A DNA stretch of 64,000 nt from Pseudoxanthomonas sp. CF385 (lineage in GTDB: Bacteria; Pseudomonadota; Gammaproteobacteria; Xanthomonadales; Xanthomonadaceae): positions 62,001-126,000 of the forward strand of contig NZ_FNKZ01000002.1 in assembly GCF_900104255.1 (NCBI RefSeq). Direction: 5' to 3'. Below the pieces are notes generated by a model. The model was not told the origin of the DNA, ran no database searches, and saw only the letters and a program-made list of their open reading frames with translations. The translations under genes were made by a program, and so were the position numbers. Each line of letters opens with the position of its first letter. Within the stretch, counting starts at the first letter, position 1. Positions 1-64,000 of the stretch are shown one piece after another.

Positions 1-2041
1 GCGCATTCACCGCCAGGTTGAGGATCACATTCTCCAACTGATTGGGATCGGCATGCGTCCTCCAGAGGCCGCCTGCCAGTACGGTCTCAAGCCGAACGTC
101 ACCACCGAGCGAGTGGCTCAACAGGTCCGACATCCCTGCGACGAGCTTGTTGGCGTCCAGCGACTCGGGCTGCAATGGTTGTTGGCGCGAGAAAGCGAGC
201 AGTCGCTGCGTGAGTTGTGCTGCACGCCGCGCTGCCTCCATCGCGATGTCCACGTAGCGCTTGGCGCGAGCGTCCTCGGGATCCAATCGCCCCGTCAGAA
301 GATCCAGCGGACCGATGATCGCAGCCAGCATGTTGTTGAAGTCGTGCGCGATACCGCCGGTTAACTGTCCCACCGCTTCCATCTTCTGGCTCTGCCGCAG
401 CGCATCCTCCACGCGTATGCGCTCGGCGACCTCTTCGGCGACCCGGCTTTCGAGGCGCTCGTTGAGCTCCCTGAGCTGCGTTTCGGCCGCCTTCCGCGCC
501 GTAACATCGATCGCAACGCCGACCACGCGCGTGCAGCGATCGCGTTCGAACAGACCTCGTCCCTTGGCGGCTACCCAACGTGTCACGCCGTCCTCCTTGC
601 CGACGGTCCGGTACTCCACGTCGTAGAGCGCCCGCTGCGCGGGGTCGGCCGCAGCGGCGAACGCCACGCTCGTTTTCTCCAGATCTTCCGGATGCAAGCC
701 GGCGTAAAAGTCCGCCATGGAGCAGGGAACATGCGGCGAGATGCCAAACATGGCCTTCGTCCGCGCAGGCCAGATGAGCAGGTCGTTGACCAGGTCCACG
801 TCCCAGAAGCCGATGTCGGACGCTTCCGTCGCTAACCGCAAGCGCTCCTCGCTTTCTGTCAGGGCGGCCTGGGCGGCCTTCCGTCCGGTCAGGTCGAGCA
901 TCGCGCCGATCATGCGGATCGGCTCGCCTGCCGATCCACGCAGGACTGTCCCGCGGTCCAAGATATCGGCATAGGCGCCGTCGGCGCGCCGGAAACGATA
1001 CTCGGCCGACCATACGTCGCCGCCATGATCGATCACCGCGTGGATGCTGTCGCCGATCCTCTCCCGGTCATCGGGATGGATATTGTCCAACCACCATTGG
1101 GCGCTGCTTTCCAGTCGATCATGGCCGAACAACGTGGCCAGTGCCTCGTTCCAGATCACGTGACCGTCCGCCATGCGCCAATCCCAAATTGCATCGCTCG
1201 TGGCGAGTGCGGCGAGGCGGTAGCGCTCTTCGATCTCCCGATGGCTGGCTTCGACCGCTTTCCTGTCGGTTATATCCAACGATGCACCGATCAAACCGAC
1301 GATCTGTCCGTTCGCATCCCGGAGCGGTGCCTTTGTCGACAGCCAGAAGGCACGCTTCCCATTCGGATAGTTCACTTCCTCTTCCAACTGCTCCATCTGG
1401 CCTGACGCCATGATGCGTGCGTCGGCGGCCATGACGGCCGCAGCCTGTATCTGGTTGTCGAGCAATTCGGCATCCGTGCGTCCTAGGTACTCCTCCGGCG
1501 GCCTGCCGATCAGGTTCGTCGTACCGCGATTGCCGATCAGCAGTCGACCCTGCCGGTCCTTGGCGTACACGACACCTGGCACCGCTTCCACGAACGTATT
1601 GAGCAGGCCTTCCGCCCGATCCCGAGCCTCTTCGACGCGCCGCCTTTCACTGATGTCGATCAGCACGCCAGGGAAGCTTATGGCTGCGCCGCTCGCATCC
1701 AGATTGACCCACCCGCGCGCTTCGACCCAACGCCACGCGTCATCTCCATGCCGGGTCCTGTACTGATGAACGTACTGTCCTCCGCGCGATATCGCGTCTT
1801 GGATGGCGGCATCTAGGCTGGTTTGATCCTCCGGATGAACGGACCGGATCAGGTCCTGAAGCGTCCGGCGTCCACCGCTCGGGTCCAGACCAAAAGCCCG
1901 CTCCAGCGCCGGATCCACCGTGACGGCATCGGCCTTCACATCCCAGAACCATGTTCCGATGATGGCACCCGCCGCCAACGCCACACGGACGCGTTCGCCA
2001 TCCAGCGCATCTAGAGGCAGGTACGTAGATGATTGCGGCAT
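1..2041 (-). CDS. Multi-PAS sensor histidine kinase, 3' end cut by window edge
   Basis: Continuous minus-strand reading frame from an ATG at 2041 with GAGGG upstream; about 680 codons are visible. Four PAS/PAC-type modules follow one another (roughly residues 15-125, 135-255, 255-385, 385-510), each ending in the characteristic D-[IV/L]-[ST/D] linker before a short coiled coil. A HisKA segment follows, with the phospho-acceptor motif AHDFNN (His near residue 566), and then the first part of the ATPase N-box, where the window ends. Such PAS-rich kinases phosphorylate a receiver that is often fused at the C-terminus, and that part cannot be seen here. No obvious transmembrane segment is visible, so it is probably cytosolic and senses an internal ligand, light or redox state. 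Family certain, signal unknown. Confidence 0.9.
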   Translation of the reverse strand, partial: MPQSSTYLPLDALDGERVRVALAAGAIIGTWFWDVKADAVTVDPALERAFGLDPSGGRRTLQDLIRSVHPEDQTSLDAAIQDAISRGGQYVHQYRTRHGDDAWRWVEARGWVNLDASGAAISFPGVLIDISERRRVEEARDRAEGLLNTFVEAVPGVVYAKDRQGRLLIGNRGTTNLIGRPPEEYLGRTDAELLDNQIQAAAVMAADARIMASGQMEQLEEEVNYPNGKRAFWLSTKAPLRDANGQIVGLIGASLDITDRKAVEASHREIEERYRLAALATSDAIWDWRMADGHVIWNEALATLFGHDRLESSAQWWLDNIHPDDRERIGDSIHAVIDHGGDVWSAEYRFRRADGAYADILDRGTVLRGSAGEPIRMIGAMLDLTGRKAAQAALTESEERLRLATEASDIGFWDVDLVNDLLIWPARTKAMFGISPHVPCSMADFYAGLHPEDLEKTSVAFAAAADPAQRALYDVEYRTVGKEDGVTRWVAAKGRGLFERDRCTRVVGVAIDVTARKAAETQLRELNERLESRVAEEVAERIRVEDALRQSQKMEAVGQLTGGIAHDFNNMLAAIIGPLDLLTGRLDPEDARAKRYVDIAMEAARRAAQLTQRLLAFSRQQPLQPESLDANKLVAGMSDLLSHSLGGDVRLETVLAGGLWRTHADPNQLENVILNLAVNA

Positions 2042-2500
2042 CGGACTGTCCCTCGGGACGAAACGGCACATTGACGAATCAACCGGGGACGGCCGCCAAG
2101 CCGCCCACATCCTCGTCCAGTCTAGCTAATCTGGTCGCGCGGGTGTGCATGGGACTGAGCGTAGATCCAAGGCGAAGCTCATGGGCATCCTCGCCATGAC
2201 GCCCGCCTTCCTGTACATCCCTGCAGCCTGGTACGCCACGTTCATGGACAGCGCGACGCACCACCCTGCAAGCCTCCTCAATGGCGCGAATCTCCCGATG
2301 TCCACTTCGGGTCGGAAGCGCACAAGCGCTCCTGGTCGCAGCCTGTCGAGATGCGCTACCGGGCAGCGGCTCCAAGTGAAGTTAACGAACATCGGGGCAT
2401 TGCAGCGGTAGATACCGCGCTCATCCCCATAGGGAAATGCCCCCGCCACACGTCTACCGTGATGGATGGGCGCTATTCGCGGCCCGTGCACCGACGGACG
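2042..2500. other. Ambiguous, mostly noncoding 0.46-kb stretch
   Basis: No convincing gene. Short open frames exist on both strands. The best is a minus-strand frame 2126-2392 of 88 codons with no ribosome binding site. Base composition is a little less GC-rich than the neighbouring genes. It could hold the promoter of the kinase at 2041 or the remains of a decayed gene. Confidence 0.4.
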
Positions 2501-2950
2501 ATGATCAAAGACCACCCGAACCCATACCTCCAGGCTTCGCTCCGCGAGCTGTCCGCCTCCCTTGAACGGTGTGCAGGCCAACTGCAGACGACGAAGGGGA
2601 CCGAAGAGCGCCAGGATATGGCGCACCTGCTCCTCGCCGCCGCCAAGCGCCTCGCCCCCAAGGACAAGCGCCAGGGAGAGCCGATCAGTCGCGTACGCGC
2701 GGGAGCGGAGGTCCTGCCAGCGTTCTGGCCGCACTACGAACTCGAGAAGCGCGCGATGCGCTGGCACCTGTTCCACCAAGCCGCCGAGGCCGTCGGCCTC
2801 ACCCCTGCGGATCTCGATGAGTACCTCGCACTGACGGGGCGGCCCCTGATGGATCGCGTGCTGGAAAGCGAGGAAGGCTACCGCGAGGCCCTGGATTGGA
2901 TGGAAGAAACCCGTCGGGTGGGTGACCGGGCTTCCCGCCGCGTCGAGTAG
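2501..2950 (+). CDS. Hypothetical protein
   Basis: 149-residue protein of no recognised family. It is charged and mainly helical in appearance: a Leu/Arg-rich N-terminal half (LRELSASLERC), a middle segment with a Trp-containing patch (AFWPHYELEKRAMRW), and a C-terminal half that reads like a small helical domain (TPADLDEYLALTGRP). The first ATG followed by protein-like sequence was chosen; an in-frame ATG at 2462 would add 13 residues, and neither has a strong ribosome binding site. The opposite strand is also open across this interval, which lowers certainty. No neighbour suggests a function. Confidence 0.5.
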   Translation: MIKDHPNPYLQASLRELSASLERCAGQLQTTKGTEERQDMAHLLLAAAKRLAPKDKRQGEPISRVRAGAEVLPAFWPHYELEKRAMRWHLFHQAAEAVGLTPADLDEYLALTGRPLMDRVLESEEGYREALDWMEETRRVGDRASRRVE

Positions 2951-3032
2951 AACCACAGGCAACATCGCGCGCCTGCACGTGTCGGCACCTGACGATGGGT
3001 AGACCGGGCTTCGCCGTTGGAAGCCGCTTCGC

Positions 3033-3836
3033 TCAATCCATCCTGCGTGCGTCCGCCGTTCGCTCGCCCACCCACACCTGCATCTCCAACGTCTGCAGCC
3101 AGCCGTGAGGGGTCAGGAACGCCACGTCGGCCGCATCTCGCCCGTAGGCGACCACGATCCGGCCACCGCGGGGCGCGGACTGCGTCGGGTCGAACGTGTA
3201 CCAGCGGCCGTCCAGATACGCCTCGAACCAGGCATGCAGATCCATGGGTTCCAGCCCGTACAGGTAGCCGACCACCATCCGGGCAGGAATGCGCAGACTC
3301 CTGCACAGCGTGATGCCGACATGGGCGTAATCGCGGCAGACGCCGGCCCCTGCGGCCAGGGTGCCGAGCGCGTCCGTCGTGGCGTCGCTCACACCGTACC
3401 GGTACTCGATATGGGCGCGGATCCATTCCACGATGGCGCCGACCTGGCCATTGCGGGGATCCGCCGCATCCACGATGGCCTGCGCCTGCTCGAACGCACG
3501 GTCGCTTGGGCAGTAGCGGCTCGGCAGCAGGTACTGCAGCGTGTGATCGGGCAGGAGCGCAGCCGGCGCGGGCGCGACCCAGGGCGCGACCGCAATATCG
3601 CGCTCGGTTTCCACCTCGAGCTCGGCCCGGATCCGCATGCGCCCACGCGGCACCACGAAACGCTGGCACAGGTTGCCGAACACATCGACGTATTCGGTCG
3701 GGCGGACATGGGGCTCGAAGGCATAGGTTTCGCTGATCAGCCACTGCGCCTCGCCACTGCGCGGCCGCAGCATGGCCACCACCGCACAGTCCTCGGTCGA
3801 CTCGACCGTCAGTTCGCATCCGGCTAGCAGATGCAT
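3033..3836 (-). CDS. Transglutaminase-like family protein
   Basis: 267-residue cytosolic protein with the bacterial transglutaminase-like architecture: an N-terminal beta-rich domain (about 1-90) and a papain-like core. The catalytic triad is visible as Cys167 in GAGVCRDYAH, His201 in DLHAWFEAY and Asp216 in YTFDP. Families of this type are thought to act as proteases or amide-processing enzymes rather than true cross-linkers; the substrate is not predictable here. The start at MHLLAG is preferred because homologous N-termini begin just before the beta domain; a start 28 codons upstream is possible. It stands alone, 160 bp from tspO on the same strand. Confidence 0.85.
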   Translation of the reverse strand: MHLLAGCELTVESTEDCAVVAMLRPRSGEAQWLISETYAFEPHVRPTEYVDVFGNLCQRFVVPRGRMRIRAELEVETERDIAVAPWVAPAPAALLPDHTLQYLLPSRYCPSDRAFEQAQAIVDAADPRNGQVGAIVEWIRAHIEYRYGVSDATTDALGTLAAGAGVCRDYAHVGITLCRSLRIPARMVVGYLYGLEPMDLHAWFEAYLDGRWYTFDPTQSAPRGGRIVVAYGRDAADVAFLTPHGWLQTLEMQVWVGERTADARRMD

Positions 3837-3995
3837 GTTCGAGCCGAGGAAAGAAGGAGAGTCATGGGGCGAGCGCGGTCCGTTCGAGGCTCGACGGAAT
3901 GTCGTCACGCATCCTCTCACACCCCGCGCGCGTGTCGCGTGAGAAGCCTACGAAGTGCCGCAAGGCAGCGAGGCCGCCGGTTCGCGGGCACTTCC

Positions 3996-4487
3996 TCAGT
4001 ACCCCAGCAGGTGGGGATTGCCACGCCACGCGACATAGTTGAGCGCCAGCGCAAAACCGACCCAGCAGAGGTAAGGCAGCAAAAGCGCGCCGGCGGCCAC
4101 CCGCACCCGCCAGAAGATCACCAGGGTCGCGAGGATCAGCACCCAGAGCAATGCGATATCGACGAAGGCCATGCCGCCCTGACGCCAGGCGAAGAACAGC
4201 CAGCTCCACAGCGCATTGACGACCAGCTGGGCGAGGAACAGGAGCAGCGGGCGGCGCTGCCGCGCCCAGCCTCCCTCGCGCCACACCAGCCAGGCAGCGA
4301 CCGCCATCATCCCGTAGAGCAAGGTCCAGACCGGCCCGAACACCTGCGCAGGAGGTGCCCAGCTCGGCAGCGCGAGAGAACCATAGAAGGAGGCGGCAGC
4401 GATGGACGCCCGTGCGCCGATGCCGGCCACGGCATAGCAGGCCAGTAGCCATCCCACCAAGCCAATCAGTTGTCGGGTTCGCGTCAT
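3996..4487 (-). CDS. tspO: TspO/MBR family membrane protein
   Basis: 163 residues with five hydrophobic segments, the size and topology of bacterial TspO (tryptophan-rich sensory protein). Family signatures are visible: PSWAPP at 41-46, FGPVWTLLYG at 50-59, the N-x-x-W-S-W-L-F-F helix around 91-99, and PYLCWVGFALALN at 138-150. TspO binds porphyrins and is implicated in tetrapyrrole handling and stress regulation in the cell membrane. The ATG at 4487 is chosen because GGAG lies seven bases upstream. No haem-synthesis gene is adjacent. Confidence 0.93.
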   Translation of the reverse strand: MTRTRQLIGLVGWLLACYAVAGIGARASIAAASFYGSLALPSWAPPAQVFGPVWTLLYGMMAVAAWLVWREGGWARQRRPLLLFLAQLVVNALWSWLFFAWRQGGMAFVDIALLWVLILATLVIFWRVRVAAGALLLPYLCWVGFALALNYVAWRGNPHLLGY

Positions 4488-4860
4488 GAGGTGCTCCATC
4501 GTCGGGTGGGAACAGGACGTGCAGGCAGACACAGGACCGTCATCGTGCCGCACCGATGTCGTCGCTCAATGAATGCCCGCTCCCCGTTTACTTTCACCGT
4601 CGCCGGCTGCACACACGCGTGTTTGCGCACACCCGCGACGTTCTTCTCGCATACGGTCTGCGCGCAGCACTGGATGCACGCGCGCCTTCCGCCTGCGATA
4701 GCCGACAAGCGGCGATGGCGCATACAGCGAAGTCGATACCTCGTGAAGGCTTTTGAAAGCTCGCTTACGTAATGACGTGCGGTGAATCCAAGCGCGCATG
4801 CGTCCGCGTAGACGTTGCGCCTACCGTCGGTAGGCATGACCACTTTCTTGGGAGAGGCAC
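4488..4860. other. Intergenic region between tspO and outer-membrane protein gene
   Basis: About 370 bp between divergently transcribed genes with no protein-like open frame. The only clear structure is the 17-bp palindrome next to the downstream gene, listed separately. Promoters for tspO and for the barrel gene presumably lie here, but no strong -35/-10 pair stands out. Confidence 0.5.
4819..4835. promoter_or_regulatory. Perfect 17-bp palindrome upstream of barrel gene
   Basis: GCCTACC-GTC-GGTAGGC: seven-base arms with a three-base centre, ending 25 bp before the ATG at 4861 and just upstream of its GGGAGAGG ribosome binding site. It could be a repressor operator or a small hairpin in the 5' leader. 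No regulator gene is adjacent, so which of the two is undecided. Confidence 0.45.
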
Positions 4861-5643
4861 ATGCGCATCAATGTCTTGGCCGCCTTGCTACTCGCGGCCG
4901 CAGGTCCTGCTTACGCCGCTGGACCCGAGCAAGGAAAGTTCTCGATGTCCGTCTTCGGAGGCGTCGACATGCCCATCAGCGGCGATGTCCACTCCGGCGC
5001 CGTGGCGCCCGTTCCCGATCTCGGGCCGTTGAATCCGGACTTGGCGGGCGTCAGCGCGGAGTTGCGGATTCGCTCCCGCAGCCACGACCAGATCTACGGC
5101 ACAGCCAGGTCGTTGGGCCTGGAAGTGGGCTATGGACTGAGCGAGCGGAGCGAAGTATTCCTTCAGGCCAGGGAGACCAGCACCGACGATGGCCGCGTGC
5201 GCGTCGGTGCCGCCTACGTGCCGGCGCTCGATACCGAGCTCGACGTCTTCGGCACGTTCTCGGACTACGACGCGTACACGTGGGAGGTGGGTTACCGGCG
5301 TTTCTTTCGCGATGGCGGCCGGGTCAGGCCGTTTTTCGCGGCGCGACTGGGTGCGACCGAAACCGATGTCATCCGGGCCACCTTCGAGATTCCCGACGCC
5401 GCGATCACGATCCCGGATGCGCCGTTCTACGAGAAGGCCTGGGCGCTGAGCGGCGGGCTCGAGGCCGGCGCGCAGATCACGTTCACCGAGCGCTTCAGCA
5501 TGACACTCGCCGCAGGGGTGAACTACATCGACGATCTTTCCGACGACGATTCCGCGATCGCCGGGCTTGGCCTGGCGGCCATCAACGATACCGGCAGCCG
5601 TGTCTCGATACCGATGTCCATCACCGGCCGCTGGGACTTCTGA
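4861..5643 (+). CDS. Outer-membrane beta-barrel protein
   Basis: 260 residues with a standard signal peptide (MRINVLAALLLAAAGPAYA) and a mature part made of alternating polar/hydrophobic strands with acidic turns, ending in ...GRWDF. The C-terminal aromatic residue is the usual BAM-recognition signature of outer-membrane barrels. Strands such as GLEVGYGL, EVFLQAR and RVRVGAAYV are easy to pick out; about ten to twelve can be counted, suggesting a small barrel of the OmpA/OmpW-like class. The start is fixed by GGGAGAGG 8 bases upstream. The gene stands alone behind the palindrome at 4819. Ligand and function are not predictable. Confidence 0.8.
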   Translation: MRINVLAALLLAAAGPAYAAGPEQGKFSMSVFGGVDMPISGDVHSGAVAPVPDLGPLNPDLAGVSAELRIRSRSHDQIYGTARSLGLEVGYGLSERSEVFLQARETSTDDGRVRVGAAYVPALDTELDVFGTFSDYDAYTWEVGYRRFFRDGGRVRPFFAARLGATETDVIRATFEIPDAAITIPDAPFYEKAWALSGGLEAGAQITFTERFSMTLAAGVNYIDDLSDDDSAIAGLGLAAINDTGSRVSIPMSITGRWDF

Positions 5644-5727
5644 GAGCGTCCACCGGCGGGCGCGGCAACGTGCCCGCCGCCCCGCCAGATGTCGGCGGCA
5701 CCCGCACGCGGACCGGATGCCGCGCAC

Positions 5728-5752
5728 AAAAAAGGAGGCGCGCTGCGCCTCC
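5728..5752 (-). terminator. Hairpin with adjoining A/T tract
   Basis: GGAGGCGC-GCT-GCGCCTCC preceded on the + strand by six A. Read on the minus strand it is a perfect eight-base-pair stem followed by TTTTTT, a textbook intrinsic terminator. On the + strand it is still a strong stem 90 bp after the barrel gene, so it may work for that gene with weaker efficiency. No minus-strand gene ends here; it may stop transcription entering from the arr side. Confidence 0.6.
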
Positions 5753-5848
5753 CACCCTCAATGTATATACCGGTCGGGGGCTTGCGGCAAGGCCCGGTGC
5801 GGGCTTCAGTATCGCCGGCCTGTCGATACGGCAGGCCACGAGAGCGTC

Positions 5849-6256
5849 ATGTCCATGCGCGATACCGAGATCTACTACCACGGCACAAAGGCCAGGCTGG
5901 CGCCCGGCGACCTGATCGCTGCGGGCTACACCTCCAACTTCGGCACGCGCCGCATCGCGAAGTACGTCTACCTGACCGCGATGCTGGAGGCCGCCACATG
6001 GGGCGCGGAGCTTGCCGTCGGGGAAGGCCGGGGACACCTCTACATCGTCGAGCCGACCGGCCCGTTCGAGGACGACCCCAATCTCACCAACCAGCGCTTT
6101 CCCGGCAATCCCACCCGCTCGTACCGCACGCGCGAGCCGCTGCGCGTGGTCGCCGAAGTGAACGGCTGGATAGGCCACACGCCCGAACAACTCGCCGCCA
6201 TGCGCGATCGCCTGGCCGAACTGGATCGGCAAGGCGTGGAGGCCATCGAGGATTGA
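5849..6256 (+). CDS. arr: Arr-type NAD+--rifampin ADP-ribosyltransferase
   Basis: 135 residues, the normal length of Arr enzymes, which inactivate rifamycins by ADP-ribosylation of the C23 hydroxyl in the cytosol. The family core is essentially intact: YYHGTKA (9-15), the long conserved stretch IVEPTGPFEDDPNLTN (66-81) and RFPGNPTRSYR (83-93). His11, Tyr41 and Asp76 match the catalytic His19, Tyr49 and Asp84 of mycobacterial Arr with a constant offset of eight. The first of two close ATGs is used; the ribosome binding site is weak. It sits alone between housekeeping genes with no integron, transposase or att site, so it looks like an intrinsic chromosomal copy. Confidence 0.93.
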   Translation: MSMRDTEIYYHGTKARLAPGDLIAAGYTSNFGTRRIAKYVYLTAMLEAATWGAELAVGEGRGHLYIVEPTGPFEDDPNLTNQRFPGNPTRSYRTREPLRVVAEVNGWIGHTPEQLAAMRDRLAELDRQGVEAIED

Positions 6257-6406
6257 CGTGCGATCGCCTGCGAATCACGCAGGCGCGGGGCGAGAACCCG
6301 GGGCAGCGTCGCTACTCATGGAGAGCGCGGCCTGCCCCTGCCCTGGCGACATCGTCCCACCCGCAATGCGGTTCGCTGTGCCGACGCGCACAGGCGGACG
6401 CGCCTT

Positions 6407-7219
6407 TCAGCGACGGCGTACGCGCTTCCCGTCGTTGCTTGCGGTATCCGCGCGACTTTGCGCGAACTCCGGGAACGTCTCCGCGAGCGAGTCCTTGTCC
6501 GGGAGGATGTAGAACACCCCGCCCTTCTCGAAGGTGGTCTGCATGATCCGCTCGTAGAACCCGGGCGAAACGTTGATGCAACCATGGGTGATGCGGTTGT
6601 CGTCGGGCGTTGCCGAGGCCAGGCGCTCGACGCGCTTCTCGGCCGGCACGCCGGTGGCGGTCGGGTGGATGGAGACCGCGGACTCGTAGTCCACCCACAG
6701 CACGCGCCCGGCGTCGATGGACGGGCCGAAGCCGCCCACGAAACGACCCGCAGGCGTCGTGCGATCACGACCGGGAATTTCGCGAAGCGCGAGACCCGCG
6801 ACGCCCGGCGCCGTGTGATCGCCGACCGCCGAGCCGAACAGCCCGGGCGCTGCGCCGCGGAGCTTGCCGTCACCGCCGAACACCAGAATCTGGGCAGCGG
6901 CCTTGTCGATGATCGCGAAGGGATACCCCTGGCTGTCCTTGCTTGCGACGATCCAGCCCGCAAGCTCGATCACCGTATCGGAGACTTCCTGGCCGGGCGG
7001 AAGCTGGTCAGGGCTGTTTTCCGCTTGCGCGGCAGCCTTCTCTTCAGCGGTCTTCTCGTCAGCGGACTTCTCTGCGCTGACCTTCTCTTCGCCGGCCTTC
7101 TTGGCACCGGCCTTCGCGGCACTGGCGCCGAAACTCGCCAACGCCAGCGTCATGATCAGCGCGCTGCCAGCGGTCCGGATCGCGGAATGGATGCAGGTAC
7201 GGATGACGCGATTCCTCAA
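6407..7219 (-). CDS. Exported L,D-transpeptidase (YkuD superfamily)
   Basis: About 270 residues. A hydrophobic export signal is followed by a Lys/Glu/Ala-rich linker (roughly residues 37-66) and a YkuD-like catalytic domain that carries the signature THGCINV, with His and the nucleophilic Cys near 212-214. L,D-transpeptidases make 3-3 peptidoglycan cross-links or attach lipoproteins to the wall in the periplasm. The start is unsure: the TTG at 7219 gives the best signal peptide (basic MRNRVIR before the hydrophobic core), but the ATG at 7153 is also possible and neither has a clear ribosome binding site. It lies directly downstream of, and on the same strand as, the Lpp-like lipoprotein gene, with a terminator between them. 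Confidence 0.85.
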   Translation of the reverse strand: MRNRVIRTCIHSAIRTAGSALIMTLALASFGASAAKAGAKKAGEEKVSAEKSADEKTAEEKAAAQAENSPDQLPPGQEVSDTVIELAGWIVASKDSQGYPFAIIDKAAAQILVFGGDGKLRGAAPGLFGSAVGDHTAPGVAGLALREIPGRDRTTPAGRFVGGFGPSIDAGRVLWVDYESAVSIHPTATGVPAEKRVERLASATPDDNRITHGCINVSPGFYERIMQTTFEKGGVFYILPDKDSLAETFPEFAQSRADTASNDGKRVRRR

Positions 7220-7244
7220 AACACGGATGGGATCATGAAAGAAG

Positions 7245-7269
7245 CCCGGTGGCCGCAACGGCCACCGGG
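7245..7269 (-). terminator. Intrinsic terminator of lipoprotein gene
   Basis: On the minus strand CCCGGTGGCC-GTTGC-GGCCACCGGG, a perfect ten-base-pair stem followed by CTTCTTTC. It lies 40 bp after the lipoprotein stop codon and before the L,D-transpeptidase start, as expected for a very abundant lipoprotein mRNA. Confidence 0.8.
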
Positions 7270-7309
7270 TTCTGTTTCACACGGTTCGCAACACGTCGCG
7301 TCAGCGCGA

Positions 7310-7579
7310 TCAGCCGCGCGGCACGCGGCGCGGTGCGGCTTCGAGCTGCTGGACGCGGCGTTCGATCTGGTCGAGACGCTGATTGGCCTGCGTCGCGGAC
7401 TGATTGGCCGACTCGGCGCTCTGGGCTGCGCCCTGCACCTTGGTGTCGAGCGAATCGAGGCGCGAATTGATGCCGGCGAACTCGTCGTCGTACGTGGCGC
7501 AGCCGCTCAGCGCAACGCCCGCAACCAACGCCACACCGAGCACACGCGCCGTCTTCATGTATCGCTTCGTCGTAAACAT
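7310..7579 (-). CDS. Lpp-like outer-membrane lipoprotein
   Basis: 89 residues. The lipobox LSGC puts the lipidated Cys at residue 27. The mature part of about 60 residues has regular heptads (INSRLDSLDTKV, ANQRLDQIERRV), predicting a trimeric coiled coil like Braun's lipoprotein. The start at MFTTKR is chosen because GGAGG lies seven bases upstream; MKTAR at codon 8 is an alternative. Unlike E. coli Lpp it ends in ...RRVPRG without a terminal Lys, so the usual wall-attachment residue is missing. The neighbouring L,D-transpeptidase makes a joint envelope role likely but not proven. Confidence 0.85.
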   Translation of the reverse strand: MFTTKRYMKTARVLGVALVAGVALSGCATYDDEFAGINSRLDSLDTKVQGAAQSAESANQSATQANQRLDQIERRVQQLEAAPRRVPRG

Positions 7580-7728
7580 TCAAATCCTCCTTCGTCTGGG
7601 GAGTCGGAATATAGCGGCGTTTGCCACCGCTGCTGCAACCTGCCTTCAGGCTGGAGTGGTCTACGTGCAAGGACTGTGAAAATGGGACGCCGTTGGTCGT
7701 CTGATCGTCGTCTGAAATGCGCAATACA

Positions 7729-8880
7729 TCACTTTCCCGCGCGCACCATTGCCGTGGGCGCTCGTGCGCCCAGGAGCCCGCCCAAGCGCGTGGAGCGCAC
7801 CAATGCGTGGTAACCGAGCAGGCAGAACCCGAACGTCGCCAGCACCGAGGCCACGAACTTGATGCCCCAGGGCAGATTCACGTCAAGCAAACGGTATTGG
7901 AGGGCGAACAGGATCGGCAGGTGGACGAGGTAGATCCAATAGGATGCATCCGAGAGGTAACGCAGCACGGCATGGCGGCGGTTCAACCAGGCCTTTCCGG
8001 CGACCAGGCAGGCGCAGGTCATCCATACGCTGATGTAGGCCTCGAGCACCGCCATCGGCCAGGAGGCGGAAGGATCCTGCACGCTGGGCGCGTGCCGATC
8101 CAACAGGACCCAGAAGATGCCGTAAAGCACCAGGCTGGCGGCCAGCAGCCACAGTGCGAGGCGCCGGAAGCGTTCGAGCATGGCGTCGTGGCCATACAAC
8201 AGGTACCCGAACGCGAAGAGCGGCCCGTAGTAACCGAACGCCCAGAACTGCGGCAGGAGGCTTTCCGGCGCCGGATGGGGCGCGCTGACCGAGGCCAGTG
8301 CCGGCACCAGCAGCAAGGGCAATACGCCCAGCATCCAGAAGGGACTCAGCGCGCGCACGCGATTTCCGAGTTTCTCCAGCCCGAAGTTCCTCGCCGACCA
8401 CACCAGCACGTAGAAGAACAGCAGGTAGTAGAGGAACCACAAATGGCCGGTGCCGGGCAGCTGCTCGGGCAGGCCTTGCGTCTGCAGCAGCTGCCGGATG
8501 ACCGCGAGCAAGGGCGACGGGTGCTGCACCGTCGCCGCGGCGTGCAGCGTGCTGTACTTCAGCATCACATGCACGAGCGGCAGGAAGATCACAAACGGCA
8601 GCGCGATGCGCGTGAAGCGATTGCGGAAGAATCCGCCCATCCCGCGCTTCGCCACCAGCATGGCCGCGAAGAACCCGGCGACCACGAAGAACAGCGGCAT
8701 GCGGAACAGATGCAGCAACCAGATGCCCACGTCGACGGCCGTCGACGACGCGCGATCGGCCGTGGGAACGAAGTCGTGCGCGAGCGGACTGTAGGCGAGC
8801 GCCGCATGGAACAGCACGCCCGACAGCATGGCGAGCGCCCGCAGGTTGTCCATCGCGTGGAGGCGATCGGGCGCCGACAT
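7729..8880 (-). CDS. Acyltransferase family 3 membrane protein
   Basis: 383 residues with about ten hydrophobic segments, typical of the acyltransferase-3 family that moves acyl groups onto sugars or glucans at the inner membrane (OpgC/MdoC-like members included). The N-terminal family motif is present (LHAMDNLRALAMLSG, then a conserved His in GVLFHAALAYSP), as is the basic loop after TM3 (RNRFTRIALP). The gene starts seven bases after the stop codon of the ABC permease upstream, so it is probably the last gene of the GntR-ABC operon. The acceptor molecule is unknown. Confidence 0.88.
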   Translation of the reverse strand: MSAPDRLHAMDNLRALAMLSGVLFHAALAYSPLAHDFVPTADRASSTAVDVGIWLLHLFRMPLFFVVAGFFAAMLVAKRGMGGFFRNRFTRIALPFVIFLPLVHVMLKYSTLHAAATVQHPSPLLAVIRQLLQTQGLPEQLPGTGHLWFLYYLLFFYVLVWSARNFGLEKLGNRVRALSPFWMLGVLPLLLVPALASVSAPHPAPESLLPQFWAFGYYGPLFAFGYLLYGHDAMLERFRRLALWLLAASLVLYGIFWVLLDRHAPSVQDPSASWPMAVLEAYISVWMTCACLVAGKAWLNRRHAVLRYLSDASYWIYLVHLPILFALQYRLLDVNLPWGIKFVASVLATFGFCLLGYHALVRSTRLGGLLGARAPTAMVRAGK

Positions 8881-8887
8881 GGCGGCG

Positions 8888-9574
8888 TCAGTAGAACGCT
8901 TTCTTGCGGCAGTGCACCCAGCCGGTGATCACCAGCACCGCGATGCTCCCCACGATTTCCACGAGCAGGATGGCGACGGCGGGCAGGCTCCAGACGACCC
9001 GCTCGGTGCTCACGTTGTGGGTGATCTCGGGGATCTGCCCCAGCAACATGATGAAAGGGTTGATCAGGACCATGCTGCCGATCATGGCGAACGTGTTCCA
9101 GCCCTCCGATTCCACCGCCATGGCCACGCTCAGGGAGACGCTGTAGGCCAGGGTCACGAAGCCGAAGATCAGGATGGAAAAGACGACCAGTCCATCGGGC
9201 AAGGGCGTGAACGCGATGACGGCCAGGGTGCCGACGGACAGGATCAGGAACGGCACGAAGAACGTCACCAGGTTGCCGAGCAGTTTCGCCAGGTAGAAAT
9301 CCAGCGGCGTGAGCGGCAGGCTCATCACGAAAGCCAGCGTGTGCTCCTTGCGTTCGACCAGCAACGAGGTGGAGATCGAGAAGCAGGAGATGCCGACCAT
9401 GACGACGAGCAGCAGCAGCGAGCCCAGGTAGAAGCTCCAGCCCTTGGCCATGCCGATCAGGCAGAGCGCGAAGATGCCCCCGGTCACGTAGGCCGCCAGC
9501 TGCTTCTGGAACAGCACCCAGTCTTTGAAGATCAACTGCTTGATCACGGGCAGGTTGAGTTCGAAGCGCTTCAT
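8888..9574 (-). CDS. ABC-2 type transporter permease
   Basis: 228 residues beginning MKRFELNLPVIKQ, with six hydrophobic segments and a basic, charged first loop. This is the layout of ABC-2 permeases that pair with YtrB-like ATPases. The motif VERKEHTLAFVMSLPLTPLDFYLAKLL after the second helix is typical of this permease class, which forms the membrane pore of small exporters. Its ATG overlaps the ATPase stop codon (ATGA at 9574-9571), so translation is coupled. The substrate is unknown; relatives in other bacteria respond to cell-wall-active compounds. Confidence 0.88.
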   Translation of the reverse strand: MKRFELNLPVIKQLIFKDWVLFQKQLAAYVTGGIFALCLIGMAKGWSFYLGSLLLLVVMVGISCFSISTSLLVERKEHTLAFVMSLPLTPLDFYLAKLLGNLVTFFVPFLILSVGTLAVIAFTPLPDGLVVFSILIFGFVTLAYSVSLSVAMAVESEGWNTFAMIGSMVLINPFIMLLGQIPEITHNVSTERVVWSLPAVAILLVEIVGSIAVLVITGWVHCRKKAFY

Positions 9575-10455
9575 GCCGCACCTCCAGCGCGCACGGTGGT
9601 GACGAAGATGTCTTCCAGGCTCATCGCCTCGGCGCTGCGGATTTCCAGCCCCTGCGCCTGCAGGCGGCTGAGCAGTCCGTCGTTGAACTGGCGCACCCGC
9701 AGCTCCAGCAGCGAGCCGTTCTGGCGCGTCATCGCGATCTCGGGCCATGCATGCTCGTCCGCCGGCCACGTGCCCTGGCAGATGATCCGGCGCCAGTCGT
9801 CGAGGAAGGACTCCTTGTCCTTGGACGCGAGCAGGCGGCCCTGGTGGACGAAGCTGATCGTGTCCGCCAGTTGCTCGATATCCCGCGTGTTGTGCGAGGA
9901 AAACAGCACGCTGCGGGCGTCGTCGCGCAGGATGTCGGCGAGCGCCTGCAAGACCTCGTCGCGCGCGACCGGGTCGAGGCCCGTGGTCGGCTCGTCGAGC
10001 AGCAGCAGCTTGGGGCGGCGGGCGAAATTCAGCAGCAGCAGGGCCTTGACCCGCTGCCCATGCGAGAACCCGGCGAGCGTCTGCTCCGGCCGCAAGTCGA
10101 AGCGACGAAGCAGGTCGGCCGCGTAGGCCTCGTCCCAGCCGGGGTAGATCGCGCGGATGAAATCCATGTGCCAGCGCAGCGTCTGGCTCTTGTACAGGCG
10201 CATGTCTTCCGACGCGAAGCCCAGCTCCTTCTTGACCGACACCTGCTGCGCCGGCATCGCGTAGCCCAGCACATCGACGGTGCCGCTATCCGCCCGCGCG
10301 AGTCCGCTGAGGATGCGCAACAAGGTGGTCTTGCCGGCGCCGTTGACGCCCACCAATCCCATGATCTGGCCCGCGGGCATGGTCAGGGTGATGTCCTGCA
10401 GCGCAAAGCTGTCGTAGCGCTTGGTCACGCCGGACAGGGCGAGTGCAGCGGTCAT
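9571..10455 (-). CDS. ABC transporter ATP-binding protein
   Basis: 294 residues. Walker A GVNGAGKT at 36-43, Walker B LLLLDE at 150-155, H-loop His188 and a C-terminal extension of about 80 residues. The signature motif is degenerate (FSHGQ at 130-134 instead of LSGGQ), as in the YtrB type of ATPase. It would energise the permease encoded immediately downstream. It overlaps the GntR regulator gene by four bases upstream and the permease gene by four bases downstream, so regulator, ATPase and permease form one operon. Confidence 0.93.
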   Translation of the reverse strand: MTAALALSGVTKRYDSFALQDITLTMPAGQIMGLVGVNGAGKTTLLRILSGLARADSGTVDVLGYAMPAQQVSVKKELGFASEDMRLYKSQTLRWHMDFIRAIYPGWDEAYAADLLRRFDLRPEQTLAGFSHGQRVKALLLLNFARRPKLLLLDEPTTGLDPVARDEVLQALADILRDDARSVLFSSHNTRDIEQLADTISFVHQGRLLASKDKESFLDDWRRIICQGTWPADEHAWPEIAMTRQNGSLLELRVRQFNDGLLSRLQAQGLEIRSAEAMSLEDIFVTTVRAGGAA

Positions 10456-10859
10456 GGCGTGGATCCTCCGGAGGTGTCGGGCGTGGGCGCGGCCTGCTCG
10501 TCATCGAGCATGTGCCGTATCTCGTTGCGGGTGATGCCGAGCCGCGCGGCGCAGGCCAACAGGGCGTCGAAGTGCTGGGTGAATTCGGCGCGCAGCAGGT
10601 CCGTGGGCAGGTCCGAGGACTCGGCCACGAAGGAGCCCATGCCGTGCCGGGTGACGATGATTCCCGCCAGCATCAGGTCCGCGTAGGCGCGCTTGACCGT
10701 GATCACGCTGACCCGGCTGGCGCTGGCGAGCTCGCGGATCGACGGCAACGCCTGCCCCGGCTTCCAGTCGCCGGCGATCACCTTGGCGGTGATCTGGTCG
10801 ACGATCTGCTGGTACATTGGCGTGCTGTCGGTCGTCGACAGGAACAGTTCCGCGCTCAC
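10452..10859 (-). CDS. GntR family regulator, YtrA subfamily
   Basis: 135 residues: a GntR winged helix (PMYQQIVDQI...PSIRELASASRVSVITVKRAY) with only a short dimerisation tail, the YtrA layout. Such proteins repress their own operon, here the ABC exporter. The GTG at 10859 is preferred over an in-frame ATG at 10898, because the extra 13 codons would run through the operator palindrome at 10870-10899. It overlaps the ATPase gene by four bases. Confidence 0.88.
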   Translation of the reverse strand: MSAELFLSTTDSTPMYQQIVDQITAKVIAGDWKPGQALPSIRELASASRVSVITVKRAYADLMLAGIIVTRHGMGSFVAESSDLPTDLLRAEFTQHFDALLACAARLGITRNEIRHMLDDEQAAPTPDTSGGSTP

Positions 10860-10869
10860 TGCCACCCAC

Positions 10870-10899
10870 TGTGCATACTTGATATGCACAGTATGCACA
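10870..10899. promoter_or_regulatory. Operator of the GntR/ABC operon
   Basis: TGTGCATA-N5-TATGCACA (10870-10890), a perfect eight-base inverted repeat, followed after one base by a third half-site TATGCACA (10892-10899). It lies 11 bp upstream of the regulator's GTG. Position and symmetry fit an autoregulatory site for the YtrA-type repressor; the extra half-site could allow two overlapping dimers. Confidence 0.75.
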
Positions 10900-11131
10900 G
10901 CATGGACTGCCCTGTAAAGCGGTCGTTGAGGCCGTCAACGATCGGCTCGGGGAAGGACTCGGGAAGCGACCTCAACCAATGACCGTCGCTCACGACGACC
11001 GGGGCGCGACGGTGACACGGATGTGCCGGGCGAGGTATTGGATGGCGCCTTGGCATCGGGCACGGACACGCCCTGATGTCCTCACCATTCGCCTTGTATC
11101 GTTACGGAAGTACGGTTCAAGGAGCTAGCGC

Positions 11132-11755
11132 ATGTCGCTTCTACTCGCAGCACTGCTCGCGACTCATGCAGCCACTGCTGTTCCAGGTCAGTGCACCGCG
11201 CCAGCCCGCGACCATGTCGGAGAGCCTGGTTGCTATCTCTCCGCAGAGATCGAGATCGAGGCCCCGAACGGTGAGCTCTATTGGCACATCTATGCGTTTC
11301 CGACGCTGATCGATGCCCGCGTCGCCGCCACGCACGCTGGGCAAGCCGTGGCCACAGAAGCGCATGGCAAGGCATGGCTTCATGTGCTGGGTGACGCCAC
11401 GCCACCCCCGATCGAAGGCGCGATCTCCAAAGCGTCGATAGGCCCCATTCGTGCACCTTCGAAAGGCCGCATGCGCTTGCTTGAATCTTGGTTTCCGCCA
11501 GGCATGAAGACACGTGCGCACTCTCATCCGGGACCCGAAGTCTTCTACGTACTCGAGGGCGAACAGTGTGTTGAGACTCGCGACGGCACCGCACTCGTGG
11601 CGGCTGGAGAACACTACATCCTCGATTCAGGGGCGCACTTGCAGGCATCGCCCGAAGGTCGGCGAAGCCTGGTCCTTCTGATCATGCCCGACGACACCCC
11701 ATGGATGAGTCTCGAGTCCGACTGGAATCCCAAGGAAAGTTGCTCGGGAACGTAG
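11132..11755 (+). CDS. Exported cupin-domain protein
   Basis: 207 residues with a signal peptide (MSLLLAALLATHAATA) and a C-terminal cupin carrying a metal-binding pattern HSHPGPEVFYVLEGE, followed by GEHYILDSG. The N-terminal half contains three Cys and an unassigned domain. AAGGAGC lies eight bases before the ATG. Periplasmic cupins of this type are mostly of unknown role (metal-dependent dioxygenase, isomerase or sensor). Base composition is slightly less GC-rich than the neighbours, so lateral gain is possible. No operon partner. Confidence 0.78.
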   Translation: MSLLLAALLATHAATAVPGQCTAPARDHVGEPGCYLSAEIEIEAPNGELYWHIYAFPTLIDARVAATHAGQAVATEAHGKAWLHVLGDATPPPIEGAISKASIGPIRAPSKGRMRLLESWFPPGMKTRAHSHPGPEVFYVLEGEQCVETRDGTALVAAGEHYILDSGAHLQASPEGRRSLVLLIMPDDTPWMSLESDWNPKESCSGT

Positions 11756-11840
11756 ATCGGCTCGATCTCCGAACCGCTCCGCCGTCGGCAGCGTACGGCA
11801 CCGCATAATCGGCGCCCGAGACAATGGAAGCACGACAGGC

Positions 11841-12536
11841 ATGAAGACGATCGGACTGATCGGCGGGATGAGCTGGGAATCGACGGTGCCGTACTACCGC
11901 CAGGTCAACGAAGGCATCAAGGCCCGCCTGGGTGGCCTGCATTCGGCAAAGGTCGTGCTGTACAGCGTCGACTTCCACGAGATCGAACAGCTGCAGCGCG
12001 ACGGCGACTGGGACACCGCCGGCGAGGTGCTGGCCGACGCTGCGCGCCGCGTGCAGGCCGCCGGTGCCGACCTGCTCGTGCTGTGCACCAACACCATGCA
12101 CAAGGTGGCGCCGCAGATGGAGGCAGCGGTGTCGATTCCGTTGCTGCACATCGCCGATGCCACCGGCGCGGCCATCACCGCCGCCGGCCATCGAACGGTC
12201 GGCCTGCTCGGCACCCGCTTCACGATGGAGCAGGATTTCTACCGCCAGCGCCTGCAGGACAGGCACGGGCTGCAGGTCCTCGTGCCGGAGGCCGACGACC
12301 GTCGCCTCGTTCACGACGTGATCTACGACGAACTGTGCCGCGGCGTCATCCGCGATCCCTCCCGCGAGGCCTATCGCCGCGTCATGGACGACCTGGTGGA
12401 GCGCGGCGCGCAGGCCATCATCCTCGGCTGCACCGAGATCGGCCTGCTGGTGGGTCCGCAGGATGCGCGCGTGCCGTTGTTCGACACCACCGCCCTGCAC
12501 GCCAGCGCCGCCGTGGAGGCCGCGCTGGCGGAGTAA
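11841..12536 (+). CDS. Aspartate/glutamate racemase family protein
   Basis: 231 residues, the usual size of the cytosolic PLP-independent racemases. The N-terminal signature IGLIGGMSWEST is followed by the two catalytic cysteines: Cys82 in LLVLCTNTMHK and Cys197 in IILGCTEI. Closest in pattern to the broad-specificity YgeA-type enzymes rather than to MurI. The enzyme interconverts L- and D-amino acids. It stands alone and converges on the TonB-dependent receptor gene, whose stop codon lies 14 bp away. Confidence 0.9.
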   Translation: MKTIGLIGGMSWESTVPYYRQVNEGIKARLGGLHSAKVVLYSVDFHEIEQLQRDGDWDTAGEVLADAARRVQAAGADLLVLCTNTMHKVAPQMEAAVSIPLLHIADATGAAITAAGHRTVGLLGTRFTMEQDFYRQRLQDRHGLQVLVPEADDRRLVHDVIYDELCRGVIRDPSREAYRRVMDDLVERGAQAIILGCTEIGLLVGPQDARVPLFDTTALHASAAVEAALAE

Positions 12537-12550
12537 GGCTGACCGCAGGA

Positions 12551-14698
12551 CTACCAGTCGATACGCAGGTCCAGCGACGCGTTGCGTGCCTCACCCAGCG
12601 TGTCGAGGTTCCAGTATTTCCGGTTGAACAGATTGTTGATGTTGCCGGTGAGCGTGGCGCTGCGGCCGCCGATCGTGGTGTTGTAGCGGAAGCCCGCATC
12701 GGCCACGGTGCGACCGGGAATCAGCACGCGGTTGGCGTCCTCGTAATACTGGTCGCCCGAGTAGCGGACGTTGCCGTGCAGGCTGAAGCCCTGCAGGGCA
12801 ACGGGACGGTACTCCACGTTGGCCACATACTGCCGGCGCGACGAACCCGCCGGCCGGTTGCCGACCAGGCCCGCGCTCTCGGGCGACAGGTCCTCCAGGC
12901 TGGCATCCATCCACAGCCCGCCCAGCCCGATGTCCAGGCGATCGGTGATGCCGACGCTCGCGATCGCTTCGAAGCCGCGATACAGCGTCAGTCCGTCCTG
13001 CACGAGCCAGCGCTCTTCGCCGCGCCACTGGTCGATCTGCGCGGCACGTTCGACGCGGAACGCGGCGGCGGTGAAGCCGAACCGCCCGGTCTGGTACTTG
13101 GCGCCGAGCTCGTACTGCTTGCTGGTCGTGGCATCGAGCACCTCGCCGGCGTTGGCGTACGGCGGCTCGCTGTCGAAGCCCACGCGGCCGCCCGACTCCA
13201 GCGACTCCACGTAGCTGCCGTAGATCGACACCTCGTCGATCGGCTTGTAGATCAGCGCCACGGTGGGCGTCAGCGCCGACGTTGCATAGCGCGAGTCGAC
13301 GTCCGGATCGCCATCCCGGTCGCGCTGCTCGTAGTCCACGTAACGCACGCCCAGGATGGCCTGCCACTGCTCGCCGATGTGGATCGTGTCGCTGGCGAAC
13401 ACCGCCTGTTGGCGCTCGTCGTAGCTGAAAGGCGCCCAGCTGAAGTCCGGCACATGCGTGGAGAGGAAATCCAGCCGCTGGTAGAGGTTGCCGTTGAAGT
13501 CGTTGCTCCAGTACCAGTCGTTGCCCCAGCGCTCCCACGTGCGCAACGCGGACACGCCGAACACCAGGTCATGGCGCAGGCTCCCGGTGCCGACCTGCCC
13601 GGTGACCAGCACCTGCGCCACGCTGTTGCGCAGGTCGCCGGCGAAGTTGTACACGCTGCCTTCGTAGTCGCCGGCCTCGTTGAGCAGGTTGCCGAACATC
13701 TTGTTGGAATAGTGCTCGCGCCGACCGGCGCCGACGGTGACGTCGATGTTCCAGTTCCCGTTGATGCGCCATTCCAGGCCGGTGGTGACGTTGCTGGTCA
13801 CCGCCTTGTAGTACGAATTGCGTACGCGGACGTTCTCGTAATCGTAGGTCGGCGTGGGCAGGCGCTCGCCTTCATAGGTGTCCCAGTAGAAGTAGATCGG
13901 CTCGTGCTTGAGCTTGTTGTCCTCGTGCAGCACTTCCGCATGCCACACCACGCGATCGCTGATCGGCAGGTCGACGGCGAGCGCGACCAGCGTACGGTCG
14001 ATGCCGGCCCCGTTGTAGGCGTCGCCGCCCTCCCTCACCAGATTGGCGCGGTAGCCCAGCGAATCCGGTCCGCCGAGGTGCTCGCTGGCGTCGACATGCA
14101 GCGAGAACGCGTTGTCGTTGCGCCAGCCCAGGGTGGTGGAGAACAACGGACTGGCGGTGGGGCGCTTGGTCCGGTAGCTGATGATGCCGCCGGGCGCGCC
14201 GAAGCCGTACATGAAGCCGCCCAGGCCCTTGAGCGCCTGCACCGATTCCACGGCTTCGAGGGGGTACTCGCCGCCCCACTCCATCAGCATCGGCACGCCA
14301 TCGACGTAGTGATTCGTCACGCCGATGCCGCGGATCTGCGTGCCCCACCAGTTGGTCGTGGCCGAAGGCTCGGCGGCGTACACGGACGGGTCGTTGATGA
14401 ACACCTGGCCCAGCGTGGTGGCGCCGCGCTTTTCGATGTCCTCCTGCTCGACCACGGTGACCGAGAAGGGGGTGTCGAGCAGCCGCTTGGTGCCCAACGC
14501 ACCGGAGCTCGCATCGAGATTGAGGTTCAGGCCCAGGCGTTCGCCCTTCACCTGGATCGTGTCGAGCGTGACGGCGGCATCCGATGCTTCCTCGGCGGCG
14601 TCCTGCGCGAGCGCGGTGGCCGGGGGGGCGAGCAGAAGGGCGAGCGACAGGAACAGCGGCTTGCGCGCATGCGCGCGGGGGAAGCGGGTCGACGACAC
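12551..14698 (-). CDS. TonB-dependent siderophore receptor
   Basis: 715 residues: signal peptide ending in ATALAQ, a plug domain (about 60-180; LLDTPFSVTVVEQEDIEKRG, then IRGIGVTNHYVDGVP) and a 22-strand barrel ending in LDLRIDW. The plug wording is that of the FhuA/FpvA-like siderophore receptor group, so ferric hydroxamate or a mixed-type siderophore is a likely substrate. It acts in the outer membrane with TonB-ExbBD. No siderophore synthesis or periplasmic binding protein gene is adjacent. A Fur-like inverted repeat lies about 70 bp upstream. Confidence 0.93.
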   Translation of the reverse strand: MSSTRFPRAHARKPLFLSLALLLAPPATALAQDAAEEASDAAVTLDTIQVKGERLGLNLNLDASSGALGTKRLLDTPFSVTVVEQEDIEKRGATTLGQVFINDPSVYAAEPSATTNWWGTQIRGIGVTNHYVDGVPMLMEWGGEYPLEAVESVQALKGLGGFMYGFGAPGGIISYRTKRPTASPLFSTTLGWRNDNAFSLHVDASEHLGGPDSLGYRANLVREGGDAYNGAGIDRTLVALAVDLPISDRVVWHAEVLHEDNKLKHEPIYFYWDTYEGERLPTPTYDYENVRVRNSYYKAVTSNVTTGLEWRINGNWNIDVTVGAGRREHYSNKMFGNLLNEAGDYEGSVYNFAGDLRNSVAQVLVTGQVGTGSLRHDLVFGVSALRTWERWGNDWYWSNDFNGNLYQRLDFLSTHVPDFSWAPFSYDERQQAVFASDTIHIGEQWQAILGVRYVDYEQRDRDGDPDVDSRYATSALTPTVALIYKPIDEVSIYGSYVESLESGGRVGFDSEPPYANAGEVLDATTSKQYELGAKYQTGRFGFTAAAFRVERAAQIDQWRGEERWLVQDGLTLYRGFEAIASVGITDRLDIGLGGLWMDASLEDLSPESAGLVGNRPAGSSRRQYVANVEYRPVALQGFSLHGNVRYSGDQYYEDANRVLIPGRTVADAGFRYNTTIGGRSATLTGNINNLFNRKYWNLDTLGEARNASLDLRIDW

Positions 14699-14764
14699 GG
14701 AATCAGCCTAGGGCACGGGGAGTGGCTGACTGCGTGGCGCAGCGGCTGATGGGCACAGTCTAGC

Positions 14765-14785
14765 AAATGCGAACGGCTCGCAATT
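14765..14785. promoter_or_regulatory. Possible Fur box
   Basis: AAATGCGAACGGCTCGCAATT-like sequence with arms TGCGA-N5-TCGCA and matching outer A/T pairs, 67 bp upstream of the siderophore receptor start. The spacing and A/T flanks resemble the GCAAATGATTCGCATT style of Fur sites, but the centre is GC-rich, so the match is only moderate. Confidence 0.4.
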
Positions 14786-14823
14786 GATCCAGATCAAGGC
14801 CGCCCCGTCGGGAGGCGAATGCT

Positions 14824-15195
14824 TTATGGGGCGAGATAGAAATCCATCGGAATCAGCTCGACGGCCCACCCGCCCTCCTCGCCCAGGGTCGCCGCCGGAT
14901 GCATCGACGCGATGCGCAGCGCTTCGTCGGGGCTGTCCGCCTCGATGATGAAGAGGCCACCCACCACTTCCTTCGATTCGGTATAGGGCCCGTCGCTGAC
15001 CTGCGTCTTGCCGGCATTCGGCCGTAGCGTGCGCCAGCCTTCCAGATCGCCCAGCGAGGCGGACACCAGCACCTTGCCGGTCGCCCGCATCTTCTCGTCC
15101 AGGGCGGGACACTGGCTCACCAGCGCCTCGACGTCGTCAGGGGCCATGGCAGCGAACCTGTCGGGGGTGAAATAGGCGAGGCCGAGGTACTTCAT
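14824..15195 (-). CDS. YCII-related (DGPF-domain) protein
   Basis: 123 residues starting MKYLGLAYFTPD with AAGGA seven bases upstream. The family hallmark DGPYTESKEVVGGLFIIEA is present at the centre, followed by the SPDEALRIASMHP helix. Proteins of this ferredoxin-like fold are cytosolic and usually encoded beside ECF sigma factors. None is present here and the biochemical role is unknown. A second member is encoded at 48030-48401. Confidence 0.9.
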   Translation of the reverse strand: MKYLGLAYFTPDRFAAMAPDDVEALVSQCPALDEKMRATGKVLVSASLGDLEGWRTLRPNAGKTQVSDGPYTESKEVVGGLFIIEADSPDEALRIASMHPAATLGEEGGWAVELIPMDFYLAP

Positions 15196-15317
15196 GGCAG
15201 TTCCTTGAGTGCGGAGATGTCTGGGCGACGAAGTAGGAGGACGAGAATCGACACACGGGACGAGATCTGAACAGCACTGCCGCCGATCCGATCGCATCCG
15301 GCCAGGAGCAGGATGCC

Positions 15318-16943
15318 TCAACCCGGTCGCTCAGTGAGCCCTTTCGCTGTCAGCTCCAGGCGTCGCGTGGGGTTGAGCGCGTCCAGGAAGTGGGCGTCAT
15401 GACTGACCACTACCATCGCGCCTTCGTAGTCCTGAAGCACCTTTTCCAGATGCACGACAGCATCAAGATCGAGATTGTTCGTCGGCTCGTCCAGCAACAG
15501 CAAGTGGGGTGCCTCGTCCGCGTACAACACGCTGGTCAGCGTGGCACGTAGGCGCTCGCCGCCCGACAACGCGCTGACGGGGAGCTGCATGCGGTCACCG
15601 CGGAAGCCAAGACGCGCCAACACATCGGCGCGCTGCTGGGATGGCAGGCCAGGGGCGACGCGCGCGAAGTTCTCGGCCAGCGACAAGCCGGATACCAGCT
15701 GATCGAGGCGTTGGCTCAGATAGACGACCCGGCGACGGCTGATTCGGCGCTCCCCACGGGTCGGTAGCACGTCCCCGGCCAAGATCCGGAGCAACGTCGT
15801 CTTGCCCACGCCATTGTCACCCGTCAACGCGATGCGCTCGGGGCCTCGGATGGTCATCGTCACGCCGTGCTCGCCCCATATCACTCCCTCGCTCCCGTTG
15901 GCCTGCGCGCGCTCCACCGTCAGCACATGCTGGGTAGGACCCACCCGCGTGGACGGGAACGAAAAGCGAGGCGCTATAGATGTCGCTGCGTCCAGCTCCG
16001 CACGCCGCAGCGCGTCACGCACTTCCGCAAGGCGGGCGCTGTGCACATCGGCCGCCCTGCCCGCCGATACTTCCGCGCGACGTGCCAGCGTGCCGGCGAC
16101 GATCCTGGGCACGCCGGCATCGGGGAGCGTCCGCCGGGCATTCGAGGAGCGCCGCTCCGCGCGCTCGTGCGCCTGCTGCCTGTCGACTCTCTCGCGCCTA
16201 AGCTCCTTGCGAAGATGCTGCACCTGCTGCTCTGCTGCGGCCTGTTCCCCGTCGGCTACCGCACGATAGGCGCTGTATCCGCCCCCCACCATGCGCAGGC
16301 GCACGGGCTGCAGTTCGGCGATCTGCTGCATGCCCTCAAGCAGGTCGCGATCATGGCTGGCCACCAGTACACAGCCGCGGAACGCATGCAGCACGTCGTG
16401 CAGCCGTCGGCGTGCGGCACGATCGAGATGATTCGTGGGCTCGTCCATCAGCAGAACGTCGGGGTTGCGCAACAACCTGGCGGCCAACGCCAGGGACATC
16501 GCCTCGCCTCCGCTGAGCGTGGCGACCTTCCGCTGGAGCGGCATGTCGCCGAGGCCAAGCATGGCCAGCTGCGCCGCGATCCGCTCGCGCAGATCCCAAT
16601 GGCCATCCGCAGCGTCCAGCTGCGTCGCATCGGCCGTACCGGCGAGCACAGCGTCCACCGCCACCAGTGCCTCGGTGACGCCCAGCACGTCCGCGATGGT
16701 GGCGTTGGCCGGGAGCTGCCAGCGTTGAGGGAGATACCCCCACTTGCCCATGATCTCGATGGTGCCGGCCTGCGGCGCCAGCTCGCCTGCCAGCAAGCGC
16801 AGCAGCGTGCTCTTGCCTGCGCCATTGGGCGCGACCAAGCCAACCCGCGAGGGGCTCAGGGTGAAGGACAGGTCGGCGACGACGGAACGGCCATCGGGCC
16901 AGGAAAACGAAAGATGGGAGACGCGGATGCGTGCACCGGACAT
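15318..16943 (-). CDS. ABC-F family ATPase
   Basis: 541 residues with two ATPase cassettes and no membrane segment. Cassette 1: APNGAGKS near residue 38, LSGGE, LLMDEPTNHLD. Cassette 2: GDNGVGKT, LSGGERLR, LLLLDEPTNNLD. The charged, Arg-rich linker between them (about 215-330) contains the interdomain helices that in ABC-F proteins reach the ribosomal peptidyl-transferase centre. Its long linker with RAERRSSNARR is of the kind seen in uncharacterised housekeeping members; antibiotic-protection activity cannot be inferred. Monocistronic. Confidence 0.9.
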   Translation of the reverse strand: MSGARIRVSHLSFSWPDGRSVVADLSFTLSPSRVGLVAPNGAGKSTLLRLLAGELAPQAGTIEIMGKWGYLPQRWQLPANATIADVLGVTEALVAVDAVLAGTADATQLDAADGHWDLRERIAAQLAMLGLGDMPLQRKVATLSGGEAMSLALAARLLRNPDVLLMDEPTNHLDRAARRRLHDVLHAFRGCVLVASHDRDLLEGMQQIAELQPVRLRMVGGGYSAYRAVADGEQAAAEQQVQHLRKELRRERVDRQQAHERAERRSSNARRTLPDAGVPRIVAGTLARRAEVSAGRAADVHSARLAEVRDALRRAELDAATSIAPRFSFPSTRVGPTQHVLTVERAQANGSEGVIWGEHGVTMTIRGPERIALTGDNGVGKTTLLRILAGDVLPTRGERRISRRRVVYLSQRLDQLVSGLSLAENFARVAPGLPSQQRADVLARLGFRGDRMQLPVSALSGGERLRATLTSVLYADEAPHLLLLDEPTNNLDLDAVVHLEKVLQDYEGAMVVVSHDAHFLDALNPTRRLELTAKGLTERPG

Positions 16944-17100
16944 GGGTTCCTCCTCGGATCGCGCCGCATGCGCGGGCGATCAATGGACAAGGCACCCGGT
17001 CGGGCCAGGCGCGCGTTCTTGTCAGGGGAACGGTTCGATCACACGTCCGGCAACTCCGGCGACATCAGGATGAAGGGGTATTGTGGCAGCGCGCGGTGCG

Positions 17101-18438
17101 TCAGGGCTGAATGGTTCGCGACGCGCCCTCAGGCAGGATGACTGTCGCTTGCAGGCCACCCCCTTCACGCGGGGAGAGCCGCAGGGAGCCACCCAACGCC
17201 TGCGTCAGCTGCTGGGCGATGGCGAGGCCGAGGCCCGTACCGCCGGTGGCACGGCCGCGTGAGGGTTCGAGTCTGTGGAACGGTTTCAATGCCGCTTCCA
17301 ACTGGTCGGCCGGAATACCCGGGCCGCGATCGAGCACATCGATACACACACGCCCTTCCCCGTCGATGCGCAGCTGCGTCTCCGCGCTGCCGGCGTGGGC
17401 CAACGCATTGTCGATCAGGTTTTGCAGGACGCGCCGCAGGACCTGCGGATGCGTATCGCGTGACGCCAACGTGCCTTGCAGCAGCTGCACAGGACGACCT
17501 GCATCCTGGTAGTCGCCTGCGATGCTCTCCAGGAAGGCTGTCAGGTCGACATGGATCGCCGGCCCGAGCGTCACGCTCGCGCTCCGCGCGTAGTCCAGCC
17601 CCTCACGCACCAGCTGGCTTACCTGATCGATATCACCGAGCAGCTTGTCCTGGCTGGGACTGGCCTCCATGGCCTCCACGCGCAGGCGCATGCGGGTGAT
17701 CGGTGTCTGCAGGTCATGGGAAATGGCGGACAGGATCTGCGTGCGCTCGCTGACATGCGCCGCGACGCGCGCCTGCAGCGCATTCAAGGCCTGCGCCGCC
17801 TGGGCGACCTCCCACGGTCCCTCCTCCGGAAGGGGCACGTTGTTTCCTGCAGGGTCGAGGCATTCAGCGGCAAGGGCAAGCCTCGCCAACGGACGGGTCG
17901 CCAGGCGCACTGCGACGCCCACGCACAGCAAGAGCACCAGCACCTGCGCAGCGAGCACCCAGGGCAGCCACGTCGCCACCGGCATGGGCGCTGGCGTGAT
18001 CTCGATGGTCAGTGGCTGCCCATCGGCCAGGGTCAGTTCCACCTCGTAGCGCTCAGGCATGGAGGAAACAGTGCGCGGGCGCAGCGGGTAACGCTGGTCC
18101 AGTGCGTCGTCTATCAGTCCGGTCACCTGGCGGGAACGCTCGGTAGATAGCGGAGCGCCGGCCGCCGCCGGCCGCAGGAGGTAGCGGTAGGTCCTCCGCT
18201 CCAGGCGGGGTACCCACGCTGCACGCTCGTCGGCCGGCAGGTGTTCGAGCAGTGCCACGCTGACGGGAACGTCTTCGTAGAGGTTCCTGAGCATCATCGA
18301 ACGCGTGGCGTCCATGCGCTCACCGAACAGGAGCGCGAACGACAGGCCATGCGCAAGCAGCAGTCCGACCCCGAGGATGAGGATCAGACGCGCGCGCAGC
18401 GTTCCAGGCAACCAGCGCGGGGACTGCATGACGGTCAT
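17101..18438 (-). CDS. Two-component sensor histidine kinase
   Basis: 445 residues. TM1 (about 16-38), a periplasmic domain of about 115 residues, TM2 (157-178), HAMP, HisKA with His241 in SAISHDLQTPITRMR, and a HATPase with N-box LIDNALAHA, DRGPGIP and GGTGLGLAI. The layout is EnvZ/RstB-like, with a sensor facing the periplasm. Its ATG overlaps the stop codon of the response regulator gene upstream (ATGA at 18438-18435), so the two are co-translated. The stimulus is unknown. Confidence 0.92.
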   Translation of the reverse strand: MTVMQSPRWLPGTLRARLILILGVGLLLAHGLSFALLFGERMDATRSMMLRNLYEDVPVSVALLEHLPADERAAWVPRLERRTYRYLLRPAAAGAPLSTERSRQVTGLIDDALDQRYPLRPRTVSSMPERYEVELTLADGQPLTIEITPAPMPVATWLPWVLAAQVLVLLLCVGVAVRLATRPLARLALAAECLDPAGNNVPLPEEGPWEVAQAAQALNALQARVAAHVSERTQILSAISHDLQTPITRMRLRVEAMEASPSQDKLLGDIDQVSQLVREGLDYARSASVTLGPAIHVDLTAFLESIAGDYQDAGRPVQLLQGTLASRDTHPQVLRRVLQNLIDNALAHAGSAETQLRIDGEGRVCIDVLDRGPGIPADQLEAALKPFHRLEPSRGRATGGTGLGLAIAQQLTQALGGSLRLSPREGGGLQATVILPEGASRTIQP

Positions 18439-19178
18439 GCGTCCCCACCCTCCAGCACCACCGGCTGACTGAACACATAGCCCTCGCTGCGAACGGTCTT
18501 GATATAGCTCTGTTCGCGCGCGCCATCTCCCAGACGCTGCCTCAGGCGGCTGACCAACAAGTCGATGGAGCGATCGAACACGTCGGCATCACGCCCCTGC
18601 GTGAGGTTCAACAACTGGTCCCGGCTGAGCACGCGCTGCGGATGATCGATAAAGACGCGCAGCAGACGGAACTCGGCACCGCTCAACGGATAGGCCGTGC
18701 CCTGCGGGTCGAGCAAGTGCCGTACGGTGGTGTCCAGTCGCCAGTCGCCGAAGCGGATCCACCGGCTGGCCTCCGACACCTGCAGGTTCGGCGGCAACAT
18801 GCGCGCACGTCGGATCACGGCATTGATGCGCGCCAGCAGTTCGCGCGACGAGAACGGTTTGGTCACATAGTCATCCGCCCCCATCTCCAGGCCGATGATC
18901 CGGTCCGTTTCGTCATCGCGTGCGGTCAGCAAGACGACCGGCACCGCACGATGCTTGCCCGCGCGCAGGTTCCTGCACAAAGAAAGGCCGTCTTCTCCCG
19001 GCATCATCACGTCCAGCACGACCAAGTCGACATCGCTGGTATCCAGCGTCGCCTTCATCTCCCGTCCATCCGCTGCCAAGCTGACGCGCAGGCCGTTGCG
19101 ACGCAGGTAGTCCCCGACCATCTGGCGGATGTCGCGATCGTCGTCGACGACGAGGATGTGATCGGTGTGGGACGACAT
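18435..19178 (-). CDS. OmpR family response regulator
   Basis: 247 residues. The receiver domain (about 7-125) has the acidic pocket VDDDRD, phospho-acceptor Asp56 in VVLDVMMPGEDG and the conserved Lys in YVTKPFSSRELLAR. A winged-helix output domain follows, with the recognition pattern VSRLRQRLGDG and IKTVRSEGYVF. It would bind DNA as a dimer after phosphorylation by the kinase encoded next. The start is taken at MSSHTDHILVV. A divergent SDR gene begins 240 bp away and could be a target. Confidence 0.93.
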   Translation of the reverse strand: MSSHTDHILVVDDDRDIRQMVGDYLRRNGLRVSLAADGREMKATLDTSDVDLVVLDVMMPGEDGLSLCRNLRAGKHRAVPVVLLTARDDETDRIIGLEMGADDYVTKPFSSRELLARINAVIRRARMLPPNLQVSEASRWIRFGDWRLDTTVRHLLDPQGTAYPLSGAEFRLLRVFIDHPQRVLSRDQLLNLTQGRDADVFDRSIDLLVSRLRQRLGDGAREQSYIKTVRSEGYVFSQPVVLEGGDA

Positions 19179-19418
19179 GCGTGAGACTCCGGGATGCGGG
19201 TGGCAGGGTGAACTGCCTTTCGCCGCGCATGGTAGCGCCTGCCGTTGGCGGGACGGCGCCCCGACGACACCGGCTTTGTATCGGAATGTATCCGGCGCAG
19301 GTTTCGCGGCATTGGCTGACAAATCAGCGGCCCTCGCGACACGTGGCGGATAACCCGGAAGCGCGAAATGCGTCCATCGCCAGCGGACGACCCGCCGGCA
19401 TCACCCGAAGGACGCGAC

Positions 19419-20159
19419 ATGCAGTCTCCCAAGATTTCCTCCCCCAACGCCGCGTTGGTGTTCGGCGGATCACGCGGCATCGGCGCCGCCATTGCCCAGC
19501 GATTGGCCCGAGAAGGCCATCCCGTCGCCCTGACCTACGCCTCGCGCAGCGACAAGGCGGCGGATGTCGTGGCAACGATCCGTGCAGAGGGCGGCCAGGC
19601 CATCGCACTGCAGGCGGATGCGGCGGACCACCACGCGATCACCGCGGCCGTTGCGGATGCCGAAGCCCGGTTCGGTCCGCTCCGGGTCGCTGTCGTCAAC
19701 GCGGGCATCTACGAGGGCAGCCCGCTGGACCAGTTCCCGCTGGACACGCTCGACCGGATGCTGGCGGTGAACGTCCGCGGCGTCTTCCTGGCGATCCAGG
19801 CGTCCGCCGCGAAGATGGCCGAGGGTGGCCGCATCGTCACGATCGGCAGCAATACCGCCCAGCGCAGCGGGTCGGTCGGCAGCAGCGTCTACGCGATGAC
19901 CAAATCGGCCGTGGCCACACTGGTGCGGGAACTCGCACTGGATCTGGCGCCGCGACGGATCACCATCAACAACATCCAGCCCGGCCCCATCGAGACCGAC
20001 ATCACGGCCGGCTTCCTGGAACACCTGATCCAGCGCAACCCACTCAAACGGGTGGGACGCCCGGAGGAGGTCGCGTCGCTGGCGGCCCATCTGGTCAGTG
20101 CCGAGGCGAGCTACATGACGGGCGCCAGCCTGACGATCGATGGCGGTTACTCCATCTGA
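19419..20159 (+). CDS. SDR family oxidoreductase
   Basis: 246 residues, classical short-chain dehydrogenase fold: cofactor motif FGGSRGIG, NAG at the end of beta 4, and catalytic Ser...YAMTK. A basic residue pair after beta 2 (SRSDK) suggests NADP(H). The C-terminal TIDGGYSI is typical of FabG-like members. GAAGGA lies six bases before the ATG. The gene is followed within 75 bp by an exported hydrolase gene, a pairing that recurs at 41.7 kb. The substrate is unknown. Confidence 0.9.
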   Translation: MQSPKISSPNAALVFGGSRGIGAAIAQRLAREGHPVALTYASRSDKAADVVATIRAEGGQAIALQADAADHHAITAAVADAEARFGPLRVAVVNAGIYEGSPLDQFPLDTLDRMLAVNVRGVFLAIQASAAKMAEGGRIVTIGSNTAQRSGSVGSSVYAMTKSAVATLVRELALDLAPRRITINNIQPGPIETDITAGFLEHLIQRNPLKRVGRPEEVASLAAHLVSAEASYMTGASLTIDGGYSI

Positions 20160-20232
20160 ATTGACCGCGGCGCGTACGCGCGCGCCGCGCTTCCCGATCC
20201 ATCCCTTCATCCACCCTGCTGGAGGATTCACC

Positions 20233-21246
20233 ATGTTCCCGATCCCTGCCTCGAACCCTCGCCGCCCGCGTGCCCTGTCATGGCTGGCAAGCGCCTTCCT
20301 GCTGTTCGGCGGCACCGCATTTGCACAGCCGACCTCGACACTGCCGCCTGAGTTGGTGGCGAACAAGCTTGTTGACGCAGGCGACCTGCGCATCGGCTAT
20401 GCCGATCTCGGCCCCGCCAAGGGCGAGGTCGTCATCCTGCTGCACGGCTGGCCGTACGACATCAACAGCTATGCGGAGGTCGCGCCGCAACTGGCGGCGC
20501 GGGGCTACCGCGTGATCGTCCCGCATCTGCGGGGGTACGGAACCACCACGTTCCGCTCTGCGGACGCGCCGCGCAACGGGCAGCCGGCCGCCCTCGCCTC
20601 GGACGTGATCGCGCTGATGGACGCCCTCAAGATCCGCCGGGCGACACTGGCCGGCTACGACTGGGGCGCGCGATCGGCGGACATCGTGGCTGCCGTGTGG
20701 CCGGAGCGGGTCAAGGCGCTGGTGTCGGTCAGTGGCTATCTGATCGGCAGTCAGGAGGCCAGCCGCAAGCCGCTCCCGCCGTCGAGCGAGCTGCAGTGGT
20801 GGTACCAGTTCTATTTCGCCACCGACCGCGGCCAGGCGGGGTACGCGCAGTACACCCACGACTTCGCGAAGAAGATCTGGGAACTGGCGTCTCCGCAGTG
20901 GACGTTCGATGACGCCACGTTCAAGCGCAGCGCGGCCGCCCTGGACAACCCGGACCATGTGGCCATCGTCATCCACAACTATCGCTGGCGCCTGAGCCTG
21001 GCCGAAGGCGAGCCGAAGTACGCAGCGTTGGAGCAGCGTCTGGCCCAGGCCCCGGTCATCAGGGTGCCGACCATCACCATCGAAGGCGATGCCAACGGCG
21101 CACCGCATCCGAAACCGGAGGCCTACGCCACCAAGTTCGTCGGCAAGTACGAGCACCGCACGTTCACGGGCGGCGTCGGCCACAACCCGCCGCAGGAGTC
21201 GCCTGCCGCGTTTGTGCAGGCGGTCGTCGACGCCACGCATCTGTAA
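20233..21246 (+). CDS. Exported alpha/beta hydrolase, epoxide-hydrolase-like
   Basis: 337 residues with a signal peptide (cleavage near AFAQ, residue 31). Alpha/beta-hydrolase core with the HGXP oxyanion motif HGWP at 71-74, Asp143 in the nucleophile elbow GYDWG, acid Asp286 and His317 in GVGHNPP. An Asp nucleophile plus HGXP is the epoxide hydrolase/dehalogenase signature rather than that of a Ser esterase. Export to the periplasm is unusual for this class. GGAGG lies seven bases upstream. Probably co-transcribed with the SDR before it and the ccdA-like gene 17 bp after it. Confidence 0.88.
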   Translation: MFPIPASNPRRPRALSWLASAFLLFGGTAFAQPTSTLPPELVANKLVDAGDLRIGYADLGPAKGEVVILLHGWPYDINSYAEVAPQLAARGYRVIVPHLRGYGTTTFRSADAPRNGQPAALASDVIALMDALKIRRATLAGYDWGARSADIVAAVWPERVKALVSVSGYLIGSQEASRKPLPPSSELQWWYQFYFATDRGQAGYAQYTHDFAKKIWELASPQWTFDDATFKRSAAALDNPDHVAIVIHNYRWRLSLAEGEPKYAALEQRLAQAPVIRVPTITIEGDANGAPHPKPEAYATKFVGKYEHRTFTGGVGHNPPQESPAAFVQAVVDATHL

Positions 21247-21263
21247 CGGAAGGGGAGCGCACC

Positions 21264-21968
21264 ATGATCGACTACGCGCTGGCCACGCTGGCCGGCATGG
21301 CCACCATCCTGTCGCCGTGCATCCTGCCGGTCCTGCCGATCGTGCTTGCCACGGGCTCGGGCGGCGACCGCACCGTGCCTGCCTGGATCATCGCGGGCTT
21401 CGTCACGACCTTCGCCACCAGCGGTATCCTGCTCGGCGCGCTTGCGTCGTCGTCGGGCGAGCTGCAGGCCAGCATCCGCACGGGCTCCATCTTCGTGCTG
21501 CTGCTGGCCGGCCTGGCGTGTTTCTGGCCGGCCCCGTTCGAACGCACCGTCGCCTGGGCGCAGGCGCAGTGGCACCGTGCGCGCCCGACCGGCGTCGCTC
21601 TCCCGCAGCTCGGCGGACGTCCGGGCGCACTGCTCATCGGTGCTTCGCTGGGGTTGGCATGGACGCCATGCGCGGGCCCCGTTCTGGCGTCGGTGCTGGC
21701 GCTGGCGACCCGCGCACAGGCGCCTGCCGAAGCCAGCGTGCTGCTCGGGCTGTATGCCCTCGGCGCCGGCATTCCGATGCTGCTGATCGCCTACGGCGGA
21801 CGCTGGATCACGGCACGCCTTCCGCTCCTGCAACGCCACGCCGACCTGCTGCGAAAAGGATTCGGGGTGATCGCCGTCGCGGTCGCCGTGCTTCAACTGT
21901 TCCAGTACGACGTCCTGGTATCCGCCTGGGCCACGCAGTGGCTTCCCCCTCTCTCGCAAGGACTCTGA
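21264..21968 (+). CDS. CcdA/DsbD-family thiol-electron transporter
   Basis: 234 residues, six predicted transmembrane helices. The redox cysteines of the CcdA family are visible as Cys19 (ILSPCILPVLP) and Cys136 (AWTPCAGPVLA), each in the Pro-rich helix context expected. These proteins pass electrons from cytosolic thioredoxin across the inner membrane to extracytoplasmic thioredoxin-like partners. The next gene, four bases away, encodes just such a partner, so the two form a split DipZ-like module. Confidence 0.92.
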   Translation: MIDYALATLAGMATILSPCILPVLPIVLATGSGGDRTVPAWIIAGFVTTFATSGILLGALASSSGELQASIRTGSIFVLLLAGLACFWPAPFERTVAWAQAQWHRARPTGVALPQLGGRPGALLIGASLGLAWTPCAGPVLASVLALATRAQAPAEASVLLGLYALGAGIPMLLIAYGGRWITARLPLLQRHADLLRKGFGVIAVAVAVLQLFQYDVLVSAWATQWLPPLSQGL

Positions 21969-21972
21969 TCCG

Positions 21973-22530
21973 ATGAAAAGACTCTCTTCGTTCACCACGC
22001 TGTTGGCCGCATGCCTGTTCGCTGCCGCATGCTCCCCCGAGGTGCAGGCCGATCCGGTCCAGCCCACCGTGGCCAGCCCCTCACCGATGGCACCGGACTT
22101 CACCGGCATCGATCATTGGATCAATGCGTCGCCGCAGCGCCTTGCGGATCTGCGCGGCAAGGTGGTGCTGGTGGAGTTCTGGACCTACTCCTGCATCAAC
22201 TGCGTCCGCGTGATGCCGCATGTCAAACAGTGGCATGCGAAGTATCGCGACCAAGGGCTCGTCGTCATCGGCGTCCACACGCCGGAATATGGCTACGAGA
22301 AGAAGTTGAGCAACCTCAGGGCCGCGATCCAACGATTCGGCATCACCTACCCGGTGGCGCAGGACAACGGATACAACACCTGGAATGCCTACAGGAACCG
22401 TTACTGGCCTGCCTTGTACCTGATCGACCAGCAGGGTCGCATCGTCTACCAGCACTTCGGCGAAGGGCAGTATCAGGAAACGGAAGCGAAGATCCGTTCG
22501 CTCCTGGCCGCCAGCAAGGCCGCTCGTTAG
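21973..22530 (+). CDS. Thioredoxin-like lipoprotein (DipZ/TlpA type)
   Basis: 185 residues. Lipoprotein signal with lipobox FAAAC (Cys20), then a thioredoxin/AhpC-TSA-like domain whose active site is WTYSCINC (Cys74 and Cys77), the hallmark of DipZ C-terminal domains. The insertions seen in TlpA-like reductases are present (VHTPEYGYEKK and PVAQDNGYNTWNAY). It is likely anchored on the periplasmic side and reduced by the CcdA-like protein encoded four bases upstream. It may supply electrons to periplasmic peroxide or methionine-sulfoxide repair, which would fit the stress genes nearby. Confidence 0.9.
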   Translation: MKRLSSFTTLLAACLFAAACSPEVQADPVQPTVASPSPMAPDFTGIDHWINASPQRLADLRGKVVLVEFWTYSCINCVRVMPHVKQWHAKYRDQGLVVIGVHTPEYGYEKKLSNLRAAIQRFGITYPVAQDNGYNTWNAYRNRYWPALYLIDQQGRIVYQHFGEGQYQETEAKIRSLLAASKAAR

Positions 22531-22540
22531 CGGAGGCCGA

Positions 22541-22564
22541 GCAGGCCGGCGCATGCCGGCCTGC
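22541..22564. terminator. Bidirectional terminator-like hairpin
   Basis: GCAGGCCGGC-GCAT-GCCGGCCTGC, a perfect ten-base-pair stem between the convergent thioredoxin and tautomerase genes. No clear T-run on either side, so strength is uncertain. Confidence 0.5.
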
Positions 22565-22606
22565 ATCCGCGATGGAGAAAGCGAGATCCAGCTCGCCGCG
22601 GAAGCT

Positions 22607-22819
22607 TCAGCGCGGCGTGGCTTCGCGAGCGCGTCGCTCCGTCACCAGTTCGCCACCGTGGCCCCAGTTGTCGGTATCGACTTCGTCGATGACGATGTGA
22701 GTCAGATCGGGCTGCTTGCCGAGCACCCTCTCCAGCGTGTCGGTGATCTCACGCACGAGTTGGCGCTTCTGCGTCCGCGAGGTGCCGTCGCGGGTGATGC
22801 TGACGCGTACGAAAGGCAT
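22607..22819 (-). CDS. 4-oxalocrotonate tautomerase family protein
   Basis: 70 residues starting MPFVRVSI: after removal of Met the N-terminal Pro is the catalytic base of this superfamily, which tautomerises keto/enol acids in small oligomers. The C-terminal pattern HIVIDEVDTDNWGHGGELV is typical of a widespread subgroup of unknown substrate. AGGAGA lies seven bases before the start. It is 55 bp downstream of the SDR gene on the same strand and probably co-transcribed with it. Confidence 0.92.
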   Translation of the reverse strand: MPFVRVSITRDGTSRTQKRQLVREITDTLERVLGKQPDLTHIVIDEVDTDNWGHGGELVTERRAREATPR

Positions 22820-22874
22820 GGAATGTCTCCTTTGAAGAACGGAAGGCAAGGCGCTACGGAGCGTCCCTGCAAGA

Positions 22875-23606
22875 TCACCAGCGACCCGCGGACATGCCGC
22901 CATCGACCGGCAGGACGACGCCCGTGGTGAATGCGGCATCACCCAGATAGAGCACGGCATCGGACACTTCGTCGACCGTACCGATACGGCCAGCCGGCTG
23001 CAGTCCGTTGAGGAAGTCGTGCATCTCGGACACGTAGAGAGGGGTATCGATGATGCCCGGCGCCACCGCATTGACCTGGATGTTGTGTGGCGCCAACTCC
23101 AGCGCCAACGCGCGCGTGGCGTGGTTGATGCCGCCCTTGATCAGGACCGGCAAGGCGGCAGGCACTGATTGCAACGGCTGCGCAGCGATGCTCGCGGTGA
23201 TGTTGACGATATGGCCCGCACGACGCTCGCGCATGTGCGGCACGGCAGCCTGGGCCGCGAAGAAGAAACCCTTCAGGTTGGTGTCGACCAGCGCCTGCAC
23301 ATCGTCAGGTGCGTACTCGGTGAACGGTCGGGCGATGAAGATGCCGGCGTTGTTCACCAGGATATCGACCTGGCCGAAGCGCTCGATGGCGGCTGCCACC
23401 AGACGCTTGGCGGTGTCCGGCTCAGCGATATCACCTGGCACGAGCAGCAGGTTGGCGGGCTGGCCGAGTTGGAGGGCGGCGGACTGCAAGCGCTCGAGCG
23501 TGCGCGCGTTGGCGACGACGTTGTCGCCACGTTGCAGATAAGCGCGGGCAATGGCGAAACCGATGCCACTGGAGGCGCCGGTCACGATGACGGTCTTGAT
23601 GCTCAT
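22875..23606 (-). CDS. SDR family protein lacking the catalytic tyrosine
   Basis: 243 residues with an intact Rossmann motif (TGASSGIGFA) and NNAG, but the active-site helix reads ITASIAAQPLQ...ALPVLIKGGINHATRA. Ser139 and Lys157 are in place, while the position of the YxxxK tyrosine (153) is Pro. Without Tyr the ordinary hydride-transfer chemistry is unlikely, so it may bind nucleotide as a sensor or use another acid. CGAGGAAG precedes the ATG. It is divergent from the LysR gene at 23716 and likely its target. Confidence 0.88.
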   Translation of the reverse strand: MSIKTVIVTGASSGIGFAIARAYLQRGDNVVANARTLERLQSAALQLGQPANLLLVPGDIAEPDTAKRLVAAAIERFGQVDILVNNAGIFIARPFTEYAPDDVQALVDTNLKGFFFAAQAAVPHMRERRAGHIVNITASIAAQPLQSVPAALPVLIKGGINHATRALALELAPHNIQVNAVAPGIIDTPLYVSEMHDFLNGLQPAGRIGTVDEVSDAVLYLGDAAFTTGVVLPVDGGMSAGRW

Positions 23607-23715
23607 GGACTTCCTCGAATGTTGGGGGTGCCTTTCGGCGTAGCGGCACTCTATTACCGCCAAATGAGGCAATAAATCGGTGAGAATGCACATCACCTGT
23701 TACCTGGCGTAATCA

Positions 23716-24645
23716 ATGCAGCGTCGATTCGACGACATCCTGGTGGGCAGCCTGGAACTCTTCTGCCTGGCCGCCGAGACCGGCGGATTCAGCCGCGCAG
23801 CGACCGCCGCGGGCGTTACGCCGGCCGCAGTCAGCCGGTCCGTGGCGCGGTTGGAGGAGCGGCTGGGAGTGCGGCTGTTCGTGCGCACGACCCGCACCAT
23901 CCGACTGACGGATGCGGGGCGCGCCTATCTGGTGCACTGCCGTCAGGCGCTGGACCAGTTGGCAGAAGCGGACCGCGAGGCCTCCGGCCAGCAATCGGAA
24001 CCTGCCGGCCGGCTCCGCATCAGCGTGCCGACCACGTATGGTCACTATCGCCTGCTGCCCCTACTCGCCGAATTCCATCGCCGTCATCCACGCATCCAGG
24101 CCGATGTGCACATCGGCAATCGCAACATCGATTTCACCGCCGAAGGGTTCGACCTCGCCGTACGCGTGCGCAAGCCGCCCGACTCGGGACTGGTCGCCCG
24201 CCATCTGGAAGACGCGGAACTGGTGCTGGTCGCGTCGCCGGACTATCTGCAACGACGGGGAACGCCAGGGCGCCTGGGCGATCTGGCCGAGCACGACTGC
24301 ATCCAGTTCGAGCTGCCCAGCACCGGTCGACGCATACCGTGGCTGTTCAGGGATGGCGCCACCGAAATCGAGATGGAGACGGAGGGGCCGTTCCTGCTTT
24401 CGGAGGACGTGCTGGGGGGCGTCTCGCTCGCGTGCAGCGGTGGCGGCGTGTTCCAGGCGTATCGCTTCACGATCGAGCGCGAGATCGCCCAGGGACGCCT
24501 GGTGGAGCTGCTGCCCCGCCACGGTGGCCGCAGTCGTCCCTTCAACCTGCTGTACCCGCACGGCCGGCACATGCCGCTGCGCGTGCGTACCTTCATCGAT
24601 TTCCTGCTCGAATCGGTGCGCGCTGGCTTCTCCGCCGCCGACTAG
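23716..24645 (+). CDS. LysR family transcriptional regulator
   Basis: 309 residues. N-terminal winged helix (LFCLAAETGGFSRAATAAGVTPAAVSRSVARLEE) and a periplasmic-binding-protein-like effector domain. The subgroup wording (GRLRISVPTTYGHYRLLPLLAEF) is that of the CrgA-like regulators of SDR and oxidoreductase genes. The 109-bp divergent spacer contains a partial inverted repeat (ATTACCGCC near 23653 opposite GGCAATAA), a plausible binding site controlling the Tyr-less SDR/tautomerase unit. Confidence 0.93.
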   Translation: MQRRFDDILVGSLELFCLAAETGGFSRAATAAGVTPAAVSRSVARLEERLGVRLFVRTTRTIRLTDAGRAYLVHCRQALDQLAEADREASGQQSEPAGRLRISVPTTYGHYRLLPLLAEFHRRHPRIQADVHIGNRNIDFTAEGFDLAVRVRKPPDSGLVARHLEDAELVLVASPDYLQRRGTPGRLGDLAEHDCIQFELPSTGRRIPWLFRDGATEIEMETEGPFLLSEDVLGGVSLACSGGGVFQAYRFTIEREIAQGRLVELLPRHGGRSRPFNLLYPHGRHMPLRVRTFIDFLLESVRAGFSAAD

Positions 24646-24744
24646 CCTGGAGCGGACAACTCCGGTTACAAAAATGCCCGCACCCGGACACAGCCGGGAT
24701 ACGCAGGCAGCGTGAAATGGCCTCCCATCTCCGGAGGACCTCCC

Positions 24745-25158
24745 ATGAAGACCAAGAAGCACGCCTTGATCACCGCCACGCTCCTGGCGTTGACCGGCGC
24801 GACGCTGTGGGCGGCAAGCGCCCAGCCTGCCGGCATCGGGCGCCATGAAGCCCTGCGCCACGACCTGGATGCTCCCGGTCGCGAAGTGGTGCAGGTTCGC
24901 GTCGACTTCGCACCGGGCGCCGCGTTCGGCATGCATACGCATCCGGGCATCGAAGTCGCGTATGTACTGGACGGCACGCTCGAATACACCTTCGAGGACA
25001 AGCCCCCGGTGACCCTGACGGCCGGACAGTCCCTCTTCATTCCCGCCGGCATGCCGCATGCCGCGCACAACCCGGCGCAGACGAGCGCGGCCGAGCTGGC
25101 GACCTACCTGGTCGAGCAGGGCAAGCCCATCGTCGCGCTGCGGCAGCAGAGCCATTGA
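24745..25158 (+). CDS. Exported small cupin protein
   Basis: 137 residues, signal peptide (MKTKKHALITATLLALTGATLWAASA) and a single cupin with motif 1 HTHPGIEVAYVLDGTLEY and motif 2 containing the second metal His in GMPHAAHN. GGAGG sits seven bases upstream. Quercetinase/ChrR-like small cupins such as this are often induced by electrophiles, and the role is unknown. It is followed by the DUF2798 gene after 18 bp and then ohr, suggesting one stress-related transcript. Confidence 0.85.
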   Translation: MKTKKHALITATLLALTGATLWAASAQPAGIGRHEALRHDLDAPGREVVQVRVDFAPGAAFGMHTHPGIEVAYVLDGTLEYTFEDKPPVTLTAGQSLFIPAGMPHAAHNPAQTSAAELATYLVEQGKPIVALRQQSH

Positions 25159-25176
25159 GAACCCGGGATCCATGTC

Positions 25177-25398
25177 ATGAACGTCGTACTGAAACGGAAA
25201 GTCGCCTTTGCCCTTTCGATGGGCGTCGTCACCACCGGCCTCATTTCCTTTGCCCTGCTTGCGCTCAATCTCGGGTTCTCGCAGGAGTTCCTGTCCACGT
25301 GGCTGCGTTCCTGGGGCGTCGGCTACGTGATCGTGATTCCCGCGATCCTGTTGATCGGACCTCGCCTGCAGGCGCGCATCGATCGCTTCATCGTGTGA
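25177..25398 (+). CDS. DUF2798 small membrane protein
   Basis: 73 residues with two transmembrane helices (about 10-30 and 45-62) separated by a short loop and ending in a basic tail (RLQARIDRFIV). Length, helix spacing and the GxGYVIVIPAxLLIGPRLQ-like second helix fit DUF2798. Function unknown; members are frequently next to LysR, SDR and tautomerase genes as here. Confidence 0.85.
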   Translation: MNVVLKRKVAFALSMGVVTTGLISFALLALNLGFSQEFLSTWLRSWGVGYVIVIPAILLIGPRLQARIDRFIV

Positions 25399-25528
25399 TC
25401 GAAGCAGCGGACGACGACGATGCGTGTGTCGTCCGCGCGCTCCAACGCTGACCTCACGTCGCCGGACACGCGCCACGTCCGGCGTCTTCCTCCCTTGGCG
25501 CACATCCCCCAAACCATCAGGTATCCCC

Positions 25529-25948
25529 GTGATCAACGCTATCGAAAACGTCGTCTACACCGGCAAGACCCACACCACCGGCGGCCGCAAGGGCGCCGCC
25601 CGCAGCGATGACGGCCGTCTGGCCATCGAGCTTTCACCGCCCGGCAGCCATGGCGCCGGCACCAACCCGGAGCAACTCTTCGGCGCCGGCTGGTCGGCCT
25701 GCTTCCTGGGCGCCATCGGCAAGGCGGCCCAGGCCGCGAAGGTCGTGCTGCCCGCCAACGCGGCGGTCGATGCGGAAGTGGACCTGGGCCTGACCGGTGA
25801 CGCCTACTTCCTGGCGGCACGTCTCAACGTAAGCCTCCCCGGCCTGGAGCCCGCCGTCGCCCGTGCGCTCGTCGACACCGCGCACCAGATCTGTCCGTAC
25901 TCGAAAGCGTCGCGCGGCAACATCGATGTCGAGATCAATCTCGTCTGA
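25529..25948 (+). CDS. ohr: Organic hydroperoxide resistance protein
   Basis: 139 residues of the Ohr/OsmC family, starting at GTG. The two reactive cysteines (Cys58 in WSACFLGA and Cys122 in HQICPYSKA) and the conserved Arg20 and Glu48 that organise the active site are present. The protein reduces fatty-acid and other organic hydroperoxides, in other bacteria through a lipoylated partner. No ohrR repressor gene is adjacent, so the usual MarR control must lie elsewhere. A strong terminator follows. Confidence 0.92.
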
Positions 25949-25956
25949 CTCCGTCA

Positions 25957-25986
25957 CTGCGGCATCCGCCTGCGCGGATGCCGCAG
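25957..25986 (+). terminator. Strong hairpin after ohr
   Basis: CTGCGGCATCCGC-CTGC-GCGGATGCCGCAG: a perfect 13-base-pair stem nine bases after the ohr stop codon. There is no T-run, so it may act as a bidirectional or Rho-assisted stop between ohr and the convergent reductase gene. Confidence 0.6.
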
Positions 25987-26097
25987 CGGTACCCGCTGGA
26001 GACACGCCATGCATAAACCCGCAAACCGCACCGCCCTGAACACCGGAGCATCCTCCGGCGGTTCGATGCATCATGGGACGGACCCGACAACCGGGTG

Positions 26098-26658
26098 TCA
26101 GTCGCGCGTGCGCCGGTAATGCATCGCGACCGCACCGCAGCGCAGCGGGATCGCGGAGATCAGCTCAAGCCGTCGCGTGCGGGGTAGTCCGCTCTGGTAC
26201 AGGGTCGGGCCATGGCCGGCGATGCGGGCATGGACGAGGAACCGGTATTCGTCGATCAGACCCAGACGGTCGAGTTCGGCCGCCAGCGTGCCGCTGCCGA
26301 GCAGCACGCCGTCCGGCGTCGCATCCTTCAGCGCCTGTATGCCGGCGCGCAGGTCGCCCGTAATGAGGTGGCTATGCGCCCAGGTGAAGTCCGTTCGCGT
26401 CGACGACACCACGTACTTCGGCTTCGCCTCCAGCTTGGCCGCCCACTCGCGGGTCGCCGGTGGTGCTTCCACTTCACCGCGCGCCACCCTCGGCCAATAG
26501 CCTTCCATCATTTCGTAGGTCACTCGACCCCACAGCATCGCGCCGTGTTCGTCCATCAGCCGGGTGAAGAAGGCATGCGTCTCTTCATCCGCGATGCCCT
26601 CCTCATGGTCGACGCAGCCGTCGAGGGTGAGGTTGAGGCTGAAGGTCAGAAGTCCCAT
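26098..26658 (-). CDS. Dihydrofolate reductase-like (RibD C-terminal) family protein
   Basis: 186 residues starting MGLLTFSLNLTLDG, the standard opening of the RibD-C/YwjB group of NADPH-dependent reductase-like proteins. Further family features: MLWGRVTYEMMEGYWP, KYVVSST and GVLLGSGTLAAEL. Most stand-alone members have no proven substrate. The Asp in LDGCVDH follows the family pattern. Convergent with ohr; the next gene upstream is on the same strand (LysR ending at 26807 is downstream of nothing shared), so it is probably transcribed alone. Confidence 0.87.
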   Translation of the reverse strand: MGLLTFSLNLTLDGCVDHEEGIADEETHAFFTRLMDEHGAMLWGRVTYEMMEGYWPRVARGEVEAPPATREWAAKLEAKPKYVVSSTRTDFTWAHSHLITGDLRAGIQALKDATPDGVLLGSGTLAAELDRLGLIDEYRFLVHARIAGHGPTLYQSGLPRTRRLELISAIPLRCGAVAMHYRRTRD

Positions 26659-26806
26659 GGGCAAGTATCTCGGAGCGATGGAGGCCGGGGGGAGTCCGGC
26701 GGATACCGTGGCGAAGAAACCGATGATGGCGCGCCGGAGCCTTCCATTCCTGCGCTGCGGCACCAACGTCTAACGGGATGGTAGCGTTGCCTCACCGTCC
26801 CATCGA

Positions 26807-27730
26807 CTACCCCGGCGGCCGGATCCCCGGCGCATGCTGCGCCATCAGCTCCACAACCCAATCGATGAACACGCGCAGCTTGCGGCTCACGTGCCGGCTG
26901 GGCGGGAAGGCCACGTACATCGGCATCGGCTCGAGCTCCCAGTCCTCGAACAAGGCGACCAGTTCACCGCGCGCCAGGGGTTCGCGCGCCATGTAGGTGG
27001 GCAACCACAGCACACCGAGGCCTGCGATGCCGGCGGCGAGGTAGGCATTGCCGTCGTCCACCGACAACGCATGACGGCCCTGCACGCGCACGACCTCGTC
27101 GCCGCGACGCATCGGCGACATCAGGGGGCTGCCGGTACGCGAACTCCGGTAGCCGACGATGCGGTGCCCGGCCGTTTCCAGCGCCTGCGGATGCGCCGGC
27201 ATGCCCGCGCGCGCCAGATAGGCGGGCGCGGCGTAAACGCCCAGGGACAAGTCGGCGACGTGGCGTGCGCGCAGCGATGTGTCGGTGAGCACCCCGCCCC
27301 GCACCACGCAGTCGACGTTCTCGTCGATCAGGTCCACCTTGCGGTCGCTGGCGCCCAGGTCGAGCTGGATGTCGGGGTACCGCGCCTGGAAGTCGGGCAG
27401 CGCAGGCACCAGTACATGGCTGGCCAGCGGCGCCGGGACGTCCACGCGCAATCGTCCCCGCGGCGACGCGGAAGCGGCCGACAGGCTGGTCTCGGCATCG
27501 TCCAGGTCGGCCAGCAGCCGCACGACGCGCTCGTAGTAAGCGGCCCCGTCGGGGGTCACGTTGACCTTGCGCGTGGTGCGGTGGAGCAGCTTCACCCGCA
27601 GGTGCGTTTCCAGCTGCTGCACCAGTTGGGTGATGCGGGTCTTGCTGGCCTGCAGCGTGTCGGCGGCCTTGGTGAAGCTTCCGGTTTCGACCACGCGGAC
27701 GAAGGCCTGCATCGCGTCGATACGGTCCAT
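26807..27730 (-). CDS. LysR family transcriptional regulator
   Basis: 307 residues: winged helix (MQAFVRVVETGSFTKAADTLQASKTRITQLVQQLE) and an effector domain with SASPRGRLRVDVPAPLASHVLVPAL, which places it in the CrgA-like subgroup. It is divergent from a ridA-family gene with a 144-bp spacer that contains a clear inverted repeat (27754-27774). Control of that gene, plus autoregulation, is the natural inference. Confidence 0.93.
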   Translation of the reverse strand: MDRIDAMQAFVRVVETGSFTKAADTLQASKTRITQLVQQLETHLRVKLLHRTTRKVNVTPDGAAYYERVVRLLADLDDAETSLSAASASPRGRLRVDVPAPLASHVLVPALPDFQARYPDIQLDLGASDRKVDLIDENVDCVVRGGVLTDTSLRARHVADLSLGVYAAPAYLARAGMPAHPQALETAGHRIVGYRSSRTGSPLMSPMRRGDEVVRVQGRHALSVDDGNAYLAAGIAGLGVLWLPTYMAREPLARGELVALFEDWELEPMPMYVAFPPSRHVSRKLRVFIDWVVELMAQHAPGIRPPG

Positions 27731-27753
27731 GCACGCCTCGGGTGCTGCGGAGA

Positions 27754-27774
27754 TTGTTTGGATTCTACAAACAG
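27754..27774. promoter_or_regulatory. Inverted repeat in LysR/ridA divergent promoter
   Basis: TTGTTTG-N7-CAAACAG, arms matching in six of seven positions, 24 bp upstream of the LysR start and 101 bp upstream of the ridA-family start. It contains a T-N11-A core and is the best candidate for the LysR binding site. Confidence 0.6.
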
Positions 27775-27874
27775 TGATACCGCGGCCGGTGTGTTTATCA
27801 CCCTCGCGCCACTGCCTAGAGTGATGGCCATGCATCGGGCCGCCGCGCCCACATCCCCCAACAGGAGCACGCTC

Positions 27875-28267
27875 ATGGCAACCCGCGACGCCGTTTTCCC
27901 CGCCGGTCGGCAGGACCTCTACACCCACCACGCCTATTCCGCCGCGATCCGCTCCGGCGACCTGTTGTTCGTTTCCGGCCAGGTCGGCAGCCGCAGCGAC
28001 GGCTCGCCCGAACCCGACTTCGAAGCCCAGGTCCGCCTGGCGTTCGCCAATCTCGAAGCCACCTTGAAGGCCGGCGGATGTTCGCTGGACGACATCGTCG
28101 ACGTGACCACCTTCCACACCGATCCCGAACACCAGTTCGACACGATGATGAAGGTGAAGGGCGAGGTCTTCCCGACCGCGCCCTATCCCAACTGGACGGC
28201 GATCGGCGTCACCTGGCTCGCAGGCTTCGATTTCGAGATCAAGGTGATCGCGCGCATCCCGGACTAG
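27875..28267 (+). CDS. RidA family protein
   Basis: 130 residues of the YjgF/YER057c/UK114 family: SGDLLFVSGQVGSRSDGSPE, then FANLEATLKAGGCSLDDIVDVTTF, and a C-terminal strand FEIKVIARIP. Trimeric RidA proteins hydrolyse reactive enamine/imine intermediates or act on related amines; this sequence is of a divergent subgroup (extended N-terminus), so deaminase activity is uncertain. ACAGGAG lies upstream of the ATG. Probably controlled by the divergent LysR. Confidence 0.9.
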   Translation: MATRDAVFPAGRQDLYTHHAYSAAIRSGDLLFVSGQVGSRSDGSPEPDFEAQVRLAFANLEATLKAGGCSLDDIVDVTTFHTDPEHQFDTMMKVKGEVFPTAPYPNWTAIGVTWLAGFDFEIKVIARIPD

Positions 28268-28321
28268 GTTCGATCACCGCCCCGCGCAACCCAGCTCCGC
28301 GACGCCCGGACCCGCGCGGGC

Positions 28322-29980
28322 TCACAGCAGCATGTGCAGGTGCTCGGCCAGCCTCAGGCTCATCGCGACGATGGTGAAGGTCGGGAACGCCCAGCCGCCG
28401 GTGGGAAACACCGAACTGCCGGCCACGTGCAGGTTGGCTACGCCATGCACGCGGGAATGGAGGTCCACGACGCCTTCATCAGGCGATTCGGACATGCGGG
28501 TGGTGCCCATGTGGTGCGCCGTCCCGTGGATCGGCGCGTCCGCACGGGACCGATCGCCCAGCCACTCGTCGGTCGTGAACTTGCCTTGGCTCGCGTTCGC
28601 CAGCGCGGAACCGAAGATCGTGGCGGCGGTGCGATAGGTATGCCAGTCGAGGTCGGTCAGGCGCCAGTCGACGACCACTTTCCGCTGACCCAGTGCATCC
28701 AGTTGGTCGCCCAGGCGCACGCGGCTGTCCGGATTCGGTGCCTGCTCGAAGTAGCCGACCACGTCGACCCGCTGGGGCGCCACCGGCAGCTTTCCGATGT
28801 GCTTCCGGTACATGGCGCGCGCGACGTGGCCCGGATGGAGACCGATCGTCGCGACCGCCTTGCCCACGGCGCCGAACGAGCGCTCCGTGGCTGAGGCATC
28901 GAATGTCGGATGCGCCGAACCGAGTGGTCCATCCAGCGCCATGGCCTCGTCGTGGACCGTCTTGCGGAAGGCGCGGCGCAGTTCCCGGAGTGCCCGGATG
29001 CCCTCCGGCACGCGCCCCTCCACCGCGAACGGCTTGACCCGGCCATTGAGAAGACCGTGCCGTTCCCGCGCGGCGTCCGAGAGGCACAACTCGGGAAAGC
29101 AGGGCGCCGTCCCCTTCCCGCCGCTGCGGTCGTACGGTCGCGTGACGCGCTCGGGCGAACCGGTCTGCAAGGTGCCCAGCCGGCAACTCGGATGATCCAT
29201 GAAGTAGCGGCCCACCAGATCGCGCCGGTTGCCCAGGCCGCCGGGCGCCACGGCATCCGAAAGCAGCAGCAGGCGCGCGTTCTCGATGCCGCCGCAGGCG
29301 AGCACGTAGTGGCGGGCGACCAGCGAAACCGACTGCCCGGACAGCGACTGCACGGCCAGCGACCGGATATGGGAGGCGTCGGGCCCCGCATCCAGCGAGG
29401 TCGCGTTGGCGTGCAGAAGCAGCTGCACGTTCGGGGCGCGCGCGAGTTCCTCGCGGAACACCTCGCCGAAGAAAACCGGACTCCTGACGAAGTTGCGGTG
29501 CTCCAGCAGATCGTGTTCGATGGCGCCGAGGCGCAGGCCTGGGCGCCTGACGAACGAGCCGTCGGCCAGCGCATGGTGTTCGATGCCGAACAGCCGGCTC
29601 GCGCGCTCGTAGAACGGACGCAGCTGCTCGTACGCGAGTGGCCAGCCGCTGTGCGGAATCCAGTCGTGGCGGGAAAGATCGTTGTTGCCCAGGGGGATGC
29701 AGCCTCCGCCCCAGACATGGGTGGTCCCGCCCAGCGCGCGTACGCGGCTCCTGATCGGGTCGAAACGCCCTTCGCCGACCGCGGACCCTTCGTACAGCGA
29801 CTGGCTCAGGGATTCCGGTCGGTGGCCGCCTCCTTCCACCAGACATACGCGGACCGACGTATTCAGCCAAGATCGCGCGATCGCGATACCCGCCGGGCCG
29901 GCGCCCACGATGCAGATATCCGCCTCGATCCGGCTGGGCAATGGGGCGACATCCGCATCCAGGATCACGATACCGTCCAA
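28322..29980 (-). CDS. GMC family FAD-dependent oxidoreductase
   Basis: 552 residues. FAD-binding GAGPAGIAIARSWL near residue 27, a second FAD contact in RALGGTTHVWGGG, and the C-terminal GMC active-site block: AHHMGTTRMS, VHGVANLHVAGSSVFPTGG, then the AFPTFTIVAMSLRLAEHL helix. The catalytic His is probably in the HHM motif. Substrates of such bacterial members are sugars, alcohols or sterol-like compounds and cannot be assigned. No twin-arginine or Sec signal, no cytochrome subunit adjacent. It may be preceded by the small gene at 30223. Confidence 0.9.
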   Translation of the reverse strand: MDGIVILDADVAPLPSRIEADICIVGAGPAGIAIARSWLNTSVRVCLVEGGGHRPESLSQSLYEGSAVGEGRFDPIRSRVRALGGTTHVWGGGCIPLGNNDLSRHDWIPHSGWPLAYEQLRPFYERASRLFGIEHHALADGSFVRRPGLRLGAIEHDLLEHRNFVRSPVFFGEVFREELARAPNVQLLLHANATSLDAGPDASHIRSLAVQSLSGQSVSLVARHYVLACGGIENARLLLLSDAVAPGGLGNRRDLVGRYFMDHPSCRLGTLQTGSPERVTRPYDRSGGKGTAPCFPELCLSDAARERHGLLNGRVKPFAVEGRVPEGIRALRELRRAFRKTVHDEAMALDGPLGSAHPTFDASATERSFGAVGKAVATIGLHPGHVARAMYRKHIGKLPVAPQRVDVVGYFEQAPNPDSRVRLGDQLDALGQRKVVVDWRLTDLDWHTYRTAATIFGSALANASQGKFTTDEWLGDRSRADAPIHGTAHHMGTTRMSESPDEGVVDLHSRVHGVANLHVAGSSVFPTGGWAFPTFTIVAMSLRLAEHLHMLL

Positions 29981-30222
29981 GGTCCGATCCCGCGACGCGC
30001 GGCATCTCCAAGTCTTTCATCGAATCGAGCGATCACGAAGCCCCAGGCACCGGAGGTGCGCACAGGCGCACGACGGCGCGCGCAGACAGTGCGGCCCGGC
30101 CCGTTATCCAGACGTGACGAGCTTGGCGCTCCGGGCCGCGGTCGCTGCCATGGCGCGGGACATTCCACGCCCGTGCCCGGTATGGACGACCAGGAAGGTG
30201 TTCACGGAACGGGGTCGGCGAC

Positions 30223-30450
30223 TCAGGGCCTCGCGGCTGCGGTCGCGCCATGCGTATGGCTCACGCCCAGCATCCGCCCTATCGCCAACAGGCGCCTGAT
30301 GACGCCCGAGCGCAGATGCATCGGCGCGCGTTCGTAGATGCTGCTCCACAACCCGGACACGAACGCGGCGGGATCGCCGATGTCCGCACCGCCCCGCACG
30401 AGGTTTTCTGCGTCGGCGAGGCGATCCTCGATGCGATCGGAGGTCAACAT
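30223..30450 (-). CDS. Possible small hypothetical protein
   Basis: 75 residues (MLTSDRIEDRLADAENLVRG...) with a protein-like amphipathic helical pattern and an internal WSSIYERAPMHLRSGVIRRLL segment. It lies in an otherwise empty 640-bp gap upstream of the GMC gene on the same strand. Ribosome binding site is poor and no family is recognised, so the call rests on sequence texture alone. It could be a small partner of the oxidoreductase or spurious. Confidence 0.35.
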   Translation of the reverse strand: MLTSDRIEDRLADAENLVRGGADIGDPAAFVSGLWSSIYERAPMHLRSGVIRRLLAIGRMLGVSHTHGATAAARP

Positions 30451-30623
30451 GGACGCGCACGCTAGGTGTCGTCGCGTGAAAAGGCCGTATCGATGCACGC
30501 CCGGGCGCGCCCCGATGTCCTGAATCTCCCGCCCCGCGCGTTGGTGGGGGTACTCGCGCCTCGACCCGATGCCCACGCGCCAGGCGATATCCTTTCCCTG
30601 GCGTCGAAGGTGCTGGCCTGCCG

Positions 30624-33206
30624 ATGAACCTGCTTGAACGCGAAGCGCAGCTCGATGCCCTGCGGGGCCTGCTGGACCAGGCACGGGACGGTGCCGGTGG
30701 CGTGGTGCTGGTCGGCGGAGAAGCGGGCATCGGCAAGACCAGCCTGGTCACCGCGCTGCGCGAGCGGCGCGGCACGATGGACCTTTGGTGGGGCGCGTGC
30801 GATGCCTTGCAGACACCGCAACCGCTCGCGCCGTTGCACGACATCGTGCGCCACCATCCGGTCGGCTTCGGCAGACTCATCGACACCGTCGGGCGCATCG
30901 CCCTGTTCGGCGCCGTCCTTTCCGAGCTCCAGGCAGCGCCGACGCTGTTCGTGGTGGAGGATGCGCATTGGGCGGATGAGGCCACGCTGGATCTGCTCCG
31001 GTTTCTCGGCAGGCGCCTGGCACAGGTGCCGTGCCTGCTGGTGGTGACCTATCGCGACGATGAGGTCCCTGCGCACCATCCGCTGCGTCGCCTGATGGGC
31101 GACCTGCCGCGGGCGAACGTGGTCCGGATGCAGGTGCCGCGCCTGAGCGCCGACGCCGTGGAAGCGATGGCGAAAGGCGCGCTGCATGCCAGCGAAGGGC
31201 TGTACGAGGTCACCCAGGGCAATCCCTTCTTCGTCAGCGAAATGCTTCGGCGCGGCATCGAGACCGTGCCGCATGGGGTGGAGGATCTCGTGCTGGCGCG
31301 CTTCGCCCGGCTCAGTCCGCCCGCGCAGGACGTCGCACAGCTGGCGGCCATCGTGCCCCGCCATCTCCAGGGCTGGTTGCTGGACGCCGTACTCGCGCCC
31401 CCGGTCGAGGCGGTGGAGGAATGCCTGGATGCCGGGCTGCTCGTCGCGCATCGCGAGGCGTTCGCATACCGCCACGAACTGGCACGCGTCGCGGTCGAAC
31501 GCTCGCTGTCCGGCCCGCGCGCGCAGCGGTGGCATGCGCGCGTGCTCGCGACCCTGGACGCCCTGACCGCCGATCGCGCACCGTTGGCCTGGCGCGTGCA
31601 CCATGCCGCCCGGGCCGGCGACCGCGATGCGGTACTGCGCCTGGCGCCGGCTGCGGCCGAAGAGGCGCGGCATAGCGGCGCACACCGTGAGGCCGCCGCA
31701 CAGCTGCGGACCGCGCTGGGCTTCGCCGACGGACAGCCCGACGTGGAACGCGCCGCGCTGCTCGAGCGGCTGGCCTACGAGAGCTACCTGACCGACCAGA
31801 TCGAGGAAGCGTTGACCGCGCGCGAGGCGGCCCGCGATCTCTGGCGCGCACGCGGCGATCGCCTAAGGGAGGGCGATGCCACGCGCTGGCTGTCGCGCCT
31901 GAGCTGGTACAACGGCCAGAGCGCGCAGGCGCAGGCCCATGCCGACGAGGCCATCCGCCTGCTGGAAGACCTGCCGCCCGGCCGCGAACAGGCCATGGCC
32001 TGCAGCAATCGCGCGCAGCTGCACATGCTGCAGGGCGAAAGCGACGCCGCGGTGACGTGGGGCCAGCGCGCGCTGCGCCTGGCGGTCGCGCTGGGCGATC
32101 GGGAGATCGAGGCGCACGCACTGAACAACATCGGGACCGCACAACTGGATCTCGACGAGGCCTCCGGCGCGGCCGCCCTGGAGCAGAGCCTGCAGCTCTC
32201 GCTGGACCATGGGTTCGAAGAACACGCCGCGCGTGCCTACGTGAACCTGGCGTACAACGCCGTCGTGCGCGTGCGCCTGCCCGCCGCGCAGGATTGGCTG
32301 TCGCGCGGGCTCGCCTACTGCGAAGCGCGCGACCTCGACGCATGGGCGGGCTATCTGGCGGCCCTGCAGGCCAGCGCCTGGTTCGCCGCAGGCCGATGGG
32401 ACGAGGCCGCCGGGCAGGCGACCGGGATGCTCCGCACATCCCGTCTGGCACCCATCACCCGCGTCATCGCGCTCACCGTGCTGGGGCATGTGCGCGTCCG
32501 CCGCGGCGATCCCGACGCGCAGCCGGTGCTCGAGGACGCGCTGCAACTGGCAATGCCGATGCAGTCGTTCCTCCGCATCGCGCCGGTTGTGGTCGCGCAG
32601 CTCGAAGCCGCATGGCTCGCCGGCGATACCGCGCGCATGGACGACATCCTGTCCGTGCTCACGCGCACGGACGCCCGCTCGCGCTACGACCGCGGACTGG
32701 TGGACGAGATCGCGTACTACCGGGGCTGCGCGACCGCCGATGCCGACGGCGCGATGGACAGCCCCATGGGCCTGCAGGCGTCCGGTCGCTGGCGCGAAGC
32801 CGCGGACGCGTGGCGCGCGCTGGGGTGTCCCTACGAGCAGGCGCGAGCGTTGGCCGACGGCGACGAGGAAGCACAACGTACCGCGCTCGCCCTCTTCGAA
32901 GAACTCGGCGCAGGCCCGATGGTCGCCCGCCTGCGCCGCATATTGCGCGACGCCGGTGTACGCGGGGTACCGCGTGGCCAGCGCGCCTCCACCCAGGCCA
33001 ATCCCTACGCCCTGACCGCACGTGAGATCGAAGTGCTGGAACTGCTGTGCGGCGGCCTGCGCAACGCGCAGATCGCCGCGCGCCTGTCGCGCTCGGTTCG
33101 CACGGTGGACCACCACGTCGCCGCGGCCTTTTCCAAGCTCGGCGTGGGCACCCGCACCGAAGCCATGGCGGCCGCACTGGCGGCAGGCATCCACGCCAAA
33201 AGATAG
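30624..33206 (+). CDS. Large ATP-binding LuxR-family regulator (LAL/MalT type)
   Basis: 860 residues. N-terminal AAA/NTPase domain with Walker A GEAGIGKT at 32-39 and Walker B LFVVEDAHW near 112. A long middle part (about 330-740) is built of tetratricopeptide-like helical pairs (ALNNIGTAQLDL and ARAYVNLAYNAV are clear). A C-terminal LuxR helix-turn-helix follows: LTAREIEVLELLCGGLRNAQIAARLSRS...TVDHHVAAAFSKLG. LAL proteins oligomerise on ATP and ligand binding and activate nearby genes. The DUF4242 genes immediately downstream, behind an unusual nested inverted repeat, are the likely target. Confidence 0.92.
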   Translation: MNLLEREAQLDALRGLLDQARDGAGGVVLVGGEAGIGKTSLVTALRERRGTMDLWWGACDALQTPQPLAPLHDIVRHHPVGFGRLIDTVGRIALFGAVLSELQAAPTLFVVEDAHWADEATLDLLRFLGRRLAQVPCLLVVTYRDDEVPAHHPLRRLMGDLPRANVVRMQVPRLSADAVEAMAKGALHASEGLYEVTQGNPFFVSEMLRRGIETVPHGVEDLVLARFARLSPPAQDVAQLAAIVPRHLQGWLLDAVLAPPVEAVEECLDAGLLVAHREAFAYRHELARVAVERSLSGPRAQRWHARVLATLDALTADRAPLAWRVHHAARAGDRDAVLRLAPAAAEEARHSGAHREAAAQLRTALGFADGQPDVERAALLERLAYESYLTDQIEEALTAREAARDLWRARGDRLREGDATRWLSRLSWYNGQSAQAQAHADEAIRLLEDLPPGREQAMACSNRAQLHMLQGESDAAVTWGQRALRLAVALGDREIEAHALNNIGTAQLDLDEASGAAALEQSLQLSLDHGFEEHAARAYVNLAYNAVVRVRLPAAQDWLSRGLAYCEARDLDAWAGYLAALQASAWFAAGRWDEAAGQATGMLRTSRLAPITRVIALTVLGHVRVRRGDPDAQPVLEDALQLAMPMQSFLRIAPVVVAQLEAAWLAGDTARMDDILSVLTRTDARSRYDRGLVDEIAYYRGCATADADGAMDSPMGLQASGRWREAADAWRALGCPYEQARALADGDEEAQRTALALFEELGAGPMVARLRRILRDAGVRGVPRGQRASTQANPYALTAREIEVLELLCGGLRNAQIAARLSRSVRTVDHHVAAAFSKLGVGTRTEAMAAALAAGIHAKR

Positions 33207-33226
33207 GCAATCGCTGCGCGCAATCT

Positions 33227-33310
33227 GGGTAAGTCCGCCGACGCGGTGCGGAAGGCCGCTCCGTAGCCTGTGCAGCACAGCAATCCGCTGTGCCTACCAC
33301 GGACTTACCC
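33227..33310 (+). promoter_or_regulatory. Nested inverted repeats before first DUF4242 gene
   Basis: An outer 11-base perfect inverted repeat, GGGTAAGTCCG (33227-33237) and CGGACTTACCC (33300-33310), encloses an inner hairpin GCACAGC-AATCC-GCTGTGC (33275-33293). The outer right arm ends one base before the ATG at 33312, where a ribosome binding site would be expected. It may be an operator for the LuxR-type regulator upstream, or a leader RNA structure that hides the start codon. Confidence 0.55.
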
Positions 33311-33311
33311 C

Positions 33312-33677
33312 ATGAAAACCGCCTTCCATCCCCTGCGTACGCTGGCCGTTGCCGCCCTGTGCGCCCTCACCCTGAGCGGCACTGCCCTGGCCAGGGACAT
33401 CGGCGACACCACCAGCACCAACCACCGCTACGTCATCCAGCGCTCGTTCCCGAAGGGTGCGCTCGACGGCCTCGACGCGGCCACCAAGGCCAAGGTCAAC
33501 CAGACCAATGCGCGTTTCGGCGTGAAGTGGCTGATGTCTTTCGCCAACGGCGACAAGACCAAGACCTTCTGCGTCTACGAAGGCCCGACCGAAGCCGCCA
33601 TCCGCGAGGCCGCCAAGGCCAACCACCTGCCGGTGGACAGCATCACCGAAGTGCCCGTCACCCTCGACGCGCATTGA
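33312..33677 (+). CDS. Exported DUF4242 protein
   Basis: 121 residues: signal peptide (MKTAFHPLRTLAVAALCALTLSGTALA) followed by one DUF4242 (SCO4226-like, nickel-binding-type ferredoxin-fold) domain. Family pattern KTKTFCVYEGPTEAAIREAAK and the Arg/Ser-rich first strand YVIQRSFPKG are clear. The Cys of TFCVYEGP is conserved. Such proteins are small dimeric metal binders of unknown role. A second copy without signal peptide follows after 66 bp, so one is periplasmic and the other cytosolic. Confidence 0.87.
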   Translation: MKTAFHPLRTLAVAALCALTLSGTALARDIGDTTSTNHRYVIQRSFPKGALDGLDAATKAKVNQTNARFGVKWLMSFANGDKTKTFCVYEGPTEAAIREAAKANHLPVDSITEVPVTLDAH

Positions 33678-33743
33678 GACCGCCGGGTGCGCGGCCCTTC
33701 GTCGCGCACCCGATCCCACCGAACCTCTTCCGGAGACACTCCC

Positions 33744-34016
33744 ATGCCCCGCTACATGATCGAACGCACCTTCCCCACCGGCCTGAACATTCCGATGACC
33801 GACGCGGGCGCCCGCGCCTGCCTCGGCGTGGTCGCCACCAATGCCAAGGAAGGCGTGACCTGGGTGCATTCCTACGTGAATGCCGACAAGACCAAGACGT
33901 TCTGCGTCTACGACGGCCCCGATCCCGAAGCCATCCGCCGCGCCGCCGGCGACAACAACCTGCCGCTGGAGCGCATCACCCAGGTGAACGTGCTGGCGCC
34001 CTACTTCTACCGCTAG
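33744..34016 (+). CDS. Cytosolic DUF4242 protein
   Basis: 90 residues, a bare DUF4242 domain: YMIERTFPTGLNIP, then VTWVHSYVNADKTKTFCVYDGPDPEAIRRAAGDNNLP. It shares the NADKTKTFCVY core with the preceding exported paralogue, so the pair looks like a duplication followed by gain or loss of the signal peptide. The CGGAGA ribosome binding site is well placed. It is followed after 14 bp by the MddA-like methyltransferase gene, probably in the same transcript. Confidence 0.87.
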   Translation: MPRYMIERTFPTGLNIPMTDAGARACLGVVATNAKEGVTWVHSYVNADKTKTFCVYDGPDPEAIRRAAGDNNLPLERITQVNVLAPYFYR

Positions 34017-34030
34017 GCCGGAGACCCGCC

Positions 34031-34765
34031 ATGAACCGCTCACTGGCCGTGCTGTACGGCGGCGTCAGCTACACCGCTTTCCTCGGCGTCTTCCTGTACG
34101 CCATCGCCTTCGTTGCCGGCGTGGGCGTCCCCAAGCACATCGACAACGGGGCGCTCGCCCCGTGGTCGACCGCGCTGGCGATCGACATCGCGTTGCTCGG
34201 CCTGTTCGCCGTCCAGCACAGCGGCATGGCACGGCCTGCGTTCAAGCGATGGTGGATGCGCTTCGTGCCGTCCGCGATCGAGCGCAGCACCTTCGTGCTG
34301 GTCAGCAGTCTGGTGCTCGCGCTGCTGTTCTGGCTGTGGCGCCCATTGCCGCAGACGATCTGGCATGTCGACGCCGCGCTGGCGCGAGGTGGCCTCTGGG
34401 GCATTTCCCTGTCCGGTTGGCTGCTCGTGCTGACGAGTTCGTTCACGATCAACCACTTCGAACTGTTCGGGTTGCGCCAGGTGTGGTGGCACGCGCGGGG
34501 ACGCACCGCGAAGGACGAGCCCTTCGTCATCCGTGCGATGTACCGGATCGTGCGCCATCCGCTGATGCTCGGCTTCCTGATCGCGTTCTGGGTGACGCCG
34601 GACATGACCGTGGGGCACCTGCTGTTCGCCGCGGTCGTCACCGGCTACATCGTCGTGGCTGTCAGGTTCCTCGAGGAACGCGACCTGGTCGCGGTGCACG
34701 GCGATACCTACCGCGACTACCAGCGGCGCGTGCCGATGCTGCTGCCGGGACGGAAGCGCGGCTGA
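34031..34765 (+). CDS. Isoprenylcysteine/methanethiol S-methyltransferase-like membrane protein
   Basis: 244 residues, six to seven hydrophobic segments. The wording matches the MddA group (methanethiol S-methyltransferase, making dimethyl sulfide): VPKHIDNG, LFAVQHSGMARPAFKRWW, INHFELFGLRQVW, and the C-terminal SAM-binding region with RHPLMLGFLIAFW and EERDLVAVHGDTYRDYQRRVP typical of isoprenylcysteine-methyltransferase-like folds. MddA activity is an inference from this resemblance; NnrU-type roles are alternatives. It sits behind the two DUF4242 genes. Confidence 0.82.
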   Translation: MNRSLAVLYGGVSYTAFLGVFLYAIAFVAGVGVPKHIDNGALAPWSTALAIDIALLGLFAVQHSGMARPAFKRWWMRFVPSAIERSTFVLVSSLVLALLFWLWRPLPQTIWHVDAALARGGLWGISLSGWLLVLTSSFTINHFELFGLRQVWWHARGRTAKDEPFVIRAMYRIVRHPLMLGFLIAFWVTPDMTVGHLLFAAVVTGYIVVAVRFLEERDLVAVHGDTYRDYQRRVPMLLPGRKRG

Positions 34766-34828
34766 ATCGAAACACGGCGATGACGGGCCGCGGGCGACAC
34801 CCGCGGCCTCTGCCACAGGGACTGCCGC

Positions 34829-35620
34829 CTACCTGCCCGCAGCCGCAAAGCCCTTCGCGGCGCCGTCGATCGTGTCCGCGACCACCTGGGGCTGGGTCAT
34901 GAAGACCGCATGGCTGGCGGACACCTTGGTGATGCGCGCGCCGATGCGTTCGGCCATGTGGATGAGCATGGCCTGGTCGAAGGCCTTGTCCTCGGTGGCG
35001 ATCACCGCCCAGCTGGGCTTCGTGCGCCAGGCCGCGTTCGTCAGCCGGGTCTCGAACACCGACATGTTGATGGGCACCTGCGAATCGCGCAGGAACGCGG
35101 CGTCGGCGTCGCGGGTATCGTGGGCGAAGCCGGCCTTGAACTTCGCGGGGCTCAGGAAGCCGTAGCCGTCGCTGCCCGTCTCGATCACGAACTCGGGCGT
35201 GGCCGCGAAACCGGCGTACTGCTGCGCCGTGGTTTCGCCCGCGTCCGGCGCCAGCGCGGACACATAGACCAGGCCCACGACCTTGTCGTGCACGCCGGCT
35301 TCGGTGATGACCGTGCCGCCCCAGGAGTGGCCCACCAGGAGGGTGGGACCGTCCTGCCGGTCGAGCACGCGCTGCGTCGCCTTCACGTCGTCGGCCAGCG
35401 ACGTCAGCGGGTTCTGCACGATCGACACGCGATAGCCGCGCGCGGTCAGGTTGTCGTAGACGGCGCGCCAGCCGGCGCCATCGGCAAAGGCGCCATGCAC
35501 CAGGACGACATTGTTCACCGGCCCGCGATGGCTGGCGGCCACGGGCTTGCCGGCGTGTGCGGACGGTGTGATGGCAGCCGCCCATGCGGCGGCCAGGACG
35601 ATGGGAATGAGCTTGAACAT
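34829..35620 (-). CDS. Exported alpha/beta hydrolase
   Basis: 263 residues with a signal peptide (ending near SAHAGK, residue 24). Core motifs: VVLVHGAFADGAGWRAVY, Ser nucleophile in VGHSWGGTVI, acid in the EDKAFD region, and His in SASHAVFMTQP. The HGAFADG wording is that of a widespread exported or cytosolic esterase-like group annotated only as alpha/beta hydrolase. AGGAGA is seven bases before the ATG. Convergent with the methyltransferase gene and transcribed alone. Confidence 0.88.
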   Translation of the reverse strand: MFKLIPIVLAAAWAAAITPSAHAGKPVAASHRGPVNNVVLVHGAFADGAGWRAVYDNLTARGYRVSIVQNPLTSLADDVKATQRVLDRQDGPTLLVGHSWGGTVITEAGVHDKVVGLVYVSALAPDAGETTAQQYAGFAATPEFVIETGSDGYGFLSPAKFKAGFAHDTRDADAAFLRDSQVPINMSVFETRLTNAAWRTKPSWAVIATEDKAFDQAMLIHMAERIGARITKVSASHAVFMTQPQVVADTIDGAAKGFAAAGR

Positions 35621-35923
35621 GGATGTCTCCTCAAGGGGGTGAATCAGGCATCGGTGCGTGGCACCTCGGCCCGCAGGACCACTGTGCGATGCCGGCCCAC
35701 ACGATGCGCCACCGGGAGTCCTGATAACTTGACCGAACGTGCTGATCGCCGCTCCATCGTCCTTTCCGGTACGCCGAGCACGGCGTTCCCTGGCAGCGAC
35801 GCGCGCAGCCATCCGCGGCTCCGACGGGTCACCCATCGCGCACGCCTGTACCTGATCCCGTGCAGGACCGGGAGGCGCCTCCGCGCTAGGCTGATTCCAC
35901 CCTGTACCCCGCCGGTGAGCCCC
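35621..35923. other. Intergenic region between divergent genes
   Basis: About 300 bp between the exported hydrolase (minus) and the Rof-like gene (plus). Frames are open on both strands, but none has a ribosome binding site or a recognisable product. It presumably holds both promoters; no clear -35/-10 pair or palindrome was seen. Confidence 0.45.
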
Positions 35924-36187
35924 ATGCCCCACCCGTCCGATCCCTATACGCCGATCAACTGCGAGTTCCACGACGTGCTGGAAGCCACCGCGACGCGCCG
36001 CACGCAGGCCGTCATCCGATTCCTCGATGACGACGGCACATTGACCGAACGCGCGACGCGCATCGTCACGTTGTCCGCCCGTGACGGCATCGAATACGCC
36101 GAACTCGGTACCGGCGAGCGCATACGCCTGGATCGGCTGGTCGCGGTCGACGGCAGCGCGCCGGCGGACTTCGCGCCGCCGGCCTGA
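35924..36187 (+). CDS. Rof-like Rho-binding antiterminator family protein
   Basis: 87 residues with the Rof/YaeO opening YTPINCEFHDVLEATATRRT, followed by an SH3-like beta barrel (AVIRFLDDDG, RIVTLSARDGIEYAELGTGERIRLDRLVAV). E. coli Rof binds the RNA-binding domain of Rho and blocks termination; this protein keeps the fold and the acidic surface. Whether it acts on Rho here is inferred. The stop codon is only three bases from the convergent chemoreceptor stop. Confidence 0.82.
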   Translation: MPHPSDPYTPINCEFHDVLEATATRRTQAVIRFLDDDGTLTERATRIVTLSARDGIEYAELGTGERIRLDRLVAVDGSAPADFAPPA

Positions 36188-36190
36188 GGA

Positions 36191-38749
36191 TCAGACCGCC
36201 TGCACCGCCCGTGCCTGGCCATGGCCTGCGGGGCGTTCGGTGCGGAACTGCGCGACAGACCGGCGCAACGCCCCCACGTCCTCCCGCATGCGGCGCGCGG
36301 CAGCCGTGGCTTCTTCCACCAGCGCCGCGTTCTGCTGGGTGGATTCCTCCATCCGGTTGACGGTCTGGTTGACCTGCTCGATGCCGGCGGATTGTTCCTG
36401 CGAGGCGCCGGAGATCTCGACCATGATGTCGGTGACCCCCTGCACGCTGGCGACGATCTTGCCCATCGTCGCGCCCGCCTGACGCACCAGCGCCGAGCCG
36501 TCGGCCACCTTGTCCACGGACGTCCCGATCAGGCCCTTGATCTCCCTGGCCGCGTTCGCCGAGCGCTGCGCCAGCATGCGCACTTCGCTGGCCACGACCG
36601 CAAAGCCGCGCCCCTGTTCGCCGGCGCGCGCGGCTTCCACTGCGGCATTGAGCGCCAGGATGTTGGTCTGGAAGGCGATGCCGTCGATGACCGAGATGAT
36701 CTCGGCGATCTTTTTCGACGACTGCTCGATGTCGGTCATCGTCGCGACCACCCGGCCGACGACCTCGCCTCCTTGCGAGGCCACACCTGCGGCGCCGATG
36801 GCGAGCTCGTTCGCCACCCGCGCCGATTCCGCGTTCTGGCGGACGGTGGAGGTCAGCTCCTCCATCGAAGCCGCGGCTTCTTCCAGGCTGGCGGCCTGCT
36901 GCTCGGTCCGGCGCGAAAGATCGGCATGGCCGGCGGCGATTTCGCCGGCAGCGGTGTTGATCGACGTGGCGGCATCCTGGATGCCGCCGACGATGTCGGT
37001 CAGCTGGGCCACGGTGGCGTTGGCGTCGTCGCGCATGCGCGCGAACACGCCTTGGAAGTCGCCCTCCATGCGTGCGGTCAGGTCGCCCTGCGAAAGCGCG
37101 GCGAGCAGCCCCTGCAGCGCGGACAGGTTGTACTGGAACGCATCCAGCAGGCGGTTGGTGCTGCCCGCCAGGGTCAGCACGAAGCCCTGCTTGTCTTCCA
37201 GCGGCACGCGGTCGCGCAGGTCGCCGCGCGCGGCGGCATCCACCACCGCCGCGATCTCGCGCTCCACCAGCATCTCGACCTCGCGGCTCCGCCATTCGAC
37301 GACCGCACCCATGCACACCCCGTGCACCCGCACGCGGTTGACCGCCCACTGGTAGTGGATGCCGGCATGCTCGACATCCTCTTCGAAGACATCCTCCCCG
37401 CCGGCGAGCCGACGCTGCACCTGCGCGAACACCGGATGCAATTGCACGGCGTCCAGGCCGGACATCGACGCGCTCTCGGGCAGCACCGCCCGCAGCGAAC
37501 GGTTGGCATAGGCCAGGGCGCCGTCAGCGTCCAGCATCATCAGCCCGGTCTGGGCGCAGTCCAGCGCCTGGCGGGCGCGCTCGTTCTCGCGCGCCACGGC
37601 GCGTTCCGCCTCGATGCGCGCACGCATGCGCTGCTGCATGTGCGACAGGGTCGCGGCGAGGCGGCCGATCTCGTCGTGCGGGTTGTGCACCCTCAACACC
37701 GTATCGAGCCGGTCGTCCGCGATATCGGTGGCGAAGCGCAGCGTATCCTCGATGGGCCGGCGCACGGCGCGCAGGACCATCAGCAGCGTCGCGATCAGCG
37801 CCACTGACACCAGCAGCCAGGTCAACATGAAGAACCCGTCGATCCAGCGGCCCTGCGTGCGTTGCTGCGCGCGCGCGTCCGCCAGCGCATCGGACTGCGA
37901 CTGTTGCAGCGCATCCAGCGCAGGGGTGATGCCGGTGGCGATGTCTTCCAGTGACTGGGCTTCCACATCCAGGCCGATGCGTGCCGCGGTGTAGGCCAGC
38001 AAGGCGCCTTGATAGGCATCCATGTCGGCGCGCAGGGCGTCCTGTGCTTCCGGCGGCAACCGCGCACCGGTCAATGCCAGATCGAACGGCAGTTTCTCTT
38101 CGCTGACGCGGTCGGTGTGCGTCGCATCGCCGGTCAGCAGGAATTGGCTCTCGAACCGCCGCATGCGCTGCACATGGCCGGTCAGCGTCGGATTGCCCAC
38201 TTCGTCGATACGGGCCTCCAGCACACCGGCGGCGGCGTCCAGTTGCGCACGCAGCCCGGATTCGCCCTGCCCCATCTCGTCCACGCGCGCATTGAGCGAG
38301 GCGATGCCTTCGCCGAACTGGGCGATCTCGGCGGCGACGCCCTTCAGCGCGGAGGAGCCCGGGTCTGCGCTGGCGGCGCCGGCGTCCGCGTCCAGCGTGC
38401 CCGCCAGGCGTTCTTGCGCCGTCCGCAGGGCCGCACGATGCTCGTCGGACAGGCTGTGCGCATAGGCCGTCTGCAACCGCCGCGCTTCGGCGACCTGCTG
38501 GGCCAGGGTGCCGGCGAGCACCGCGCGTGCCTGGTAGCCAGCGAACGTGTCGCCTGCGCGCTCCGCCCCTACACTGGCGCGCCAGTAGGCCAGTGCGATC
38601 ACCAGCAGGCCGACACCGGATACCAGCAGGCTGGCCTGGATCTTGCCGGCCAGGCTCATGCGACCGAGCCGCGTGGAGGACAGCAAGCGCATGCGGCGTA
38701 GGGCGGCATCGCGCAGGCGACGCAGGGTCGAATTCGGGGGGGAGGCCAT
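36191..38749 (-). CDS. Methyl-accepting chemotaxis protein with PAS domain
   Basis: About 852 residues. TM1 (37-56), an alpha-helical periplasmic sensor of about 245 residues, TM2 (306-326), HAMP (327-380), a PAS module (about 393-490), two HAMP-like repeats (500-585) and the long cytosolic signalling hairpin with the strictly conserved tip [20 protein letters not shown] at 690-709. It would control CheA in the flagellar or type IV pilus array. No C-terminal NWETF-type tether for CheR/CheB is present. The start at MASPPN is chosen (GGA nine bases upstream); an ATG nine codons earlier is possible. No other che gene is adjacent. Confidence 0.92.
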
Positions 38750-38930
38750 GGGCGTATTCCGGACAGAATGACGCATCGGTATCGGCCGTTCCCGCCAGGA
38801 CTTTAATGTCCTTTTTCGCCACGCGTGCGGCGTTCCGGGATGCAGGTGTTGTACGCGGCGTGCGCTACAGCACGATGACGACGACGACTGACACTCCACT
38901 GTCATGCGATCGCGCTAGCGTCCCGGCCCC

Positions 38931-40712
38931 ATGCTCGCCTGCCCTGCTCCCGCCCCGATGTCCGCCGTGCTGGACGCCGCCCTGCGCCCGGGCGGATTGC
39001 GCGCGGTGTACCAGCCCATCGTCCATCTGGAAGACCAGCGCGTGGTCGCGCACGAAGGCCTGATGCGTCACGCGCACGGGTCGATGACACCGCTGCAGTT
39101 GCTGGACCTGGCGCGTGTCGCCGGACGGCTCGGCGAGCTGGAAACCCAGGCCGCACGCATGCTGGTTCGCAGCTTCGATTTCGAGCGTGGCGGGCGCCTG
39201 CTGGTCAACCTGAGCGCGCACGCGATCCTGCAGGACGCCTTCCGCCCGCAGCAGATCATCGAAGGCCTGCAGTCCGCGGGGCGCGACCTGAGCCGGTTCG
39301 TCATCGAGATCACCGAGCGCGACATCGTCGAAGACGTGGGCCGCCTGGCCGATGCGCTGGGTTACCTGCGCGCGGCCGGAATCCGCATCGCGCTGGACGA
39401 CTTCGGCAACGGGCATTCCAACTTCGAGCTGTGGCATGAGCTGGGGCCGGAGTACGTCAAGATCGACCGCTACCTGATCCACGAGATCGCCGAGAGTCCG
39501 GGCCGCCTCAGCATCGTGCGTGCGCTGGTGCAGGTGGCCGAGAGCCTCGGCACCGACCTGATCGCGGAAGGCGTGGAGCGCATGCAGGACCTGGCCATCA
39601 TCCAGGACCTGGGCATCCGATACGCGCAGGGTTATCTGCTGGGCCGCCCGTCCGAACGGGCGACCGACGCCGTGCCGGACGACCTGCGCCTGGCTTCGCG
39701 CGAGAAGCTGCCGGTGTGGCCGCGCAGCGGGCGTCGCTCGGCCTTTCCCAAGGTCACCGCGGCGCACCTGCTGATCGAAGCGCCTTCGATCACCGACGAC
39801 GCGAGCAACTTCGACGCCGAGCAGCTGTTCCGCCAGCATCCCGACCTGCAGGCGCTGCCGGTCGTGGACGGCAGCGGGCATCCGCTCGGGCTGATCAACC
39901 GGCGCGTGTTCAACGAGCGCATGGCGGTGCCGTTCGCCCGCGAGCTGCTCGGTCGCAAACCGTGCATCAAGCTGATGCACGCCTCGCCCATCATGGCGGA
40001 CGTGGCGCAGAGCATCGATGCGATGTCGGAGATCCTGCTGGGCGAAGACCAGCGCTATCTTTCGGACGGCTTCATCATCACCCGCGATGGGCGCTACGCC
40101 GGCGTGGGCACCGGCGAAGCCCTGGTCCGGCGCGTCACCGAGCTGCGCATCGAAGCCGCGCGCTACGCCAATCCGCTGACCCTGTTGCCCGGCAACATCC
40201 CCATCGCCGAGCACATCGCGCGGTTGATCGATGCGCACCAGCCGTTCACGGCGGCGTACTGCGACCTCAACCACTTCAAACCCTACAACGACCAGTACGG
40301 ATACTTCCGCGGCGACCGGATGATCCGCCTGGTGGCCTCGACGCTGTTGCGCCATGCGGAGCCCCAGTGGGATTTCGTCGGCCACGTGGGCGGCGACGAC
40401 TTCGTGGTGCTGTTCCAGAGCGACGACTGGGAGCGGCGCTGCCGCGAGATGGTCGGCGAGTTCAACGCCGCCTGCCGCGCACTGTTCGACGACGACGATC
40501 TCGCACGCGGCGTGCTGGAAGGCGAAGACCGCGCGGGGCGCTACACCACGTTCCCGTTGACCACGCTCACCATCGGCGCGACCCAGGTGACCCCGCACCG
40601 CTTCTGCACCGCCGAGGAAGTCGCCTCGCAGGCGGCCGCCGCCAAGCGGCTGGCCAAGCGGCTGTCGGTGGGCCTGCACGTGCTGGATGCAGCGGAGGCG
40701 ACCACGGGCTGA
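38931..40712 (+). CDS. EAL-CBS-GGDEF c-di-GMP protein
   Basis: 593 residues, no membrane segment. The EAL domain (about 15-245) has EGL at 42-44 in place of EAL but keeps the metal and catalytic residues Asn93, Glu126, Asp156-Asp157, Lys177 and Glu213, so phosphodiesterase activity is plausible. A paired CBS region (about 275-405) may bind nucleotides. The C-terminal GGDEF domain carries GGDDF (near residue 485), a conservative change of the catalytic Glu that could lower cyclase activity. It is divergent from the chemoreceptor gene, with 180 bp between them. The ribosome binding site is weak, and MSAVLD at codon 10 is an alternative start. Confidence 0.92.
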   Translation: MLACPAPAPMSAVLDAALRPGGLRAVYQPIVHLEDQRVVAHEGLMRHAHGSMTPLQLLDLARVAGRLGELETQAARMLVRSFDFERGGRLLVNLSAHAILQDAFRPQQIIEGLQSAGRDLSRFVIEITERDIVEDVGRLADALGYLRAAGIRIALDDFGNGHSNFELWHELGPEYVKIDRYLIHEIAESPGRLSIVRALVQVAESLGTDLIAEGVERMQDLAIIQDLGIRYAQGYLLGRPSERATDAVPDDLRLASREKLPVWPRSGRRSAFPKVTAAHLLIEAPSITDDASNFDAEQLFRQHPDLQALPVVDGSGHPLGLINRRVFNERMAVPFARELLGRKPCIKLMHASPIMADVAQSIDAMSEILLGEDQRYLSDGFIITRDGRYAGVGTGEALVRRVTELRIEAARYANPLTLLPGNIPIAEHIARLIDAHQPFTAAYCDLNHFKPYNDQYGYFRGDRMIRLVASTLLRHAEPQWDFVGHVGGDDFVVLFQSDDWERRCREMVGEFNAACRALFDDDDLARGVLEGEDRAGRYTTFPLTTLTIGATQVTPHRFCTAEEVASQAAAAKRLAKRLSVGLHVLDAAEATTG

Positions 40713-40728
40713 GCGCGCGCTTCGCGCA

Positions 40729-41652
40729 TCAGCCCAAGGCGGCGACGTCGATGCCCTCGACCAGGCGCGAGGCCAGGCGCTTGTTCTGCAGTTGGGCCAG
40801 CCACCACTCCAATGCGCGGCCCTGGTGGTCGCCACGCCAGGCGACGTAGAGCAGGTTGGGTTCGCGCGGGTCCGCCATTTGCTTCTCCACCAGATCACCG
40901 CGCTTGAGCAGGCCGGCCACACGGTCGCGCGGCAACCAGCCCACGCCTAGTCCTTCGCATTGCGCATGGATCTTCGCGCGCATGCTCGGCACGGCCAGCG
41001 ACGGCTGCCCGCCCAGCACCCCGTAGCCGCGCACGTCCACCCGGCGCGAGGTGTCGGCCACCACGACGGCCCGATGCTGGAGTACCGCCGCCCGCTCGAC
41101 CGGCTCGCGTGCCTTGGCCAACGGATGGCGCGGCGAGACCGCGAACACCCAGTCCATCACCCCGAGTTCGAACCAGCGCAGGCCGGGAATGACAGGAGGC
41201 TCGTTCGTCGCGCCCACCACCAGGTCGGCGCGGCCGTCGCGTAGCGCGTCCCAGGTGCCGGTGAGGACTTCATGGGTGATGCGCAGCGTCACGCCCGACT
41301 TCAAGCCATCGAAGGCGCGGATGACGGGCAGCAGCGTTTCGAATTCGAGGATCTCGTCGGTGACGATCCAGAGGCGGTCTTCCCAGCCGCCCGCCACCTG
41401 CTTCACCCGTTGCGTCAGCCGCGACACGTCCAGCATCAGGCGCGCCGCTTCCTGCGCCAGCAGATGGCCGGCGGGCGTCAGCTGCAGGCGGTAGCGGCGG
41501 CGGTCGAACAGCAGCGCATCGAAGCGCGCCTCGAGCTGGCGCGCGGCGTGCGACACGGTGGAGGGCGCCTTGCCCAGGCGGGCGGCGGCGCGGGACAGGC
41601 TTCCGCTCTCCCGGATGGCTTCCAGCAGGGCCAATTCGTCCGCTGACAACAT
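40729..41652 (-). CDS. LysR family transcriptional regulator
   Basis: 307 residues: winged helix (LLEAIRESGSLSRAAARLGKAPSTVSHAARQLE) and an effector domain of the DNA-binding-transport-like class (GWEDRLWIVTDEILEFETLLPVIRAF). The gene is divergent from an SDR gene with a 104-bp spacer whose LysR-proximal end has a perfect inverted repeat (41653-41669). The natural targets are the SDR and the exported hydrolase behind it. Confidence 0.93.
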   Translation of the reverse strand: MLSADELALLEAIRESGSLSRAAARLGKAPSTVSHAARQLEARFDALLFDRRRYRLQLTPAGHLLAQEAARLMLDVSRLTQRVKQVAGGWEDRLWIVTDEILEFETLLPVIRAFDGLKSGVTLRITHEVLTGTWDALRDGRADLVVGATNEPPVIPGLRWFELGVMDWVFAVSPRHPLAKAREPVERAAVLQHRAVVVADTSRRVDVRGYGVLGGQPSLAVPSMRAKIHAQCEGLGVGWLPRDRVAGLLKRGDLVEKQMADPREPNLLYVAWRGDHQGRALEWWLAQLQNKRLASRLVEGIDVAALG

Positions 41653-41669
41653 GTTCGATACCTTCGAAC
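41653..41669. promoter_or_regulatory. Inverted repeat at LysR/SDR promoter
   Basis: GTTCGA-TACCT-TCGAAC, perfect six-base arms, directly abutting the LysR start codon. Binding here would block LysR translation initiation or transcription and so fits negative autoregulation, with activation of the SDR 88 bp away. Confidence 0.6.
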
Positions 41670-41756
41670 GAGTCCGTCGCGATTGTGGCACGGAAAGCCG
41701 TCTTCGCCTTGCCAGTATGCGCTCACAGCATTGGGCTGGCATCGAAGGACTTCACC

Positions 41757-42506
41757 ATGAACCGCTTCAACAACAAGACCATCCTCGTCACCGGCGGCAG
41801 CAGCGGCATCGGCCTGGCCACCGCCCAGGCGTTCGCCGCCGAAGGCGCGCGCGTCGTCATCACCGGCCGCGACGCCAAGACCCTCGAACAGGCCAAGGCC
41901 ACCCTGGGCCCGGACGCCGTCGCCCTGGTCAACGACGCCGGCCGCCTGGCCGACGCGAAAGCGCTCGCCGCCGCGCTGGCGGCCGCCGACCTGCAGTTGG
42001 ACGCCGTTTTCCTCAATGCCGGCACGGCGAAGTTCGCCGCGTTCCCGGACGTGGACGAGGCGCTGTGGGACCAGATCTTCGACACCAACATCAAGGGGCC
42101 GTACTTCCAGGTCCAGGCGCTGCTGCCCCGGCTGAATCCGGGCGCATCGATCGTCATCAACGGTTCCATCAATGCCCGCATCGGCATGCCGAACAGTTCG
42201 GTGTACGCCGCCAGCAAGGCGGCCGTGATCTCGCTGGCGAAGACGCTGTCGGCCGAACTTCTGCCACGTGGCGTGCGCGTCAACGTGCTCAGCCCGGGTC
42301 CGGTGGCGACGCCGCTCTACGGCAAGCTCGGCCTGGACGCCGCATCGCTGGAAGCCACGGCGGCGCAGATCCAGAACCAGATCCCGCTCGGCCGCTTCGG
42401 TACCCCGGCAGAGATCGCCGCCACCGTGCTGCACCTGTCGTCGCCGGAATCGGCCTTCATCGTCGGCACCGAGATCATCGCCGACGGCGGCATGAGCCAA
42501 CTCTAG
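41757..42506 (+). CDS. SDR family oxidoreductase
   Basis: 249 residues with complete SDR machinery: TGGSSGIG near the N-terminus, NAGTA after beta 4, Ser in INGSINARIG and the YAASK pair. GRDAK after beta 2 suggests NADP(H). Ends IADGGMSQL. The start MNRFNNKTILVTGG has no strong ribosome binding site but begins exactly where homologues do. It is divergent from the LysR gene and followed after 99 bp by an exported hydrolase. Substrate unknown. Confidence 0.92.
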   Translation: MNRFNNKTILVTGGSSGIGLATAQAFAAEGARVVITGRDAKTLEQAKATLGPDAVALVNDAGRLADAKALAAALAAADLQLDAVFLNAGTAKFAAFPDVDEALWDQIFDTNIKGPYFQVQALLPRLNPGASIVINGSINARIGMPNSSVYAASKAAVISLAKTLSAELLPRGVRVNVLSPGPVATPLYGKLGLDAASLEATAAQIQNQIPLGRFGTPAEIAATVLHLSSPESAFIVGTEIIADGGMSQL

Positions 42507-42605
42507 GCGCATCCCGCGCCCGCCCTGCTGGCCGACGGCGTTCCGCTTCCGCGTTGCCCACGGATATCCGCCGGTCCAGCGACATCCACCCCCGAGGAGA
42601 TCGTC

Positions 42606-43535
42606 ATGAACACCCTGCTGCGTTCCCTCCAGCATGCGGCCACGGCCCTGCTGGCGATCCTGGCCCTGCAATCGTCCGCCCATGCGGCGCCATCGCCGGC
42701 CATCCAGGACCACACCGCCACCGTCAACGGCGTCACCCTGCACTATCTGCAGGCGGGCGACGGCGATACGTCCCCCGTCGTGCTGCTGCACGGCTACGCC
42801 GAAACCAGCCATATGTGGCGGCCGTTGATGCCAAAGCTGGCCGACCGTCACGTCGTCATCGCTCCGGACCTGCGCGGTGCGGGCTCATCCTCCAAACCCG
42901 ACACCGGCTACGACAAGAAGACGCTCGCGCAGGACATCCATGCGCTGGTGAAGTCGCTGGGTTACCGCAAGATCAAGATCGTCGGCCACGACATCGGCCT
43001 GATGGTCGCCTACGCCTATGCGGCGCAGTACCCGGACGAGGTGGAGAGCATCGTGCTGATGGATGCCTTCCTGCCGGGCGTCGGCGACTGGACGAAGGTG
43101 TGGCTGTTGCGCGACCTGTGGCACTTCCACTTCTATGGCGAAACGCCGCTGAAGCTGGTCGATGGCCGCGAGCGCACCTATTTCGAGCACTTCTGGAACG
43201 ACTTCGCCGCCGACCGCACGCGCTCCATCCCGGAAGCCGACCGGCAGTTCTACGCGAAGGAGTACGCACGCCCCGGCGGCATGCGCGCGGGCTTCGAATA
43301 CTTCCGGAACTTTGAACAGGATGCGAAGGACTTCGCCGGCTTCGCCCAGACCACGCTGCATATGCCGATGTTGGTGCTGTCGGGCGAAAAGGCCGGCGGC
43401 CAGTTCCTGATCGACCAGGGCCGGATGGTGGACGACCACGTCGAAGGCGTCATCATCCAGGGCTCGGGCCACTGGCTGATGGAAGAGGCGCCCGAACAGA
43501 CGATCCCCGCGCTCGTCGCTTTCCTGGACCGATAA
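42606..43535 (+). CDS. Exported alpha/beta hydrolase with Asp nucleophile
   Basis: 309 residues with signal peptide (cleavage near AHAAP, residue 28). Motifs: LLHGYAETSHMW, nucleophile Asp in VGHDIGLMVAYAYA and His in GSGHWLMEEAP. GHDIG instead of GHSxG marks the dehalogenase/epoxide hydrolase branch (fluoroacetate-dehalogenase-like). Exported members are often annotated as epoxide hydrolases. GAGGAGA precedes the ATG. This repeats the SDR plus exported Asp-nucleophile hydrolase arrangement seen at 19.4-21.2 kb. A good terminator follows. Confidence 0.9.
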   Translation: MNTLLRSLQHAATALLAILALQSSAHAAPSPAIQDHTATVNGVTLHYLQAGDGDTSPVVLLHGYAETSHMWRPLMPKLADRHVVIAPDLRGAGSSSKPDTGYDKKTLAQDIHALVKSLGYRKIKIVGHDIGLMVAYAYAAQYPDEVESIVLMDAFLPGVGDWTKVWLLRDLWHFHFYGETPLKLVDGRERTYFEHFWNDFAADRTRSIPEADRQFYAKEYARPGGMRAGFEYFRNFEQDAKDFAGFAQTTLHMPMLVLSGEKAGGQFLIDQGRMVDDHVEGVIIQGSGHWLMEEAPEQTIPALVAFLDR

Positions 43536-43544
43536 ACCCAGGCC

Positions 43545-43577
43545 CCGGGCCCGTTGCGTCGCGACGGGCCCCGGTTT
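43545..43577 (+). terminator. Intrinsic terminator of hydrolase gene
   Basis: Stem CCGGGCCCGT / ACGGGCCCCGG (one-base bulge) followed by TTT, nine bases after the hydrolase stop codon. Confidence 0.65.
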
Positions 43578-43647
43578 CGTCGCATAGTACTTCCCTGCCG
43601 CGGCCCCCCGTGCAAAGCTTCCGGCGCCTTCCACGGACCGGACCGAC

Positions 43648-45882
43648 ATGAGACTGCTGGGACTGCTGCTGACGGTGTTCGCCCTCCCCTCCGTCGCACA
43701 GGCGAAGGACATCCGGATCCCGACGGGCCTGCAAGGGGGTGACCTCGACGCAGCGATGGTCACGCTGGCCCGCGATGCGATGGCGACCTACCACGACGAG
43801 GACCGCGCGCGCGATCTCGGCACGCGGTTCCGCCTGCAACTGGTCGCCGGCCAGTACGCGCAGGCGATCGGCAGCATCGAAGCCCTGCGTGCCCTGCGCA
43901 ACGATCCGCCTTCGCAGCCGCCCGTCTTCCTGCAGTACGACATCCACGCCCGCGCGAAGATGCTGCAGGCCCGGCGCGGGATCGCGTTCGCGCCCGCATG
44001 GCGGGACGTCTTCGCCGAGCGTTTCGGCGCGCTCGACGACCGGACGGCGTTGCAGGCGGAATTCAGCTTCGGCACCTCGCCGAGCCGGCTCCGGGGAGAT
44101 CTCGATGCAGCCCTGGCCAGGACGAAGGGAAAGCGCACGCTGCCGCTGGCCGAGGCCATCGACCTGCTCCGCGCGTACCAGGTGCAGGCCGCGTACGCCG
44201 CGTTCCAGCCGCTGTTCGACGCGGCATTGAAGGACGACGACGCGCGTCGCTACCACGTCGATCGCGACGTGCTGGTACGGACGCCGGAAGGAATCGGCAT
44301 TGCCGCCCTCGTCGTGCGCCCGGCCAAGGCATCGCCCTTGCCGACGCTGCTGCAGTTCACCGTCTACGCCAACGATGAGGTGGCCCGGGGCGATGCGAAG
44401 ACGATGGCGGCCCATGGCTACGTGGGCGCCGTGGCCTACAGCCGGGGCAAGGGCCGCAGCCCCGACGCCAACGCCCCCTTCCGGCACGATGGCGTCGACG
44501 CGGCCGCGGTGATCGGCTGGATCGCTGCGCAGCCCTGGAGCGATGGCCGGGTGGGCATGTTCGGCGGCAGCTACAACAGCTTCGCCCAGTGGTCCGCGCT
44601 GAAACAGCGGCCCCCAGCGCTCAAGGCGATCGCCACGTCGGCGTCTGCAGCGCCCGGCATCGACATCCCGATGGAAGGCAATGTCTTCCTCAATTTCATG
44701 TATCCGTGGCCGCTGTACACGGCCAGCAGCCGCTGGCTGGACGATGCCCGCTACGGCGACGGCGCACGCTGGGCGAAACTCGATCGCGAGGCCTACGCGA
44801 GCGGCCGCGCGTACCGCGAGCGGCCGTTGCTCGACGGCAGTGCGAATCCGCTGTTCGCCGAATGGCTGCAGCATCCCGCCTACGACGCGTACTGGCAGGC
44901 GATGATCCCGCAGGGCGACGCGTTCGCCGGCATCGACATCCCGGTGCTGGCCACGACGGGGTACTTCGACGGTGCGCAAGCCGGCGTGCTGCATTACTTC
45001 CGCGAACACCTGCGCCACCGCCCGCACGCCGACCACACGCTGGTGATCGGTCCCTACGAACACGTCACGATGCAGACGGGCGTGCCGCCGACCGTGCAGG
45101 GCTATGCGCCGGATGCCGCCGCGCGCATCAATCTGCAGGCGCTGCGGCTGTCGTGGTTCGACCATGTGTTCAAGGGCGCACCGAAACCCGACCTGCTGGC
45201 AGACCGCGTGAACTGGCAGGTCATGGGTGCCGACACCTGGCGTCATGCGCACACGCTGGAGACGATGGCGACGCGCCGCCAGTCGCTGTGCCTGGCCCCA
45301 GGCACGGCGGCCGGGACGCATGCGCTGTCCTCCACGCCGCAGCCCGGTGTGGTCGCCACCCAGCACGTGGACTTCAATGACCGTAGCGACGCGGGCTGGA
45401 CGGCACCTCAGAACGTACTCAACCCGCAGCTGGATCCGCATGCGGGCCTGGTCTTTGCCGGCGACCCACTGCCCCAGGACACCGAACTGGCGGGGCCGTT
45501 CGACGGCGCGCTCGATTTCACCGTCAACAAGCGCGATGCCGACATCGCCATCGGCGTGTACGAACTCACTGCCGAAGGCCGGTACTTCGATCTCGCGTGG
45601 TGGCTGCAGCGCGCGAGCTACGGTGCGGATCGCCGCGAGCGTCGCTTGCTCGCCCCTGGCGTACCGCAACGCCTCGCCGTGAAGGACACGCGTCTGATCG
45701 GGCGCGTGTTGGCGGCGGGTAGCCGCCTGGTCGTGACGGTGGGCGTGAGCAAGCAGCCGGATCGCCAGCTCAACCTGGGCAGCGGCAAGGATCCGTCGGA
45801 CGAAGTGCTCGCCGACGCGGGTGCGCCGCTCGAGATCCGGTGGCACGGCAGCAGCTGCCTGACGTTCGGCGTGCGCGACTGA
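43648..45882 (+). CDS. Exported CocE/NonD-family hydrolase
   Basis: 744 residues. Signal peptide (MRLLGLLLTVFALPSVAQA), an N-terminal helical region of about 190 residues not usual for the family, then the alpha/beta-hydrolase core with Ser308 in the elbow MFGGSYNS, an acid in the TGYFDGAQ region and His in IGPYEHVTMQT. A C-terminal jelly-roll domain (about 560-744; ending RWHGSSCLTFGVRD) follows, as in X-Pro dipeptidyl-peptidase and cocaine-esterase relatives. It probably cleaves acyl, peptide or beta-lactam bonds in the periplasm. Stands alone. Confidence 0.9.
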   Translation: MRLLGLLLTVFALPSVAQAKDIRIPTGLQGGDLDAAMVTLARDAMATYHDEDRARDLGTRFRLQLVAGQYAQAIGSIEALRALRNDPPSQPPVFLQYDIHARAKMLQARRGIAFAPAWRDVFAERFGALDDRTALQAEFSFGTSPSRLRGDLDAALARTKGKRTLPLAEAIDLLRAYQVQAAYAAFQPLFDAALKDDDARRYHVDRDVLVRTPEGIGIAALVVRPAKASPLPTLLQFTVYANDEVARGDAKTMAAHGYVGAVAYSRGKGRSPDANAPFRHDGVDAAAVIGWIAAQPWSDGRVGMFGGSYNSFAQWSALKQRPPALKAIATSASAAPGIDIPMEGNVFLNFMYPWPLYTASSRWLDDARYGDGARWAKLDREAYASGRAYRERPLLDGSANPLFAEWLQHPAYDAYWQAMIPQGDAFAGIDIPVLATTGYFDGAQAGVLHYFREHLRHRPHADHTLVIGPYEHVTMQTGVPPTVQGYAPDAAARINLQALRLSWFDHVFKGAPKPDLLADRVNWQVMGADTWRHAHTLETMATRRQSLCLAPGTAAGTHALSSTPQPGVVATQHVDFNDRSDAGWTAPQNVLNPQLDPHAGLVFAGDPLPQDTELAGPFDGALDFTVNKRDADIAIGVYELTAEGRYFDLAWWLQRASYGADRRERRLLAPGVPQRLAVKDTRLIGRVLAAGSRLVVTVGVSKQPDRQLNLGSGKDPSDEVLADAGAPLEIRWHGSSCLTFGVRD

Positions 45883-46030
45883 CCCGCGCGGCCGGCAGGG
45901 CGCGTCAGGTTCGGTCGGACCGAATCCGCTTCCGTCGCCATGCGGGGCGTTTCGTCGCAGACCGGTTGTCCGCGGCGGCGGCGCGGCGCGAGGATCACGG
46001 TGTGCCGGTTGCCGGCCCCAAGGAGCCTCC

Positions 46031-46255
46031 ATGAAGACCCTCGTCGCGCTTGTCGCCTGGTGCATCCTGTTCGTGCTGTGCTGGCCGCTGGCCCTGCTGG
46101 TGCTGGTGCTGTGGCCGCTGGCATGGTTGGTGTCGCTGCCCTTCCGGCTGGTGGGCGTGACCTTCTCCGCGCTGTTCGCCTTCCTGCATGCGCTACTGAT
46201 GCTGCCGGCACGCCTGCTCGGGGCGCGCCCGCGCGCCATGGCCACGCCCGCATGA
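46031..46255 (+). CDS. Small hydrophobic membrane protein
   Basis: 74 residues, almost entirely hydrophobic: two or three closely packed helices (VALVAWCILFVLCWPLALLV, then LVWLVSLPF-like and FSALFAFLHALLML) and a basic tail (RLLGARPRA). AAGGAGCC lies seven bases before the ATG, which strongly supports expression. No family assigned; similar tiny proteins are common in this bacterial family. Its stop codon overlaps an ATGA from which the next gene could start. Confidence 0.75.
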   Translation: MKTLVALVAWCILFVLCWPLALLVLVLWPLAWLVSLPFRLVGVTFSALFAFLHALLMLPARLLGARPRAMATPA

Positions 46256-46284
46256 TCGCCATGCGCACGCCGGGGTCCCACCCG

Positions 46285-46785
46285 ATGAGGAAGCTCATGC
46301 CCGTGCTGCTGGGCCTGGGGCTGTTCGCGTTCGCCGGCCGTACGGCGGCGGCGGACCCGTCGCCTGAACGCACGCCGGAAGCCCTCACGCAGCACGTCGC
46401 CACGCTCGACGGCGCGCTGTTCGACGCGTTCAACCACTGCGACGATCCGGCGCAACTGGCGCGCCACGCGGACTACTTCGATGCGGCCGTGGAGTTCTAC
46501 CACGACAACGGCGGGGTCACCTGGACCCGCGACGAGATGATCGGCCGCACCCGCGACAACGTGTGCGGCAAGTACCAGCGCCGCCTGGTAGCGGGTTCGC
46601 TGAAGGTCTATCCGATCCGCGGCTATGGCGCGATCGCGCAGGGCGAGCACACGTTCTGCGCGACCGACGGCGGCGACTGCGGCGGCATGGCCGACTTCAC
46701 GATGGTCTGGCGCGAGCAGGGCGGCCGCTGGCAGGTCACCCGCGTGCTGAGCTACGGCCATCGGCCCGCGCCGCCCGCACCCTGA
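46285..46785 (+). CDS. Exported NTF2-like (DUF4440-type) protein
   Basis: 166 residues with a signal peptide (MRKLMPVLLGLGLFAFAGRTAAA). The mature domain has the NTF2-like/SnoaL layout: an N-terminal helix pair with DGALFDAFNHCDD, then FEFYHDNGG-like strand (VEFYHDNGGVTWTRDE) and a C-terminal strand FTMVWREQGGRWQVTRVLSYGH. Such domains bind small ligands or act as enzymes; two Cys pairs may form periplasmic disulfides. Starts at 46252 (ATGA overlap) or 46261 would lengthen the N-terminus and spoil the signal peptide. Confidence 0.82.
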   Translation: MRKLMPVLLGLGLFAFAGRTAAADPSPERTPEALTQHVATLDGALFDAFNHCDDPAQLARHADYFDAAVEFYHDNGGVTWTRDEMIGRTRDNVCGKYQRRLVAGSLKVYPIRGYGAIAQGEHTFCATDGGDCGGMADFTMVWREQGGRWQVTRVLSYGHRPAPPAP

Positions 46786-46885
46786 CACCCGGCGACTTCG
46801 CACTGGCTTCACACAGGGCCCCTCGCCCGCCCACGGCCATCAGCGACCGTGCGCCTGCACTCCTGCAGGCTGACGGAACTTGACG

Positions 46886-47452
46886 ATGGCGAGCATGCCG
46901 CTTCCCTCCCCCACGACCCGATGGATCCGCCGGCTGCGCCCGCTCGCCTGGGGCGGTGCGGCCGCGCTGTGGCTGGCGCCGTGGGTCGCGATGCGGTTCA
47001 CGTCCGAAGTGGCCTGGACGGGATCGGACTTCGCCCTGTTCGGCGCCATGTTGCTCACCGGCTGCGTCGCCTTCGAGATCGCGGCGCGCGCGGCACGGGC
47101 GCCCGCGTATCTCGCCGCGAGCGTGATTGCGCTGGGTGCGGCATTCCTGCTGGTGTGGGCCAATCTGGCGGTCGGGATCGTCGGCGAGCCCTCGCAGCCG
47201 GCCAACCTGGCGTTCATGACGATTCCCCTGGTCGGCATCGTGGGCGCCGCCCTCGCCCGTCGGAAGCCGCGCGGCATGGCCGTCACCCTGATGGCGATGG
47301 CCGGCCTGCAGATCGTCGCGGGCGGCCTGGCGCTGCAGGCGGGTACGCAGGAACCCCGCGGGTTCCTGCTGGGCTTCACCGCCGCGTATGTCGCGGTGTG
47401 GCTGCTGTGCGCGACCCTGTTCCGCAAGGCGGCCGACGCGGCACCGCGATAG
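46886..47452 (+). CDS. Hypothetical integral membrane protein
   Basis: 188 residues with five hydrophobic segments (about 20-38, 46-66, 74-95, 104-120, 128-175). Charged residues are concentrated in short loops (RRKPRG), and the protein ends FRKAADAAPR. The first ATG with a GGA-containing site is used; a TTG two codons earlier is possible. No family is recognised. Convergent with the NTF2-like gene at 47459, only six bases from its stop codon. Confidence 0.75.
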   Translation: MASMPLPSPTTRWIRRLRPLAWGGAAALWLAPWVAMRFTSEVAWTGSDFALFGAMLLTGCVAFEIAARAARAPAYLAASVIALGAAFLLVWANLAVGIVGEPSQPANLAFMTIPLVGIVGAALARRKPRGMAVTLMAMAGLQIVAGGLALQAGTQEPRGFLLGFTAAYVAVWLLCATLFRKAADAAPR

Positions 47453-47458
47453 CCGGGA

Positions 47459-47890
47459 TCACCGCGGCTTGCTGTGCCAGAGCGCGTTGACGATGACCCA
47501 GCGGCCGTCGAAGCGGCCCATGTGAAAATGGTCGACGAACCACGGCGTTTCCAGGCGCACGGCGGCGGTCTCGGCGGTCACGTCGAGGATGCGGCAGCTG
47601 CGGCTCCATTGTTCCTTCGGCGTCTTCAGCACGCCCTGGCGGGTCAGCGCCACGAGTTCGTCCTTCGACATCCGGCGCAGGCCGAGGCGCTCGTACGGCG
47701 TGTCGCCGACCACGGCGCGCTTGGCCAGGTCCGGGTGCAGCGCGCGCGATACCCGCGCCGGGTCGCCTTCGAGCTGGCCGTCGATGTAGTCCAGGCAGGT
47801 GGCCTCGATCGCCGCCAGCGTGGCGGCGTCGGCCGCGGGGGCCGGCGTGGTGGCAGCGGCCGCCGCCATGACCAGGGAAAGCAACGACAT
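47459..47890 (-). CDS. Exported putative lumazine-binding/NTF2-like protein
   Basis: 143 residues. Short signal peptide (MSLLSLVMAAAAATTPAPA), then the pattern of the putative lumazine-binding family: IEATCLDYIDGQLEGDPARVSRALHPDLAKR, ELVALTRQG and HFHMGRFDGRWVIVNALWH. The latter His-rich strand is the family's most conserved part. Function of these NTF2-fold proteins is unknown despite the name. AAGGAG seven bases upstream. Ligand unknown; it lies downstream of a YCII-type gene on the same strand. Confidence 0.87.
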   Translation of the reverse strand: MSLLSLVMAAAAATTPAPAADAATLAAIEATCLDYIDGQLEGDPARVSRALHPDLAKRAVVGDTPYERLGLRRMSKDELVALTRQGVLKTPKEQWSRSCRILDVTAETAAVRLETPWFVDHFHMGRFDGRWVIVNALWHSKPR

Positions 47891-48029
47891 GCGGAACTCC
47901 TTCGCGTCTGTTCGGGGGAATGGCCTGCGGGCCTGCCCGGTCACACGGGAATGACGCGACGGGCGGGCCATGCTGGGGCACGCACCCGCAGCGTCCACGT
48001 GCCGGAAGTTGGTCGGCCGCCGGGGCCCT

Positions 48030-48401
48030 TCAGCCGCCGGACATGCCGCAGTCGGGCGCCTCTTCGATGGCGCGCACCTCGCACTCGATGTCCCATTCCT
48101 CGCCATGCACCTGCAGGAAGCGGCGCGTATGGGCGATGGCCTCCTCCAACGAGTCGGCCTTGAGGATGGCGAAGCCGCCGATGACCTCCTTGGCCTCGGT
48201 GAACGGGCCGTCGGTCACCCGGATCTCGCCGAAGCGCGAGCGTACGCGCGCGCCCTGCGCGGTCGGCATCAGCCCGGCGGTATCGAGCAGCACGCCGGCG
48301 GCGGACATCTCGCCGATCAACGCCATCATTTCGGTCATCAGCCGTTCGCTGGGTTGCTGGCCGGTGGTCTCATCGACCCGGATCATCGAAAGGAACCGCA
48401 T
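48030..48401 (-). CDS. YCII-related (DGPF-domain) protein
   Basis: 123 residues, MRFLSMIRVDETTGQQ, with the DGPFTEAKEVIGGFAILKA hallmark and a following SLEEAIAHTRRFL helix. It has the same length as the YCII protein at 14824 but differs in sequence, so it is an older paralogue. AGGAGG seven bases before the ATG. It is 139 bp upstream of the NTF2-like gene. Members of this type often partner ECF sigma factors; none is in the window. Confidence 0.9.
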   Translation of the reverse strand: MRFLSMIRVDETTGQQPSERLMTEMMALIGEMSAAGVLLDTAGLMPTAQGARVRSRFGEIRVTDGPFTEAKEVIGGFAILKADSLEEAIAHTRRFLQVHGEEWDIECEVRAIEEAPDCGMSGG

Positions 48402-48482
48402 GGTCTGCCTCCTGGGGCATGGGAACTGCCTCAGCGACGGACGGCGACGGACGGAATCGACATTCCCCGGAACACCGGTGGC

Positions 48483-49712
48483 TCAGGGCAGCCAGAGCTT
48501 CTCGAGTTCGCGGAAGCCCCAGGTGGCCGGGGACTCGACACTCACGATGCGCTCGCGGTCGCCGGCGGAGGCCAGGTCGACGTCGGTCATCAGCAGGTGG
48601 GTGCGCGATTTGGCCGAATAGAACACGCGCACACGCGGTGCCAGCAAGGTGGCCGGATTCTGTTCCACCACCACCGCCAAACGGTCGCTGGACAGGCGCA
48701 CGAGGGCGCCGATGGGATAGATGCCCACGCTGCGCACGAAGGCCTTCAGCAGGGTTTCGTCGAAGTGTCCTTGCCAGCCGGCCATGCGGCGCAGGGATTC
48801 GGCCGGGTCCCAGCCGGCCTTGTACGGACGGTTGGAGGTGATGGCGTCGTAGACGTCGCAGATCGCGCTCATCCGCGTCAGCAGCGGCAGGTCGGTGCCC
48901 GACAATCGCTGCGGATACCCGGCGCCGTTGACCTTCTCGTGGTGGTGGCGGGCGATGTGCAGGATCGCCTCCTGGGTGATGCCGCCATCGCGCAGCAGGC
49001 GTTCGCCGTGCACGGGATGCTGGCGGACGATGGCGAATTCCTCTTCGGTCAGCTTGCCGGGCTTGTTGAGCACGTCGGGCGGCAGCAGGGCCTTGCCCAT
49101 GTCGTGCAGCAGTCCGCCCAGGGCGGCGTCGCGCACCTGGTCTTCGGGCAGCTGCAACTGGCGCGCCAGCATCGCCATCAGCGCGCCCACGGCCACCGAA
49201 TGCAGATAGGTATAGCTGTCGGCGTCCTTCAGCCGCGCCACGCTGACCAGCGCGGTGGGATGCCGGTCGACCGAACCGGTGATCTCGTCCAGCAGCGGCA
49301 TCACATGCTGGGCGTCCACGCCCTTGCCCAGCCGCACTTCGCGGAACATCGCCTCGACGGCCTCGCGGCCGTCGTCGCAGATGCGGCGGGCGCGGGCCAG
49401 CTCGGCGCCCAGGCTGACGTGGCCGTCGGGCACGATGACGCGGCGGCGGTCCGAAGCAGTGCCTTCTTCCGGTGCGGATCCGCCGGCACCGTCCGGCGTG
49501 GCGTCGGCCTCGTCGACGTCGGGCTCCTCCTCGACCTCGCTCCGCGACAGGTCCACGACCACCTGCTCGACCCCACTGTCCTGCAGCTCGGCCAGGCGCG
49601 CCTCGTCCAGCAGGAAGGACGTACGCCAGAACGGATGCTGCATCCACGGGCCGACCAGCTTCTGGACGAACATCCCAGGGCGCAGGTCGGCGACGTCGAG
49701 GGTCCTCAGCAT
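48483..49712 (-). CDS. HD-GYP domain cyclic-di-GMP phosphodiesterase
   Basis: 409 residues with an N-terminal DUF3391-type domain (about 1-120, including an acidic, low-complexity stretch EVEEEPDVDEADATPDG) and an HD-GYP domain (about 155-330). Metal and substrate motifs: HSVAVGALM, LLHDMGKALLPPDVL, HPVHGERLL, HHHEKVNGAGYP and CDVYDAITSNRPYK. The GYP signature is present as GAGYP, so it should hydrolyse c-di-GMP. Together with the EAL-GGDEF protein at 38.9 kb it gives the window two c-di-GMP enzymes. Divergent from the GFA gene. Confidence 0.92.
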   Translation of the reverse strand: MLRTLDVADLRPGMFVQKLVGPWMQHPFWRTSFLLDEARLAELQDSGVEQVVVDLSRSEVEEEPDVDEADATPDGAGGSAPEEGTASDRRRVIVPDGHVSLGAELARARRICDDGREAVEAMFREVRLGKGVDAQHVMPLLDEITGSVDRHPTALVSVARLKDADSYTYLHSVAVGALMAMLARQLQLPEDQVRDAALGGLLHDMGKALLPPDVLNKPGKLTEEEFAIVRQHPVHGERLLRDGGITQEAILHIARHHHEKVNGAGYPQRLSGTDLPLLTRMSAICDVYDAITSNRPYKAGWDPAESLRRMAGWQGHFDETLLKAFVRSVGIYPIGALVRLSSDRLAVVVEQNPATLLAPRVRVFYSAKSRTHLLMTDVDLASAGDRERIVSVESPATWGFRELEKLWLP

Positions 49713-49814
49713 GCATGGCTCCGGCGGGCTGGGGTCCAGTATTCTCCCGGGCGGCGACCGGGAACAGCGGGGGAACCCCTACACCCCGGAACCGATATCG
49801 GCACGGGAGGCCGC

Positions 49815-50219
49815 ATGCTGAAGACCTATACCGGCAGCTGCCATTGCGGCGCCGTCCGCTTCCAGGCCGACATCGACCTGACCCAGCCCACCTACCGGTG
49901 CAACTGCTCGGTCTGCCGGCGCAACCGCTTCTGGCCGGCGATCGTCGCGCCGGACCGGTTCAGGCTGCTGGCCGGCGAAGAGACGCTGACCGAATACCGG
50001 TTCAACTCGCTGCGCAACTCGCACCACTTCTGCCGCACCTGTGGGGTGCGACCGTTCGGCATCGGCAACAACGTCCCGGACGGCGACCGGATCTACGGCG
50101 TGAACCTGGGATGCCTCGAGAATGCGACGCCGGAAGAGCTCGCTGCCGCGCCGATCACCTACGTGGACGGTGCGCACGACCGCTGGCAGGACGCACCCGC
50201 GCTGACCGGCTATCTGTAG
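49815..50219 (+). CDS. GFA family (CENP-V/GFA-like) zinc protein
   Basis: 134 residues. All zinc ligands of the GFA fold are seen: Cys9 and Cys11 (GSCHCGAVRF), Cys29, Cys31 and Cys34 (YRCNCSVCRR) and the pair Cys73 and Cys76 (HFCRTCGVRPFG). The named activity, glutathione-formaldehyde activation, is not established for most members; the protein is best described as a zinc-binding GFA-fold protein. Cytosolic, monocistronic and divergent from the HD-GYP gene. Confidence 0.92.
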   Translation: MLKTYTGSCHCGAVRFQADIDLTQPTYRCNCSVCRRNRFWPAIVAPDRFRLLAGEETLTEYRFNSLRNSHHFCRTCGVRPFGIGNNVPDGDRIYGVNLGCLENATPEELAAAPITYVDGAHDRWQDAPALTGYL

Positions 50220-50345
50220 TGCATCTCACGGCGGCCGAAAATACCCCCGTCCGGCGACGACGAATCGTGTCATGTGATTGCCACACTCACACGCCCTTTT
50301 GCTAGGCTGCGGGAACGTCGACACCCGGTCGCGCAGGGACTTCCC

Positions 50346-51041
50346 GTGAGCATTTCCTCCGATTATCTGGAAAACGTTTTCAGCGACACGCATGCGCCCG
50401 CCGAGTCGCCGCTGCGTCCGCGGCCCCAGGTCGAACTGTGCCGGCGCGGAGAGATCCGCGCCGAGAAATTCCTCGACGCCGCCACCGAGGTCTTCGCCGA
50501 GAAGGGATACCAGCACGCGCGCCTGAGCGAGATCGTCGCGCGCGCCGGCGGATCGCTGGCCACGCTGTACCGCATCTTCGGCGACAAGGAAGGCCTGGCC
50601 AGCGCGATCCTCGAGCGCCGGCTGGACATGCACACCCACCTGCTGCGCGACCTCAACCTGACCGAACTGCCGCCGGAACAGGCGCTGCGTCGCGTGGCCA
50701 TCCGCATGGCACAGGTGATGGCACGCACGGACTCCCAGGTGGTGTACCGCATCGTGATCGGCGAAGGCCAGTCGTTCCCGGCGTTGCGCGACTGGTTCCT
50801 CGACCACGCGGTGGCCTCCATCCGCGCCACCCTGGCCGACTACTTCGAACAGCAGATCGCCGCCGGCCGCATGCAGCTGGCGTCCCCGAAGGCCGCCGCT
50901 GCGCAGTTCTACATGAGCCTGTTCGGCGACCAGATCTTCCGTCTCGCCGCCGGCAGCCAGCACCTGCCCGATGTGGACACGCTGGAAGCGCAGGCACTGG
51001 CCTCGGTCGACCTGTTCCTCGAGGGCGCCCTGCCGCGCTGA
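50346..51041 (+). CDS. TetR/AcrR family transcriptional regulator
   Basis: 231 residues starting at GTG with AGGGA upstream. A 30-residue lead is followed by the TetR DNA-binding domain (EKFLDAATEVFAEKGYQHARLSEIVARAGGSLATLYRIFGDKEGL, about 40-85) and a large helical ligand domain of the AcrR C-terminal class. Target genes are not clear; the neighbouring FAD oxidoreductase starts 85 bp downstream on the same strand and could share the transcript. Confidence 0.92.
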   Translation: MSISSDYLENVFSDTHAPAESPLRPRPQVELCRRGEIRAEKFLDAATEVFAEKGYQHARLSEIVARAGGSLATLYRIFGDKEGLASAILERRLDMHTHLLRDLNLTELPPEQALRRVAIRMAQVMARTDSQVVYRIVIGEGQSFPALRDWFLDHAVASIRATLADYFEQQIAAGRMQLASPKAAAAQFYMSLFGDQIFRLAAGSQHLPDVDTLEAQALASVDLFLEGALPR

Positions 51042-51125
51042 CCGCTGCAGGCGCAGCCGCGCCTTCTTCACCTCGGCCTGAACGCCGCGATGCCAGCATG
51101 GCGCATCGCGACGCACGGGCATGGC

Positions 51126-52337
51126 ATGGACCTGAAGAGTGGCTACCCCTACTGGGCCGTAAAGAACGGGCTGATGCACGCCTTTCCGGCGCTGCAGGCC
51201 GACCACCGCTGCGACGTGGCCATCGTCGGCGGCGGCATTACCGGCGCACTGATCGCCGACCGGCTGGCAGCGGACGGCTTCGATGTCGCCGTGCTGGAGC
51301 AGCGCGACATCGGCTGGGGCAGCACGGCCGCCAGCACCGCGCTGCTGCAGTACGAGATCGACACGCACCTGGTGGACCTCGCGCGCCAGTATGGCGAAGC
51401 CGATGCCGCCCTCGCCTATCGCGCGTGCGCGCAGGCCATCGACCGGCTGAAGGAGATCGCGTCGCCCTGGCGCGATGTGGAATTCGCCCGCGCCGACAGT
51501 CTGTACTACGCCAGCCGGCGTCGCGACGTGGCGGCGCTGAAGGACGAATACGAGGCGCGGCGACGCCATGGGCTCGCGGTAACGCTGCTCGATGACGCGC
51601 GGATCCGCGAAGACTACGGCTTCGATGCGCCGGCCGCGCTTCTCAGCACGCAGGCGGCGAGGGTCGACCCGTACCGGTTGACGCACCGCCTGCTCGAACG
51701 CCTGCAGCGCCAGGGCGCCGGCATTTTCGACCGCACCTGCATGGTCGACCTGAAGACGACCGCGCGCGGCGTCGCGTTGCAGACAAACTCGGGGGCCTGC
51801 GTACGCGCCGCCCACGTGGTGCTCGCAGGCGGCTACGCCAACCAGCACTGGGTACGCCAGCGGGTGGCGCGCAACCGCAGCAGCTATGCGCTGATCACCG
51901 ATCCCCTCCCCTCCGATCGCCTGGGCTTCCTGCAGGACACGTTGCTGTGGGAGACCGCGCGCCCCTACCTGTATACGCGCAGCACCGCCGACGGCCGCCT
52001 GCTGCTGGGCGGTGAGGACGACGCCGTGGACATCCCCGCCCGGCGCGACGCGCGCGTGCAGAAGAAGGCCCGCACGCTGGTGAAACGGTTGCGCCGGCTG
52101 TTTCCCGGACTGGATATCACGCCCGCCTTTTCGTGGGCGGGTACCTTCGCGGAAACCGCCGATGGCCTGCCGTTCTTCGGCACGCATCCGCAGTGGGGGC
52201 CACGCGTCCACTTCGCGATGGCCTACGGCGGCAACGGCATCACCTACAGCGTGCTGGGCGCCGACCTGCTGAGCGCACGCCTGCAGCGGCGTCGGCATCC
52301 GCTATGGCCGCTGTTCTCGTTCGAACGGACGCGATAA
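51126..52337 (+). CDS. FAD-dependent oxidoreductase (DAO family)
   Basis: 403 residues. FAD-binding GGGITGALIADRL near residue 35, with an acidic end of beta 2 (VLEQRDIGWGSTAAST), and C-terminal GGEDD and GYGGNGITYS-like motif (AYGGNGITYSVLGADLL) that contacts the flavin. This is the D-amino-acid oxidase/glycine-oxidase superfamily; relatives of this length oxidise amines or act in siderophore or cell-wall precursor metabolism. Substrate not assigned. The start at MDLKSGYPYW is chosen because homologues begin with this aromatic motif; the ribosome binding site is weak. Confidence 0.88.
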   Translation: MDLKSGYPYWAVKNGLMHAFPALQADHRCDVAIVGGGITGALIADRLAADGFDVAVLEQRDIGWGSTAASTALLQYEIDTHLVDLARQYGEADAALAYRACAQAIDRLKEIASPWRDVEFARADSLYYASRRRDVAALKDEYEARRRHGLAVTLLDDARIREDYGFDAPAALLSTQAARVDPYRLTHRLLERLQRQGAGIFDRTCMVDLKTTARGVALQTNSGACVRAAHVVLAGGYANQHWVRQRVARNRSSYALITDPLPSDRLGFLQDTLLWETARPYLYTRSTADGRLLLGGEDDAVDIPARRDARVQKKARTLVKRLRRLFPGLDITPAFSWAGTFAETADGLPFFGTHPQWGPRVHFAMAYGGNGITYSVLGADLLSARLQRRRHPLWPLFSFERTR

Positions 52338-52410
52338 CCGCACGGCGTTGACATCCGCATCATCCGCCGCGCCCCAGGCTGCCCGCACGTCCACCGCAGG
52401 AGACGGCACC

Positions 52411-52803
52411 ATGCCCCGTGGAGACAAGTCCGCCTATACGGACAAGCAGAAGCGCCAGGCGGAACACATCGAAGACAGCGAGATCGAACAGGGCCGCCCG
52501 CGCAAGGTCGCCGAACGCATCGCGTGGGCCACCGTCAACAAACAGGATGGCGGCGGCAAGCAGGCCGGCGCGGGCCGCAAGGCCGCGAAGAAGACGGCCA
52601 AGAAAGCGACGAAGAAGACCGCCACGAAGACGGCGACAAAGAAAGCGGCCGACAAGACCGCCAAGAAGGCCGTGCGGAAGACCGCCAAGAAGACGGTCCG
52701 CAAGGCGTCGAAAAAATCCGCGGCCAAGAAGACGGCACGGAAGACCACCCGGAAGGCATCCGGGAAAAAGACCGTCCGCAAGCGCACCGCGCGCGACGGA
52801 TGA
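52411..52803 (+). CDS. Histone H1-like Lys/Ala-rich protein with short N-terminal domain
   Basis: 130 residues in two parts. Residues 1-50 form a small conserved module (GDKSAYTDKQKRQAEHIEDS...VAERIAWATVNK) found in proteins often mislabelled plasmid stabilisation. Residues 55-130 are a strongly basic tail of repeated KKTAKK/KKATKK units like those of AlgP and histone H1. It is expected to bind DNA without sequence specificity and condense the nucleoid. GCAGGAGA precedes the ATG. A strong hairpin follows. It is one of two genes in the window with such a tail (compare PhaE at 55095). Confidence 0.88.
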   Translation: MPRGDKSAYTDKQKRQAEHIEDSEIEQGRPRKVAERIAWATVNKQDGGGKQAGAGRKAAKKTAKKATKKTATKTATKKAADKTAKKAVRKTAKKTVRKASKKSAAKKTARKTTRKASGKKTVRKRTARDG

Positions 52804-52815
52804 CGGATACGAGAA

Positions 52816-52859
52816 GGCCCAGTCACGTCGGGTGTGTCCCGGGTGGCTGGGCCCTCCTT
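52816..52859 (+). terminator. Terminator-like hairpin after histone-like gene
   Basis: GGCCCAGTCAC / GTGGCTGGGCC, an 11-base-pair stem with one G-T pair, enclosing an inner CGGG/CCCG stem and followed by CTCCTT. It starts 12 bases after the stop codon. Confidence 0.65.
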
Positions 52860-52959
52860 GCCGATCCGCATTGAACGGGTTCTTTGCGGGCTTCGGACGA
52901 TGCTTACGCTACGCGCTCCGCTGTGTGCATGCGGTGAAAGACGGCGCGCCGTTCGTCGG

Positions 52960-53400
52960 TCAGCCTGCCGGCCACCACCCCTTCCCCGTCAGCGCGTAAC
53001 GGTCGGCCGCGCGTTCGAACGGATTGCGCACGCTGACGCCGCCGCACAGCAGATAGACCGGCAGGAACAGCGGCCCCAGGACCATGTACTGGTATACGTG
53101 CGCGCGCTCATGGTCGCCCAGGCGGATGCGCGGATGCTGCGTGCGCCCGGCCCGGTGTTCGTAGGTGATGCACTCCGATTCCAGCGTATCGCCGGTGTGC
53201 AGGATGCTGTTGCCGAAGGTGATCGCGCCGCCGGGTCCCCAGGGCCAGCGATGGAACACGACCGCGAAATCGCGACGGCTCCATTCCGCGCGCGCACCGA
53301 AGGCCATGCCGGCGGCGCCGGCGAGCACGCCGATCAGGGTATTGGGCGCCGCCCACACGATACCGACCACGCGCGCGACCCAGAGCCCCGCGGGCGACAT
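52960..53400 (-). CDS. Hypothetical protein with HExxH motif
   Basis: 146 residues. A hydrophobic N-terminal helix (about 5-33) and a second hydrophobic segment (about 107-121) frame a soluble part with HERAH at 97-101, a zinc-metallopeptidase consensus, followed 28 residues later by NPFERAADRYA, which resembles the third-ligand helix (ExxxD) of gluzincin-like proteases. Family not recognised; whether it is an active peptidase is unknown. It precedes nothing else in the transcript and lies four bases after the PspC-domain gene stop, so the two may be co-transcribed. Confidence 0.75.
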   Translation of the reverse strand: MSPAGLWVARVVGIVWAAPNTLIGVLAGAAGMAFGARAEWSRRDFAVVFHRWPWGPGGAITFGNSILHTGDTLESECITYEHRAGRTQHPRIRLGDHERAHVYQYMVLGPLFLPVYLLCGGVSVRNPFERAADRYALTGKGWWPAG

Positions 53401-53404
53401 GGCA

Positions 53405-53608
53405 TCAGTCCTGTTCGTTCGGCATCAGCAGCCAGAGGATCAGGTAGACGAGGATGCCGGGGAACGCCGCGGAGGCGATGGAGACGATCACGAAGATGAC
53501 CCGCAGCAGCGTGGCGCTCCATCCATAGCGGTGGGCGATGCCGCCCATCACGCCCGCGATCATGCGGTCGTTCAGCGACCTGGCAAACGGCTTGGATTCG
53601 GAACTCAT
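53405..53608 (-). CDS. PspC domain protein
   Basis: 67 residues: a basic N-terminus with RSLNDRMIAGVMGGIAHRYGWSATLLRVIFVI, the PspC core (GVxGGIA), then a transmembrane helix (IASAAFPGILVYLILWLLMP). PspC proteins sit in the inner membrane and help sense envelope damage in the phage-shock response; no pspA or pspB gene is nearby. GGGGAG seven bases upstream fixes the start at MSSESK. It is immediately upstream of the HExxH gene. Confidence 0.92.
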   Translation of the reverse strand: MSSESKPFARSLNDRMIAGVMGGIAHRYGWSATLLRVIFVIVSIASAAFPGILVYLILWLLMPNEQD

Positions 53609-53647
53609 CGCCAACTCCCCACGGTTGTCCGTGGCCAGTCTAGCGCG

Positions 53648-54019
53648 TCAGCGGCCGGGAACGGCTGAACCGCGCAGCGCGTCCAGCCGCGTCTTGAACC
53701 AGACGGCGGCAGGTTGCACCGGCTGTCCCGGACAGCGCACCTGGTAGGCGCGTCCGCTGATGCTGCTCTTGCTGGCGGCACGCTCGATGAACTGCTCGGC
53801 GGTGTCGGCCAGGTCGCGTTTCAGCAGATAGTCGTACTTGCGCTGCAGGTGCTTGCGCGCCTCGTCGCGGCCATGCCACGTGCCGTTGCGCTGGAACTCG
53901 CACGACGACGCCGACAACGCATCCATCAGGCCCCTGATCTCGCGCTGGGCCGTCGCGGACGGTGCGGCCTGCGCGACGGCCGGGAGCAGCACCGCCAGCA
54001 GGACGGCGAAGCCGTGCAT
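53648..54019 (-). CDS. Exported DUF5329 protein
   Basis: 123 residues with signal peptide (MHGFAVLLAVLLPAVAQA). The mature part matches DUF5329: EIRGLMDALSASSCEFQRNGTWHGRDEARKHL, then KYDYLLKRDLADTAEQFIERAASKSSISGRAYQVRCPG. The two Cys (SSCEF and VRCPG) probably form a periplasmic disulfide. Function unknown. It begins eight bases after phaC, so it is part of the phaEC operon, an unexpected place for a periplasmic protein. Confidence 0.88.
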   Translation of the reverse strand: MHGFAVLLAVLLPAVAQAAPSATAQREIRGLMDALSASSCEFQRNGTWHGRDEARKHLQRKYDYLLKRDLADTAEQFIERAASKSSISGRAYQVRCPGQPVQPAAVWFKTRLDALRGSAVPGR

Positions 54020-54027
54020 CGGCGTCC

Positions 54028-55098
54028 TCACCGCGCGCGCTGTCCCAGCCAGTGGTGGATGGCGGTAGGCACTTCGCGCTGGGCACGGCTGGACACGTAG
54101 ATGCCGATGTGGCCGCCCTTGAAGCTCAGCTCGGTGTAGTCCGACGTGCCCACCACGTCCTTCAGCGCACGCGAGGCATCCGGCGGCACCAGGTGGTCCT
54201 GCTCGGCATAGATGTTCAGCACCGGCATGTCGACGAAGCCCAGGTCCACGGTCTCGTCGCCGATCCGGATGCCACCCTTGATGAAGCCGTTGCGCTGGTA
54301 GAACTGGGTGATGAACTGCTTGAACGCCTCGCCCGCCAGGTCCGGCGAATCGAAGATCCACTTCTCCATCCGCAGGAAGTCCTCGATGGCGCGCTTGTCG
54401 TCGAGGATGTCGACCAGGCCCACGTACTTCTGCAGGTTCAGCCGGAACGGCTTCAGCATCAAGTAGCACGCATTCATCATGTCGGCGGGCACGTTGCCCA
54501 ACGCCTCGACGAACAGGTCCACGTCCAGTTCGCGCGTCCAGTGCGACAGCATGTTGTCCGCGGTGTGGAAATCCACCGGCGTGACCATCGTGATGAGGTT
54601 CTTGACCTTCTCCGGATGCAGCGAGGCGTAGCACAGCGAGAACGCGCCACCCTGGCAGATGCCCAGCACGTTGACCGCATCGCGGCCGCTGCTGTCGCGC
54701 AGGTGGTCCACCGCGCCGTCGATGAAGCGATTGATGTAATCGTCGAGCTCGAGGAAACGGTCGGAGCGGTCCGGGTAGCCCCAGTCGATGACGTACACGT
54801 CTTCGCCCTGCGCCAGCAGGCCCTTCACCAGCGAGCGGTCGTGCTGCAGGTCCACCATGTACGGCCGGTTCACCAGCGCATAGACGATCAGCAGCGGGAC
54901 CTTCGCGGTCGGCGCCTTCTCGCCGACGAAGCGGTAAAGCACCACCTTGCCGTCGCGCCAGACTTCCTGCTTCTGGGTGGCGCCATAGTGGACATCCTCC
55001 ACCTCCGGCAGCGTATGCAGGCCGGCGGAGAGCTTCTGCGTCAGCGTGGTGGCTTCCTGGGCCAGCGCTTCGGCGGTGAAGTTGAGCGGTCCGTTCAT
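54028..55098 (-). CDS. phaC: Class III poly(3-hydroxyalkanoate) synthase subunit PhaC
   Basis: 356 residues, the length of class III PhaC, which polymerises (R)-3-hydroxyacyl-CoA with PhaE at the granule surface. The lipase-like box GICQGG carries nucleophile Cys148; Asp301 (AEQDHLVP) and His330 (KGGHIGIY) complete the triad, numbered almost exactly as in the Allochromatium enzyme (149/302/331). Its ATG overlaps the phaE stop codon (ATGA at 55098-55095). The product is most likely polyhydroxybutyrate. Confidence 0.97.
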   Translation of the reverse strand: MNGPLNFTAEALAQEATTLTQKLSAGLHTLPEVEDVHYGATQKQEVWRDGKVVLYRFVGEKAPTAKVPLLIVYALVNRPYMVDLQHDRSLVKGLLAQGEDVYVIDWGYPDRSDRFLELDDYINRFIDGAVDHLRDSSGRDAVNVLGICQGGAFSLCYASLHPEKVKNLITMVTPVDFHTADNMLSHWTRELDVDLFVEALGNVPADMMNACYLMLKPFRLNLQKYVGLVDILDDKRAIEDFLRMEKWIFDSPDLAGEAFKQFITQFYQRNGFIKGGIRIGDETVDLGFVDMPVLNIYAEQDHLVPPDASRALKDVVGTSDYTELSFKGGHIGIYVSSRAQREVPTAIHHWLGQRAR

Positions 55099-56501
55099 TT
55101 GCCTTTACCCCGCTTCGTCTTCCTGGCCGCCTTCGGCGCCTCGGTGGTCGCCGCACGCGTGGCGTTGCGCGCCACCCAGTCCTTCATGGACACCACCGAC
55201 GTGGGCTTCGACGCGGGCGCCGGCGTCTTCTTCGGTGCTTTCGAGACCGGCGCCTTCTTCACTGCTTTGGCGGTGGATTTCGCCGCCTTGGCCGGCGTGC
55301 GCACGGCGGCCTTGGTCGGCATAGGCACGCGTTCCTGCTTGGTCACGGCCGGCGCCACGGCGGCGACCGCGCGTCGCGCGCGCTTCTTGGCGGCGGTCTT
55401 CTTGGCCGCGGCACGCGGCTTGGGCGCGGCCTTCGGCGGTGCCGGCTTGCGGCGGGCCGGGGCGCGCTTCTTCGCGGCCTTGCGCTGCGCCGGTACGGGC
55501 GCCTTCGCGGGTTTCGCTTCGACGGGCGCCGGTGCCGGCGTTTCCACTTCCACAGGCTGCGCCGTGGCACGCGGAGCGGGGGCGCGCCGGACGGGCGCCG
55601 CCTGCGCACGGGTGATCTTGCGCAACGCGCGTTCCAGCTCGACGATCTTGCGGTGCGCGGAATCGACTTCGGTACGCGTCGGCATGCCGAACAGCCCGCA
55701 GACCTGTTCGACCTCGCGCTGCACGCCGAGACGCAGGCGCGCTTGCGCATTCGCCAGGCCGCCGTAGACGTGGCGGAAGTCGTCGGACATCGCGACCTTG
55801 GCGTAAGCCTCCTCGGCCGCGTCGATCCACAGGTCGAACAGCGCGCGCGCGTTCTGCAGCTGGCGGCCGGGCTCGGCATGCGCTTCGAGCTTGCGTTCGA
55901 ACAGCGCGAACGCGTCCTGCGCGACCTGCAGCATCAGCTGGTCGTACTCGACGACCCGGTGCTGGTAGTCCTGGTAAGCCTGCGCCAGCTGCTGCCAACG
56001 CTCCTGGTGCTCACGCGCCAGGCCGAAGGTCGGCAGGTGAAGCCAGCGGTCGCCATCGCGCTGCAGACTGTCCAGCCACGGGCGCATCTGCTGCATCCAG
56101 CCGTCCAGGCCGTGCGCGCCGCCCTGCATGGTGCGGAAGATGTCGGCGAACGGATTGTGGGCAGGCGTGGGGTCGGCCATGCCGAGCGCGGAGCGCCAGG
56201 CGCGACCGATGTCCGTGGCATCGTGGTCGCGGCCGGTGAACTGGGCGGCCACCTGCTGCATCTGGCCGAACCACTGGCTGGCCTGCTGCTGGAACCGGCC
56301 CACCACATCGTCGACCTGCGGCTGGCCGCCGGGCACGAGCTTCGACCACCAGTCGACCGTCTGCTGCCAGCCGGGCACGGCGCCGGGCATGGACATCGTC
56401 GGCGCGCCGCCGGACTGCCGCAGGGCGTCGCCCCAGAGACTCCAGTACTGACGGGCCACCGACTCGAAGTCGCCCGGCCACGGTGGAACGAAATTTGCCA
56501 T
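55095..56501 (-). CDS. phaE: Class III PHA synthase subunit PhaE with histone-like tail
   Basis: 468 residues. Residues 1-300 are a normal PhaE: WQQTVDWWSKLVPGG, EYDQLMLQVAQDAFALFERKL, and the closing helix VDSAHRKIVELERALRKI that contacts PhaC. Residues 301-468 are an extra Lys/Ala/Pro-rich tail (repeats such as AAKKRAPARRKP, AAKKTAAKKRARR, KAVKKAP) resembling the nucleoid-binding tail of Pseudomonas PhaF. The tail could tether polymer granules to DNA for segregation; this is inferred. GGGAGGG precedes the ATG. First gene of the phaE-phaC-DUF5329 operon. Confidence 0.95.
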   Translation of the reverse strand: MANFVPPWPGDFESVARQYWSLWGDALRQSGGAPTMSMPGAVPGWQQTVDWWSKLVPGGQPQVDDVVGRFQQQASQWFGQMQQVAAQFTGRDHDATDIGRAWRSALGMADPTPAHNPFADIFRTMQGGAHGLDGWMQQMRPWLDSLQRDGDRWLHLPTFGLAREHQERWQQLAQAYQDYQHRVVEYDQLMLQVAQDAFALFERKLEAHAEPGRQLQNARALFDLWIDAAEEAYAKVAMSDDFRHVYGGLANAQARLRLGVQREVEQVCGLFGMPTRTEVDSAHRKIVELERALRKITRAQAAPVRRAPAPRATAQPVEVETPAPAPVEAKPAKAPVPAQRKAAKKRAPARRKPAPPKAAPKPRAAAKKTAAKKRARRAVAAVAPAVTKQERVPMPTKAAVRTPAKAAKSTAKAVKKAPVSKAPKKTPAPASKPTSVVSMKDWVARNATRAATTEAPKAARKTKRGKGK

Positions 56502-56571
56502 GAGCCCTCCCTTCCCGACCGATTCTAGCCGCGGCCGGCGGCGCGTGCATGACGCGCCTTCACCCCACGGG

Positions 56572-57186
56572 TCAGGGCTTGGGGATGCGCAGCGTCTTGC
56601 TGATCATCAACGTGCCGGATACCGCGTACAGCAGCACCAGCGGATGCAGCAGCCAGGGGCCGAGCTTGACCACGCCGAGCCACAGCTGCGGCCCCACGTG
56701 GCCCAGATACGCGGCGATGGCCAGCAGCACCACGAGCAGCAGACTGGTCGGGATCGGCGTGCCTTCGAAGAACTTCACCTTGTCGCCGCCCTCCGCCAGC
56801 GACTCCGCGGTGACGTTGTAGCGCGCCAGGCGGCTGACGCCGCAGGCGACGAAATACGACAGCACCAGCCAGTCCCAGCCGCCCTGCATGCCGCAGGCAT
56901 ACGCCAGTGCGGCCGGGGCCACGCCGAAGGAGATCACGTCGGCCAGCGAATCGAGTTCGCGCCCCAGCACCGAGGCCTGGTTGCGCCAGCGCGCGACGCG
57001 GCCGTCGAGGGCGTCGAAGATGAAGGCCAGCGGGATCAGCGCCATGCCGATCATCAGGTCGCGCAGGATGCCCTCCTGCAGGAAGCGCATCGCCGCGAAG
57101 ATCGCACCGGTGCCGCAGAAGGCGTTGCCCAGCGTGAACCAGTCGGCCAGCTGGAAGTCGCGGATCATCGAGAAGTGTCGGGACAT
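56572..57186 (-). CDS. pssA: CDP-diacylglycerol--serine O-phosphatidyltransferase
   Basis: 204 residues with about six membrane helices and the complete CDP-alcohol phosphatidyltransferase motif, DALDGRVARWRNQASVLG then RELDSLAD (D-G-x2-A-R-x8-G-x3-D-x3-D). It makes phosphatidylserine, the precursor of phosphatidylethanolamine, at the inner membrane. Followed by the C-terminal helices typical of bacterial PssA type II. It lies downstream of the oligomer hydrolase gene but is separated by a repeat-containing spacer of about 210 bp, so it probably has its own promoter. Confidence 0.93.
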   Translation of the reverse strand: MSRHFSMIRDFQLADWFTLGNAFCGTGAIFAAMRFLQEGILRDLMIGMALIPLAFIFDALDGRVARWRNQASVLGRELDSLADVISFGVAPAALAYACGMQGGWDWLVLSYFVACGVSRLARYNVTAESLAEGGDKVKFFEGTPIPTSLLLVVLLAIAAYLGHVGPQLWLGVVKLGPWLLHPLVLLYAVSGTLMISKTLRIPKP

Positions 57187-57249
57187 GGCGGCGCACGTGA
57201 CGGACCAGCCGCAAGAGTAAAGCCAGACGGGTGAAGGTGTCGCAGCACG

Positions 57250-57390
57250 CCCTCTCCCCGCTGGCGGGGAGAGGGTGCCGAAGGCGGGTGAGGGGCGAAC
57301 GGAGATCGGATCCCTCGAGGGACGTGGTCCTGCCGCGCCCTGCCCCTCATCCGCCCTTCGGGCACCTTCTCCCCGCATGCGGGGAGAAGG
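57250..57390. repeat. Pair of inverted intergenic repeat units
   Basis: Two copies in opposite orientation of a ~47-bp element: unit A (57250-57296) begins CCCTCTCCCCG-CTGG-CGGGGAGAGGG and continues TGCCGAAGGCGGGTGAGGGGC; unit B (57342-57390) is its reverse complement with small changes. Each unit contains its own 10-11-base-pair hairpin. The arrangement is that of REP-doublet-like (BIME-like) elements. It lies just downstream of the hydrolase stop codon, where it may end or stabilise that transcript. Confidence 0.8.
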
Positions 57391-57396
57391 ACGTTC

Positions 57397-59232
57397 TCAG
57401 CGCGGAATCGCCAACTGGCTCGCTTCGACGGTGCCGGCACCGCGCGGCTGGGCGTTGATGAGCGCATTGGCCGGCAGCTCGCGACTGCCGTCCAGGGTGG
57501 CGCTGACCTGGTCCAGCGCGGCGTAGACATAGGGCAGCAGCGGTACGTAGCGCGCGCCATACGCCGGCAGGGCGAGGAAGCCGTCGAAGTGTTGCGCGTT
57601 GCGCACCTGCCAGTAGCGCACGTCCGGGTTGGCGGCGCGCGCGGCCTGCACGTACGGCGCGCTCGAGAACGCCGGCGGCACCAGCCCGTCGTCCAGGCCG
57701 TGGATCACCACCACCGGACGGCGCGTCCGCGGGAAGCGCGCGGCGGTCTGTGCGATGCCGGCCTGCACGCGACGCGCCTCGTCGCTGGTGCCGGTCTGCA
57801 GCGCACGCAGGCACTGCAGGCCCGGCAGGGTGAAGTCCGGGGGGGCCAGCTTCGTGTCCACGATGCCGACGCCCGCGCCCGGCGGAATGCCGCTGCCGTC
57901 CGTCAACCAGGCCGCGCGCTCGGCGGCGCTCGCGGCGCGCGCGCTGAAGTCCGGGTTCTGGGCGGAGAACGCAAACGCGCATGGATGTTCGCCGACGCCG
58001 TAGCGGCCATAGGCGGAGGCGTACGTCACCGCCACCGCGCGCCAGAGGTCGAAGCCGACGCTCAGCGCGCCGGCCACCAGCGCCTCGTCGGTCCAGCCGT
58101 TCGCCTTCAGCTGCGCGCGGGCCGAGGCCGCCTGCGCTTTCGCATCGCCTCCGGTGACCAGGCCTGCCGCCTTCAGCGTGGCGCAGCGCGCCGTCCACAG
58201 CGGCTCCACCTGCGCGCGCAACGGCGGCTGAGGCAGCGATTCCGCCGGCAGATCCAGCAGCGCGCACGGCATCAGCAGGGCGGCTTCGGTGGTGTAGTCG
58301 TACAGTGAGCGCGCACCGGGCGCGTCGGCCGCGAGGATGTTCGGTTCGCCGGCCACCACTGCGTCCAGCCAACGACCCTCTTCCTCGCTGGCGCGCAGGA
58401 CCGCGCCTCCGCCGTTGGAGATGCCGACAGCGATGACGCGCGTGTTGTCGAAACGGAACGGCGCAGCCTGCGGGAACGCCTGGTCCAGCGCGGCCAGCGC
58501 GAACTCGGCGGCCTGCTTCACGTGGCGGCCCCAGTCCGCTTCCGGGTTGTCCTTGGAATGCGCGTGCTTGACCGCCACGCCGCTGGCGCCGACCGGCGCG
58601 TCGGGCACGAAGGCGAGCGCGTCGGTGCCCAGCGCACCGAGGGTGCCGTCCTCGCGCGCACCCTGTTGTTCGTCGAGATCGAAGTAATCCGTACCCGCGC
58701 CCTTGTCGGTGTAGGCGATCGCGCAGCCCTTCGGCAGGCCCCACGGCGCAGCGACGGCGATGGCGCCGTAGATGCCGCGCGAACCCGATGATGCAGTGAC
58801 GACGATGCAGCGCTTCACCGTATCGAAGCTGTCCGGCACCTGCACCAGCACGCGGTGCGGCTGGGTCGCGCCCGGCACCTTCGCCAACGCCGAATATTCG
58901 CGCCCGGGCACGCTCGCCACGCTGCCGTAGGCCTGCGCGTAGCCGCCCGTGGGCGACAGGTCGGCGATGCCGCGCCAGTTCGCCCAGATCGCGCGGCGAC
59001 GCAGTTCGGCCGCCGTCGGATGGGCAGGATCGGCGAACGCGGGGGCGGCTATCGCGCGCAGGCCCTCGAGTCCGAGGCCCGCGGTGAGCAAGTCGTCGCC
59101 GCCGCGGTGCTCGGTAGTGCGCTGGGGCTGGATCATGTGGGCCACGGCCTCGGGCTTGGAGGGGGCGCTGGTGCAGCCGGCGAGCATCGCCGCCAGCCAT
59201 ACACCGCAGGAAACTCGGATCGTCGCGTTCAT
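57397..59232 (-). CDS. 3-hydroxybutyrate oligomer hydrolase, lipoprotein-like
   Basis: 611 residues. The N-terminus MNATIRVSCGVWLAAMLAGC looks like a lipoprotein signal (lipobox LAGC, Cys20). The mature protein matches D-(-)-3-hydroxybutyrate oligomer hydrolase: ATPRGIYGAI-like region (SSGSRGIYGAIAVAAPWGLPKGCAIAYTDKG), active Ser in VIAVGISNGGG, and VVVIHGLDDGLVPPAF. It cleaves PHB oligomers to 3-hydroxybutyrate. Placement next to phaEC and 3-hydroxybutyrate dehydrogenase supports this. Lipid anchoring suggests it handles oligomers in the periplasm or outside rather than the internal granule. Confidence 0.92.
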   Translation of the reverse strand: MNATIRVSCGVWLAAMLAGCTSAPSKPEAVAHMIQPQRTTEHRGGDDLLTAGLGLEGLRAIAAPAFADPAHPTAAELRRRAIWANWRGIADLSPTGGYAQAYGSVASVPGREYSALAKVPGATQPHRVLVQVPDSFDTVKRCIVVTASSGSRGIYGAIAVAAPWGLPKGCAIAYTDKGAGTDYFDLDEQQGAREDGTLGALGTDALAFVPDAPVGASGVAVKHAHSKDNPEADWGRHVKQAAEFALAALDQAFPQAAPFRFDNTRVIAVGISNGGGAVLRASEEEGRWLDAVVAGEPNILAADAPGARSLYDYTTEAALLMPCALLDLPAESLPQPPLRAQVEPLWTARCATLKAAGLVTGGDAKAQAASARAQLKANGWTDEALVAGALSVGFDLWRAVAVTYASAYGRYGVGEHPCAFAFSAQNPDFSARAASAAERAAWLTDGSGIPPGAGVGIVDTKLAPPDFTLPGLQCLRALQTGTSDEARRVQAGIAQTAARFPRTRRPVVVIHGLDDGLVPPAFSSAPYVQAARAANPDVRYWQVRNAQHFDGFLALPAYGARYVPLLPYVYAALDQVSATLDGSRELPANALINAQPRGAGTVEASQLAIPR

Positions 59233-59365
59233 GCCTGGATTGCGTCCATGGTTCCGGTCAATGCCACGAAACTACCCCGATGGGAAAGCCCCGTCATCGT
59301 ACTTTGGTACCACGAACGGATCCTGCACGCCTGCTACCCTAACCGCAGCACGCAGGAGTTCCCCC

Positions 59366-60133
59366 ATGCAGAACACCCACACCCTCCTCATCACCGGCGC
59401 GGCCAGCGGCATCGGCGCCGGCATCGCCGCGCAGCTGGCCGAAGCCGGCCGCCACGTCATCGTCAGCGACCTGAACCTGGACGCCGCCGAGGCCGTGGCC
59501 GCGCAGATCCGCGCCGCCGGCGGTTCGGCCGAAGCGGTCGCGCTGGACGTCACCTCCCAGGACAGCATCGATGCCGCGCTGGCGGCGGTGTCGCGACCGA
59601 TCGACGTGCTGGTCAACAATGCAGGCCTGCAGCATGTGTCGCCGCTGGAAGACTTCCCGATCGAGAAGTGGGATTTCCTCGTCCAGGTGATGCTGGTCGG
59701 CGTGGCCCGCCTGACCCGCGCGGTGCTCCCCGGCATGCGCGAGCGTGGCTTCGGCCGCATCGTCAACATCGGCAGCATCCACGCACTGGTCGCCAGTCCC
59801 TACAAGAGCGCGTACGTGGCGGCCAAGCACGGCCTGGTCGGCTTCTCCAAGGTGCTCGCGCTGGAAACCGCCGACACCGACATCACCATCAACACGGTCT
59901 GCCCCAGCTACGTGAAGACGCCGCTGGTCGACAAGCAGATCGCCGACCAGGCGCGCACGCGTGGCATCTCCGAGGCCGACGTGGTCAGCCAGGTGATGCT
60001 GAAGCCGATGCCGAAGGGCGTGTTCATCGGCCTGGACGAGCTGGCCGGCATCACCGCCTTCCTCACCTCGCCGGCCGCGCGCAACATCACCGGCCAGACG
60101 ATCGTGGTGGATGGCGGCTGGACCGTGCAGTAA
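59366..60133 (+). CDS. 3-hydroxybutyrate dehydrogenase
   Basis: 255 residues of the SDR fold, LLITGAASGIGAGIA, NNAGLQHVSPLEDFPIEKWDFL, Ser in NIGSIHALVASPYKSAYVAAKHG (Tyr and Lys in YVAAK) and the long substrate loop NTVCPSYVKTPLVDKQI, all hallmarks of D-3-hydroxybutyrate dehydrogenase (BdhA/PhbD). Gln in LQHVSP and His in IHALVAS are the carboxylate-binding residues. It oxidises 3-hydroxybutyrate to acetoacetate with NAD+. CAGGAG precedes the ATG. Divergent from the oligomer hydrolase with 133 bp between them; followed after ten bases by a response regulator gene. Confidence 0.95.
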   Translation: MQNTHTLLITGAASGIGAGIAAQLAEAGRHVIVSDLNLDAAEAVAAQIRAAGGSAEAVALDVTSQDSIDAALAAVSRPIDVLVNNAGLQHVSPLEDFPIEKWDFLVQVMLVGVARLTRAVLPGMRERGFGRIVNIGSIHALVASPYKSAYVAAKHGLVGFSKVLALETADTDITINTVCPSYVKTPLVDKQIADQARTRGISEADVVSQVMLKPMPKGVFIGLDELAGITAFLTSPAARNITGQTIVVDGGWTVQ

Positions 60134-60143
60134 GCCGCATCGC

Positions 60144-60809
60144 ATGCCCAACCTGCTGATCGCCGACGACCATCCGCTGTTCCGCGCCGCCCTGCGCGGC
60201 GCGGCCGCCGACGCCGTGGCGCAATTGTCGGTGCGCGAGGCCGAATCGCTGGACGGCGTCATCGCCACGCTGGAAGCGCACGACGACATCGACCTGGTCC
60301 TGTTGGACCTGCACATGCCCGGCAACCACGGGCTGGCCGGCCTGGCCGCGATCCGCGCGCAGTTTCCGGCGGTCGCCGTGGTCGTGGTGTCGGCCAACGA
60401 CGACCCCCGCGTGGTGCGGCGCGCGCTGGACCACGGTGCGGCCGGCTACCTGCCGAAGAGTTCCGGCCTGGACGAACTGCGCGATGCGATCCGCAGCGTG
60501 CTGGCATGCGAGCAGTGGCTGCCGGCCTCGTTGCGCGGCGCGGTGGCGCGCGCGCAGTCGTCCGAACACGACACCGAACTGGCCGGTCGCCTGGCCAGCC
60601 TCTCGCCGCAGCAGTTCCGCGTGTTGACGCTGGTGGCGCAGGGTCTGTTGAACAAGCAGATCGCCGACCGCCTCGACGTCCAGGAGCGCACCGTCAAGGC
60701 GCACCTGTCCGCCATCTTCGACCGCCTCGGCGTGCGCAACCGCACCCAGGCCGGCGTGGTGCTGCGCGAACTGGAACTGGCGGACCCGGCGCGGCAGATC
60801 GAGGGCTGA
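60144..60809 (+). CDS. LuxR-type response regulator, CrbR/ErdR-like
   Basis: 221 residues. Receiver (1-125) opens NLLIADDHPLFRAAL, with Asp55 in LVLLDLHMPGNHGLAGL and Lys in YLPKSSG, then a LuxR helix-turn-helix (LSPQQFRVLTLVAQGLLNKQIADRLDVQERTVKAHLSAIFDRLGV). The wording matches the ErdR/CrbR group that activates acetyl-CoA synthetase when acetate is present. The start lies ten bases after the dehydrogenase stop codon, so it is probably co-transcribed with it. A CrbS/MxtR-like kinase, the usual partner, is encoded on the opposite strand at 61890. Confidence 0.93.
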   Translation: MPNLLIADDHPLFRAALRGAAADAVAQLSVREAESLDGVIATLEAHDDIDLVLLDLHMPGNHGLAGLAAIRAQFPAVAVVVVSANDDPRVVRRALDHGAAGYLPKSSGLDELRDAIRSVLACEQWLPASLRGAVARAQSSEHDTELAGRLASLSPQQFRVLTLVAQGLLNKQIADRLDVQERTVKAHLSAIFDRLGVRNRTQAGVVLRELELADPARQIEG

Positions 60810-60851
60810 GGTTCCACGCCGTCTCTTCGGGCGGCGTCATGACGTGGAACC
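60810..60851 (+). terminator. Large hairpin after response regulator
   Basis: GGTTCCACG (60810-60818) and CGTGGAACC (60843-60851) form a perfect nine-base-pair stem starting at the base after the stop codon. An inner GCCG/CGGC match lies in the loop. There is no T-run, so it may be an mRNA-stabilising or Rho-assisted end. Confidence 0.5.
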
Positions 60852-60887
60852 CTGCGTGGATCATGCGTCGCGCGCAATGATCATATT

Positions 60888-61106
60888 TTCGCCACACACC
60901 TTGACAGCATTGCGGCACAACGCGCGCCGACGCTTATCCACATGTTGGTCGACAGACCATCCACACGCGGTGTGGACAACCTCGACACCCACCGGTCATC
61001 GACTGGTCAAAAATTCGCCACACACCTTGACAGGCCTGCGGCACAACGCGCTGACGCGGTTATCCACATGCTTTCCCAAACCCGATCCACACGACATGTG
61101 GACAAG
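60888..61106. repeat. Two tandem units with DnaA boxes, exact 126-bp period
   Basis: Unit 1 (60888-60980) and unit 2 (61014-61106) align over about 93 bp without gaps; the first 20 bases are identical. Each has TTGACA near its start, a perfect DnaA box TTATCCACA (60934-60942; 61060-61068), a TCCACA/TGTGGA inverted repeat (60960-60976; 61086-61102), and a second, oppositely oriented box TGTGGACAA (60971-60979; 61097-61105). In total there are four strong DnaA sites in 172 bp. The arrangement suggests a DnaA titration or DnaA-responsive control region. Confidence 0.8.
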
Positions 61107-61135
61107 CCGGAGCGTGGAACATGCGACAGCTCCCT

Positions 61136-61159
61136 GTAGGAGCGACATAAGTCGCGACC
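61136..61159 (+). repeat. GTAGGAGCGAC-type dispersed repeat
   Basis: GTAGGAGCGACATAAGTCGC followed by GACC. Contains the small palindrome GCGAC-ATAA-GTCGC. Related copies in this window at 61262, 61839 and 61883 show that it belongs to a dispersed family. Confidence 0.8.
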
Positions 61160-61261
61160 GTGGACGCTGGCCACCTTTGTTCCATGAATAACCCAGACGC
61201 GGAGAAACATGCGTCGTAGGAATCAGCGCTCATCCAAGGTGCAGTGACCCCTTTGCATTCC

Positions 61262-61285
61262 GGTAGCGACTTACATCGCTCCTAC
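61262..61285 (-). repeat. GTAGGAGCGAC-type dispersed repeat
   Basis: Reverse-strand copy, GTAGGAGCGATGTAAGTCGC followed by TACC, 20 bp before the Nudix stop codon. Together with the copy at 61136 it forms an inverted pair about 100 bp apart, of the kind that folds into a long RNA hairpin. Confidence 0.75.
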
Positions 61286-61305
61286 AAGGCCAAGCAGCGC
61301 GGCCT

Positions 61306-61794
61306 TCAGATCCGCGAGTAGTCCCACGAGACCATCCGGCCTTCGTGGTACGGCATGACGCCGTGGAAGCTGCGCGGGTCGTCGTCGAACACCAGCGGCA
61401 GGAAGTGGCGGTCGCCGTCCCACAGCGGCAGGTCCATGATCTTCTCCACCGGCACCCATTCCAGCGTCCCCTCCGGATTGCGCTCGAAGGGCGTGCCGCT
61501 GTAGGTCGTGATCAGGAAGACGAAGCCCAGCCAGTCCTCACCGTGCTTGCCGAAGCCCGGCCAGCTGATCGTCCCGCGCAGCGTCATCGCGTCGCAGTCG
61601 ATGCCGGCTTCCTCGTGGATCTCGCGACGCATGCCGGCCACCACGTCTTCGTCGCGCTCGATCTTGCCGCCCAGGCCGTTGTACTTGCCCAGGTGCTGGT
61701 CGTCCGGGCGCGCGTTGCGGTGGATCAGCAATACCTGCGAGCGATCGGGCGACAGCACGTAGCCGAGGGTGGCGACGATGGGGGTATAGGGCAT
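61306..61794 (-). CDS. Nudix hydrolase, 8-oxo-dGTP diphosphatase-like
   Basis: 162 residues. The Nudix box GX5EX7REUXEEXGU is complete at 43-65 (GKIERDE...REIHEEAGI). The N-terminus (PIVATLGYVLSPD...LLIHRNARPDDQHLGKYNGLGGKIE) and the C-terminal WDGDRHFLPLVFDDDPRSFHGVMPY are typical of the MutT/YTKD-like 8-oxo-dGTPase subgroup. It would remove oxidised nucleotides in the cytosol. It lies between a regulator and its probable kinase and has repeat-rich spacers on both sides. Confidence 0.92.
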   Translation of the reverse strand: MPYTPIVATLGYVLSPDRSQVLLIHRNARPDDQHLGKYNGLGGKIERDEDVVAGMRREIHEEAGIDCDAMTLRGTISWPGFGKHGEDWLGFVFLITTYSGTPFERNPEGTLEWVPVEKIMDLPLWDGDRHFLPLVFDDDPRSFHGVMPYHEGRMVSWDYSRI

Positions 61795-61838
61795 GCGGCA
61801 GTTCCGGAAGTCGAACGCGCATTCTAGCGGCTGCTGTT

Positions 61839-61904
61839 GTGGGAGCGACGCAAGTCGCGATAGGCCGCCGGCGAGCCCGAGATCGCGACTTACGTCGCTC
61901 CCAC
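61839..61904. repeat. Inverted pair of GTGGGAGCGAC-type repeats
   Basis: Forward copy GTGGGAGCGACGCAAGTCGC plus GA (61839-61860) and its reverse complement (61883-61904), separated by 22 bp. The pair can fold into one hairpin with 20-odd base pairs. The right copy contains the last codons and the TAA stop of the hybrid kinase gene at 61890. It may serve as terminator for both the kinase and, read from the other side, the Nudix leader. Confidence 0.85.
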
Positions 61905-64000
61905 ATCAGAGACCCGCGCGGCCAGCAACCGGTCCAGCACCGATTTCAGCGCGAGCGGGCGCACCGGCTTGGCCAGCAGCGGCAGGTCGGCGTCGCGCAC
62001 GGCGCGGCGCACCGCATCGGTCTGGTCGGCGGTGAGGATCAAACAGGGTCGCCCGCCGTGCGCGGCGCGCAGGCGGTCGGCCAACGCCACGCCGGTATCG
62101 CCGTCGTCGAGGTGGTAGTCGAACAACCACAAATCCGCCGGTTGCGCGCGCAACGCGGCGTCCGCGCCCTCGCTCCCCGCCGCCGTGGCGACGCTGCAGC
62201 CCCACCCCGCCAGGACCTGCTGCAATGCCGACAGCGCCGCGGGATCGTTGTCGACCGCCAGCACATGGCGCCCCGCCAGCCCAGGCTTGCCGGACGATGC
62301 CGGCGACGGTGCCGGCGCCGCCACGCGCACCAGTTCCACCGCGAACACGGCGCCCTGCCCCAACCGACTGCGCAGCGACAACGGCGCCTGCAGCAGCGCG
62401 GCGATGCGGTCGGCGATCGACAGTCCCAGGCCCAGGCCCTGCCCCGGGACGTCGTCGCCCCGCCTGAACTCTTCGAAGATGCGCTGCTGCTCGGCTTCGG
62501 CGATGCCGGGGCCGGTATCCCACACCTCAACGCGCAGGCGATCGCCACGCCGGCGCACGCCCAGCAGCACGCCGCCGCGCACGGTGTAGCGCACCGCGTT
62601 GGCGAGGAAGTTCTGCAGGATGCGCCGCAGCAACTGCGGGTCCGTATGCACCCAGGCGCGCGTGGGCACGATGGCGAACGACAGGCCGCGCTCGTGGGCG
62701 AGCACGCGGAACTCGGACGCCAGCGGTTCCAGCACTTCCATCAACGGCAGGTCGCGCGGCTCCGGCAGCAGGCCGCCGGCCTCCAGCCGCGACATGTCCA
62801 GCAGGCCGGTCAGCAGGTCCGTGGTCGAATCCAGTGCGCCCCGCACCTGCAGCGCGGTATCGCGCTGGCGCGCTTCGGGCAGCTGCTGAGACAGCGCATC
62901 GGTGAACAGTTGGGCGGCGTGCAGCGGTTGCAGCAGGTCGTGGCCGATGGCGGTCAGGAAGCGGCTCTTCGCATCGTTCGCGTGCTCGGCTTCGCGCTTG
63001 GCGGTCTCCAGCAGCGCGGTGCGCTCGGCGACGCGCTGCTCCAGCGTCTCGTTCGCCTGCTTGAGCTGGCGTTCGGCCTGGCGCGAGGCGGTCACGTCGG
63101 TGTACGTGGCGACGAATCCACCGCCCGGCATCGGGTTGCCGCGGATCTCGACGATGCTGCCGTCGGGAAACACACGTTCGGTGAGATGCGGCGTGCCTGC
63201 CCGCATGAATGCAAGGCGCCGTTCCAGCGCGCGTTCGTCCTGCCCACGCTGCGGCATGCGCGCCAACGCCCAGCGCGTGAGCTCGGCGATCGGGCGTCCC
63301 ACCTGCAGCAACTCCGCGGGAAAACCGAACATCTCGCGGTAGCGGCGGTTCCAGGCGACCAGGCGCTGCTCGCGGTCGATCACGCTGATGCCCTGGCTCA
63401 TGTTCTGCAGCGCGGCCTCCAGCACCTGCTGGTTGAAGCGCAGATCCTGCGACACCTCGCCGACGATCGCGGCCACGGTGTCCAGGTCGCCGCTTTCGCG
63501 CCGCGCGGCGTCCAGCAGCAGACGCGCCGAAGCCGAACCGAGCACGGCGGAGAGTTCGCGCTCCAGCTGCGCTTCGATCACGCCGGGCACCGGCCCGCTG
63601 CGCGGCGCGTCGGCGAGCAGTTCCTCCACCCGTTCGCGCGGCAGGAACCGGCGACCCGCATCGCGCAGGGTCTTGCTGTCGAAGCCGCGGCTGTCGGCGC
63701 GACGCGGCGCGTTACCGCGCCATCCCATCACCAGCAACGTCACCGCCGTGCCGCAGAACAGGCTCACGCCCACCGCGCGCCCCAGCCGGCTCCAGCCGGT
63801 CAGGCCGAAGAAGCCGTCGGGCGAGAGACCGGCGATGCCGAACGGGCCGTCCTGCAGCCATGCCGGCGCCAGTCCCCGCGCATCCATCGTCACCGGCAGC
63901 AGCAACAGCCAGCCCCACACCAGGAAGCCCACGACGATGCCCGCGATCACGGCGCGTGGCGGCGTCTGCGGGCGCCAGATCGCGAATCCCAGCGCAGGCG
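61890..64000 (-). CDS. Transporter-fused hybrid histidine kinase (CrbS/MxtR-like), 5' end cut by window edge
   Basis: 703 codons are visible and the frame stays open to the edge. The visible N-terminal part is the end of a membrane transporter domain (IWRPQTPPRAVIAGIVVG... and LGRAVGVSLFCGTAVTLLVMGWRG) of the sodium:solute symporter type. It is followed by a helical linker, a PAS domain (ISVIDREQRLVAWNRRYREMFG), a coiled coil, HisKA with His in TAIGHDLLQPLHAAQ, HATPase (NFLANAVRYT, DTGPGIAE, GLGLGLSIAD) and a C-terminal receiver with Asp in LWLFDYHLDDGDTG. This is the CrbS/MxtR layout, thought to sense acetate or related acids. Partner: the LuxR-type regulator at 60144. Confidence 0.93.
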   Translation of the reverse strand, partial: PALGFAIWRPQTPPRAVIAGIVVGFLVWGWLLLLPVTMDARGLAPAWLQDGPFGIAGLSPDGFFGLTGWSRLGRAVGVSLFCGTAVTLLVMGWRGNAPRRADSRGFDSKTLRDAGRRFLPRERVEELLADAPRSGPVPGVIEAQLERELSAVLGSASARLLLDAARRESGDLDTVAAIVGEVSQDLRFNQQVLEAALQNMSQGISVIDREQRLVAWNRRYREMFGFPAELLQVGRPIAELTRWALARMPQRGQDERALERRLAFMRAGTPHLTERVFPDGSIVEIRGNPMPGGGFVATYTDVTASRQAERQLKQANETLEQRVAERTALLETAKREAEHANDAKSRFLTAIGHDLLQPLHAAQLFTDALSQQLPEARQRDTALQVRGALDSTTDLLTGLLDMSRLEAGGLLPEPRDLPLMEVLEPLASEFRVLAHERGLSFAIVPTRAWVHTDPQLLRRILQNFLANAVRYTVRGGVLLGVRRRGDRLRVEVWDTGPGIAEAEQQRIFEEFRRGDDVPGQGLGLGLSIADRIAALLQAPLSLRSRLGQGAVFAVELVRVAAPAPSPASSGKPGLAGRHVLAVDNDPAALSALQQVLAGWGCSVATAAGSEGADAALRAQPADLWLFDYHLDDGDTGVALADRLRAAHGGRPCLILTADQTDAVRRAVRDADLPLLAKPVRPLALKSVLDRLLAARVSDVGAT

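Follow-up and report, generated by a model that had tools for sequence, protein, structure and literature searches.

Tandem DnaA-box units in Pseudoxanthomonas sp. CF385 belong to a conserved Xanthomonadaceae element that is probably a lineage-specific DARS-like site

The window (the whole stretch of DNA that was analyzed, 64,000 nucleotides of the Pseudoxanthomonas sp. CF385 genome) contains two direct repeats of 102 nt that are 75% identical and spaced at 126 nt. They sit between the stops of two convergent genes, which encode a LuxR-type response regulator upstream (60144-60809, plus strand) and a NUDIX protein downstream (61306-61794, minus strand); we claim this convergence for the window locus only, as the gene strands at other copies came from a simple open reading frame picker and are unreliable. 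Farther upstream lie a 3HB-oligomer hydrolase gene (57397-59232) and a short-chain dehydrogenase gene (58949-60133), which fit an earlier PHB label. Four GTAG/GTGG-type repeats (GGAGCGAC-AGTCGC; 61136-61155, 61266-61285, 61839-61858, and 61885-61904) lie next to the NUDIX gene in two inverted pairs and resemble dispersed palindromic repeats. Within each unit, a Fis-like palindrome is followed by TTATCCACA (55 bp after the palindrome start), a 17-bp spacer (N17), TCCACA, a 5-bp spacer (N5), and TGTGGACAA. The features are as follows (models R1 and R2 are described below).

60878-60979, plus strand (palindrome-to-boxes direction): unit 1, 102-nt repeat, 82.7 bits with R1
60879-60893: Fis-like palindrome of unit 1, GATCATATTTTCGCC, AT-centred Fis pattern, starting 55 bp before the strong box
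60900-60907, plus strand: conserved CTTGACAG of unit 1
60934-60942, plus strand: strong DnaA box ("box IV") of unit 1, TTATCCACA, 9/9 to TTWTNCACA
60946-60954, plus strand: degenerate box at the box III place of unit 1, TGGTCGACA, 6/9, 2 bp from box II
60957-60965, plus strand: box II of unit 1, CCATCCACA, 7/9
60971-60979, minus strand: box I of unit 1, TTGTCCACA, 8/9, facing box II head to head over a 5-bp gap
61004-61105, plus strand: unit 2, 102-nt repeat, 76 bits with R1; 23.4 bits with R2 (E of 1.7e-4 in the genome)
61005-61019: Fis-like palindrome of unit 2, GGTCAAAAATTCGCC, Fis pattern
61026-61033, plus strand: conserved CTTGACAG of unit 2
61060-61068, plus strand: strong DnaA box ("box IV") of unit 2, TTATCCACA, 9/9 to TTWTNCACA
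61072-61080, plus strand: degenerate box at the box III place of unit 2, TTTCCCAAA, 7/9, 2 bp from box II
61083-61091, plus strand: box II of unit 2, CGATCCACA, 7/9
61097-61105, minus strand: box I of unit 2, TTGTCCACA, 8/9, facing box II head to head over a 5-bp gap

An earlier, sequence-only reading had recognized tandem DnaA-box units here, and the repeats, their 126-nt spacing, and their box order are indeed present. Its unit of about 93 bp was too short, because the repeat extends left to the Fis-like palindrome (60879 and 61005) and measures about 102 bp. Of the "four strong boxes" that it counted, two are perfect and two, contained in TGTGGACAA at 60971 and 61097, match the consensus at 8/9; each unit adds a 7/9 box (60957 and 61083) and the degenerate box. 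TTWTNCACA has no match in the whole window other than the two copies of TTATCCACA, at 60934 and 61060. At least two such matches occurred in 10 of 100 shuffles of the window, so the 9-mer count alone is weak evidence. TCCACA-N5-TGTGGA occurs in the window only at 60960 and 61086. The 3.9-Mb genome holds 10 copies of TTATCCACA (6 forward and 4 reverse): 2 in the window, 1 in a third unit, and 2 in the canonical site described below being among them. Between the palindrome and the strong box, CTTGACAG is followed by a TTGCGGCACAA-like dyad (CTTGC-N3-GCAAG) at 60900-60932 and 61026-61058; we recognized no established site in this stretch. A promoter reading of the conserved TTGACA was rejected, as the scan gave no plus-strand promoter-like site and a single minus-strand one (60907-60880). 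Rfam gave no match to 60600-61400 at E values up to 1.

The units might regulate their neighbours, with DnaA acting as a transcription factor on the 60144 regulator or the NUDIX gene. DnaA is a known transcription regulator, as parts of PMC11317965 describe, and unit 1 contains one sigma-70-like match (minus strand, 60907-60880) versus 0.1 expected. Against this, the units are faced by the stops, not the starts, of both flanking genes, and copies elsewhere adjoin different genes; the third unit of this genome is single, lies on the reverse strand of contig C3 (C3:294322-294425), and is situated between an M3 peptidase gene and a DnaJ gene. We therefore regard neighbour regulation as unlikely, and the earlier suggestion that the units couple the adjacent PHB/CrbR-like genes to the cell cycle was not borne out.

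The earlier view that the locus is not oriC was supported: dnaA and dnaN, which accompany oriC in this group, lie at about 194.8 to 198.1 kb of contig C1 (G000:C1), whereas the window is on contig C2. The boxes outside oriC could also be read as an additional or relic origin or as a phage-borne element, and the exact box pattern was also found in 18 viral contigs. However, 17 of these 18 share another common context, no initiator gene was present among the neighbours examined, and the stretches around the genome's own dnaA contain no head-to-head pair. An origin or phage source is thus highly improbable. The context common to the 17 viral contigs (L338-L355 except L343) comprises two TTATCCACA boxes and the 5-bp head-to-head pair; perhaps it is a phage origin or a site that captures DnaA.

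The units are a conserved element. We built a model (R1) from 48 units (alignment A1), which were collected with a pattern demanding the boxes, so that box conservation within A1 is partly circular. At E values of ≤0.01, R1 had matches in 167 of the 198 Xanthomonadaceae genomes, representing 49 of 54 genera, with 1 to 13 matches each; a single-sequence search had reached 48 of the 198. When the two spacings were left free within 5-30 and 1-12, N17 and N5 were both exact in 47 of the 48 units, and the remaining unit had 18 and 5, so that N5 was exact in all 48. In 46 of the 48 units, the distance from the start of the Fis-like site to the strong box was 53 to 55 bp (background, 0.0011 per base), and CTTGACAG and the CTTGC-N3-GCAAG dyad were kept in many, not all, of them. 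The 126-bp period recurred in 8 of 13 compared tandem loci, with periods of 136 to 167 in the other 5. Thus, the interior of the unit is held and the period is not: the constant spacing of the earlier account applies inside the unit, where the exactness of N17 and N5 supports its idea of selection on protein-binding geometry, and fails for the period.

The gene neighbourhood of the tandem loci was also retained. Among the 13 loci (6 from the host genus and 7 from two other genera), which were picked for having the pair, the regulator or the dehydrogenase gene was within 1.5 kb in all 13 (3 genera) and the NUDIX gene in 11. Loss of the boxes from relatives with the same gene order, which would have spoken against a conserved role, was not seen in these loci, chosen as they were for the pair; in the host genus, 8 of 9 genomes had an R1 match, and one (G063) had no match at all. 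With the boxes masked, unit identities between genera were 0.620 and 0.645 for like units versus 0.608 for unlike units (0.657 within genomes), a weak sign that the tandem duplication may predate the genera. An exact-pattern scan of public genomes matched at least 120 stretches. Among the 80 matches listed, 75 carried Xanthomonadales names and 5 did not; the names included Xanthomonas, Stenotrophomonas, Pseudoxanthomonas, Luteimonas, Lysobacter, Luteibacter, and relatives.

The geometry of the units links them to the DARS elements of Escherichia coli. In DARS1 and DARS2 of strain K-12, we measured the core as box I, 5 bp, box II, 3 bp, and box III, with box I opposite to boxes II and III; the section of the review PMC5742627 on the core layout agrees with this spacing. 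Passages of PMC10380432, also a review, describe the head-to-head pair as characteristic of DARS and essential, and DARS-similar sequences as conserved across many proteobacterial species; DARS conservation as such is already in print. Reversed, each window unit reads box I, 5 bp, box II in head-to-head orientation, 14 bp, and a strong box oriented as box II, and the 14 bp include, at a distance of 2 bp from box II, the degenerate box. The head-to-head boxes I and II of DARS, 5 bp apart, are hence present in both window units. Of 30 variant loci, none has a box III 3 bp away from box II, and 29 have a strong box at 14 bp. Because the canonical box III was tested for and missing, we use the term "DARS-like variant" rather than DARS proper.

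Across the class Gammaproteobacteria, R1 gave weak matches in 68 of 369 genomes at E values of ≤0.01, 5 of them from the order. From the 63 genomes with a match outside the order, 25 loci were fetched (L061-L085); L073 was omitted, and 24 were measured. The 5-bp pair was present in 22 of the 24, and all 22 had a box of at least 7/9 exactly 3 bp from box II (background, 0.0033 per position). Since box III is absent from R1, its occurrence in 22/22 loci indicates that R1 had led to full DARS cores. A second model (R2) was made from 22 of the 25 loci L061-L085 (alignment A2; L069, L070, and L083 were left out). Among the E. coli stretches, R2 scored DARS1 best (32.1 bits), followed by datA (15.0 bits), the DARS2 core (14.3 bits), and oriC (12.7 bits), with the datA and oriC matches both stopping before box I. 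Given these scores, only DARS1 stands out among the E. coli sites, and R2 cannot separate DARS2 from datA; the case therefore rests on DARS1 and on the out-of-order cores. R1 itself had no convincing match to E. coli DARS1 or DARS2 (best, 7.2 bits; E of 0.036). In the host genome, R2 returned four matches at E values of <0.01, which include a canonical site beside priA (37 bits), the window units (23.4 and 18.3 bits), and the C3 unit (19.1 bits). At E values of ≤0.001, it had matches in 196 of the 198 family genomes and in 322 of the 369 class genomes, its seed genomes included.

On this evidence, we consider it probable (roughly 60%) that each unit is a DARS-like site specific to this lineage and serves to regenerate ATP-DnaA, the recharging itself being inferred. 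The units differ from the canonical core in their degenerate box III, in the strong box at 14 bp, in the Fis-like palindrome at a fixed distance, and in their mostly origin-distal copies. The genome encodes a Fis protein of 90 aa and a DnaA that shares 56% identity with the E. coli protein, K178, R245, D269, R281, R285, and L290 being conserved. Against the DARS-like reading, DnaA has T at position V211 and D at E21.

The label "datA/DARS-type DnaA reservoir" given in the sequence-only reading fared well in its DARS part, through the 5-bp pair and the bridge that the models form to complete DARS cores and to DARS1 of E. coli; its reservoir part survives as a rival. According to this rival, the units are a sink or an inactivation site that damps initiation by titration or by datA-like ATP hydrolysis. 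Clusters of perfect DnaA boxes bind DnaA in either state, as a sink would, and several copies per genome fit titration. R2 also rates datA slightly above the DARS2 core, but its datA match ends at model position 95, ahead of box I. A head-to-head 5-bp pair with a summed score of ≥16 was found in DARS1 and DARS2 only; the window pairs score 15 each, equal to a weak overlapping 5-bp register in datA (15), the strongest head-to-head pair of which is at 3 bp (score, 17). A sink would need neither so rigid a head-to-head 5-bp pair nor kinship with complete I-5-II-3-III cores, and the variant copies lie away from oriC, whereas datA is near it, as stated in part of PMC4585315. We judge a sink possible but rather unlikely.

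The canonical DARS-like site of the host genome, at G000:C1:662784-662885 (L019 and L156), is the top R2 match there; it has the 5-bp pair and a box III at 3 bp and is without a strong box at 14 bp. A priA gene was within 1.5 kb of the R2-type site in the 12 best family loci (12/12) and in 15 of 41 fetched genomes outside the order, so that this gene neighbourhood recurs elsewhere in the class; priA was also beside 8 of 8 further sites in closed family genomes. In E. coli, the priA-rpmE gap contains no such site (best, 2.3 bits; L322). Among the class sites, L064, L162, and L185 adjoin a gene resembling that for DNA polymerase I and L186 one resembling that for ribosomal protein L31, both named by eye from the letters.

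The two kinds of site occupy different parts of the chromosome, with the position of dnaA used as a stand-in for the origin. The priA-side canonical site was 0.07 to 0.12 chromosome lengths from dnaA in 10 closed genomes. In 19 closed genomes, 51 of 52 variant clusters (R1 matches at E values of <1e-8, merged within 0.002 of the chromosome) were 0.2 to 0.5 chromosome lengths away, one was at 0.1 to 0.2, and none was nearer; these clusters are mutually dependent, as they include orthologous sites across relatives. In the same genomes, 54 of 70 units (E values of <1e-8) were oriented towards dnaA. Such a bias would be expected of an oriented, origin-distal site in which DnaA boxes have been repurposed to act on replication forks or on the folding of the terminus. 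By our own grouping, however, only some 8 of 11 distinct sites show this orientation, related genomes do not contribute independent signals, and in genus g16 (G138 and G173) the matches at the neighbourhood of the tandem units point the opposite way. Terminus-type polarity was accordingly retained as a weak rival, which we hold to be very unlikely.

If the units are DARS-like sites, DnaA would assemble on the noncoding unit, shed ADP, rebind ATP, and go on to fire oriC. DnaA molecules on boxes I and II, which lie face to face across 5 bp, would presumably be in contact. Behind box II, the strong box IV and the degenerate box III would place further DnaA molecules in head-to-tail order, which could steady the complex, and Fis, bound to the palindrome some 40 bp away from box IV, might bend the DNA and couple the site to growth. 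The family retains the canonical DARS-like site beside priA near oriC, and the rewired form has multiplied, mostly at origin-distal places; tandem units may add dosage. More tentatively, the Xanthomonadales may have split DnaA recharging between the canonical priA-side site near oriC and a rewired, multiplied, late-replicating form; the number of late sites copied so far would then signal the progress of replication and act as a dosage clock for the next initiation. In our searches of the open-access literature, we found no account of a rewired, multicopy, mostly origin-distal form or of a priA-side canonical site, and no paper that treats DARS and DnaA boxes together in Xanthomonas. DARS has been worked out in E. 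coli; if the units recharge DnaA, then the head-to-head pair is the needed part of its core and box III a movable part, and dosage models of initiation timing become testable by deleting or moving copies.

The units can be compared with four known or related sites. Like E. coli datA, which we take to lie in the glyVXY-queG gap, they are a cluster of DnaA boxes outside oriC; unlike them, datA has its top head-to-head pair at 3 bp, and its best R2 stretch is without box I. An IHF site in the box cluster, a datA feature, was not found in 60850-61130, where the IHF consensus YAANNNNTTGATW has no match (a consensus scan, which weak sites would escape). DARS2, presumably located in the gap before mutH, has an identical 5-bp head-to-head pair. 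As parts of PMC4245941 describe, it is activated by Fis and IHF (PMC8682772, in part, also reports the involvement of Fis), and sections of PMC4245941 and PMC5742627 present it as requiring IHF and as richer in boxes and Fis sites, which are spread over about 455 bp. The window, in contrast, has no IHF consensus and one Fis-like palindrome, defined by pattern only, per 102-bp unit. The priA-side site of the same genome shares the 5-bp pair and the R2 match with the units but has a box III at 3 bp, lacks the strong box at 14 bp, and is closer to dnaA. DARS1, for which we assume the bioD-uvrB gap, is a single-copy site with box III 3 bp from box II, whereas the window variant has a degenerate box III, a strong box at 14 bp, and several copies. 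The two nevertheless have the 5-bp head-to-head arrangement of boxes I and II in common, DARS1 is the best E. coli match of R2, and a weak box-like GTTTTCTAA occupies in DARS1 the place of the variant's strong box.
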